From Desulfurococcales archaeon (GTDB taxonomy: Archaea > Thermoproteota > Thermoprotei_A > Sulfolobales > NBVN01), in contig WAKQ01000005.1 in assembly GCA_015523295.1 (NCBI GenBank), positions 1-34,164 of the forward strand: 34,164 nt of DNA. The letters run 5' to 3'. Positions 1 to 34,164 of this stretch are shown here, piece after piece (within the stretch, counting starts at the first letter, position 1; each line of letters opens with the position of its first letter). The position numbers and the translations under genes were made by a program. The notes below the pieces were generated by a model. The model saw only the letters and a program-made list of their open reading frames with translations. It did not search any database and had not been told where the DNA came from.

Positions 1-33
1 AACTCGTAGGGCGTTAAACCAGCCATACACCAT
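1..33 (-). CDS. 5' end of an unidentified leftward gene (partial)
   Basis: An ATG at 33-31 on the minus strand opens a frame that stays open to the window edge and gives 11 residues, MVYGWFNALRV. A G-rich run (GGGGGTGGT) abuts the ATG, and a TATA-like box lies about 28 nt upstream, the spacing of leaderless or near-leaderless archaeal genes. Too little is visible to name a product. It does not look like the start of a GlnK/PII protein, which is often found next to amt. Confidence 0.35.
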   Translation of the reverse strand, partial: MVYGWFNALRV

Positions 34-56
34 ACCACCCCCAAACCTTAGGCCGG

Positions 57-66
57 CTATAAAAGG
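57..66 (-). promoter_or_regulatory. TATA box for the left-edge gene
   Basis: The minus strand reads CCTTTTATAG, a good archaeal TATA box, centred about 28 nt before the ATG at 33. That spacing predicts a leaderless or nearly leaderless transcript. Confidence 0.4.
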
Positions 67-115
67 TTCAGCCCTTAAAAGAAAACCCAATACCCAAAAT
101 AATGAAGGGATAAGA

Positions 116-225
116 CATGAACATAGACTCTGTTTCCCGGCCGGAGCCCCACCGACCTATTCTATCACTTAAGAAACTATGAAGGGGTCAGAGAAGGCGA
201 TCTAACGCTTCCGTTCTATGTTATG
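116..225. ncRNA. candidate structured RNA, three-way junction
   Basis: This gene-free stretch contains complementary arms that nest into a compact three-way junction. P1 pairs 116-127 with 215-225 (CAT, one bulged G, AACATAGA against TCTATGTTATG). P2 pairs CTCTG at 128-132 with CAGAG at 189-193 and continues as CCC 136-138 with GGG 185-187. P3 pairs 195-199 with 206-210 around the loop ATCTAA. The strand is undecided; a TATA-like stretch at 268-282 would suit a minus-strand transcript. It does not match tRNA or 5S rRNA. The pairing was found by eye and could be chance. Confidence 0.25.
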
Positions 226-306
226 CGATACCTGAAGAGGTGATCGGTTTCTAGCATAGTTTCGGAAAAATATAATTTTTAGAGGGGTTGTATGCTTTAA
301 CGGAGA
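226..306. other. intergenic, no gene seen
   Basis: This completes the roughly 300-bp gene-free left edge. The only notable content is an AT-rich stretch at 265-280 (AAAAATATAATTTTT). It could act as a TATA region in either direction or provide a minus-strand T-run ending the amt transcript. No coding potential is seen. Confidence 0.5.
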
Positions 307-1515
307 TTATTGCTGGAGTGATTCACCTAGCTCGGCGAGGTCAAGGCCGTTCTTCTGTTCTTCATCAGGTACCCTGACAGTCATGACTCTCTCGAGGATT
401 AGTAATATCAAGTAAGTCATTATGAATGGGTATATAGCTCCTAGGAGTGCTGCAGCTACTTCCTTGCCGAAGAAGACAGCATTGCCGTAGATCAGTCCAT
501 TGCTTCCCAGCACGGCCGCTGAGCCGAAGATGCCTAGAAGTATAACTCCCGTGAGTCCACCCATGCCATGCACTCCCCACACATCTAAAACATCGTCCCA
601 GCCTCTCCTGTTTTTAAGGGCTACTGAGGCGTAGGCTACTAGGGACGCAACTATACCTACTATCATTGCTGCCTGAGGCTGTATAAAGCCTGCAGTAGGG
701 GTTACCGTTGCAAGGCCGGCTATTGCCCCCGTGCAGAAGCCTGCAGTAGTTATTTTACCGCCTTTAAGAACGTCTATAAGAACCCAGGTCACCGCCGCAA
801 ACGCAGCAGCTACTTGAGTGTTTGTGAACGCTACTGCGGCATCACCTCCAGCCCTCAACGCACTTCCTGCGTTAAAACCGAACCACCCGAACCATAGCAA
901 TGCAGTACCTAAGGCAACAAGTAGGAGATTATGAGGTTTCTCACTATATTTCCTCTTACCTAGGAAGAACACCGTCGCTAATGCTGAAAAACCTGCTAGC
1001 TCATGGACTACGATACCGCCGGCGAAGTCCTCAACCCCCCACCTCTGGAGGAATCCACCTCCCCAAACCCAGTGGGCTACAGGGAAATACACTAGGAAGA
1101 GCCATAGCGTGAGGAACGTAATGTAGGCTTTGAACTTCATCTTACCTGCGAAGGCCCCAGTTATTAATGCGGGTGTGATGATAGCGAACATTAACTGGAA
1201 CATAGCAAAAGCTAGTACGGGGATCTTGTACGCCGTCAATATAGAGTATTCGTTAACATTCAGTAGGAGTGCATAACGTAGATTGCCTATGACACCTCCG
1301 ACGTCAGGGCCGAATGCTAGTGTATATCCGATAAGCACCCAAATAATGGTGGTCCACCCAAGTGAGAACAGGGATTCCATTAAGATGGTTAGCACGCTCT
1401 TCCTGCCGACCAATCCGCCATAGAATAGGCCTAATCCAGGAGTCATTATCATTACTAGCGCGGCTGAGATGAGAACGAAGGCGGTGTTCCCATTACTGAG
1501 TAGCAAGGGGTCCAA
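307..1515 (-). CDS. amt: ammonium transporter (Amt/MEP/Rh family)
   Basis: A polytopic membrane protein of 402 residues, the usual Amt length, that carries ammonium across the cytoplasmic membrane as a trimer. About eleven hydrophobic segments are visible. The Amt signature DFAGGIVVHELAGFSALA lies at 163-180. The twin pore histidines are H171 and H316 (GVHGMGG). The N-terminal segment ends in the typical GLGLFYGGLVGRKS. The start is a TTG at 1515 preceded by GGTGG at a suitable distance; the next in-frame start lies inside the first helix. The gene stands alone on the minus strand and no glnK gene follows it in the window, which is common but not universal for amt. The family assignment is very sure; the exact start is less so. 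Confidence 0.96.
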   Translation of the reverse strand: MDPLLLSNGNTAFVLISAALVMIMTPGLGLFYGGLVGRKSVLTILMESLFSLGWTTIIWVLIGYTLAFGPDVGGVIGNLRYALLLNVNEYSILTAYKIPVLAFAMFQLMFAIITPALITGAFAGKMKFKAYITFLTLWLFLVYFPVAHWVWGGGFLQRWGVEDFAGGIVVHELAGFSALATVFFLGKRKYSEKPHNLLLVALGTALLWFGWFGFNAGSALRAGGDAAVAFTNTQVAAAFAAVTWVLIDVLKGGKITTAGFCTGAIAGLATVTPTAGFIQPQAAMIVGIVASLVAYASVALKNRRGWDDVLDVWGVHGMGGLTGVILLGIFGSAAVLGSNGLIYGNAVFFGKEVAAALLGAIYPFIMTYLILLILERVMTVRVPDEEQKNGLDLAELGESLQQ

Positions 1516-1543
1516 TCAAAACCACCGGAGAGTGGATAATGGG

Positions 1544-1556
1544 AATTTATTTAATT
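1544..1556 (-). promoter_or_regulatory. probable amt promoter (AT-rich TATA region)
   Basis: The minus strand reads AATTAAATAAATT here, 29-41 nt upstream of the TTG start. That fits a TATA box with a short leader carrying the GGTGG ribosome site. The wider stretch 1540-1620 is very AT-rich and contains two inverted repeats (CCTTAA/TTAAGG at 1594-1609 and TAATTCAC/GTGAATTA at 1561-1568 and 1611-1618) that could be operator sites. Confidence 0.4.
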
Positions 1557-1618
1557 ATAATAATTCACGAATTTATGAAATAAATTAAATAATCCTTAAA
1601 ATATTAAGGAGTGAATTA

Positions 1619-1711
1619 TAACAAACATAAGCTATCCCCGTGAGGGGAGGGTATAACTAGACGCTTCAACGATACCGTTCTCTCAGATTGCTGAGGGTGC
1701 GGGGTTTGTTA
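1619..1711 (+). ncRNA. candidate small structured RNA, four-way junction
   Basis: A GC-richer island inside an AT-rich spacer. The closing stem is TAACAAAC (1619-1626) with GTTTGTTA (1704-1711). It encloses three hairpins: TCCCC-GTGA-GGGGA at 1635-1648 with a GNRA tetraloop, GGTAT/ATACC at 1650-1654 and 1672-1676 with a 17-nt loop, and a 7-bp hairpin with loop ATTG at 1680-1697. A TATA-like TTAAAATATT at 1596-1605 lies about 20 nt upstream. The GNRA loop favours the plus strand. It lacks the D and T loops of a tRNA and no known family was recognised. No open frame of note crosses it. Confidence 0.35.
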
Positions 1712-1747
1712 AAACCAGTTAGTGCTACACATGCCCTTTATCCGGAG

Positions 1748-2182
1748 CTAACGGGAGGTAAGGGTTTTAGGACTTATTAGATAGAGGAAGAGTGTGCTGG
1801 CCCTACGTCTGAGTTCAGAAAGATGTATGGGGTAGAGGTAAAGAGGTTTGGCCCTCTCAATCTTAACTAGCTTAGATATCAGCTCTATAGCTATGGGATC
1901 GTCGACTACTGCCACTGTCTCTGAAAGGTCTGGACGTAGTTCCAAGTATATGGGTAGGAGGAGTTGAGAGGCTTTCTCTTGAAGGAGTTCTTTGGCAAGC
2001 TCTAGCTCAGACCTCCTGAACATGTGGGCACCACCATCTCTGGTTAGGACGTAAGGGTATTCCTCCTTCAATAGTTCCTCAAGAGTCTTCCTCCTCCTTG
2101 GTAGGGAGCTGTTGATGACTCTTAACTCGCCTTTAAGGAAATAGTTTATCAGCTGATCTTCTTTATATTCCTTGCTGCTCAT
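1748..2182 (-). CDS. UPF0216 (DUF61) family protein
   Basis: A 144-residue protein that I recognise as the archaeal UPF0216/DUF61 family from its core: two leucine- and lysine-rich stretches around LPRRRKTLEELLKEEYPYVL (residues 28-47), then a TRDGGAHMFRRSELE block and the hydrophobic strand LLLPIYLELRP. The family has no established function that I know of. It begins 5 nt after the atpD stop and its ribosome site (AGGAGAAGGT) lies inside the atpD tail, so it is the last gene of the ATP synthase transcript. Such linkage to the ATPase operon, if conserved, hints at a role in assembly or expression of the complex, but that is inference only. No membrane segment or cysteine motif is visible. Confidence 0.8.
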   Translation of the reverse strand: MSSKEYKEDQLINYFLKGELRVINSSLPRRRKTLEELLKEEYPYVLTRDGGAHMFRRSELELAKELLQEKASQLLLPIYLELRPDLSETVAVVDDPIAIELISKLVKIERAKPLYLYPIHLSELRRRASTLFLYLISPKTLTSR

Positions 2183-2187
2183 GTGGG

Positions 2188-2817
2188 CTACCTTCTCCTC
2201 TTTTCGAGCATCTGCTTAACTTTTTTCATGCGTGTTTTGTCCTCCCTCTCCCTCTCCTCAAACTTCATTGTCAGGACCTTGATTGTCGCCTCTATCCTCG
2301 GGATGAGGATGTTCTCAAGGGCGTTAACTCTTCTCCTGACCTTGGATACCTCTCTACCGATGAGAAGTATTGACTCCTCGATCTCGGCAAGCCTGAGGAC
2401 GTCCTTCATTACTTCGTCATAGCATTTTCCCGCCTCAATGAGGGTCAGCGGGTAGATTGAGGGGTCATAGCTTCTCTCTCTTCTAGAGACCTCCGTAACA
2501 GGGACTTTAACGCCTGCAACGACTCTAGTCCCTATAACTACCTCAGTCTCCTCTCCCCTAGCTCTGGAGAAGGACTTAACGATTAAAGGAGATGTAAGCA
2601 TTAGTGAATCAGCCAGCAATTCCTCACAGCGGGTGATTTTACTGTGGATCTCACTCCTTAAGGACATGCCCTCCCTTATTAGGGAGATGAGCTCTTGGGA
2701 TAGGATTATTAGTCTGTCTTTAAGTACCTTATGAAGCCTTTTAGCTACTTTGATCCTGCTCTTAAGTCTTATTAGCTCTATCTTTGTAGGTCTTACCTTA
2801 AGCGTCTCCTGGGACAT
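2188..2817 (-). CDS. atpD: A-type ATP synthase subunit D (central rotor shaft)
   Basis: A 209-residue protein, the usual length for subunit D of A/V-type ATPases. Subunit D forms the coiled-coil shaft that turns inside the A3B3 head and transmits rotation. The N-terminal helix has the family pattern (KVRPTKIELIRLKSRIKVAKRLHKVLKDR at the start, long leucine and arginine heptads). The C-terminal helix contains RRVNALENILIPRIEATIK (residues about 164-182), the strongest family signature. The start ATG overlaps the atpB stop (TAATG), so translation is coupled. The gene is followed by UPF0216. Confidence 0.96.
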   Translation of the reverse strand: MSQETLKVRPTKIELIRLKSRIKVAKRLHKVLKDRLIILSQELISLIREGMSLRSEIHSKITRCEELLADSLMLTSPLIVKSFSRARGEETEVVIGTRVVAGVKVPVTEVSRRERSYDPSIYPLTLIEAGKCYDEVMKDVLRLAEIEESILLIGREVSKVRRRVNALENILIPRIEATIKVLTMKFEEREREDKTRMKKVKQMLEKRRR

Positions 2818-4220
2818 TAAGTACCGCCCTTACTCCTATACCTCGGATGGTACTTCCTTATGATGTCAGTGCTTATCAGCTTCAGATCCTCCTCAGGAAG
2901 TGTGGCTAGCAACTCCCAACCTATGTCAAGGGTCTCCTCTATTGTCCTCCTCTCATACTCTCCCTGATTCACGAACTTTCTTTCGAAGAGGTCTGCGAAT
3001 CTCAAGTATTTCTTATCGACCTCGCTGAGGGACTCAGTGCCTATTATAGCTGAGAGCTCTCTGAGATATTGGCCTTCAGTATACGCAGCTATCAACTGCA
3101 TGAACACCTGATAATGATCATCTCTCGTCTTCCCAGGCCCCACGCCATCCTTCATCAGCCTTGAAAGAGAGAGGAGTATGTCTATAGGCGGATACACGCC
3201 TTTTCGGTGCATGTCCCTGGAGAGGACGATCTGCCCTTCAGTGATGTAGCCAGTTAAATCAGGTATTGGGTGGGTTATGTCGTCGTTAGGCATCGTCAAT
3301 ATGGGCATCTGGGTCACGGATCCCGTCATTCCCTTAATCCTTCCTGCTCTCTCGTAGATAGTTGCTAGATCCGTGTACATGTAGCCGGGATATCCCCTTC
3401 TACCTGGAACTTCTTCTCTCGCTGCGGACAGTTCCCTTAGAGCCTCGCAGTAGTTTGTCATGTCGGTCATTACCACGAGTACGTGCATTCCATACTTCCA
3501 TGCAAGGAATTCAGCGGTGGTGAGCGCGACTCTAGGTATAGCTATTCTCTCAATGACTGGTGAGGCAGCCGTATTTATGAATGACACAACGTTCTCCACA
3601 CTCCCTGCCTTCTTCAGGGACTCCATGAAGAAGTTGGCTTCCTCATAGGTCACTCCGATGGCTGCGAAGACCACAGCGAAGCGCTCCTCCTTCCCCTTAA
3701 CCCTGGCCTGTCTGACTATCTGTGCCGCTATCCTGTTGTGGGGTAGGCCTGAACCGCTGAAGATGGGCAACTTCTGCCCTCTGACGATCGAGTAAAGCCC
3801 ATCTATCGCTGAGATCCCGGTTTCAATGAATTCTGAGGGTGGCGTTCTCTCAGCAGGGTTCATTGGTGCACCGTTGATATCTAGCCATTCTTCAGGGACT
3901 ATCTCAGGTTTACCGTCGATAGGTCTTGCAAGGCCGTCGAAGGTCCTTCCAAGCATGTCCAAGGAAACGGGGATTTTGAGGGTCTCCCCCTTAAACCTGA
4001 CTGCTACAGATTTAACATCGATTTCGCCAACGCCGCCGAAGACCTGGATAACCGCAACCTCCTTGGATACATCAATAACCTGCCCCAGCCTTGTCTCACC
4101 CGAGCTGAGATCTACTTCGACAACCTCGTTATACTGTATTCCAGGTATGGCCTCCACGAAGAGGAGTGAGCCCTTAGCGCTTAACGCCTTCCTGACCTCT
4201 TTAACGCTGAGGGATGTCAC
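2817..4220 (-). CDS. atpB: A-type ATP synthase subunit B (regulatory head subunit)
   Basis: A 467-residue non-catalytic nucleotide-binding-fold subunit that alternates with subunit A in the head. The P-loop position is degenerate (SGSGLPHN at 155-162), as expected for archaeal B subunits. The stretch [32 protein letters not shown] at 91-122 and [22 protein letters not shown] further on are typical. The start is GTG at 4220, overlapping the atpA stop by 4 nt (GTGA), with GGAGGGG just upstream inside the atpA tail. It is transcribed leftward between atpA and atpD. Confidence 0.97.
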
Positions 4221-5992
4221 TTCTTCTCCCCTCCAATCAACTCACTGAAGGTTTTATGTATCTCATCTATGAGGGATTTGAATGTTTCAGCAAATTTCTC
4301 GCCGGGTACCTCCTTCATCCTCGCTATTTTCACCCTCAAGGGCAGCTCCCTTATTTTCTGAAGGGAAACGCCTGAGGAGAGGGCCTTGTCAGCCTCATGG
4401 TAGAATTCAAGGATGGCCTTCAACATCATCACTGTTTTCTCTGGAGGGCTGTATGCATCGACCGGGTGGAAGGCGTTTTGCTGTAGGAAGTCCTCTCTAA
4501 TCATTCTTGCAGCATCGAGCAGGAGCTTATCATCGTCGGGCAATGCGTCTGGGCCAACTAGCCTCACGATCTCCATTAATTCGTTCTCCCTCTGAAGTAT
4601 CTTTAGAGCTTCGTTTCTCACCTGGAGCCAGTCGTTGAAGAGCTTCCTCCACCACCTCTCGACACTCTCCACGTAGAGGGAGTAGCTCATGAGCCAGCTA
4701 ACCGCTGGAAAATGTCTCCTGTTGGCTAGCGCTATGTCGAGCGCTATCAACGTTCCAATATATCTCAACGTGTTCTGAGTCACCGGTTCACTGAAGTCTG
4801 CCCCAGGGGGTGAGACTGCCCCCACGATCGTTAAGGAGCCTTCCCTTGTCGGGCTGCCTGAACACACGACTCTCCCAGACCTCTCATAGAACTCTGCAAG
4901 CCTGGAACCCAGGTATGCCGGGAAGCCCTCCTCGCCGGGCATCTCCTCAAGCCTTGCGCTGATCTCCCTCATCGCTTCAGCCCACCTTGAGGTGGAGTCG
5001 GCTACCATGAGCACATCATAGCCCATGTCCCTAAAGTATTCCCCTATGGTAACTCCTAAGAACACGCTGGTCTCCCTTGCAGCTACAGGCATGTTGGAGG
5101 TATTAGCTATGAAGACTGCCTTCTCAGCTAAGGGTCTACCTGACTTGGGATCCTTTAACTTAAGAAAGGAGTGAAGAGCGTCAGACATTTCATTCCCTCT
5201 CTCACCGCAACCAACATATATGTTTAACTGTGTCCTAGCCCATTTTGTAAGGGTTTGGAGGAGAACGGTCTTTCCCGACCCGAACCCGCCGGGGACGGCT
5301 GCTTTTCCACCCCTAGCTATCGGGAACATCATGTCGAGAACCCTTGTACCTGTTATTAAGGGTTCTACAGGCTCAAGCCTCTTTGTATAGGGCCTCGGCT
5401 TTCTGACAGGCCATTTCTGCATCATCTGTATTTCCTTTAATTTACCTCCCCCTAAATCCACCACTGCTATAGTGTCCTCAATGGTATAGTCACCGTCTGG
5501 AGAGATCTCTTTAAGGGTTCCCGAGACCCCTGGGGGCACCATTATCTTGTGTTCTATTAGCGGGGTCTCCTGAACGCTTCCTAACACCATCCCGGGCTCT
5601 ATCTTATCACCAGGTTTCAACGTGCTCGATCTGGTGAAAGGCCACTTCACATCCCTTGGGAGCGAGTTCACCTTAACGCCTTTCTTGATGAAAGGGCCTA
5701 TAAGGCTGCCTAAAACTGATAGAGGCCTTTGAAGGCCATCGAAGACCTTACCGACAATCCCCGGACCTAGCTCGGCTGAGAGAAGGTGCCCAGTGCCTTC
5801 AACCTCCTCCCCAACCCTAAGCCCTGATGTGTCCTCGTACACTTGAATGAATGCCCTGTCCTCCTGAAGCCCTATTATCTCACCTATGAGCTTATCGTCA
5901 CCGACGTAAACGACTTCATAGACCATTGAACCCCTCATACCCTCAGCTATGACGAGAGGGCCTGAAACCCTCAATACTTTACCTACTACCAC
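4217..5992 (-). CDS. atpA: A-type ATP synthase subunit A (catalytic)
   Basis: A 591-residue catalytic subunit that hydrolyses or makes ATP in the cytosolic head. The Walker A loop GGFGSGKT is at 235-242. The non-homologous insert typical of A/V-type A subunits lies between about 110 and 200, including [29 protein letters not shown] and the Walker B strand [21 protein letters not shown] with its conserved flanks are intact, as are [19 protein letters not shown] and [22 protein letters not shown]. No intein is present. The start is GTG at 5992 with a strong GGAGGTG site embedded in the last codons of atpF, 3 nt after its stop. Confidence 0.98.
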
Positions 5993-5995
5993 GCT

Positions 5996-6349
5996 TCACA
6001 CCTCCAAACTGATACCTAAATAAGCCCTTACAAGCCTATTGTAGTATTCTTTAACGTTCATTTTATTTACCTCTCTTGCTGAAGGAAGGTACAATATAAG
6101 GGGGTAAGGGGATGTACGTCTAAAGCTCTCTACATACTCTCTAAGCCAATCCTGCACTATAATAATCCCGTAGCTGGAGTCTTCGAACAACTCGGAAATC
6201 AGTTTGCCTATCTTCTCCTTCAGGGATTTTCCCTCATCTTTCTTGGTATTGATGATGTATGTTTTGGAGACTCCTGCGAGCCTGAACCCATTAACGAATA
6301 ACTCATCCCCTATGACAGCAACTTTCTTCTTACTCGGTAAGAAACTCAT
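5996..6349 (-). CDS. atpF: A-type ATP synthase subunit F
   Basis: A 117-residue small central-stalk subunit with a Rossmann-like fold. Family pattern: strand KKVAVIGDELFVNGFRLAGV at the N-terminus, then SYGIIIVQDWL (residues about 78-88) as the second core strand, and PYPLILYLPSARE near the C-terminus. It binds subunit D and modulates activity. The start ATG lies inside the end of atpC, a 20-nt overlap, and its stop is 3 nt before atpA. The position between C and A in the operon supports the call. Confidence 0.93.
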   Translation of the reverse strand: MSFLPSKKKVAVIGDELFVNGFRLAGVSKTYIINTKKDEGKSLKEKIGKLISELFEDSSYGIIIVQDWLREYVESFRRTSPYPLILYLPSAREVNKMNVKEYYNRLVRAYLGISLEV

Positions 6350-7277
6350 ACACCCTCACCACATCATCTAATTTACTTCTGATGTATTCACCCCTATATC
6401 CGAGGTTGAGAAGGGTAAGAAGATATGATATGAAGAGGCTCTCCCACTCCTTGAGAAGTAGGTAGCGGAGTAACGTGCCCCTGGTGAGAGGCTTAAAAGC
6501 TAGGAAACGGTCGCAGCATGCAAGGCTGGCAACATTGAAGAAAAGCTCTAGGAGGAAGGGATTTGAGGTGATCTCACTTATTATCTTCTCATTGAGGTGG
6601 AGGTTTGCAAGTACATTTGCATTACCTGTTTTTCTAACTTTCATTATACACGTGCTATATTTCATAATACATGAAATGCATTTTACCGCTTCTGGAGCGC
6701 CTTTTAACAGGCTGCTTAGCTGGCTCCATATTTTCCCCTGAAGTTCATTGTATACATTATAGAGATTTAGGTCCCTGAGTTTTAAACCTCTGTAAGCTGT
6801 GAGAAGTTGGGAGAGGTTCTGAAGCCCCGGTGTCTTCATCTTATGAAACTCTCTCACCATGTTGTCAACTGTTTCGGATTTCTGCACTGCCTCAGAAACT
6901 TCGTGAAGGATGGGATATCGGGGAATTTCCTTACATTGTAGGGAATAGAAGAGAGCATTTAAAGCGTAGCGGGACATGTAGACGTCAATGATTTGAAATA
7001 AGCCTTCAGATATTTCTATAAGTTTTGCCGTTTTGATAAGGTCCTCAATCCAGCATTTCATTAGATTCTCAAATATTGCATCGCTTTGAGGAAGATTATC
7101 GATTTTAATATTTCTCTGAATGCATTGCAATACGTTGAAATTGCTTATAGTCGATATGAGGTCTGAAGGAGTATTTATGAGGTGGCTACGGATACTCGCG
7201 ACAGACTTTGGGGTAAGGGCTCTATCCGCATATAGTTTTACCTTGGTTAAAAACTTCAGATCTTTCATGTAACTCAT
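6330..7277 (-). CDS. atpC: A-type ATP synthase subunit C (V-type d-like), divergent
   Basis: A 315-residue mostly helical protein in the operon slot of subunit C, the funnel-shaped adaptor that links the central stalk to the membrane rotor. Sequence signals are weak but fit the family: the N-terminal KVKLYADRALTPKSVASIRS and the C-terminal LEWESLFISYLLTLL-type helix followed by GYRGEYIRSKLDDVVRVYEF resemble the repeated helical segments of V-type subunit d. The start ATG is 3 nt after the atpE stop with GAAGGG ahead of it. The gene is AT-richer and less conserved than atpA and atpB, as usual for this subunit. The call rests on length, helical pattern and order. Confidence 0.85.
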   Translation of the reverse strand: MSYMKDLKFLTKVKLYADRALTPKSVASIRSHLINTPSDLISTISNFNVLQCIQRNIKIDNLPQSDAIFENLMKCWIEDLIKTAKLIEISEGLFQIIDVYMSRYALNALFYSLQCKEIPRYPILHEVSEAVQKSETVDNMVREFHKMKTPGLQNLSQLLTAYRGLKLRDLNLYNVYNELQGKIWSQLSSLLKGAPEAVKCISCIMKYSTCIMKVRKTGNANVLANLHLNEKIISEITSNPFLLELFFNVASLACCDRFLAFKPLTRGTLLRYLLLKEWESLFISYLLTLLNLGYRGEYIRSKLDDVVRVYEFLTE

Positions 7278-7280
7278 TTC

Positions 7281-7877
7281 CTAACCCTTCAAGATTTCCT
7301 TGTTGACCTCATCATAGAGGATGCTCAATGCTCTTTCCAATCGGGTTGAATATGTATTATCTATGGCTATAGTGCCATCTACATTCTCCAATATGAGCCC
7401 TCCAAGATATTTTTCATCTATTTCTTTGATCTCTTCAACTTCCTCATCTAGTCCAAGCTCTTTCAAGGCATTTTTAAGAACTTCCACATCCCTCGCAAGG
7501 ACTTTGATTACGAATTTATCCTTTATTATGGATTGACCAGCTGAATCCTTTAGGAGGTTTTTAATTGATTGCTCTCTAGCCTTAGGAGGTAGCTCTATGA
7601 GCCTCTTTTTAGCTTCCTCCACTAAATTGTCTAGGAGGGCTCTCTTAAGCTGGAGGAGTTTCATGTTTACCTCCATAGACCTACTTACGTATTCCCTGTT
7701 CCATTTCTCCCTAAGTTCTGAGAGAGCTTTCATTCGCTCTCTTTCAAGCCTTCTTTTGTACTCATGCTGGGCTTCGTCAATTATTTTTTCTGCTTCCCTT
7801 CTAGCTTCCTCAATTATCTTGGCTGCTTTCTCCCGGGCCTTCTGCATAACGCTCTTCCTTAACTCCTCTAAACTCAC
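7281..7877 (-). CDS. atpE: A-type ATP synthase subunit E (peripheral stalk)
   Basis: A 198-residue peripheral-stalk subunit. The first about 100 residues are a charged helix rich in Ala, Glu, Lys and Arg (KAREKAAKIIEEARREAEKI), which pairs with subunit H as a coiled coil. The C-terminal globular part carries LGGLILENVDGTIAIDNTYSTRLER (about 154-178), a clear E-subunit signature. The start is GTG at 7877 preceded by GGGGGAGAC. It follows atpK by 18 nt and precedes atpC by 3 nt. Confidence 0.95.
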   Translation of the reverse strand: MSLEELRKSVMQKAREKAAKIIEEARREAEKIIDEAQHEYKRRLERERMKALSELREKWNREYVSRSMEVNMKLLQLKRALLDNLVEEAKKRLIELPPKAREQSIKNLLKDSAGQSIIKDKFVIKVLARDVEVLKNALKELGLDEEVEEIKEIDEKYLGGLILENVDGTIAIDNTYSTRLERALSILYDEVNKEILKG

Positions 7878-7895
7878 CTTTGAGTCTCCCCCTCA

Positions 7896-8381
7896 CTATA
7901 TAGAGAGGCCAGCTACCACTACCAGAAGCAGATACCCGAACACCATGCCTAGAATGCCAAACAATTCGATATAAGAGGCAAGTATCATTGTAGAGGTTGA
8001 AATCCTACCCTTAGTCTTCGGGAGCTCTACAATACCCGACATACATACGGAACCCTGATATACAGCTGAATACAGCTCAGCTAGCATCACTCCAAGGCCT
8101 ATTACAAATATAGCTACCCCCTTGGCTAGGGTTACCTGTGCTGTAGGGATAAACGTTAGACCTAACAGGGTGAAGATGAAGCCGTAAAATGTCTGAGTCA
8201 TTGGAAGTGATGAGAGAAGTAACACCCACTTAAACTGAGCAGCATCTTCTGAAAGAACTGAGAGTCCTGCACTCGCTGCTCTGGCAATGCCTATTGTTGA
8301 ACCTATTAGCCCTCCTATAATCCCTAGTGAGACACCAGCTGAAGCTAATAATAATGGATCGACTGGAGATATGCCAGCCAT
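7896..8381 (-). CDS. atpK: A-type ATP synthase proteolipid subunit K (rotor ring)
   Basis: A membrane rotor protein with two hairpins (four helices), the duplicated V-type proteolipid layout. I place the start at ATG 8381 (161 residues) because GAGGGTG lies 9 nt ahead; a GTG at 8393 would add MHEE but abuts the GAGAGG. In the longer numbering the helices are about 16-46, 54-83, 86-124 and 132-163. The ion-site residues match those known from the Na+-binding K ring of Enterococcus hirae: L63, T66 and Q67 (LPMTQ) in helix 2, Q113 (VYQGSV) in helix 3 and E143 (SYIELFGILG) in helix 4. This suggests sodium binding, but proton use cannot be excluded. Confidence 0.95.
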   Translation of the reverse strand: MAGISPVDPLLLASAGVSLGIIGGLIGSTIGIARAASAGLSVLSEDAAQFKWVLLLSSLPMTQTFYGFIFTLLGLTFIPTAQVTLAKGVAIFVIGLGVMLAELYSAVYQGSVCMSGIVELPKTKGRISTSTMILASYIELFGILGMVFGYLLLVVVAGLSI

Positions 8382-8444
8382 TTCTTCATGCACCCTCTCG
8401 TTCTTTACTACTTAGGGTTATTAAGCTCTACGTGCTTGAAGATC

Positions 8445-8462
8445 AATTTATAATGTATAAAT
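8445..8462 (-). promoter_or_regulatory. possible internal promoter ahead of atpK
   Basis: The 118-nt gap between atpI and atpK is the only large one in the operon and is AT-rich. The minus strand has ATTTATAC (8462-8455) and ATTATAAATT just downstream, both usable as TATA boxes, leaving a leader of about 25-50 nt. An extra promoter would suit the many copies of K needed per complex. Confidence 0.35.
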
Positions 8463-8499
8463 AATTATTTTTAGCCACCTGAAGCTTTCTTGATGCACC

Positions 8500-10533
8500 C
8501 TACGTCTTGGCCGAGCCACCACCTATGATTATGTGCTTGGGAAGCACTGCTTTCAAAGGATTGAACTCCCTTCCATCACCTTCATACCATTTAGGTAGGA
8601 ATTCGACAAAACAGAGTCTTAGTGAGTGTACAAAGGCACCAATCACGCCAAAGATTATGGTGATTAAGTTCATTATAAGCATGACAAAACCGGCCACAAT
8701 AACCCCTGCAGCTAGACCTATGATGGGGATCATGCCTTCCATGGACTGAGCTATGCTGATTGAGAGCGAGTTGAAACTTCTAGCCATCATGTACGTCGCA
8801 AGACCTAGTCCTGCAAGCCTGGAGTAAGAAAGCACGTCACCCAGTAGGCCGGTCACTGAGAAGAGCCATAGAATCACTCCGGGACCACCAGAAGACTTAA
8901 CGGTACCGGCTATTATTAGGAAAAGTCCTCCAAGGCTTCCATATAGGAATACGCTAGCTAGACTGCTGCTCAACGGGAATAGGTCATAGTGGAGTATTGA
9001 GTGAAGTAGGTAGGGAATACCGAACAATTCGCCTATGAAAATACCGGCTTCAGTGATCGTTCTCCCTAGATCCTTATCCTTAATGCCCCGCACCAGTGAG
9101 ATGGCGTGGCTGAGGTTGATATGTAGTAAGCCGACAACTAGCGCATATTTTAGGAACCATATAGGGTCAGTAAAGGCAAGGAGTGAAGGCACGAAAGCAT
9201 TCCCTCCCGCAGGGGCAAAGGTCCATCCAGTGCTAGTTCTAACTATGGAGAACCCTGCAAAGGTGTTTGAAAGTACTCCAAACACTGTTGAGGAAATTGA
9301 TAAGGTGAGCAGGAGCTTCTTTAGGGTTTGATAGCCTTCCGAGTAAGGATTATCGACCAGGCCTGTCTTCTCAAGTACATACTTTACAAGTATGAAGGTG
9401 AGAATCCCGTAAACAGCATCAGCAAACATTGTACCGAAGAAAACCATGAAGGAATACATGATAACTGGTGTAGGGTCCCATTCTCTATAGGAAGGCACCC
9501 CGTAGAGCTTAGTAATGAGTTCGAAAGGCCTTACAGGTTTCTTGTTCTTAAGTTTGGTTGGCGGCCTTTTTTCACTTTTCATCTGTGATATAAAATAGGT
9601 CTTGGTAACACGCATAAGTGTTTCCTCTAAGGCCTGCATTTCTGGTTCTGGTACCCATCCTTCAATCCCTATTAGGTAGTCGCCGGCTAGCGCATTTAAT
9701 AATGCATCAATTCTATCCCTATATATGTCGCGGATAACCTTAGCTAGGGCTATATCTGGGGCAATAATGTTCAGCAAGCTGCTGAAAGTCTCCTTAGCTT
9801 CCTTTAGCTCTTTAGCTATGTTCTCCTCCTTCTCCTTGAGTTCATTAAAGTATTCTTTCAAAGGCTTAGAAAGTGGTGGAAGCCTTACTATCTCCATCTT
9901 GAACTTGTGTATAAGTTGAAGCACCCTATCTTTTGAGGGATGAAGCCCAACTATAACAGCTATGGTCTCGCCATCGCCCACGTTGCTCTCGGCATATATC
10001 TTTACGTCTGGAGGAAGCGATTGAGTAAATGAAGGAAATAGTGAAGTCTTCCCAATAACAGTAATGGAATAAATAATTCTTCCTTCATAATTTAGATCCC
10101 TCAATAAGTTATCTCCCATAATGGGTAGAAGGTATGTCAGATACTTGAGTTGCTTTCTGATGCTTGAGAGCTCCTCATTCAGCCTCTCTTGGTTATTGAG
10201 GAGGGTGCTAAGGGTTGAATAGTTCTTTTTATGTTCGTTTAGAAGGTTTCTAACGGTTTGAGGGAGCGTTGCTAAGCTAATTTCAGCCTTTAGCTCTATA
10301 TCTTTAGGTACCTCGTAAAAAGATTCTAGAGTTTTGAGAACGTTATCTAACTCTTGGACGAGTGTCCTTTCATTATAGAGCGCTTTTTTATCCTCATCCG
10401 GTATCTTGCCTAGGGGTTCTATGTGAATCAGCCCAGCCTCTTGAAGAGAAGCTATTGCGACATCTTTCATGTCTTTAGGGAGTAGTATTCTGACGTAGGT
10501 AACCTTCTCAGGTGTTGAGAGAAGGATGCCCAT
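8500..10533 (-). CDS. atpI: A-type ATP synthase subunit I (V-type a, stator)
   Basis: A stator subunit of 677 residues from my start. The first about 330 residues are a soluble coiled-coil domain that grips the peripheral stalks. The rest is a membrane domain with about seven or eight helices, forming the ion half-channels against the K ring. Family signatures: FGTMFADAVYGILTFI, LSYSRLAGLGLATYMMARSFN (with the conserved Arg facing the rotor) and LCFVEFLPKWYEGDGREFNP near the end. I prefer ATG 10533 because GGGGG lies just ahead; an in-frame TTG at 10557 would add eight residues and overlap atpH. It starts 1 nt after the atpH stop. Confidence 0.95.
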   Translation of the reverse strand: MGILLSTPEKVTYVRILLPKDMKDVAIASLQEAGLIHIEPLGKIPDEDKKALYNERTLVQELDNVLKTLESFYEVPKDIELKAEISLATLPQTVRNLLNEHKKNYSTLSTLLNNQERLNEELSSIRKQLKYLTYLLPIMGDNLLRDLNYEGRIIYSITVIGKTSLFPSFTQSLPPDVKIYAESNVGDGETIAVIVGLHPSKDRVLQLIHKFKMEIVRLPPLSKPLKEYFNELKEKEENIAKELKEAKETFSSLLNIIAPDIALAKVIRDIYRDRIDALLNALAGDYLIGIEGWVPEPEMQALEETLMRVTKTYFISQMKSEKRPPTKLKNKKPVRPFELITKLYGVPSYREWDPTPVIMYSFMVFFGTMFADAVYGILTFILVKYVLEKTGLVDNPYSEGYQTLKKLLLTLSISSTVFGVLSNTFAGFSIVRTSTGWTFAPAGGNAFVPSLLAFTDPIWFLKYALVVGLLHINLSHAISLVRGIKDKDLGRTITEAGIFIGELFGIPYLLHSILHYDLFPLSSSLASVFLYGSLGGLFLIIAGTVKSSGGPGVILWLFSVTGLLGDVLSYSRLAGLGLATYMMARSFNSLSISIAQSMEGMIPIIGLAAGVIVAGFVMLIMNLITIIFGVIGAFVHSLRLCFVEFLPKWYEGDGREFNPLKAVLPKHIIIGGGSAKT

Positions 10534-10534
10534 C

Positions 10535-10831
10535 CTAGGCCCCCAGACCAGCCACAAGATTAACTAACTTACTTACCAATTGTTCCTTCTTCTGTTCAAA
10601 CAATTCCCTTAATTTTTCAGACTTCACTTTAAAGTTCTCTTCAACCTCATTGATCTTTTTCTTATATTCTTCCTCAACCTCCTTTTTCTCCTCCTCGCTT
10701 AAAGGATCCTTTATCTCCATATTTCTCAGCCTCTCAGCTTCCTCTCTAGCCTTTCTCAAGATCTCCATGGCCTCCCTCTCAGCCTCCTCCACGATTTTCT
10801 CAGCCTCTTTCTCAATTTCCTCCAACGACAT
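10535..10831 (-). CDS. atpH: A-type ATP synthase subunit H (peripheral stalk)
   Basis: A 98-residue, highly charged protein that is almost entirely predicted coiled coil (Glu, Lys and Arg with Ala and Leu heptads, such as AEKIVEEAEREAMEILRKA). This is the AhaH-type subunit that pairs with subunit E in the peripheral stalk. It is the first gene of the operon, as is usual in archaea. ATG 10831 is preferred to the adjacent TTG 10834, with AGGGG about 9 nt ahead. The low-complexity sequence gives little specific homology, so the call leans on position and composition. Confidence 0.88.
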   Translation of the reverse strand: MSLEEIEKEAEKIVEEAEREAMEILRKAREEAERLRNMEIKDPLSEEEKKEVEEEYKKKINEVEENFKVKSEKLRELFEQKKEQLVSKLVNLVAGLGA

Positions 10832-10864
10832 CAATAAGCCCCTAGAAGGATGGGTTAAGTCAAG

Positions 10865-10872
10865 TTAAAAAG
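10865..10872 (-). promoter_or_regulatory. ATP synthase operon promoter
   Basis: The minus strand reads CTTTTTAA, centred about 37 nt upstream of the atpH ATG. Initiation about 25 nt downstream would leave a leader of roughly 10 nt that holds the AGGGG ribosome site. No other TATA-like box lies closer. Confidence 0.5.
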
Positions 10873-10991
10873 CATTAGAGGTGTAAGTCTGAACTTATCG
10901 GCTCCAGATTTCTTATTGCCTTTGGTACTGCTTTGGAAATCACGTATACATGGGATGTAGCTTTGAATTAAGAAAATAAAAGATTGGGAAG

Positions 10992-11978
10992 TTACCACCA
11001 TTTTCTGCTATATTTTAAACCGTTTAACTTCTCCTCCTTTCTCGGCTTCCTGAACACAAATAGATGCTCATGAGCGATGAGGTAGAAGTCCACCCATCTT
11101 CTCCTGTCCTCTGGCGCCTTCACCCACGATGTTTTTTCATTCTTCGCTATTCCTATCCATTTTTCTCTAGTTGTCTTAGTCTTCCATTGAAGCTTGATTA
11201 TATCTTCCTTAAGTATAAATCCAGCCTCAAGGAACTGCTGCAACACCCTGAAAGCTATCGGCACGTAATGTCTTTTTCTCCTGGTGTCTCCGATAAGTAT
11301 TGCAGCGTACCTTCCAGGCTTAAGCACTCTGAAGGATTCCTCAGCGATTTCTCTAATCCCCTGAAGGTATTCCTCAAGATTCCTAGCTCTTGAGAGGTCT
11401 CCCTCTGCCTCAACCTTCGAGTAGGTAATGATGTTGTAGTAAGGTGGGTGAGTAGCTATTAGATCTATTGACTCATCTTCGATTAGGTCTAGGTTTCTGG
11501 CATCGCCTTGGTAAACCTTGATCTCTAGGTTGGGATTTTCACCAGCGGGAGTCCAGTATGCGAAGTTGAGCCTGTCAAGGGTTAGAATAACTGCCTCATA
11601 ATTGATGTCCACGCCTATAGCATTCCTCCCTAAAAGCTTGGCCTCGACAAGGGTTGTCCCTCCACCGCACATCTGATCTAAAACTGTCTCACCAGGCAGG
11701 GAATATCTGAGTATAAGATTCCTAGGTATGAAAGGCGACCAATTCCCCCGGTAATTGCCTTTATGAGTAGCCCACTCACCCCTATCTGGGAAAGACCACA
11801 CAGTAGTCGTCTCTAAGGTAAATGACTTAGGCTGATACTGAGAGATATAATGAGACCTTCCAACCTCGATCTCAGCATTCCCGATTCTAACCTTAGGATG
11901 TTCTCTAACATAGTTAAGGTACTCCTCAAAGGTAATGAGACGCATGCCCTGATACTTACTCATACCTTTTCGAGCCAT
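10992..11978 (-). CDS. N4/N6-type DNA methyltransferase-like protein (orphan)
   Basis: A 328-residue S-adenosylmethionine-dependent methyltransferase. The cofactor motif is DQMCGGGTTLVEAKLLGRNAIGVDIN, starting at residue 101, and the catalytic motif is HPPY at 177-180 (THPPYYN). The order cofactor motif then catalytic motif, with the remaining sequence C-terminal, resembles the gamma-type arrangement of amino-methyltransferases. His in place of Asp/Asn/Ser in the xPPY motif is less common. The N-terminal 60 residues are family-specific and of unknown role. No restriction endonuclease is adjacent, so it may be an orphan methylase or act on RNA. The start ATG has GAGGAAGGA about 6 nt upstream. 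It is divergent from PCNA. Confidence 0.8.
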   Translation of the reverse strand: MARKGMSKYQGMRLITFEEYLNYVREHPKVRIGNAEIEVGRSHYISQYQPKSFTLETTTVWSFPDRGEWATHKGNYRGNWSPFIPRNLILRYSLPGETVLDQMCGGGTTLVEAKLLGRNAIGVDINYEAVILTLDRLNFAYWTPAGENPNLEIKVYQGDARNLDLIEDESIDLIATHPPYYNIITYSKVEAEGDLSRARNLEEYLQGIREIAEESFRVLKPGRYAAILIGDTRRKRHYVPIAFRVLQQFLEAGFILKEDIIKLQWKTKTTREKWIGIAKNEKTSWVKAPEDRRRWVDFYLIAHEHLFVFRKPRKEEKLNGLKYSRKWW

Positions 11979-12013
11979 GCCTGTCCTTCCTCTTCAAAAC
12001 CTATCTTACTTCG

Positions 12014-12022
12014 CAAATATTT
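12014..12022 (-). promoter_or_regulatory. methyltransferase gene promoter
   Basis: TAAATATTT on the minus strand, about 40 nt before the ATG at 11978, fits a TATA box with a short leader bearing the GAGGAAGGA site. Confidence 0.4.
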
Positions 12023-12170
12023 ACAACCAGCCCCTGACGCTATAAACTATCTAATCCCTAATCTCTCCCTAGCAAACTCTAAAACACTCTAGAAATACTA
12101 GAGCAGGTCAGCCCTCACACGGTTCCTCATCAACTCAGTTCCGGAGTGCTCTTCATCACATTACTGAATG

Positions 12171-12178
12171 CTTTTTAG
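12171..12178 (+). promoter_or_regulatory. PCNA gene promoter
   Basis: CTTTTTAG, centred about 34 nt upstream of the ATG at 12209, predicts a leader of about 10 nt. The remaining 11979-12170 shows no gene. Confidence 0.4.
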
Positions 12179-12208
12179 ACATTAATTAAGATATTCTTGG
12201 GTTGATTA

Positions 12209-12955
12209 ATGAGCGAAGACTATGTTGTGAGGTTCGAACACCCTAGTGCGAAGTCTTTCATGACGATCTTGGAGGCTTTGGGAAACATTGTTGATGAAGC
12301 ACTGCTGAATTTTTCTGAGGGAGGTATTAGTGTGAAGGCGCTAGATCCGGCGCAGGTTGCCCTCATAGATATTCAAATCCCCCGTGACTCCTTCGTCACC
12401 TACGAGATTAAGGGAGAACTTTCGGTAGGGGTGAACCTAGCTAATTTGCTGAAGACCCTGCCCCGCCCTAAGAAGGGTGACAAACTGATTTTCTCAGCTA
12501 CTGAGGAGTTCTACGAATTTCTCCTGGAAGGGATCGCTACGAAGAGATATAAGTACAGATCCATTGAGGTCTCTGCATCCCAGGTTCCATCTATAGACCT
12601 TGACTTCAAGGTAACGGCTAAATGTATTTCTAAGGCATTCCGCGATGCAGTGAAGGACTTGAAGGGTGCTGGAACCCTCGTATTTGATGCTCAGGACGAT
12701 CAATACCTCTACCTTAAGGCCCCGGAATTGAACGCTGAAGCCAGGCTTTCGAGAATAGCAGGCTCTATATTAGAGATGGAGGTTAAGGAACCCTCTAGGA
12801 ATAGTTATGATGAGGATTACATAAATAAAGTGCTTAACCTTACCACGGTCTCAGACGTGATAGAAATTAGATTTGGTTCGGACATCCCCCTCAATCTTGA
12901 TTTCACGATCGTAGAGGGTGGAAAGGTTAAATATCTCCTAGCGCCTAAAGCCTGA
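12209..12955 (+). CDS. pcn: DNA polymerase sliding clamp (PCNA)
   Basis: A 248-residue clamp protein of the usual length, two similar halves forming one subunit of the trimeric DNA ring that tethers polymerase, ligase and FEN1. Typical segments: ISVKALDPAQVALIDIQIPRDSF (residues 40-62), the strand pair around GDKLIFSAT (91-99) and FEFLLEG-like, and the second-half LVFDAQDDQYLYLKAPE. The C-terminus ends KYLLAPKA. Crenarchaea usually carry several PCNA paralogs that make heterotrimers; which one this is cannot be told without comparison. The gene is monocistronic or may run into the lrp gene 37 nt downstream, though that gene has its own TATA box. Confidence 0.96.
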   Translation: MSEDYVVRFEHPSAKSFMTILEALGNIVDEALLNFSEGGISVKALDPAQVALIDIQIPRDSFVTYEIKGELSVGVNLANLLKTLPRPKKGDKLIFSATEEFYEFLLEGIATKRYKYRSIEVSASQVPSIDLDFKVTAKCISKAFRDAVKDLKGAGTLVFDAQDDQYLYLKAPELNAEARLSRIAGSILEMEVKEPSRNSYDEDYINKVLNLTTVSDVIEIRFGSDIPLNLDFTIVEGGKVKYLLAPKA

Positions 12956-12960
12956 CAGTA

Positions 12961-12984
12961 AAATTTTTATTGAACACCAATAAA
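12961..12984 (+). promoter_or_regulatory. lrp promoter with overlapping palindromic operator
   Basis: A TATA-like AATTTTTATT at 12962-12971 lies about 27 nt before the ATG at 12993, so the message is probably leaderless. A perfect inverted repeat TTTATTG-N5-CAATAAA spans 12966-12984, between or overlapping the TATA box and the start site. That is where an autorepressing Lrp protein would bind. The T-run may also help end the PCNA transcript. Confidence 0.5.
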
Positions 12985-12992
12985 TAATTAAC

Positions 12993-13463
12993 ATGGGTGT
13001 TGCATTGCCTATTTTAGACCTTGATGATATTGATAAGAAGTTGATAGAACTTCTTCAAGATAACGCAGATCTAACATATGCAGAGTTAGGCAAGATATTA
13101 GGCATAAGCCCTTCAACAGTCTACACGAGGGTTAAGCGTCTCAAGGAAAGAGGTTTCATAAAAAGGATAGTGGCTGAAGTATCTCCTGAGATGATGGGTT
13201 ATAATCTAAGGGCACTGGTATTCCTTTCTGTGGACGTGAAGAAATACAATAACATCATGAATGAGCTCCTTAAATACCCTCAGATCAAGGTTATATATGA
13301 TATAACGGGTGAATGGACTTTTGCCCTTGAGATTATGGTAAGAGATCATAAGGAGCTGACTGACTTGCTTGATAAAGTAGGCAGTATTGAAGGCGTTCAG
13401 CAGACTTCCACTGCCGTAGTTTTAAGGGTTATTAAGGAGGATCGCAAGGTTACCCCTATATGA
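12993..13463 (+). CDS. Lrp/AsnC family transcriptional regulator
   Basis: A 156-residue protein with the two-domain Lrp layout. The N-terminal winged helix-turn-helix (DDIDKKLIELLQDNADLTYAELGKILGISPSTVYTRVKRL, 11-50) binds DNA; the C-terminal RAM domain (about 65-150) forms oligomers and often senses amino acids. The C-terminal part holds VIYDITGEWTFALEIMV and GVQQTSTAVVLRVIKE, as in archaeal Lrp proteins. The ligand and targets are unknown. The next gene overlaps its stop by 4 nt, so the two are co-translated. A palindrome in its promoter suggests autoregulation. Confidence 0.93.
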   Translation: MGVALPILDLDDIDKKLIELLQDNADLTYAELGKILGISPSTVYTRVKRLKERGFIKRIVAEVSPEMMGYNLRALVFLSVDVKKYNNIMNELLKYPQIKVIYDITGEWTFALEIMVRDHKELTDLLDKVGSIEGVQQTSTAVVLRVIKEDRKVTPI

Positions 13464-13972
13464 AGGCTATATTTGGATATGGTTTTTTCTCGGTATGCTC
13501 TGACGGCTTCTTTCTTCAAGACATCATCTTTGAATACAGGGATGAGGATCTAGAGTATTACGTTATCCTCAAAGATGAGGATGTGAAGAAAGAAGAACTC
13601 AGGAATCTTAGAAATAACATGCAGAAGTCCTTAGATGAGGAGAAAGTTATAGTTAACGGGGCTAGAGCATTTCCTAACGTCCTGGGAGTTGAAGTCGGGT
13701 TTGCCGGCTCTAAATACCGACCCTATATAAGGTATTTAATAGGTTTTAAGGTCTCTTTAAGACACGGGGAGAACTTCTACAGGGATATCTACGAGCCTAC
13801 AATAGCTGAGTATGACTACACGGTCACGTGGGTCCTTCCCCCTACAGCAGTGGTCTTAAAGGCTGATGTGAATGTACCATATCATGTGAACAATGGCAAT
13901 ATTATCTCTTTATATGTTAGAAGAGGCACTCATTTACCAGGGTTTGAGGAGATCATTTTCCAGATTCCTTAA
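13460..13972 (+). CDS. unknown protein coupled to the Lrp regulator
   Basis: A 170-residue soluble protein that I do not recognise. It starts with ATG overlapping the lrp stop by 4 nt (ATGA), which indicates translational coupling and probably a shared function. The sequence is rich in aromatic and beta-forming residues, with a charged helical patch at about 40-60 (KKEELRNLRNNMQKSLDEEK) and later strands such as YTVTWVLPPTAVVLKADVNV. No transmembrane segment, cysteine cluster or nucleotide-binding motif is visible. Its 3' end overlaps the convergent priL by 20 nt. It may be an effector or target linked to the regulator; that is only inference. Confidence 0.75.
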   Translation: MKAIFGYGFFSVCSDGFFLQDIIFEYRDEDLEYYVILKDEDVKKEELRNLRNNMQKSLDEEKVIVNGARAFPNVLGVEVGFAGSKYRPYIRYLIGFKVSLRHGENFYRDIYEPTIAEYDYTVTWVLPPTAVVLKADVNVPYHVNNGNIISLYVRRGTHLPGFEEIIFQIP

Positions 13973-15053
13973 AAGATCTCCTAACCCTCTTAAGGTAGTA
14001 CTGAACTGGCGTCTTTGTCCCACAGTCCGCGACACACATCCCCAGGGTCTTCATTTTCTCACAGCTATATACAGAGTATTTCTTACGCCCTCCCTTCAAA
14101 CCAGCAAGATGTTCTATCTGGTATCGAGCTATTCTTTCGTTGTAGTCAGGGGCATGTTTAAATAGCTCAAGCACATAGTCAACACTTGCCCCAATATTGA
14201 GAAGGAAAGTAGCTAAAGCAAATCTTTGATGATGAGATAGGTGCTCTCCTCTTATGAGGGAATCCCTTATTAACTTAATACATGGAGGGAAGAATTCCTC
14301 GATGATATGACCCTTGAATTTCTCAGGCATTTCACGGAATTCATCAGTGGTATACCCCCTCACCTTTCTCACGGTCTTCCTAACTTCCTCCACTAGATCA
14401 GCGACTCTCTTTATGGAGAGCTGACTAGCGTAAATAGATGCTTCCTTCAACATGATCTCCTTAACGGAGTTTTCCAACAACCTAGCCGCTTCCCTCTTAG
14501 TAATATATACGTACCCCTCCTTCACAGGCTTATTAACTAGCTTCCATCTGGGGTCGGTGCTCAGCTTTTCACTTAGCGTAAGATAGGAAGGGATCTTAAT
14601 CCTGTATTGATAGCACTCGATCAGCTTCTTCCCAGATCTTGGCTCCACATCAAGCAAGACCTGGAGACCACATTTGTTTGTAGGGGTAACTAAAAGCTCC
14701 ATCTTGGTACCTGCCTTCCGAGCTATTGAAGCGATAATCTCATCCTCTTCCGAAAGAAGGTATGAATATGTCCTTTTAGACTCGTAGTCAATAAACTTTC
14801 TTAACGCCCAAGGATCGCTTAAAGCCGCTATACTAAGTGCGAGGAAGAACGTGATTACTTCCTCTTCCTCGTTCTTTGAAGGCATGTACCTAATGTTCCT
14901 TAAGGCGTTCAATACTCGAATGAGGCCTTTCCTTCTATATCTTTCAATTGCAGCAAGGTCATTCATGGAAGGAGGTTCGCTGAAGAAATGACTGAGGTAG
15001 TCCCCCAAGTCTATTATGTAGGGGTATTTCGAGTAGAATGGTATGTTACTCAA
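13953..15053 (-). CDS. priL: DNA primase large subunit PriL
   Basis: A 366-residue regulatory subunit of the archaeal/eukaryal two-subunit primase, which helps PriS make primers for replication. The C-terminal domain holds four cysteines, C258 (FPPCIKLI), C331 (YSCEKM), C340 (GMC) and C344 (DCG), the arrangement that binds a 4Fe-4S cluster in PriL. The helical N-terminal part fits the family (SKYPYIIDLGDYL at 8-20). Start: TTG at 15053 with AAAGGGG ahead, overlapping the upstream unknown gene by 8 nt. priS is not in the window. Confidence 0.94.
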   Translation of the reverse strand: MSNIPFYSKYPYIIDLGDYLSHFFSEPPSMNDLAAIERYRRKGLIRVLNALRNIRYMPSKNEEEEVITFFLALSIAALSDPWALRKFIDYESKRTYSYLLSEEDEIIASIARKAGTKMELLVTPTNKCGLQVLLDVEPRSGKKLIECYQYRIKIPSYLTLSEKLSTDPRWKLVNKPVKEGYVYITKREAARLLENSVKEIMLKEASIYASQLSIKRVADLVEEVRKTVRKVRGYTTDEFREMPEKFKGHIIEEFFPPCIKLIRDSLIRGEHLSHHQRFALATFLLNIGASVDYVLELFKHAPDYNERIARYQIEHLAGLKGGRKKYSVYSCEKMKTLGMCVADCGTKTPVQYYLKRVRRSFKESGK

Positions 15054-15483
15054 GCGGAAACCCCTTTAGCAAGGCGTCACTGATTAATCCCATTTGCTTC
15101 AACGCTTTGGCAAGCTGGCTTAACGCCTCAAGGGTTCTCGCATCTATCAAGATGTCATCACCATCGACGATTATGGCTATTCCTTCCAAAGGGTTTATAG
15201 GGGGTTCAGGAAGCTCAGGCTCCGGCTTATCCCTTCCCACATATATCCACTTGATTCTAGTTTTTCCTTCAGACTTAGTTTTGTAGATTCTATACCAGTA
15301 TCTGCCGAAATATACGTATTTCACCCTTCTCCCTTCAACATCCTTGTACACCATATGAACAGGCTTCAGATAATACCCGCTATCACGAATACGGGTATTA
15401 TAATCATAAATCCTCGATCTGTAATGTGCGTATATGCCCATCACTAACTCATACCCGCCTCTCACCCGTATAGTTTTAGCCAT
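15046..15483 (-). CDS. unknown protein upstream of priL
   Basis: A 145-residue protein that I do not recognise. The N-terminal about 85 residues are Tyr/Arg-rich and look like beta strands (YVYFGRYWYRIYKTKSEGKT, then RIKWIYVGRDKP). A short proline/glutamate linker (PEPELPEPPINPLEG) follows, and then a helical tail of about 45 residues (ARTLEALSQLAKALKQMGLI). The layout suggests a small basic nucleic-acid-binding domain plus a protein-contact helix, which is inference. It overlaps priL by 8 nt and sits 46 nt after another unknown gene, so a link to primase is plausible. Start ATG with GGTAGAGG ahead. Confidence 0.75.
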   Translation of the reverse strand: MAKTIRVRGGYELVMGIYAHYRSRIYDYNTRIRDSGYYLKPVHMVYKDVEGRRVKYVYFGRYWYRIYKTKSEGKTRIKWIYVGRDKPEPELPEPPINPLEGIAIIVDGDDILIDARTLEALSQLAKALKQMGLISDALLKGFPLE

Positions 15484-15529
15484 CGCCTCTACCGCCTAAC
15501 TAGGCGTTTAATGCAAAATATTTCTTACT

Positions 15530-15991
15530 TCACCCATTATGAAAGCAGACATCTGTATTCTTCAGCCTAAACCTCTTGAGCTTGCTGTAAACAACCTCCT
15601 TGAACCTATCTATTTCCTCGGGAGTGACTCCCCTATCTTTCGCTATTTTCTTAACTTCCTCTTCAACAATGGCGTATTTCTTGAATCTCTCATTCAGCGC
15701 TTTCCAGTCAATGCCTGAGAGAGCCTTGCCTATTGAGGCATCGTAGGGCAGAATGCCCTTAATCATTAACACACTAAGTATAGGATATCCCACATATCCT
15801 CTGAATCTAGTTCCGTTATCTGTGCTGCAGGCCTCCCTTCCCTCCACATCAACGAATACACTATACTCTCGATCCCCTTCAGAAGACCGAACAATGAACC
15901 GCTTGTCGTCTACCTGGATTACCCTCCCGTCTGCTATAGCACCTGCGGCTTCCAGAACCTTTATTTTGGGTGGCAACCTTAAATAAGGCAA
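15530..15991 (-). CDS. unknown conserved-looking protein, first gene of the priL unit
   Basis: A 153-residue soluble protein, not recognised. The N-terminus (LPPKIKVLEAAGAIADGRV, 6-24) is helical. Beta-rich sequence follows, containing SVFVDVEGREACSTDNGTRFRGYVGYP, and the C-terminal 60 residues are lysine-rich helices ending in a possible HTH-like or dimer segment (GVTPEEIDRFKEVVYSKLKRFRL). Start TTG at 15991 with TAGGTC ahead; an ATG lies only further in. A TATA-like CTAAATATC lies 32-42 nt upstream, so this gene probably heads a three-gene transcript ending in priL. The two cysteines are not arranged as a metal site. Confidence 0.72.
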   Translation of the reverse strand: MPYLRLPPKIKVLEAAGAIADGRVIQVDDKRFIVRSSEGDREYSVFVDVEGREACSTDNGTRFRGYVGYPILSVLMIKGILPYDASIGKALSGIDWKALNERFKKYAIVEEEVKKIAKDRGVTPEEIDRFKEVVYSKLKRFRLKNTDVCFHNG

Positions 15992-16022
15992 GTGACCTAC
16001 CCATTAATTGATACGTCGACGC

Positions 16023-16032
16023 AGATATTTAG
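16023..16032 (-). promoter_or_regulatory. promoter of the priL gene group
   Basis: CTAAATATC on the minus strand, about 37 nt upstream of the TTG at 15991, reads as a TATA box with a short leader holding GGTAGGTC. Confidence 0.35.
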
Positions 16033-16113
16033 GTTTCCTCTATAATGGAGGAGTCATCATTTCCATCAGAGTTAAAGTGCGGGAAGATCTCAGCGATTCT
16101 TTTCTAAAGGGAT

Positions 16114-16434
16114 CTAGCAGCTATAACTCTGTAAAACCTTGCATAGAGTTCTTGTTATTATCGATTTATCTCTGGATTCAATGCAAATCAGCTTGAGGCG
16201 TTGATTAATCCCTTTAACTATTGTAACCCTGTGCTCGGGAAAGAGCTCCTTCAAGTAGCTGATGAGCTGGGTATTGACGTTATGTCTTTTGCATGAGCTG
16301 TTTGAGCGAAATATAAGTTCATTGTCTTTAAATTCTAGGGAGGCCTTCTCCTGCTTGGGGATAACGTAGACCTGAAAAATATAGCACCCCTTACCGGCTT
16401 CTTTAATCTTGTTTGCGATCAGGGCCTCACACAT
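16114..16434 (-). CDS. DUF167 / YggU-like small protein
   Basis: A 106-residue alpha/beta protein. The strand QVYVIPKQEKASLEFKDNELIFRSNS, the helix NTQLISYLKELFP and then HRVTIVKGINQRLKLICIE follow the DUF167 (UPF0235) pattern, in which a Val-x-Pro strand is followed by an Asn-containing helix and an Ile-Val-x-Gly-x-x-x-Arg-x-Lys turn. The usual Gly-Lys-Ala-Asn motif is altered to KRHNVN, so this is a divergent member. The function of the family is not established. The gene sits on the minus strand 36 nt after gcvH and may be the tail of the gcvT-gcvH transcript. No promoter of its own was seen. Confidence 0.65.
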   Translation of the reverse strand: MCEALIANKIKEAGKGCYIFQVYVIPKQEKASLEFKDNELIFRSNSSCKRHNVNTQLISYLKELFPEHRVTIVKGINQRLKLICIESRDKSIITRTLCKVLQSYSC

Positions 16435-16470
16435 AGCCGTATCCTGAGTTTAAGGTAATGGAGTGAAAAA

Positions 16471-16899
16471 CTACGTTTCTTCTTTCCTTATTTTTTCAGC
16501 GTACTGCTCTGGTGTGAGGAATTCTGATTCGTCGATGTTTTCCGAGGCCTTCACTTTGAATAGCCATCCATCACCGTATGGGTCCTTGTTTATTGTCTCC
16601 GGCGCGTCGATCAGGTCTTCATTGGCTTCAATGATCTCTCCATCTACTGGTGCATACACGTCGGCCACCGACTTAACGGATTCTAGGGTTGCTGCAGGTT
16701 CTCCTTTTTTAACCTTATGCCCTGCTTCAGGAAGTTCGACGTTGACTATGTACTTGAGTTTCTTTTGTGCATAGTCGGTTATTCCGATAGTTATTGTTGA
16801 GTTCTCGATTAGGAGCCACTCATCAGTCTTTGTATAAAGCCTATCACCTTTTACAAGATACTCGCCTAACTTTGTCTTAACGGTTGTGTCTGATGCCAT
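16471..16899 (-). CDS. gcvH: glycine cleavage system H protein
   Basis: The lipoyl carrier of the glycine cleavage system, which shuttles the aminomethyl group between P and T proteins. The lipoylation site is the lysine in LESVKSVADVYAPVDG (K76 from my start). The flanking strands DYAQKKLKYIVNVELPEAG and the tail DPYGDGWLFKVKASE are typical. I place the start at ATG 16899 (142 residues) since GAGGTG lies 6 nt ahead; a GTG at 16908 would sit inside that ribosome site. It begins 10 nt after the gcvT stop, so the two are co-transcribed leftward. Confidence 0.96.
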   Translation of the reverse strand: MASDTTVKTKLGEYLVKGDRLYTKTDEWLLIENSTITIGITDYAQKKLKYIVNVELPEAGHKVKKGEPAATLESVKSVADVYAPVDGEIIEANEDLIDAPETINKDPYGDGWLFKVKASENIDESEFLTPEQYAEKIRKEET

Positions 16900-16909
16900 T
16901 TTTGCCACC

Positions 16910-18001
16910 TCATATTAGTGGGAACTCGGATATTTTAGCTTCATGTAATCTGCCCCTGACCTCTACCTGAAGCTTGAAGCCTATATATGCGTGGGTTGTT
17001 TTAACATAACCCATACCAATAGATCTCTTCAGCATAGGAGAGTAAGTGCCGCTCGTGACATATCCTACTTCCTTTCCTCCAGCGAATATTTTACTGCCGT
17101 GCCTCGGTATGCTCCTGTCACCTTTCTTGAACTTGAACCCTACTCTGAACCTACTTACGCCCTCCTCATAGTATTTCATCACTTTATCGCAGCCAATGCA
17201 GTCAGTTTTACCTAGGGTTAAAGGTAGCCAATATCTGGCCTCAATAGGATTTGTTGATTCACCCATATCTTCACCGACTAAGAGATAACCCATTTCCAGC
17301 CTGAGGCTGTCTCTGGCAATAAGTCCTGCGGGTTTAGCACCTGATTCCACGGCCTTTTTAAATATCTCTCTTCCATGGTCGACATCCGCCCATATCTCAA
17401 ATCCGTAAGAGCGTACTTCCTCGCCAGTCCAACCAGATCTGCTGATTAGCGTTGCCTCCTTACCTAACACTTCTGCGTTAGGGAGAAATTGAAGGATTTC
17501 CAGCTTCTTAATGTCTTCGGGCGCTTTAAGAGCGTCCATTATCTCGGGTGCTTTAGGACCTTGTACGGCTATAAGTGTTGTCTTGCCTGTGACATCATCA
17601 ATTTCTACGTCGGAATTGGAAAAGCCTAGTCTGTCTCTTAACTGAATGAGCCATTCTCTATCACTGACGACATTAGGTGCATTTACTACTGCAAGCCATT
17701 CGTCATCTTTTAAGTAGTATAGCATAATGTCATCCTTAATCCCTCCCTCCTCATTCAGTAACAGGACTGGACCGCTCATATGACCCTCCTTAAATTTCCT
17801 TAGATCTTTACTCACAACCTTCTGAAAGAACTCATAGATCTTATCACCTCTTATGATGTATCTCCCCATATGTGAAACGTCGAATACTGTAACGGATGTG
17901 CGTGTGTGGACATGCTCTTCCACCGGGTTCCCATAATCCATCGATGTTATCCATCCAGCAAATTCCCCGAGATTGCCTCCTAGCTCACGTTGAAGATCCA
18001 T
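16910..18001 (-). CDS. gcvT: glycine cleavage system T protein (aminomethyltransferase)
   Basis: A 363-residue protein that transfers the methylene group from aminomethyl-lipoyl-H protein to tetrahydrofolate and releases ammonia. Motifs: GEFAGW (12-17), FDVSHMG (40-46), GGIKDDIMLYYL (86-97), the VVNAPNVVSDREW block with D114 in the place of the catalytic aspartate, and SGWTGEEVRSYGFEIW. The N-terminus is short: other T proteins begin with a TPLY-like stretch that here would lie just upstream of the ATG. Nine codons upstream in frame encode VPL before a stop, without any start codon. No comparable site lies downstream, so ATG 18001 is kept. Confidence 0.95.
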   Translation of the reverse strand: MDLQRELGGNLGEFAGWITSMDYGNPVEEHVHTRTSVTVFDVSHMGRYIIRGDKIYEFFQKVVSKDLRKFKEGHMSGPVLLLNEEGGIKDDIMLYYLKDDEWLAVVNAPNVVSDREWLIQLRDRLGFSNSDVEIDDVTGKTTLIAVQGPKAPEIMDALKAPEDIKKLEILQFLPNAEVLGKEATLISRSGWTGEEVRSYGFEIWADVDHGREIFKKAVESGAKPAGLIARDSLRLEMGYLLVGEDMGESTNPIEARYWLPLTLGKTDCIGCDKVMKYYEEGVSRFRVGFKFKKGDRSIPRHGSKIFAGGKEVGYVTSGTYSPMLKRSIGMGYVKTTHAYIGFKLQVEVRGRLHEAKISEFPLI

Positions 18002-18144
18002 TAAAGGTACTTCCCTCGCCGTCCCATCTCACCTCTAACATCATCATATTCGAGGGTAGGAAATTAAGAGTTATGTGTTTTACTTTACGATTTAGGTTTA
18101 CAGTTTAATCGCGATTATGCTTTCAGAGCAGTCTCCAGAGATAA

Positions 18145-18176
18145 AGGGGTTGCCAGGGCCTATGGCATTTTCCCCT
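18145..18176. promoter_or_regulatory. hairpin/inverted repeat between gcvT and gcvPA
   Basis: AGGGG-T-TGCCA, loop GGGCCTA, TGGCA-TTTT-CCCCT: two 5-bp stems with an asymmetric internal loop. It lies upstream of both divergent gcv transcription units. It could be a DNA operator shared by the two promoters or, less likely, part of a leader RNA. It does not resemble the bacterial glycine riboswitch. Confidence 0.35.
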
Positions 18177-18206
18177 CACTCTTAACGTTCTTACGTAATG
18201 AAACAA

Positions 18207-18216
18207 TTATTTTATC
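18207..18216 (+). promoter_or_regulatory. gcvPA-gcvPB promoter
   Basis: ATTATTTTAT lies about 32 nt before the preferred ATG at 18244. It is the best TATA-like element for the rightward unit. Confidence 0.4.
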
Positions 18217-18243
18217 TAGGCATTCATTAAGTAGTGATTGAAA

Positions 18244-19629
18244 ATGCCGCATCATTGGATACCTAACTCTTCACCTGAAGTTAAGAATGAGATGTTAAAG
18301 GCTTTAGGGATTAAGGACGTCATGGAATTGTTCAATGATATACCTGATGAACTGATATTAAAGAGGAATCTGGACGTGGGTTTTGGGCGTCTAACGGAGT
18401 ATGAGGCGAAGAGAAAATTTTTAGAAATTGCTGGAAGGAGTAAGGTATTCACAGACCCTCCTCCTTTCATAGGAGGAGGTGTATGTGCTCATTATGTTCC
18501 ATCTGTCATCAAGGCGATCCTCTCGAGGTCAGAGTTCTATAGTGCATATACACCATATCAGCCGGAGATAGCTCAAGGCCTTCTTCAAGCGTTTTTCGAG
18601 TATCAGAGCCTTATGGCAGAGCTTTATGGTGTCGATATAGTAAATGCATCCATGTATAATGGCAGTACTGCTGCAGCCGAGGCTGTGAGGATGGCGTTAA
18701 GGGTAAAAAGAGGGCGAAGCAAGGTCTTGATTGCAGCCTCAGCCCATCCTGAGGTCAAGGAGGTAATCAGGACGTGGCTTCTAGGAACTAGCGCTTCAAT
18801 TTTCGAGGTTCCATACAATGAGGGGGATGGTGAAGTAGATTTAGAGAGGTTGAAGGAGCTTATGAGTAACGACGTTGCAGCTCTATATATAGAAAACCCG
18901 AACTTCTTCGGCGTGGTTGAGACACATCTTAAAAGCGCTATTGAAATAGCTCATGATAACGGATCTTTAGCCATTGTTAATGCAAACCCTATTTCCTTAG
19001 GTATTTTTGAGGCTCCTGGGAAGCTAGGTGCTGATATAGTTGTAGGCGATGCTCAGCCCTTGGGCTTGGGCATGAATTACGGAGGTCCTTCAGCAGGGAT
19101 CTTTGGGATAATGGACAGGAAGGAACTAGTTAGGCAGCTCCCGGGAAGGCTTATAGGGGCTACCAAAACCGTGAAAGGTGATGAGATAGGCTATATGATG
19201 ATCCTTCAGACCAGAGAGCAACACATACGTAGGGAGAGAGCAACCTCAAACATTACGACTAACTCAGGGCTTGAGGCTATCGCAGCTGCAGCATATGTCT
19301 CCCTTCTAGGTTCAGAGGGTTTAAGAAGGTTAGGTGAGGCGATACTCGGGAGAACCTATTATACGTTAGAAAGGCTTCCGAGCATTGCAGGGATCTCACC
19401 GCTTTTCACTTCAGCAACCTACTTTAGGGAGATTCCAATAGCTACACCCGCCGCAGGTGATGAGATAGTCAAGTCATTACTTAAGGAAGGCATACATATA
19501 GGACCGCCGCTGGGTATGTTCTTCAATAGATATAGAAATTCCTGCCTCATCTGTGTTACAGAGCTCCACACTAAGAAGGATATAGATAGGTTAATCTCTT
19601 CCCTTCAGGAGGTGGTTAATGGTGCCTAA
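18244..19629 (+). CDS. gcvPA: glycine dehydrogenase (decarboxylating) subunit 1, P-alpha
   Basis: A 461-residue subunit corresponding to the N-terminal half of the long P protein; archaea and many bacteria split P into two chains. It partners with gcvPB to decarboxylate glycine. It shows the fold-type I transferase pattern without the PLP lysine. YTPYQPEIAQG, NASMYNGSTAAAEAVRMA, DIVVGDAQPLGLGMNYGGPSAG and TREQHIRRERATSNITTNSG (C-terminal third) are family signatures. ATG 18244 is chosen because AGTGAT lies 6 nt ahead; a TTG at 18238 would add two residues. It overlaps gcvPB by 11 nt. Confidence 0.96.
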   Translation: MPHHWIPNSSPEVKNEMLKALGIKDVMELFNDIPDELILKRNLDVGFGRLTEYEAKRKFLEIAGRSKVFTDPPPFIGGGVCAHYVPSVIKAILSRSEFYSAYTPYQPEIAQGLLQAFFEYQSLMAELYGVDIVNASMYNGSTAAAEAVRMALRVKRGRSKVLIAASAHPEVKEVIRTWLLGTSASIFEVPYNEGDGEVDLERLKELMSNDVAALYIENPNFFGVVETHLKSAIEIAHDNGSLAIVNANPISLGIFEAPGKLGADIVVGDAQPLGLGMNYGGPSAGIFGIMDRKELVRQLPGRLIGATKTVKGDEIGYMMILQTREQHIRRERATSNITTNSGLEAIAAAAYVSLLGSEGLRRLGEAILGRTYYTLERLPSIAGISPLFTSATYFREIPIATPAAGDEIVKSLLKEGIHIGPPLGMFFNRYRNSCLICVTELHTKKDIDRLISSLQEVVNGA

Positions 19630-21139
19630 ATCATTCAGACAGGCCGTATGGGATGAGCCCCTGATTTTTGAACTGTCAAGTAACGCTAAAAAAACGTTCG
19701 AGATCGATGAAGAATTTAAGGATTACGCTGCCGATGCTATGAGGAAGTTACCTGTTGAAGCATTGAGAAAGGAAGCTCCGGCCATACCCAACATAAGCGA
19801 GCCTGAGGTGGTGAGGCATTACACGAGGCTTTCCCAGATGGCTTACGGTGTAGACCAGGGGCCAGTGCCTTTGGGATCATGTACAATGAAGTACAATCCA
19901 AAGATAGATGAGGAGCTAGCAACCCTGCCATACATTACTGACTTACATCCATACCAAGACGAAGACACGGTTCAGGGTATTCTCGAGATAATATACCTTA
20001 TGCAGAAGTGGTTAGCTGAGATAACCGGTACATACATATGTTCTCTCCAACCGCCTGCAGGTGCTGCAGGAGAGCTGACAGGCGCCCTTATAATACGTAA
20101 GTACCTGAAGGAAAAGGGTCTTTCAGACAAGGACGAAATGATCGTTCCTGAGAGTGCCCACGGTACAAACCCAGCTAGTGCGGTCATGGCAGGTTTCAAA
20201 GTGGTTAAAGTACCTGCTGACAGTGAAGGTAATACAGACCTGGAATCCCTGAAATCTGTTGTAGGTGAAAGGACTGCTGGAATAATGCTCACTAACCCAA
20301 GCACTCTAGGACTGTTTGAATCCAGAATACTTGAGATCTCCGACCTTATACATGGTGTTGGAGGACTGCTCTACTATGATGGGGCTAACCTGAACGGTAT
20401 ACTGGGTATTGCACGTCCTGGGGATATGGGCTTCGACATCACTCACCTTAACCTCCATAAGACGTTCGCGGCACCCCATGGCGGTGGAGGTCCTGGAGCA
20501 GGAGCCACCTGCGTGAAGAAGGAGTTAGCCGACTATCTCCCAGTACCTATAGTAGATTATGACGGGAGGAAGTACCGCCTCCGGTACAACTTGCCTAAAA
20601 CCATAGGAAGAATGACATGGTTCTACGGGAACATTGTCCCAATGGTTAAATCCTTCATCTACCTTATGATGTTAGGTCCATCCTTAAGGGAGGTTGCCGA
20701 GATCTCTGTGCTGAATACAAACTACCTCATGAGGAAGCTGACCTCGCTGAAGGGTGTTTCTCTGGTCTACGGTGAAGGTAGGTGGAGAAAGCATGAGGTG
20801 GTGATCAGTTTTGACAGACTACATAAAGATACAGGGGTGAGCGCTGAGGACGTAGCCAAGGCCTTGCTTGACAGGGGCTTCCACGCACCCACAATCTACT
20901 TCCCTCTCATAGTTCCTGAGGCACACATGATTGAATTAACGGAGACTGAAACTAGGGAGAACATAGATGCTATTGCTAACGCCTATGAGGAGATAGTGAG
21001 GCAGGCTTATGAGGATCCAGCAAAAGTTAAAGACACGCCGAGAAACACGTCTATAGGAAGGCTTGACGCCTTAGTAGGCAATCATCCTAAGACAGTAACG
21101 CCTTCATACAAATACATGAGCAGGTTAAGAACTGGGTAA
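19619..21139 (+). CDS. gcvPB: glycine dehydrogenase (decarboxylating) subunit 2, P-beta
   Basis: A 506-residue PLP-bearing subunit. The Schiff-base lysine is K281 in THLNLHKTFAAPHGGGGPG (275-293), with PESAHGTNPASA (177-188) and YYDGANLNG (252-260) forming the cofactor pocket. Together with P-alpha it decarboxylates glycine and loads the aminomethyl group onto H protein. The start ATG is decided by a strong AGGAGGTG 3 nt upstream, inside the gcvPA tail. The 3' end overlaps the convergent NAD kinase gene by 15 nt. The L protein (dihydrolipoamide dehydrogenase) is not in the window. Confidence 0.97.
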   Translation: MVPKSFRQAVWDEPLIFELSSNAKKTFEIDEEFKDYAADAMRKLPVEALRKEAPAIPNISEPEVVRHYTRLSQMAYGVDQGPVPLGSCTMKYNPKIDEELATLPYITDLHPYQDEDTVQGILEIIYLMQKWLAEITGTYICSLQPPAGAAGELTGALIIRKYLKEKGLSDKDEMIVPESAHGTNPASAVMAGFKVVKVPADSEGNTDLESLKSVVGERTAGIMLTNPSTLGLFESRILEISDLIHGVGGLLYYDGANLNGILGIARPGDMGFDITHLNLHKTFAAPHGGGGPGAGATCVKKELADYLPVPIVDYDGRKYRLRYNLPKTIGRMTWFYGNIVPMVKSFIYLMMLGPSLREVAEISVLNTNYLMRKLTSLKGVSLVYGEGRWRKHEVVISFDRLHKDTGVSAEDVAKALLDRGFHAPTIYFPLIVPEAHMIELTETETRENIDAIANAYEEIVRQAYEDPAKVKDTPRNTSIGRLDALVGNHPKTVTPSYKYMSRLRTG

Positions 21140-22288
21140 TCTCGAAGATGTGGTTTTAACATAATTTTCTGGACAGCAAGCAGGAACCACACTCATAACG
21201 GTTTCTTCCCTGTAACCAGTTATCACCCTGATGTGGCCGGCAAGTTCCTTGTCGAGTTCAGGGTCACCAGAATCGACAAGAAGGTACTTAAGTCCTCTGA
21301 GCTTACTTTCAGTGGCTAGGACATGAATTCTCTTCTTCCCCACATGCCTTATCACAGCGCTGCTAAATTGTTGGTTACCTCTCCCAAATATATAGCCTTG
21401 CGCGCCGATAACCGTCACCACTATATGGGGGTCGTCGAATTTTTCAATTAGTTCTAGTATCTCCTTCTCCCCAAGATCGGTACCCACGATCCTGCCATTG
21501 TATAAGGCGTCAACACCTAAGAGGGTCTTCCTAAGGCCAAGGACATCTGTTATAGCTTTAATTGTTGTCCCAGGCCCTAAAAGGTAAAGGCTCTGAGGCC
21601 TCAGGTACTCTTCAATGAAGTACTGTGCTATCCCGACTTTCTCCTCTTCATCGCCTCCTGAACCGAAATCCTTTGTAGGGACTAGAAGGCCCTCTATAAC
21701 CGGCGTCCTAGCTAATGCAAACCTCCTAACTCTAAGGATTCCTTTCCTGATGGATTCCTCATCAGCGTCAGCCACCTCACCGACTTCAATAGCTGTCACT
21801 CCTTCCTCAAAGCCCCTAACGATTAAGGCAGCTGCCTCAGGTGATAGTGAGAAAACGCCTGAATACATTTTCACTCCAGCAGGTATTCCTAGGATGGGGA
21901 CATCACCATCAACTGCCTCTACAATGTCTCTGGCCGTGCCGTCCCCGCCTACGAAGGTCAGAAGGTCTATCCCGGATGAGAGTATTTTTCTCGCTGCAGC
22001 CATTGTATCTTCACGCCTAGTTAAACCCTTAGCGGCTGGTATGTCGATGCATTCATGATGCAGACCTACTTCACGGACGTAGTCACATCCCATGGAGTGG
22101 TTAGCGCTTATAATGACTCCATGGAAGTGGCGCCTCTTCAGCTCCTTAAGGAACCTCAATGCCCTTTCAGGAGCAACTGGTCTAGCTCCTCGGCGTAGGG
22201 CTTCATAGTAGAGGGAGCCGTCAGTTCCTTTAAGTCCTACAGACCCTCCCATGCCAGCGACAGGGTTAACTATGAATCCTATCCTCAT
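21125..22288 (-). CDS. ATP-NAD kinase family protein (AcoX-like)
   Basis: A 387-residue NAD-kinase-fold protein that likely phosphorylates NAD to NADP. The kinase motif GGDGTARDIVEAV is at 114-126 from my start, with the N-terminal IGFIVNPVAGMGGSVGLKGTDG (3-24) and the C-terminal VTVIGAQGYIFGRGNQQFS marking the long archaeal/AcoX type, not the short NadK type. ATG 22288 is chosen because TAGGGTG lies 6-7 nt ahead; a TTG at 22321 would add 11 residues not expected in the family. A TATA-like AAAATAAATT at 22320-22329 precedes it. It is divergent from the TFB-like gene. The substrate is inferred from the family. Confidence 0.85.
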   Translation of the reverse strand: MRIGFIVNPVAGMGGSVGLKGTDGSLYYEALRRGARPVAPERALRFLKELKRRHFHGVIISANHSMGCDYVREVGLHHECIDIPAAKGLTRREDTMAAARKILSSGIDLLTFVGGDGTARDIVEAVDGDVPILGIPAGVKMYSGVFSLSPEAAALIVRGFEEGVTAIEVGEVADADEESIRKGILRVRRFALARTPVIEGLLVPTKDFGSGGDEEEKVGIAQYFIEEYLRPQSLYLLGPGTTIKAITDVLGLRKTLLGVDALYNGRIVGTDLGEKEILELIEKFDDPHIVVTVIGAQGYIFGRGNQQFSSAVIRHVGKKRIHVLATESKLRGLKYLLVDSGDPELDKELAGHIRVITGYREETVMSVVPACCPENYVKTTSSRLPSS

Positions 22289-22357
22289 GACGAGCACCCT
22301 AGAAAAGAGGGTCTGCAGCAATTTATTTTCACATCACACCCCCACAGCCTAAGGTAG

Positions 22358-22372
22358 GGTTATCCGGTAACC
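22358..22372. promoter_or_regulatory. inverted repeat in a divergent promoter region
   Basis: GGTTA-TCCGG-TAACC, a perfect 5-bp-arm palindrome midway between the ATP-NAD kinase and the TFB-like gene. It may be an operator, but arms this short can occur by chance. Confidence 0.25.
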
Positions 22373-22413
22373 TGTATAGAGTAATACTATCGTTCACACA
22401 TTTGGTGATCGAG

Positions 22414-23070
22414 TTGAGATGCCCCTACTGTGGCTCTCGAAATCTGGTATGGGATTACAGCCGTGGAGAGATTATATGTGGTGACTGTGGCTCTGTCATC
22501 GACAGAATATACGTAGCGGAGGATGTGGTAGGCACTGCCCTCGAGGAGATTAAGGACATGCGGAGATCTGGAGGAACTCCGCGAATGTCAAAAGCGACCA
22601 AGGAGTATCTAAGGCTGTTGAAGAGGATTAAGAGCAGCAGAAGGCTCTCTAAGAGGGCAGTTATAGACACTAAGAACTTCATGGAATACGTCGATGGCAA
22701 GAGGGGCAGAGTAAAGACTGTGAAGGTCGGTATTACTGATGTACGCCTGCTTACAGATACACACGTAAGCGAGGTTCTCAAGATAATTAATAAATACCCA
22801 AGGCTTAACTCAAGGACTGACAGAGCTAAGGTTGCCTTAGCCCTTATAGCTATAGGGATTGCTACTAAGTCAAGGCTTGAGATCCGTAGTCTATCGAGGG
22901 CAACAAGCTTGAGCGAAATGCATATACGTAGGTTAAGGAAAACACTTTCTATGCAGAAGGCATTCATCAACGAAGTTAGGAGGGCTTTAGAAGAGGATGC
23001 CCCTACATATTCGGAACGGTATCGTCATGCAATAGCTCTTAGAGCATCATCGGGAACATCGAAGACGTAG
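22414..23070 (+). CDS. TFIIB-like zinc-ribbon protein with one cyclin repeat
   Basis: A small relative of archaeal transcription factor B. The N-terminal zinc ribbon has CPYC and CGDC pairs 19 residues apart. From about 120 onward one TFB-like cyclin repeat is visible: RAKVALALIAIGIATKSRLEIRSLSRATSLSEMHIRRLRKTL, where the last part resembles the recognition helix-turn-helix of the second TFB repeat. The canonical B-reader and the first repeat are not visible in the middle, which is a basic helix-rich linker. A full TFB is about 300 residues; this is 218. TTG 22414 is chosen because GGTGAT lies 4 nt ahead; TTG 22402 or GTG 22405 would add a few residues. It overlaps the next convergent gene by 46 nt. 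Confidence 0.7.
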   Translation: MRCPYCGSRNLVWDYSRGEIICGDCGSVIDRIYVAEDVVGTALEEIKDMRRSGGTPRMSKATKEYLRLLKRIKSSRRLSKRAVIDTKNFMEYVDGKRGRVKTVKVGITDVRLLTDTHVSEVLKIINKYPRLNSRTDRAKVALALIAIGIATKSRLEIRSLSRATSLSEMHIRRLRKTLSMQKAFINEVRRALEEDAPTYSERYRHAIALRASSGTSKT

Positions 23071-23975
23071 GCTCGGCCCACGATTTTTTCAAGGGACGTT
23101 ACTCTATGAAGCGCATCCGCCCCATTTAATGATGCAGTGCTTACTACTTCATCAACCCTAACTCCAACGATTTTTCCATCTTTCGTAAGGATTTTAATAT
23201 CTAGCTTTTCGGCCTTGACCCTAGCATAAATATTCCTTCCCTCATTAACATATCTCCCTACAAGCTTGATGAGAGAGTTCCAGTCGCCTTCAAACTTCTC
23301 AACAGCTATTAACTTCCCTTTAAGCAGAATCATCCCCAGGGTCACCTCATCGGATAGGGCTGATGGGTTTTCAGTTATGGGGAGCGGTTGAGTTCGCTGA
23401 CTCTCCTTTCCTGGTATGCTTGGCGGTCTCTCCGTAGGGGCCTTAACCTCGCTTACCTTAGGCGTTGGCACTTCAGCTGGTTTCTCCTCTTTTTCTCGGG
23501 TGGGGGAGGGTCCAGTAGCAGCTCTTCTCTTGATCTCCTCCCTTCTCCTCCTCATTACTTCAGCTATTGCAGGGAGTTCGAACATTATCTTATTTTTAAG
23601 ATCTTCAATGAAGTCAATTATTGCTGGGGATAGGATCCGCTCTTTAAAGAACCCGGCTTTAACGTAGATCCTCCCGCTGACAAGCGAGCCTATCCCTCTA
23701 GGCTCTATTGTAAGTCTGAGGTGAAGATAGATTTGCCCTTTACCCTCCACCACCACTGTCTTAGCTCGTTCCCGTGACTCGGTGGAGAGCCTCACCCTTA
23801 ACTGGTAGGGTGTACCGGAAATTCTCACTACGACCTCCGCCTCATTACCTGAGGCACGTAATAGGGAGTCATATATGGACCAGAGAGGTATATGCATCTC
23901 GAGGTCGGAGAAAATGCTGTAAACATCATCCGGCGGTACAGGCGTCAACGCCTCGAATCCCTTCTCGATCGGCAT
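23025..23975 (-). CDS. two-domain protein: SRPBCC-like plus unknown C-terminal domain
   Basis: A 316-residue soluble protein. The N-terminal about 140 residues resemble the START/SRPBCC (CoxG-like) fold: PVPPDDVYSIFSDLEMHIPLW opens like the first helix of that fold, followed by strands ending in GIGSLVSGRIYV. Residues about 141-205 are a charged, proline-rich linker. The C-terminal about 100 residues (LGMILLKGKLIAVEKFEG to the end) form an alpha/beta domain I do not recognise, with DGKIVGVRVDEVVSTASLNGADAL. A lipid- or ligand-binding regulator is conceivable; nothing proves it. A TATA-like GAATATATTA lies about 15-25 nt before the ATG. Its 3' end overlaps the TFB-like gene. Confidence 0.65.
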   Translation of the reverse strand: MPIEKGFEALTPVPPDDVYSIFSDLEMHIPLWSIYDSLLRASGNEAEVVVRISGTPYQLRVRLSTESRERAKTVVVEGKGQIYLHLRLTIEPRGIGSLVSGRIYVKAGFFKERILSPAIIDFIEDLKNKIMFELPAIAEVMRRRREEIKRRAATGPSPTREKEEKPAEVPTPKVSEVKAPTERPPSIPGKESQRTQPLPITENPSALSDEVTLGMILLKGKLIAVEKFEGDWNSLIKLVGRYVNEGRNIYARVKAEKLDIKILTKDGKIVGVRVDEVVSTASLNGADALHRVTSLEKIVGRAYVFDVPDDALRAIA

Positions 23976-24071
23976 CCGTATCCCTGCCTAATATATTCTT
24001 TCCAGTATATGTTAAAAATACATTAACATTTTATCGCTGCCGCAGCCCTTTAAGTTTTATGCGCGGTCCTT

Positions 24072-25037
24072 CTAGGAGGTGTACAGCCAGCATGCTACGT
24101 AGTGTCCTGGTTCTATTTCCTTTAATGGGGGCTCTCTCTCCCTGCATATTTGTTTTGCGTAGGGGCATCTTGGGTGGAACCTGCATCCTGGCGGGGGATT
24201 AATTACGCTGGGGGGTTCACCTATTATTCTAAACCTTTCTTTCTTTTTAGCTATCTCTGGGTCAGGTACTGGTATAGAGGCAAGCAATGCCTTGGTATAT
24301 GGATGGAGTGGGTTCCTGAAAAGTTCATCGCTCGAAGCTATCTCAACGATCTTGCCCATGTACATTACGGCAACCCTGTCGCTCATGTACTTGACAACCC
24401 CTAGGTTATGGCTTATGAAGAGGTATGTGAGGTTATACTTCTTCTGAAGGTCTTTAAGCATGTTAAGTATCTGCGCCTGAACGGATACATCAAGGGCTGA
24501 TGTGGGTTCATCCAGCACGATGAACTGAGGACGTAAAGCAAGGACCCTAGCTATAGCTATTCTCTGCCTCTGCCCGCCAGAGAACTCATGCGGATACCTG
24601 TAGAGGTGGGTTTCATTAAGTCCGACCTCGTAGAGGAGTTTGATGACGAAGTCTTCCGGGTCTGGAACCTCTATCCCGTGTGTGCGTAGGGGCTCTATAA
24701 TGGTGTCGAACACAGTCATACGGGGATCTAGGCTCGTGTATGGATCCTGAAACACGATATTAGCCCTCCTCCTGAAGGCCTTGAGCTTCTTTCCTTTGAG
24801 CTTCGTTACGTCCTCCCCATCAAAGAAGATCTTCCCTGAGGTTGGGGGGATCAGTTTAAGTATGAGCCTTCCTGTGGTCGTCTTGCCGCAACCAGACTCG
24901 CCGACTAGGCCGAGCGTCTCCCCCTTCATTATCGTAAATGAGACGCCATCTACGGCTTTCACATAGTTCTTCCTGAAGATCCCTCCCGCCTGGAAGTACT
25001 TCCTCAGATCGTAAACTTCTACCATTTTATCGCTCAT
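24072..25037 (-). CDS. dppF: peptide-type ABC transporter ATPase (DppF/OppF)
   Basis: A 321-residue ATPase. Walker [10 protein letters not shown] (46-54), Q-loop at 97, signature SGGQRQ (153-158), Walker B IVLDEP (173-178) and switch His 210 are all intact. The C-terminal extension of the peptide-importer type ([19 protein letters not shown]) follows. It powers import with the DppD-type partner. The start ATG overlaps the upstream dppD-like gene by 11 nt. Odd: the last 41 or so codons before the final residues are identical at the DNA level to those of the neighbouring ATPase. Confidence 0.95.
24080..24203 (-). repeat. 124-bp perfect direct repeat, copy 1 (ATPase C-terminus)
   Basis: Base-for-base identical to 25056-25179, in the same frame at the 3' end of both ATPase genes. 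It covers the Cys-rich C-terminal motif. The sequences diverge at once on both sides. The offset is 976 bp. Confidence 0.97.
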
Positions 25038-26037
25038 TGTCGTTCACCCCACCGTTGTACAGCCAGCATGCTACGTAGTGTCCTGGTTCTATTTCCTTTA
25101 ATGGGGGCTCTCTCTCCCTGCATATTTGTTTTGCGTAGGGGCATCTTGGGTGGAACCTGCATCCTGGCGGGGGATTAATGAGGTTGGGGATCGTGCCTGG
25201 TATGGGCTCCAGCTTCTCGATATTTGTTTGGGGGTTAGGCACCGCCTTAAGTAGGCCCATAGTGTACGGATGCTTGGGATTCTTGAATAAGGTGTCAGTT
25301 TCCGCTAGCTCAACAATGTTTCCAGCGTAGAGGACAGCAACCCTGTCACACATTTCAGCGACTACTCCCATGTCATGCGTGATTAGAAAAAGCGTCAACC
25401 CTTTATCTTCCACCAGCCTCTTAAGCAGTTCTAGGAGTTGTGCCTGGACGGTCACGTCTAGGTTGCTGGTGGGTTCATCGGCTATGAGGAGCTTGGGCAT
25501 GTTACTTAAGCCCATGCTTATCACAGCCCGCTGCCTCTGCCCTCCACTTAATTCATGAGGATAGTTACGTACGCGTTTGTCAGGGTCAGGCATCAACACA
25601 TTCTTAAGGAGTTGAACAGCCCTCCTCAGACCCTCTTTCAAGTTATTGACAGTTCCATGATCTAGCATCGTCTCCCCGATCTGATATCCTATCTGGTATA
25701 GTGGATCTAGAGCGCTTGAAGGATCTTGAATTATGTACGCTATTTCCTTACCCCTGATCTTCCTCAACCCCTCCTCATTAGTTCTCAGAATGTCTATAAC
25801 ATCACCGTCTCTATGGTATAGGATCTCACCCTTAACTATCCGTCCTGGCTGAGGGACGACATTGGTCAACGCTCTTGAGATGACGGTTTTGCCGCAGCCT
25901 GTTTCGCCAACCATGCAGAACTTCTCTCCTTCGTAGATGGTGAAGCTCACTCCATTTATAGCCTTCACAACTCCGGCATATGTGTAGAAATATACGTGGA
26001 GATCTTTAACCTCTATTAGCGGCCTCCTACCTCTCAT
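25027..26037 (-). CDS. dppD: peptide-type ABC transporter ATPase (DppD/OppD)
   Basis: A 336-residue ATPase with Walker A GETGCGKT (44-51), signature LSGGQRQ (163-169) and Walker B LLIADEPT (183-190), followed by a C-terminal peptide-importer extension containing [15 protein letters not shown]. The N-terminus has the extra aromatic strand DLHVYFYTYAGVVKAING seen in DppD proteins. Its start overlaps the permease dppC by 11 nt and its end overlaps dppF by 11 nt, so the three are co-translated. The C-terminus shares a perfect 124-bp tract with dppF. Confidence 0.95.
   Translation of the reverse strand: MRGRRPLIEVKDLHVYFYTYAGVVKAINGVSFTIYEGEKFCMVGETGCGKTVISRALTNVVPQPGRIVKGEILYHRDGDVIDILRTNEEGLRKIRGKEIAYIIQDPSSALDPLYQIGYQIGETMLDHGTVNNLKEGLRRAVQLLKNVLMPDPDKRVRNYPHELSGGQRQRAVISMGLSNMPKLLIADEPTSNLDVTVQAQLLELLKRLVEDKGLTLFLITHDMGVVAEMCDRVAVLYAGNIVELAETDTLFKNPKHPYTMGLLKAVPNPQTNIEKLEPIPGTIPNLINPPPGCRFHPRCPYAKQICREREPPLKEIEPGHYVACWLYNGGVNDNER
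25056..25179 (-). repeat. 124-bp perfect direct repeat, copy 2 (ATPase C-terminus)
   Basis: The partner of 24080-24203. In this gene it encodes the segment ending CWLY, just before a gene-specific tail (NGGVNDNER). Confidence 0.97.
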
Positions 26038-27154
26038 CCTTCTTCCCTCTTCCCTTCTTTATTTTGAATTCAATGCTTCTCCTTGTCCTAGGGTCTAGGA
26101 TATCCCTAAGGGTGTCCCCGAAGAGGTTCCACCCGAGGACTGATATAAGAATCGCTAAACCTGGAAACATCACCAGCCACCACTTTCCTTGGACTAAGTA
26201 ATCTGAGCCGTGCTGGACGATTGCCCCCCAGTCGGGTATCTTCATCATGGCGCCCATTAAGAAGCTCAAGCCAGCCTCTGTAAGGATTACACCACCTATA
26301 TCAAGGGTCATCAACACTATTATCGGCCCTATTACGTTAGGGAGGATGTGTTTGAAGAGTATTGAACCAGTATTAAGCCCTAAGGCCCTAGCTGCCTCTA
26401 CATAGACGTTGTTTTTCTCTTGAAGTACGAGCCCTCTAGTAACCCTTGCATATCCAGGCCACCATACAACCCAAAGGGCGATGATTATGGAGAGTATTGG
26501 CGCAACGTTAATAGCGTCATTTGGTCTCACCGCGAAAAGGAAGGAAATTAGTGATGTTAGTGCAGGGGAGTTTGCTATAGCCATCGTCAGCCTGTCGGTT
26601 AGGGCGCTGCTGAACGCCAATGCTAGGATTAGTCCTGGAAAAGCCAGGAAAATGTCAGTGAGCCTCATAAGCGTCTCGTCAACTAACCCCCCGTAGTAAC
26701 CTGATATAAGCCCTATCAATATGCCTATCACTATTCCTACTGGCAGTACAAGTATTGTGGCGTCCAGCGATACTCTAGCACCGTAGAGGAGCTGGCTAAA
26801 TAAGTCCCTCCCTAAGTCATCGGTTCCCAGGAGAGCGCCCCCGACTCCTGGTGGGGCCAAGTAGTACTTCTCGTACTTGCCGGTGGCAACTATGAAGGAG
26901 AAGTCATAGCTATGCGGGGCTATCACGGGCCCTAATATCCCAACGATTATGAATAGAAGACCAAGTATAAGGCCGGATATACCTATAGGGCTTCTATTTA
27001 AGGCGTACAACATGAGTCTCCATTCATCAATCCTGCTCCTGTTTTTCTTCACCCATTCTCTTCTGAATAGGGATATCACCTTCACTAGGGCTGTGATGAG
27101 TGAATCTGAGATCCGGTCAAGGAATGTTTTCTGATAGGTTTCCGAGGAAGTCAT
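26027..27154 (-). CDS. dppC: peptide-type ABC transporter permease (DppC/OppC)
   Basis: A 375-residue inner-membrane permease with about six hydrophobic segments and an N-terminal extension of about 60 residues. The loop that docks the ATPase is YVEAARALGLNTGSILFKHILPNVIGPIIV (about 250-280), the classic EAA motif. LLGTDDLGRDLFSQLLYGARVSL is the DppC/OppC signature. ATG overlaps the dppB stop by one base (TGATG). It forms a heterodimer with the next permease. Confidence 0.95.
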   Translation of the reverse strand: MTSSETYQKTFLDRISDSLITALVKVISLFRREWVKKNRSRIDEWRLMLYALNRSPIGISGLILGLLFIIVGILGPVIAPHSYDFSFIVATGKYEKYYLAPPGVGGALLGTDDLGRDLFSQLLYGARVSLDATILVLPVGIVIGILIGLISGYYGGLVDETLMRLTDIFLAFPGLILALAFSSALTDRLTMAIANSPALTSLISFLFAVRPNDAINVAPILSIIIALWVVWWPGYARVTRGLVLQEKNNVYVEAARALGLNTGSILFKHILPNVIGPIIVLMTLDIGGVILTEAGLSFLMGAMMKIPDWGAIVQHGSDYLVQGKWWLVMFPGLAILISVLGWNLFGDTLRDILDPRTRRSIEFKIKKGRGKKDER

Positions 27155-28152
27155 CAGAACCTCACCCTAGGATCTATTACTGCGTAGAGGATATCTACAA
27201 CCAGGTTAGTGGTCACGTAAATGAACCCTACAAGTAAAGTTCCAGCTATTAATAGCGGGAAGTCCATCATGAATATGGCCTGGACCATGGCTCTTCCCAT
27301 CCCTGGAATGCCGAAGACGGTCTCAGTTATTGGTGCTCCTGCTAGAAGCCCTCCGAACTGGAGGCCTAGGACGGTAACTACAGGAACTAACGCGTTTCTT
27401 AGAGTATGCGTAAGTATTCTCCCTTTCTTCAGCCCCCTCATTCTAGCGTAGTATATGAAGTCACTTCCCATCACCTCTAAATAGCTGTTCCTAACTAGCC
27501 TAGCTATAACTCCGATTCCTGCGAAACCTAGAGTAAAACCCGGGAGTGTGAATCTAGCTATGTTTTCCCATACGCACCTCCAGTCACCCTCCAGTAAGGC
27601 ATCTATTATGGGGACACCGGTTATTGGTGTTTTCGGGTAAGGAACTCCAGCAATGTTTATCCACCCTAGGATATAGAAGAACACGTAAATGAAGATGTAG
27701 CCCAGCCAGAAGATCGGGACTGACACTCCTGTTAAAGCCCACACCCTCACAAGGGCATCTATCCATGTATCCTTCTTTATTGCTGATACTATACCTAGAG
27801 GTATCCCTAAAACGATCAGGAAGAAAAGTGCAAATAAAGTGAGCTCTAACGTGATGGGGAACCGGCTGAGCATAAAGCTCATTACCTTATACCCGTTAAG
27901 CGGGTCAAGGATTGAGTCGGTGAGCACCCCCTTCATGAAGAAGTAATATTGACTCCACCAAGGCTCGTTCAGATGGTATTCGGCTATGACCTGAGCCACT
28001 ACCTGAGGGTTTGCCTTAATGCCACCTGCCCACGCTTGAGCTGGGTTAGCAGGTATCGCAAAGGCTATGATGTATGCAAGAAGGGTGACACCGATAATTG
28101 TGGGTATGAATGTTATTGCTCTTCTCACTAGGAAACGTCCAAGACCAGCCAT
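27154..28152 (-). CDS. dppB: peptide-type ABC transporter permease (DppB/OppB)
   Basis: A 332-residue permease with the DppB N-terminus (FLVRRAITFIPTIIGVTLLAYII), six hydrophobic segments, a loop between the first two segments carrying FFMKGVLTDSI, and the EAA motif YYARMRGLKKGRILTHTLRNALVPVVTVLG in the C-terminal third. The start ATG has GAGAGGA just ahead. It is separated from the binding-protein gene by 164 nt, a gap with T-runs and TATA-like DNA, so it may have a second promoter. Confidence 0.95.
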   Translation of the reverse strand: MAGLGRFLVRRAITFIPTIIGVTLLAYIIAFAIPANPAQAWAGGIKANPQVVAQVIAEYHLNEPWWSQYYFFMKGVLTDSILDPLNGYKVMSFMLSRFPITLELTLFALFFLIVLGIPLGIVSAIKKDTWIDALVRVWALTGVSVPIFWLGYIFIYVFFYILGWINIAGVPYPKTPITGVPIIDALLEGDWRCVWENIARFTLPGFTLGFAGIGVIARLVRNSYLEVMGSDFIYYARMRGLKKGRILTHTLRNALVPVVTVLGLQFGGLLAGAPITETVFGIPGMGRAMVQAIFMMDFPLLIAGTLLVGFIYVTTNLVVDILYAVIDPRVRF

Positions 28153-28198
28153 TCCTCTCGCCTTCCACTCTCTAACATCTGAGGAGAATCAAATACTT

Positions 28199-28211
28199 TT
28201 ACTTTAATTAA
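28199..28211 (-). promoter_or_regulatory. possible secondary promoter for the permease genes
   Basis: TAATTAAAGTAAA on the minus strand, about 50 nt upstream of dppB, is TATA-like. A 17-bp AT palindrome (ATATATTT-T-AAATATAT) lies just upstream at 28244-28260. Either could drive the permease and ATPase genes at a different level from the binding protein. Confidence 0.3.
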
Positions 28212-28271
28212 TCTTGCCGGGAATTATCTGATGTTTTTTGAAAATATATTTTAAATATATCGGAAAATTCT

Positions 28272-28307
28272 AAAAAGGTTTATGGATGATTTACTTGGTG
28301 GGAAAAA
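28272..28307 (-). terminator. T-rich partial terminator after the binding-protein gene
   Basis: On the minus strand TTTTT occurs at 28307-28303 and 28276-28272, just past the stop at 28317. Archaeal RNA polymerase often terminates at such T-runs without a hairpin. Partial termination would give excess binding protein. Confidence 0.35.
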
Positions 28308-28316
28308 GATTATTGC

Positions 28317-30593
28317 TTACGGTTTGTAGTTATAGAGCTGTTGCCAAAGCGTCATGTTCCAGTACTGTGGGTTGAGTTTAAGAACTATGTAGGAGTCCTG
28401 CTTGAAGTCCGCAACATAGTAGGGCCCTGTGCCTATTGGGTGGTTATGTAGGAACATGTGTGTCGGCTCCTTATCTCCAGTTCCTATATACTTAGCCCAT
28501 GCTGATGGGTTCTTACCCCACTGTGCTGCTTGCATCGCCTCCATATACTTGCCCTGGAGGCTCTGTACATTGTCGAAGAGGTACTTAGCGGGGATTACCA
28601 TTGTAAACGGATCTGCTAGGATGTTGAGGATTGCTCCATATGGCTTGTAGAGCTTAAGCATGACTACACCGGCTGTCTCTCCTTTATATCCAAATATCTG
28701 CAGCAGTTGATCGAGTGACTTCACCTCAACGGTCTTCCCGTTGTAGGTGGCGTAGAGGCCTCCCTTCGAGAGTATGTTATTGAACTCGGACTCCGTATAT
28801 GCTTTGCTGCCGTTGACATCGAAGAATGTGGTTATCATCCATGAAGGATCTAAGCCTAACCGCGCTATCCTCCAGATCGTGAATAGGACGTCGGTGGCGT
28901 TTACTGTGTAGATCTTACCTGATGACGGATCGTATGCCTTAAGCCCGCCTCTGATCACGAAGTACCACTCCGTGCCGTTGGCATTATGTGCCCACGCTAC
29001 TGAGGCGTCAGGTATCGCGTGGGTTAGGTCATCCTTCCAATATGTCACTAACGTATCACCGATCTCGTGGAAGATCTCCCAGCCGAAGGTCTCATAGCTC
29101 TTGGCGGGGTCGAAGCTCTGAGGCCACCCGATCGTTGATATTACGAGAGTATGCTCGTCATTGATGTAGTTCCCTATCCCGACACTAGGTGGATTAGGTA
29201 TTGGAACCTCGTATATTAGGTCCCACCTCTCAGCGAGTACGGGGTTGTAGTACCTCCCCTTAACCCAGTTCCAGTAGTCTCTCACGATCTCGTTCTGCCC
29301 TAACCATATGTTAGGCACTTCATAGTTGCTGATTATCTCGACAGCTTGATATATTGCTGTCCTTATATTGGGGTCGACTGAGTACCTCCCAGCCTCTATT
29401 AGAGCATCTAACGTTACATTCCTGTAGAATGCAGGATCAATGGTCACGAAGGCAGTGCAGTTAGCTGGGGGTGTCTGCTTCTCGGAGAGCTTGTACTGAA
29501 CTACCACTATTTTCTTGCCTGTCAGGGATACTGAAGCTCCTTTGCCTTCAGGGCCTACAACTACGTAGTAATTGGGTGTATCTATGACTTTAGCGCTGCT
29601 CAAGTAGTTGCTTACGTCTGAAGCGCTAGTGACTTCAAAGGCCTTAACGGTGTCGAAGTTTGTGCCACCCCCTACTAAGGGGCCGGCGTAGTCGTCAGGG
29701 TCTGCATAGTCAGGTGCCCATCCTATGATGTAGACATCAAACTCTGGTTTCGAGGTTTTCTCCAGCAGCTGAGGCCATGAGAGTGCCTGAACGGCGACCT
29801 TAAAGCCGAGCTGCCCCCAATAGGTTGATAGCATGGTTGCCAGCTTTGCACGGTTAGTGTTTCCCTGGTTGTAGTAGACTGTTATGACGTATTTTGAGGG
29901 GTCTATCCCGGACTTGGCTATTAAGGCCTTAGCCTTAGCCATGTCGAACGTGTAGTTTATTGTGTTGTATGTTGTCCACCCCATCATGCCTTTAGGTATG
30001 ACGCCCACGAGTGGGGCCATTGTATTGGCGTAGATGGTCTTCCAGATTAGCGGGTAGGGTGTAGCAAACGCTAGGGCCTGCCTCACCAGAACGTTATTGA
30101 AGGGAGGTTTGAGGGTGTTGAGCACTATGTAGGTTATGTCGAAGCTAAGTCCCATTCTCTGTTGGATTATTTGGAAGTCCCCTCTCTTGGTGCCTACTAA
30201 CGCGTTCAGCTGGTCTGCGGGGATGACTCCTAAGTCGGCAACTCCTTTCTTTATGGTGAGGACTCTACTGCTTGCGTCGTTCTGTATTAGGTAGAGCACT
30301 GTTTCATGTATGGGTGGCTTACTTACGGTTGTCGTTGTCGTAGTCGTCGATGAGGTGGGTGGTGGTGCGGTTGTGCTGCTAGTTGTCGTTGTCGTCGTGG
30401 TTGTCGTGGTTGATGTGGTTGTGCTGGTTGTTGTCGTCGTAGTTGTTGTGCTGCTGGTTGTTGTTGCTGGAGGAGTAGTTGTTGTATAATAATACCAGGC
30501 CCCGGCGATAACCGCTATAATAATGATAATCGTTACTGTGGCCGCGGCCGCTTTCGACATAGCCCTTCTAGATCTTAAGATTGAGTCTTTCAT
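28317..30593 (-). CDS. ABC transporter family 5 solute-binding protein, apparently circularly permuted
   Basis: A 758-residue surface lipid-free binding protein for peptides or similar solutes. The N-terminus has basic residues, a hydrophobic anchor at about 15-36 (preceded by RAMS, which fits a class III, pilin-type signal) and a Thr/Ser-rich linker at about 37-90. Residues 97-465 carry what is normally the C-terminal half of DppA/OppA proteins: KKGVADLG, PPFNNVLVRQALAFA (163-177), AKALIAKSGID (221-231), IIGWAPDYADPDDY (289-302). Residues 480-758 carry the normal N-terminal half: TLVISTIGWPQSFDPA (482-497), the PDASVAWAHNANGTEWYFVIRGG block (528-550), NATDVLFTIWRI (565-576) and GTGPYYVADF (721-730), ending at LNPQYW. 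The order is thus swapped. Start ATG has GAGGTGAG ahead. Confidence 0.9.
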   Translation of the reverse strand: MKDSILRSRRAMSKAAAATVTIIIIIAVIAGAWYYYTTTTPPATTTSSTTTTTTTTSTTTSTTTTTTTTTTSSTTAPPPTSSTTTTTTTVSKPPIHETVLYLIQNDASSRVLTIKKGVADLGVIPADQLNALVGTKRGDFQIIQQRMGLSFDITYIVLNTLKPPFNNVLVRQALAFATPYPLIWKTIYANTMAPLVGVIPKGMMGWTTYNTINYTFDMAKAKALIAKSGIDPSKYVITVYYNQGNTNRAKLATMLSTYWGQLGFKVAVQALSWPQLLEKTSKPEFDVYIIGWAPDYADPDDYAGPLVGGGTNFDTVKAFEVTSASDVSNYLSSAKVIDTPNYYVVVGPEGKGASVSLTGKKIVVVQYKLSEKQTPPANCTAFVTIDPAFYRNVTLDALIEAGRYSVDPNIRTAIYQAVEIISNYEVPNIWLGQNEIVRDYWNWVKGRYYNPVLAERWDLIYEVPIPNPPSVGIGNYINDEHTLVISTIGWPQSFDPAKSYETFGWEIFHEIGDTLVTYWKDDLTHAIPDASVAWAHNANGTEWYFVIRGGLKAYDPSSGKIYTVNATDVLFTIWRIARLGLDPSWMITTFFDVNGSKAYTESEFNNILSKGGLYATYNGKTVEVKSLDQLLQIFGYKGETAGVVMLKLYKPYGAILNILADPFTMVIPAKYLFDNVQSLQGKYMEAMQAAQWGKNPSAWAKYIGTGDKEPTHMFLHNHPIGTGPYYVADFKQDSYIVLKLNPQYWNMTLWQQLYNYKP
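30322..30486 (-). repeat. low-complexity Thr/Ser linker codons
   Basis: Runs of ACN and AGC/TCN-type codons (plus strand GTTGTCGTN) encode about 50 Thr and Ser residues between the membrane anchor and the binding domain. Codon choice varies, so it is not a simple microsatellite. Such linkers act as flexible, glycosylated spacers in archaeal binding proteins. Confidence 0.8.
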
Positions 30594-30650
30594 ATTATCT
30601 CACCTCTCACCTGCTTTACCTTGCTTCAATGATATTGAATGCGACTGTTG

Positions 30651-30660
30651 AAATTAAACC
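30651..30660 (-). promoter_or_regulatory. binding-protein operon promoter
   Basis: GGTTTAATTT on the minus strand, preceded by a purine-rich AAGAAAA that suits a BRE, lies about 60 nt upstream of the ATG. The leader of about 30 nt carries the GAGGTGAG ribosome site. Confidence 0.45.
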
Positions 30661-30826
30661 TTTTCTTATTAATTTATTTGATAGGGTCTAAGCATTTCAA
30701 AGAGGTTATAAGCTCCTTACGTGAAGATTATGTTATTGAGGGTTAACATGCAAATTCCTTATTTGAGTTTTGTTTAGAATTGGAAAGTGAAAAATGTTTT
30801 GTGTTTTATATTTCTTTTTTACGGCT

Positions 30827-32017
30827 TTACTTTGCTAGAGCTCTCCTAACGGTTAACCACGCTAGTAGTGCAAAGATGAATGCCAGTACAGCGAACGTTA
30901 TTGTAACGTATGTCAGCGGGGTTAGCGCGTCTATCTTCCCTCCTAGGTCGCTGCTTAGCGCGTCAACCTTCCCTGAGACGCTGCTTACATCCTGTCTAAG
31001 ACCCTGGACATCGCTTCTTAGCCCGCTTACCGTGCTCTTAACGTCATTAAGGGCTGAGCTCATGTCACTGTTTAGCTTATTCATGGATGTCTTAAGGTCG
31101 TTAACGCTCGTACTTAGGGAATCGATGCTGCTCTTTATGTTGTCTATTTTGCTACTGAGGTCATTTATTGATGTCTGAAGGTTGTCGACCTTTGTCTTCA
31201 GGTCGCTGAGCTGTGAGTTAGTGTTGTCGATCTTGCTGCTGAGCGTGTTGAGTGTTGACTGAAGCGATGAGAGCTTATTGTCCAGGGATGAGAGCTTATT
31301 GTTTAGGCCACTCAGCTCATCCGTTATGTTGCTGAGCTGACCCTGCAGTGAGCTCTGCAGTGCCGCTAGGTCGTTCTCAAGGGATGTTATGTTCGCCTTT
31401 AAGGCCTCTATCTCCGCCTGTAGCGAAGTGATCTGTATGGTCCCTATGTCGTTAGCCCCTGTGCTCACTGATACAGTTATTGTGGTCTTGACATAGCCGG
31501 CTTTACTGACCTCTAACGTGTATGTTCCTGGGTTCAATGCTAGGGTGAACTCACCGTTAGCGTCTGTGGTTGTCTCTGCTCCTGTTTCAAGCGCCTTCAC
31601 TGTGGCGCCCTCGACGGGTGAGCCTGTCTCATCAACCACCTTCCCGCTAACCCATGCTGTGAGGGCTAGCTTGAAGGTAGTTGTGGCTGTATGACCGCCT
31701 GACTGTGCCTTCACCGTGTATGTCCCTAGCTTCGTCCATCCTCCTGTAGGTATAGTGGCCGGTATCTTGAATGTGGCGCTATAAGACCCGTCGCTGCCTG
31801 CAGTAACTGTCTTGAAGTCTGCGAGTCCGCCGTCAGGGTTTGTAATACCTATAGATACGGTGGCTCCTGGGGCCGCGGTCCCTGTGACGACCACGGTCTC
31901 ACCGGGTATGTAGGAGGCCTTGTCAGTAGCTACTGTAAGGGCTTGTGCGTAGGACGGCAGTGCCAGCAGTAACGCTGCCACGACGAGGACCGTTAAAGCT
32001 TTAGTTGCTGACTTCAT
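30827..32017 (-). CDS. S-layer stalk/anchor protein (SlaB-like): coiled coil with C-terminal membrane anchor
   Basis: A 396-residue exported protein. A signal peptide (about 1-26, ending SYAQA) is followed by an Ig-like domain (27-118, DKASYIPGETVVVTGTAAPGATV) and a carboxypeptidase-regulatory-like beta sandwich (122-195, VSGKVVDETGSPVEGATVKAL). Residues about 197-365 form a long coiled coil of regular Leu/Ile/Val heptads rich in Ser, Asp and Lys. A transmembrane helix (369-391) and the basic tail RRALAK close the chain. This is the layout of the crenarchaeal SlaB stalk that holds the S-layer off the membrane. GAGGTGG lies in the 14-nt gap after the upstream S-layer gene, so the two form an operon. 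Confidence 0.8.
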   Translation of the reverse strand: MKSATKALTVLVVAALLLALPSYAQALTVATDKASYIPGETVVVTGTAAPGATVSIGITNPDGGLADFKTVTAGSDGSYSATFKIPATIPTGGWTKLGTYTVKAQSGGHTATTTFKLALTAWVSGKVVDETGSPVEGATVKALETGAETTTDANGEFTLALNPGTYTLEVSKAGYVKTTITVSVSTGANDIGTIQITSLQAEIEALKANITSLENDLAALQSSLQGQLSNITDELSGLNNKLSSLDNKLSSLQSTLNTLSSKIDNTNSQLSDLKTKVDNLQTSINDLSSKIDNIKSSIDSLSTSVNDLKTSMNKLNSDMSSALNDVKSTVSGLRSDVQGLRQDVSSVSGKVDALSSDLGGKIDALTPLTYVTITFAVLAFIFALLAWLTVRRALAK

Positions 32018-32031
32018 TGCTTACCACCTCT

Positions 32032-34164
32032 TCACTGGGTAACACTCATCGTAGATGTCAGCGTCTCGCCCATCACGGTCCAGTCGGCTAGGCTCTTGAT
32101 CAGATGGATCTCCACTGTGTAGCTACCAGCTGCTGACGGTGTGAACGTGAACCCTACCTCGCCAGAGGTGCCTGCAGGCAGGGTGATCGTCTGCCACTGT
32201 ATAGCTATCGCAGCTCCTGAAGAGTCCCTTATTATCATTAAGACAGTGAACTTCTCACTCATGTAGGCGGTGTTGTTTACTGTCACACCGATACCTACGG
32301 TCTTCCCTACCTTAGGCGTTATGGAAGCACCTGTCATTGGGTTAACGAACTCAACAGTTGATGGCTTTATAGGCTCCGTGATTGGCACGCCAACCATCAC
32401 CGTCTTAGTGAATGTCTTCGGATGGCCGTCGTAGTTAGCCGGGTACTCATCGGTGTAGGATATGTTTATCTGGTCACCCATGTGAGCTAGTATATATCCA
32501 GACCCGATGGCGTGGTCAGTCACTAATATCTCAGCAGTGAAGACGCCGGTGTTAGGCCCTGTCTCAACGAGCGTTACCTTAACTCCGGTTGGGTCAGAGG
32601 TTGACGTCACCACCAGCCTGTCAGTCAGTATATCAATTGTGTTCGGGTCTTCATTAGCGTCTGGGTCAGTCACATTGATCTTTATCTTCTCTCCGAGGTT
32701 GTAGTACTGCTTGTCAGTTGTTATCTGGGCATCCCAGCTCACGAAGTTGATACTTGTCGACAGTAGTGTAATGCCTGATGGTGTGTGCAGGTCCTTGTAG
32801 ATGATCTGAGTTGACTTCATCAGCAGCACATCACTTGGGCTACCGAGGAAGCTTACAGGTATCTCTAGCTCGAACACTCCGGTGTTGTCACCGGTCTCGA
32901 CAGCGTCGCTTGGCGGGTTCACCCAGTCGCCGTTGGCATTCTTGATGAATATCTGGCCAGCTGGGATAGTGTCTTTAGACATGTAGTGCGTGTTCATGTC
33001 AGGGTCGGTTATCGTTATGGTGATTGTGTCGAATGGGCCGTAGCTCGTCTTATCTGTTGTGATGCTTCCTGTAAACTGCTCTATCGTCACCTCAGCGGTA
33101 TAAGTGTCTGAGATGAAGCTCGTCATGTCAGGTGTTGTTGACGGAGATCTGTCATCGGTGTAGGATACTGTTAGCGTATCACCTGGTGATCCGGTGAAGT
33201 TCCCGTCATCTGCAAGTATTGCAGTTCCTTCGAACGTCCCAGTATTGTTTCCTGTCTCCTTAAGTGTTAAGGTCTTACCACCTATGCTTAAGGTGACGGT
33301 ATCGACTTTTGATGCATTAACATTCTGCTCAGGGTCATATAGTTTAAACACTAGCTTATCTCCATACTTTGCTGTAATGGTTGTGCTTCCGTTGATGCTA
33401 AGGCTCGCAGGATATATCTTGAGCGGTAACTTCTTAGTATAGGAGTTACCGTCGCTACCAGTGTAGTTGAGTAGGACCCAGCCATTTATGCAGTCCGGTC
33501 CAAGTGTTGACGTATTTATCCATACCCATTTAGCGAAGGTACTCTGATCTATCTGGTTCAATGGTATGGTCTTTGGAGTTGTTACGTTAATCCCTGATAT
33601 ATTGTATATTGTCAACTCTATGTTTGCTGATGTTGTGCCGCTGTCCGTTACCTGTATGTATAGGGCCATGTTCTTGCTGCTCAGCGGTATTTCATCCCTG
33701 TCAGTTGATATGGCGATTGTAGGTGCAGCCTTCACGGGTAGCGTTATGGTGAGTACGTCTAGCTCACTGTTTTCATAGGACTTCGGCAGGTAGAATGTGA
33801 ATGTTAGGTTATCGCCTGCAGTCACGTTGGTGGATAGGTTCCCAAGTTCACTTTGCGTCAGCTTCCCGAATATGTTCTCAGTTATGTTGAAGACACCGCT
33901 GTTAGGTTCTGTCTCATTTATATTTATTGTTACGTTATGGCCTAAGTCGAAGTTCTCTGAGGATATGGTTACATTTACAGTGTAGCTGTCAAGGGCCGTC
34001 GGATCCTTGTTGAGGTCTGGTGGACTGATCAGCCATCCCGTGGTGTCTCTTGTGGGTGTGTAGTTGCCGCTGCTGTTAATGATAACTAGCGGCATTATCA
34101 GCTCTTCTGGGAGGGATGTGGAGACTGCTGAAGGCTCTGTATGTTCGAAGGTTATGTTGAGGGA
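32032..34164 (-). CDS. S-layer lattice protein with repeated Ig-like modules (5' end outside window)
   Basis: Open to the right edge, so the start is not in the window; the ATG at 34095 is internal. The 710 visible residues contain four related modules, each with an acidic Asp-Pro-(Asp/Glu)-x-Asn-type turn (YDPEQN, TDPDMN, TDPDAN, and the looser SPPDLN) followed by a Glu-Thr/Glu-Gly-x-Asn-Thr-Gly-x-Phe-type turn (ETEPNSGVF, ETGNNTGTF, ETGDNTGVF, ETGPNTGVF). Two modules also carry DKTSYGPFDTI/DKQYYNLGEKI openings. A last Ig-like domain of about 110 residues ends the chain without a membrane segment. Many NxS/T sequons suggest glycosylation. Similar modules occur in thaumarchaeal and crenarchaeal S-layer proteins. 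The acidic turns may bind calcium. Confidence 0.8.
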   Translation of the reverse strand, partial: SLNITFEHTEPSAVSTSLPEELIMPLVIINSSGNYTPTRDTTGWLISPPDLNKDPTALDSYTVNVTISSENFDLGHNVTININETEPNSGVFNITENIFGKLTQSELGNLSTNVTAGDNLTFTFYLPKSYENSELDVLTITLPVKAAPTIAISTDRDEIPLSSKNMALYIQVTDSGTTSANIELTIYNISGINVTTPKTIPLNQIDQSTFAKWVWINTSTLGPDCINGWVLLNYTGSDGNSYTKKLPLKIYPASLSINGSTTITAKYGDKLVFKLYDPEQNVNASKVDTVTLSIGGKTLTLKETGNNTGTFEGTAILADDGNFTGSPGDTLTVSYTDDRSPSTTPDMTSFISDTYTAEVTIEQFTGSITTDKTSYGPFDTITITITDPDMNTHYMSKDTIPAGQIFIKNANGDWVNPPSDAVETGDNTGVFELEIPVSFLGSPSDVLLMKSTQIIYKDLHTPSGITLLSTSINFVSWDAQITTDKQYYNLGEKIKINVTDPDANEDPNTIDILTDRLVVTSTSDPTGVKVTLVETGPNTGVFTAEILVTDHAIGSGYILAHMGDQINISYTDEYPANYDGHPKTFTKTVMVGVPITEPIKPSTVEFVNPMTGASITPKVGKTVGIGVTVNNTAYMSEKFTVLMIIRDSSGAAIAIQWQTITLPAGTSGEVGFTFTPSAAGSYTVEIHLIKSLADWTVMGETLTSTMSVTQ

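What the first reader, a model, noticed from the sequence alone, without database searches (positions are those of the whole stretch)
7896..8381. Rotor subunit K has the full sodium-site residue set
Leu63, Thr66, Gln67, Gln113 and Glu143 (numbering from the GTG start) stand where the Na+ ligands lie in the Enterococcus hirae K ring, in the same helices and with the same local motifs (LP-x-TQ, Q-G-x-V, Y-x-E-x-x-x-IL). A Na+-coupled ATP synthase would affect how this organism's bioenergetics is read. Proton-coupled rings usually lose some of these polar ligands.
Basis: partly seen in the sequence, partly recalled or inferred. Interest (0 to 1): 0.5.

Follow-up and report, generated by a model that had tools for sequence, protein, structure and literature searches.

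The report
Sodium-type rotor of archaeal ATPase
An archaeon has a rotary ATP-making motor whose rotor subunit carries a full sodium-binding site; many relatives share it and it is fairly ordinary, but the subunit also bears an unexplained extra acidic residue inside the membrane.

Summary
A 165-residue, four-helix K subunit lies on the minus strand (7896-8393, GTG start; the given span begins at Met5). Leu63, Thr66, Gln67, Gln113 and Glu143, plus Tyr70, align with the Enterococcus hirae sodium ligands. The set is kept in 58 of 59 distinct sequences (window included); none of 63 two- or six-helix proteolipid hairpins read from the same phylum has the Gln.

Genome evidence fits sodium coupling in the group: within the order, 35 of 37 genomes with this K have the Mrp subunit MnhE, against 0 of 20 with two-helix c. 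But independent switches are few, and MnhE also occurs with proton-type c elsewhere in the phylum. Catalytic-subunit and RpoB trees conflict, so ATPases were probably exchanged horizontally, also into Chloroflexota.

For this organism the case is weaker. Its 77%-complete assembly shows no Mrp or complex-I-like pump, but a pyrophosphatase with the lysine mark of proton pumps and four cation/proton exchangers. The site says 'can use sodium', not 'does'.

Sodium-type reading likely, coupling unproven; a new member of a known kind.

The parts
7896..8393 (-). K (proteolipid, rotor) subunit, 165 aa, four transmembrane helices, GTG start
   Evidence: PF00137, two stretches; NF006219, 135.9 bits, cut-off 108
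8205..8207 (-). Leu63 (backbone ligand; E. hirae Leu61)
   Evidence: L 50, M 6, F 3 of 59 rows
8196..8198 (-). Thr66 (E. hirae Thr64)
   Evidence: T 57, S 2 of 59 rows
8193..8195 (-). Gln67 (E. hirae Gln65)
   Evidence: 59 of 59 rows
8184..8186 (-). Tyr70 (E. hirae Tyr68, stabilises the carboxylate)
   Evidence: 59 of 59 rows
8076..8078 (-). Glu106, additional conserved carboxylate in helix 3 (E. hirae Gly103)
   Evidence: E 55, Q 4 of 59 rows
8055..8057 (-). Gln113 (E. hirae Gln110)
   Evidence: Q 58, K 1 of 59 rows
7965..7967 (-). Glu143, ion carboxylate (E. hirae Glu139)
   Evidence: 59 of 59 rows
8500..10557 (-). Subunit I (stator), best PDB match E. hirae sodium ATPase subunit I (8wci); Arg580 (8818-8820) and Arg647 (8617-8619) align with Arg of E. 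hirae and Thermus
10535..10834 (-). Probable H/G peripheral-stalk subunit (weak match)
   Evidence: PF03179, E 0.0014, below cut-off
7281..7877 (-). Subunit E
6330..7277 (-). Probable subunit C, by position; only a sub-threshold match
   Evidence: PF01992, E 0.055
5996..6349 (-). Subunit F
4217..5992 (-). Subunit A (catalytic)
2817..4220 (-). Subunit B
2188..2817 (-). Subunit D (central shaft)

Best explanation
This is the rotor subunit of an archaeal A-type ATP synthase/ATPase of the 16-kDa, four-helix, one-site kind, with a sodium-type site. By homology (not shown here) about ten copies form a ring; each Glu143 with Gln113, Thr66, Gln67 and the Leu63 carbonyl holds one Na+ (or H+) between two hairpins and releases it at the stator arginines of subunit I, so that Na+ flow turns the ring and makes ATP, or ATP hydrolysis exports Na+. 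In the wider group the Na+ gradient would come from Mrp-containing Mbh/Mbx-like complexes. In this organism no such complex was found, so the gradient may come from H+/Na+ exchangers fed by a pyrophosphatase, or the enzyme may run as an ATP-driven Na+ exporter. Shown: residues, register, fold, gene set, co-occurrence. Inferred: ring size, ion used, direction.
For: Ligands in register, fold; 58 of 59 rows keep the set; 0 of 63 hairpins of the other type have the Gln. Membrane motor with both stator Arg. Order: MnhE in 35 of 37 genomes with this K against 0 of 20 with two-helix c; two same-genus genomes carry MnhE, one of them with complex-I/hydrogenase-like genes on all three MnhE contigs. Four PF00999 exchanger matches in the own assembly. 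Precedent: P. furiosus, Mrp-type pumps and a Na+-dependent ATP synthase (PMC8415708, passages).
Against: Own assembly (77% complete): no PF01899, PF00361 or PF00146; its pyrophosphatase has the K+-independent, H+-type lysine. MnhE also occurs in 19 of 133 phylum genomes without this K; in the 12 of those 19 whose proteolipid I read, 13 of 13 hairpins lack the Gln. Only two independent K-type switches on firm branches. Known Na+-type rings still favour H+ (PMC3692424). The fold matches proton c subunits as well. Glu106 adds an unknown group.
Confidence: 0.72

Rival explanations
1. The ring keeps the sodium ligands but works mainly with protons, or with both ions, in vivo: a promiscuous enzyme driven by whatever gradient the cell makes (here perhaps a pyrophosphatase proton gradient).
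For: Own assembly: pyrophosphatase with the H+-type lysine and no Mrp module found. Characterised rings are H+-selective and M. acetivorans is reported to couple both ions (PMC3692424, passages). Na+-dependent ATPases can pump H+ without Na+ (PMC2359735, passages).
Against: Full ligand set kept in 58 of 59 rows, while the two-helix c of the order lack part of it; Mrp co-occurrence in the order, including both same-genus genomes.
Confidence: 0.22
2. In this organism the machine is chiefly an ATP-driven Na+ exporter (as E. hirae's is thought to be in vivo), not an ATP synthase. This can hold together with the best explanation.
For: No Mrp or complex-I-like pump found in the own assembly; E. hirae V-ATPase can make ATP in vitro but is thought to export Na+ in vivo (PMC12018189, passages).
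Against: Assembly 77% complete, and only a few pump families were searched; two same-genus genomes have MnhE; A-type enzymes of archaea are usually ATP synthases (recalled).
Confidence: 0.25
3. The residues are inherited from a sodium-type ancestor and are neutral here.
For: Some Na+ ligands persist in proton enzymes (PMC2359735, passages); Thermus c keeps Gln and Thr; 23 of 63 other-type hairpins keep the Ser/Thr.
Against: Invariant or nearly so across 59 rows whose identity to the window is 36-77%.
Confidence: 0.05

Closest known systems
Enterococcus hirae V-type sodium ATPase subunit K (NtpK, 2bl2/8wci)
   Same: Four helices, one ion carboxylate, same five ligands and Tyr in register; subunit I also matches E. 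hirae best.
   Different: 26-28% identity; Glu106 where E. hirae has Gly103, Thr68 for Gly66. Ion use untested.
NCBIfam NF006219 (PRK08344, V-type ATP synthase subunit K); that it stands for the Thermococcales 16-kDa K is recalled
   Same: Above the curated cut-off (135.9 vs 108 bits). The P. furiosus ATP synthase is called Na+-dependent (PMC8415708, passages); a four-helix, one-Na+-site archaeal c subunit is in the title of Mayer 2012 (reference list seen; paper not held).
   Different: Thermococcales sequences were not compared residue by residue here; that they have Gly at position 106 is recalled only.
Fusobacterium nucleatum two-carboxylate c-ring (PMC3692424, passages)
   Same: A second carboxylate inside the membrane that can be replaced by Gln in relatives, which suggests a protonated Glu.
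   Different: There it sits at the Gln32 position, in the ion site; here that position is Gln113 and Glu106 lies seven residues away.
Two-helix (and six-helix) proteolipids of the same phylum
   Same: Same operon role, same ion Glu, same Tyr.
   Different: No Gln at the site in 63 of 63 hairpins read; after the Glu: Ala 21, Gly 19, Ser 19, Thr 4.

Membership tests
Sodium-type four-helix K subunit (E. hirae kind) | Four transmembrane helices from two fused hairpins | tested here: met
   PF00137 in two stretches; AlphaFold helices 13-49, 51-84, 89-122, 132-162; 2bl2 match
Sodium-type four-helix K subunit (E. hirae kind) | One ion carboxylate, in helix 4; none at the helix-2 place | tested here: met
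   Glu143; Met65 at the helix-2 place
Sodium-type four-helix K subunit (E. hirae kind) | Leu, Thr, Gln, Gln, Glu ligand set and Tyr | tested here: met
Sodium-type four-helix K subunit (E. hirae kind) | Na+-dependent activity, Na+ protection from DCCD | not testable with these tools
   needs the enzyme
A-type ATP synthase complex | Genes for A, B, D, E, F, I, K together | tested here: met
   C and H only by place and weak matches
Two-carboxylate Na+ ring (F. nucleatum kind) | Glu at the Gln32/Gln110 position | tested here: not met
   Gln113 there
Proton-type two-helix c | Single hairpin, ligands partly lost | tested here: not met

The most novel reading that the evidence does not exclude
Glu106 makes this clade a distinct rotor type: a sodium site plus a second, conserved carboxylate two helix turns away on helix 3 (towards the outer face, by recalled E. 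hirae topology), permanently protonated (hence Glu/Gln exchange) or forming a relay or second ion place that tunes selectivity or access. In a subclade it is joined by a linked set (Glu at 25, Glu at 142, one extra residue in helix 2).
Probability: 0.2. Interest if true: 0.6.

Novelty: new member of a known kind. Interest (0 to 1): 0.3.

Why it matters
The order holds both sodium-type and proton-type ATPases in close relatives, with ATPases apparently exchanged between lineages and into Chloroflexota. That makes it a natural experiment on what else must change when a cell swaps its coupling ion. The extra Glu106 is a specific, testable structural feature of these rotors.

Tried and rejected
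Considered that the residues are out of register: rejected by two sequence alignments, gap-free across LP-x-TQ-x-x-YGF and across the helix 3 and helix 4 motifs.

Tried to use Mrp co-occurrence as a formal test: the K type changes 4 times on the RpoB tree (MnhE 6 times), with 2 independent pairs on firm branches, both in the expected direction; significance cannot be reached. The naive Fisher values computed (1.9e-13 order, 2.4e-5 phylum) ignore kinship and are not used as evidence.

Tried to place Glu106 in space: the tools gave no atom coordinates (one search shows none in the box), so its distance to the ion is only inferred from helix spacing.

The alignment inserted a gap in the window's helix 3, so its Gln column was wrong; I read the Gln place by eye from the printed 11-letter strings (sixth letter, anchored on the Gln of Thermus and E. 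hirae). Many of these strings (for example L032, L187) have a Gln two letters later, which I count as out of register.

Paper searches showed, in listings and the passages read, no paper on a helix-3 carboxylate in four-helix K; only searches came near that question, and the library lacks most subscription journals, so this shows little. Papers PMC3501044, PMC3271924 and PMC2438407 are not held. Read as passages only: PMC3692424, PMC3035292, PMC2678158, PMC12018189, PMC8415708, PMC6863869, PMC10656485, PMC9408878; PMC2359735 as passages and one section.

Full report
Observation. It sits among A-type ATPase genes on the same strand: weak H, I, K, E, probable C, F, A, B, D. Pfam sees two proteolipid stretches, and the NCBIfam model NF006219 (V-type ATP synthase subunit K) is passed (135.9 bits, cut-off 108). 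Alignment to E. hirae NtpK (E 7.7e-10; profile, E 6e-21) puts Leu63, Thr66, Gln67, Tyr70, Gln113 and Glu143 on Leu61, Thr64, Gln65, Tyr68, Gln110 and Glu139; these are the ligands and the Tyr named in PMC2359735 (passages). The AlphaFold model (alignment of 59, mean pLDDT 95.7) has 2bl2 as its best Foldseek match; by VIA-align 2bl2 (Z 19.9, rmsd 2.3, 153 aligned) is tied with eukaryotic proton-pumping c subunits, so the fold alone says nothing about the ion.

Relatives. A search of 60 genomes (own included) gave 43 with a match, of which 37 carry the four-helix K and six are weak partial hits to two-helix c. All nine genomes of families f2, f3 and f9 and 28 of 31 of f1 have it; 20 genomes of seven other families have two-helix c only; three (G006, G007, G019) have no proteolipid found. 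A named scan by peptide patterns gave 65 loci, not an exhaustive list: Desulfurococcales/Sulfolobales assemblies including Zestosphaera, Staphylothermus, Ignisphaera and Thermogladius, other Thermoproteota, and 11 Chloroflexota/Dehalococcoidia loci. In a 59-row set (window plus 58; rows of 92% identity or more to a kept row, and two rows cut before position 143, were dropped), the full set (Leu/Met/Phe, Thr/Ser, Gln, Tyr, Gln, Glu) is kept in 58; the exception is one of two tandem K genes of a Desulfurococcaceae assembly, with Lys for Gln113.

Contrast. I read 63 hairpins of two- or six-helix proteolipids: 21 from the order (20 genomes) and 42 from elsewhere in the phylum, which is only part of the phylum hits. 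None shows Gln at the site (read by eye because the alignment slipped there). The residue after the ion Glu is Gly in 18 of the 21 from the order; over all 63 it is Ala 21, Gly 19, Ser 19, Thr 4, so 23 keep a hydroxyl ligand. Thermus c keeps the Gln and the Thr but not the second Gln or the Tyr.

Sodium economy in the group. The Mrp subunit MnhE (PF01899) is in 35 of 37 genomes with this K and 0 of 20 with two-helix c only. The two exceptions are the window's own genome (77% complete) and G027 (52%). Of the three genomes without a proteolipid found, two have MnhE. Same-genus G001 has three MnhE genes, with complex-I/hydrogenase-like genes on all three contigs; G002 has one. Over the phylum (two draws of 141 genomes, taken to be the same set), eight have this K and seven of these have MnhE; of the other 133, 19 have MnhE. 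I read proteolipids of 12 of those 19: 13 hairpins, none with the Gln. So MnhE goes with this K but does not imply it. PMC3035292 (passages) says that sodium-dependent ATP synthesis would explain antiporter genes beside hydrogenase genes in Desulfurococcaceae, and PMC2678158 (passages) describes such clusters in Staphylothermus marinus.

Own genome. No MnhE, no PF00361, no PF00146 (their controls ring in 6, 13 and 11 of 14 genomes). It has one membrane pyrophosphatase with Lys where K+-dependent enzymes have Ala, in the column where the K+-insensitive proton pump 8b37 also has Lys. By PMC9408878 (passages) K+-independent enzymes pump H+ and all characterised Na+-pumps are K+-dependent. Against this: the best overall match is the Thermotoga sodium pump 4av3 (493.5 bits against 482.0 for 8b37), so the proton reading rests on that lysine. 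Four PF00999 exchanger matches are present. Other pump families, such as decarboxylases or oxidases, were not searched. Incompleteness may explain the lack of Mrp, but as it stands this genome does not show a sodium generator.

History. On an RpoB tree (47 of 60 genomes, those whose loci I had or fetched) families f1, f2, f3 and f9 are not one clade: 4 changes, AU p 3e-5 (26 rows against 19, quick tree). On the catalytic-subunit tree (88 rows, 74 different: 30 four-helix and 16 two-helix genomes of the 60, the latter giving 17 rows, and 41 of the 65 named loci; 13 named loci left out for length, 12 of them too long, the rest without a full hit) the two ATPase kinds split once, support 99. The ten Chloroflexota rows form one clade (support 100) that groups with archaeal rows of the four-helix kind. 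Two of the 71 rows counted as four-helix (G006, G019) had no K found and were labelled by family. So at least K type and subunit A travelled together against the species tree. Transfer is the simplest reading; an old duplication with repeated losses is not excluded, and the other subunits were not tested. Horizontal transfer of archaeal ATPase operons is known (PMC6863869, title, passages).

Glu106. In helix 3, seven residues before Gln113, Glu106 is Glu in 55 and Gln in 4 of 59 rows, and Glu in 98 and Gln in 6 of 104 rows before thinning, in which some genomes appear twice. By entropy it ranks 30th of 165 positions, behind most ligands. E. hirae has Gly103 there and yeast c' has Cys. It is the only acidic place inside the helices, besides Glu143, kept in most rows. 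If helix 3 runs from outside to inside as in E. hirae (recalled), it should lie about 10 angstroms to the outer side of the ion (inferred). Exchange with Gln, never Asp or Gly in these rows, suggests a protonated side chain, as argued for the second Glu of F. nucleatum (PMC3692424, passages), but it is not the same position. In 18 of 59 rows Glu25, Glu142 and one extra residue in helix 2 occur together; four more rows have only part of this set; the window has none of it.

Verdict. A sodium-type K subunit, correctly read; shared by its group and expected from published logic; coupling ion in this organism unproven; one feature, Glu106, that I could not explain.

Noticed in passing
window 8076-8078 (Glu106): Second carboxylate in helix 3 of K, Glu or Gln in all 59 rows read (window included), Gly in E. 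hirae.
   Followed up: partly
L067:2092-2595 and 2732-3232 (minus strand): Two tandem K genes in one relative (apparently the contig of L132, Desulfurococcaceae Bin S28); the first has Lys in place of the site Gln, which might give mixed rings with fewer working sodium sites.
   Followed up: no
alignment A2 (18 of 59 rows): A subset has a linked trio: Glu at 25 (helix 1), Glu at 142 beside the ion Glu, and one extra residue between positions 69 and 70.
   Followed up: partly
L090, L095, L096, L103, L105, L108, L109, L110, L114, L115, L128: Chloroflexota/Dehalococcoidia contigs carry this K; the ten catalytic subunits read form one clade, which speaks for a real transfer rather than contamination.
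   Followed up: partly
L071, L078, L083, L084, L085, L087, L088, L091, L101, L107, L112, L113: Catalytic A subunit frames of 763-1152 aa, probably intein insertions.
   Followed up: no
G055 (L045, L068, L209, L210): Two proteolipids and two divergent A subunits in one single-contig genome: probably two ATPases; the second A has the longest branch of the tree.
   Followed up: no
window 307-1515: Ammonium transporter gene near the distal end of the ATPase genes, separated from them by a DUF61 gene (1748-2182).
   Followed up: no
G000:C14:19241-21235 (L294): Membrane pyrophosphatase with the lysine of K+-independent proton pumps, though its best overall PDB match is a sodium pump; the only one of the four pump families searched that was found in the own assembly.
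   Followed up: yes
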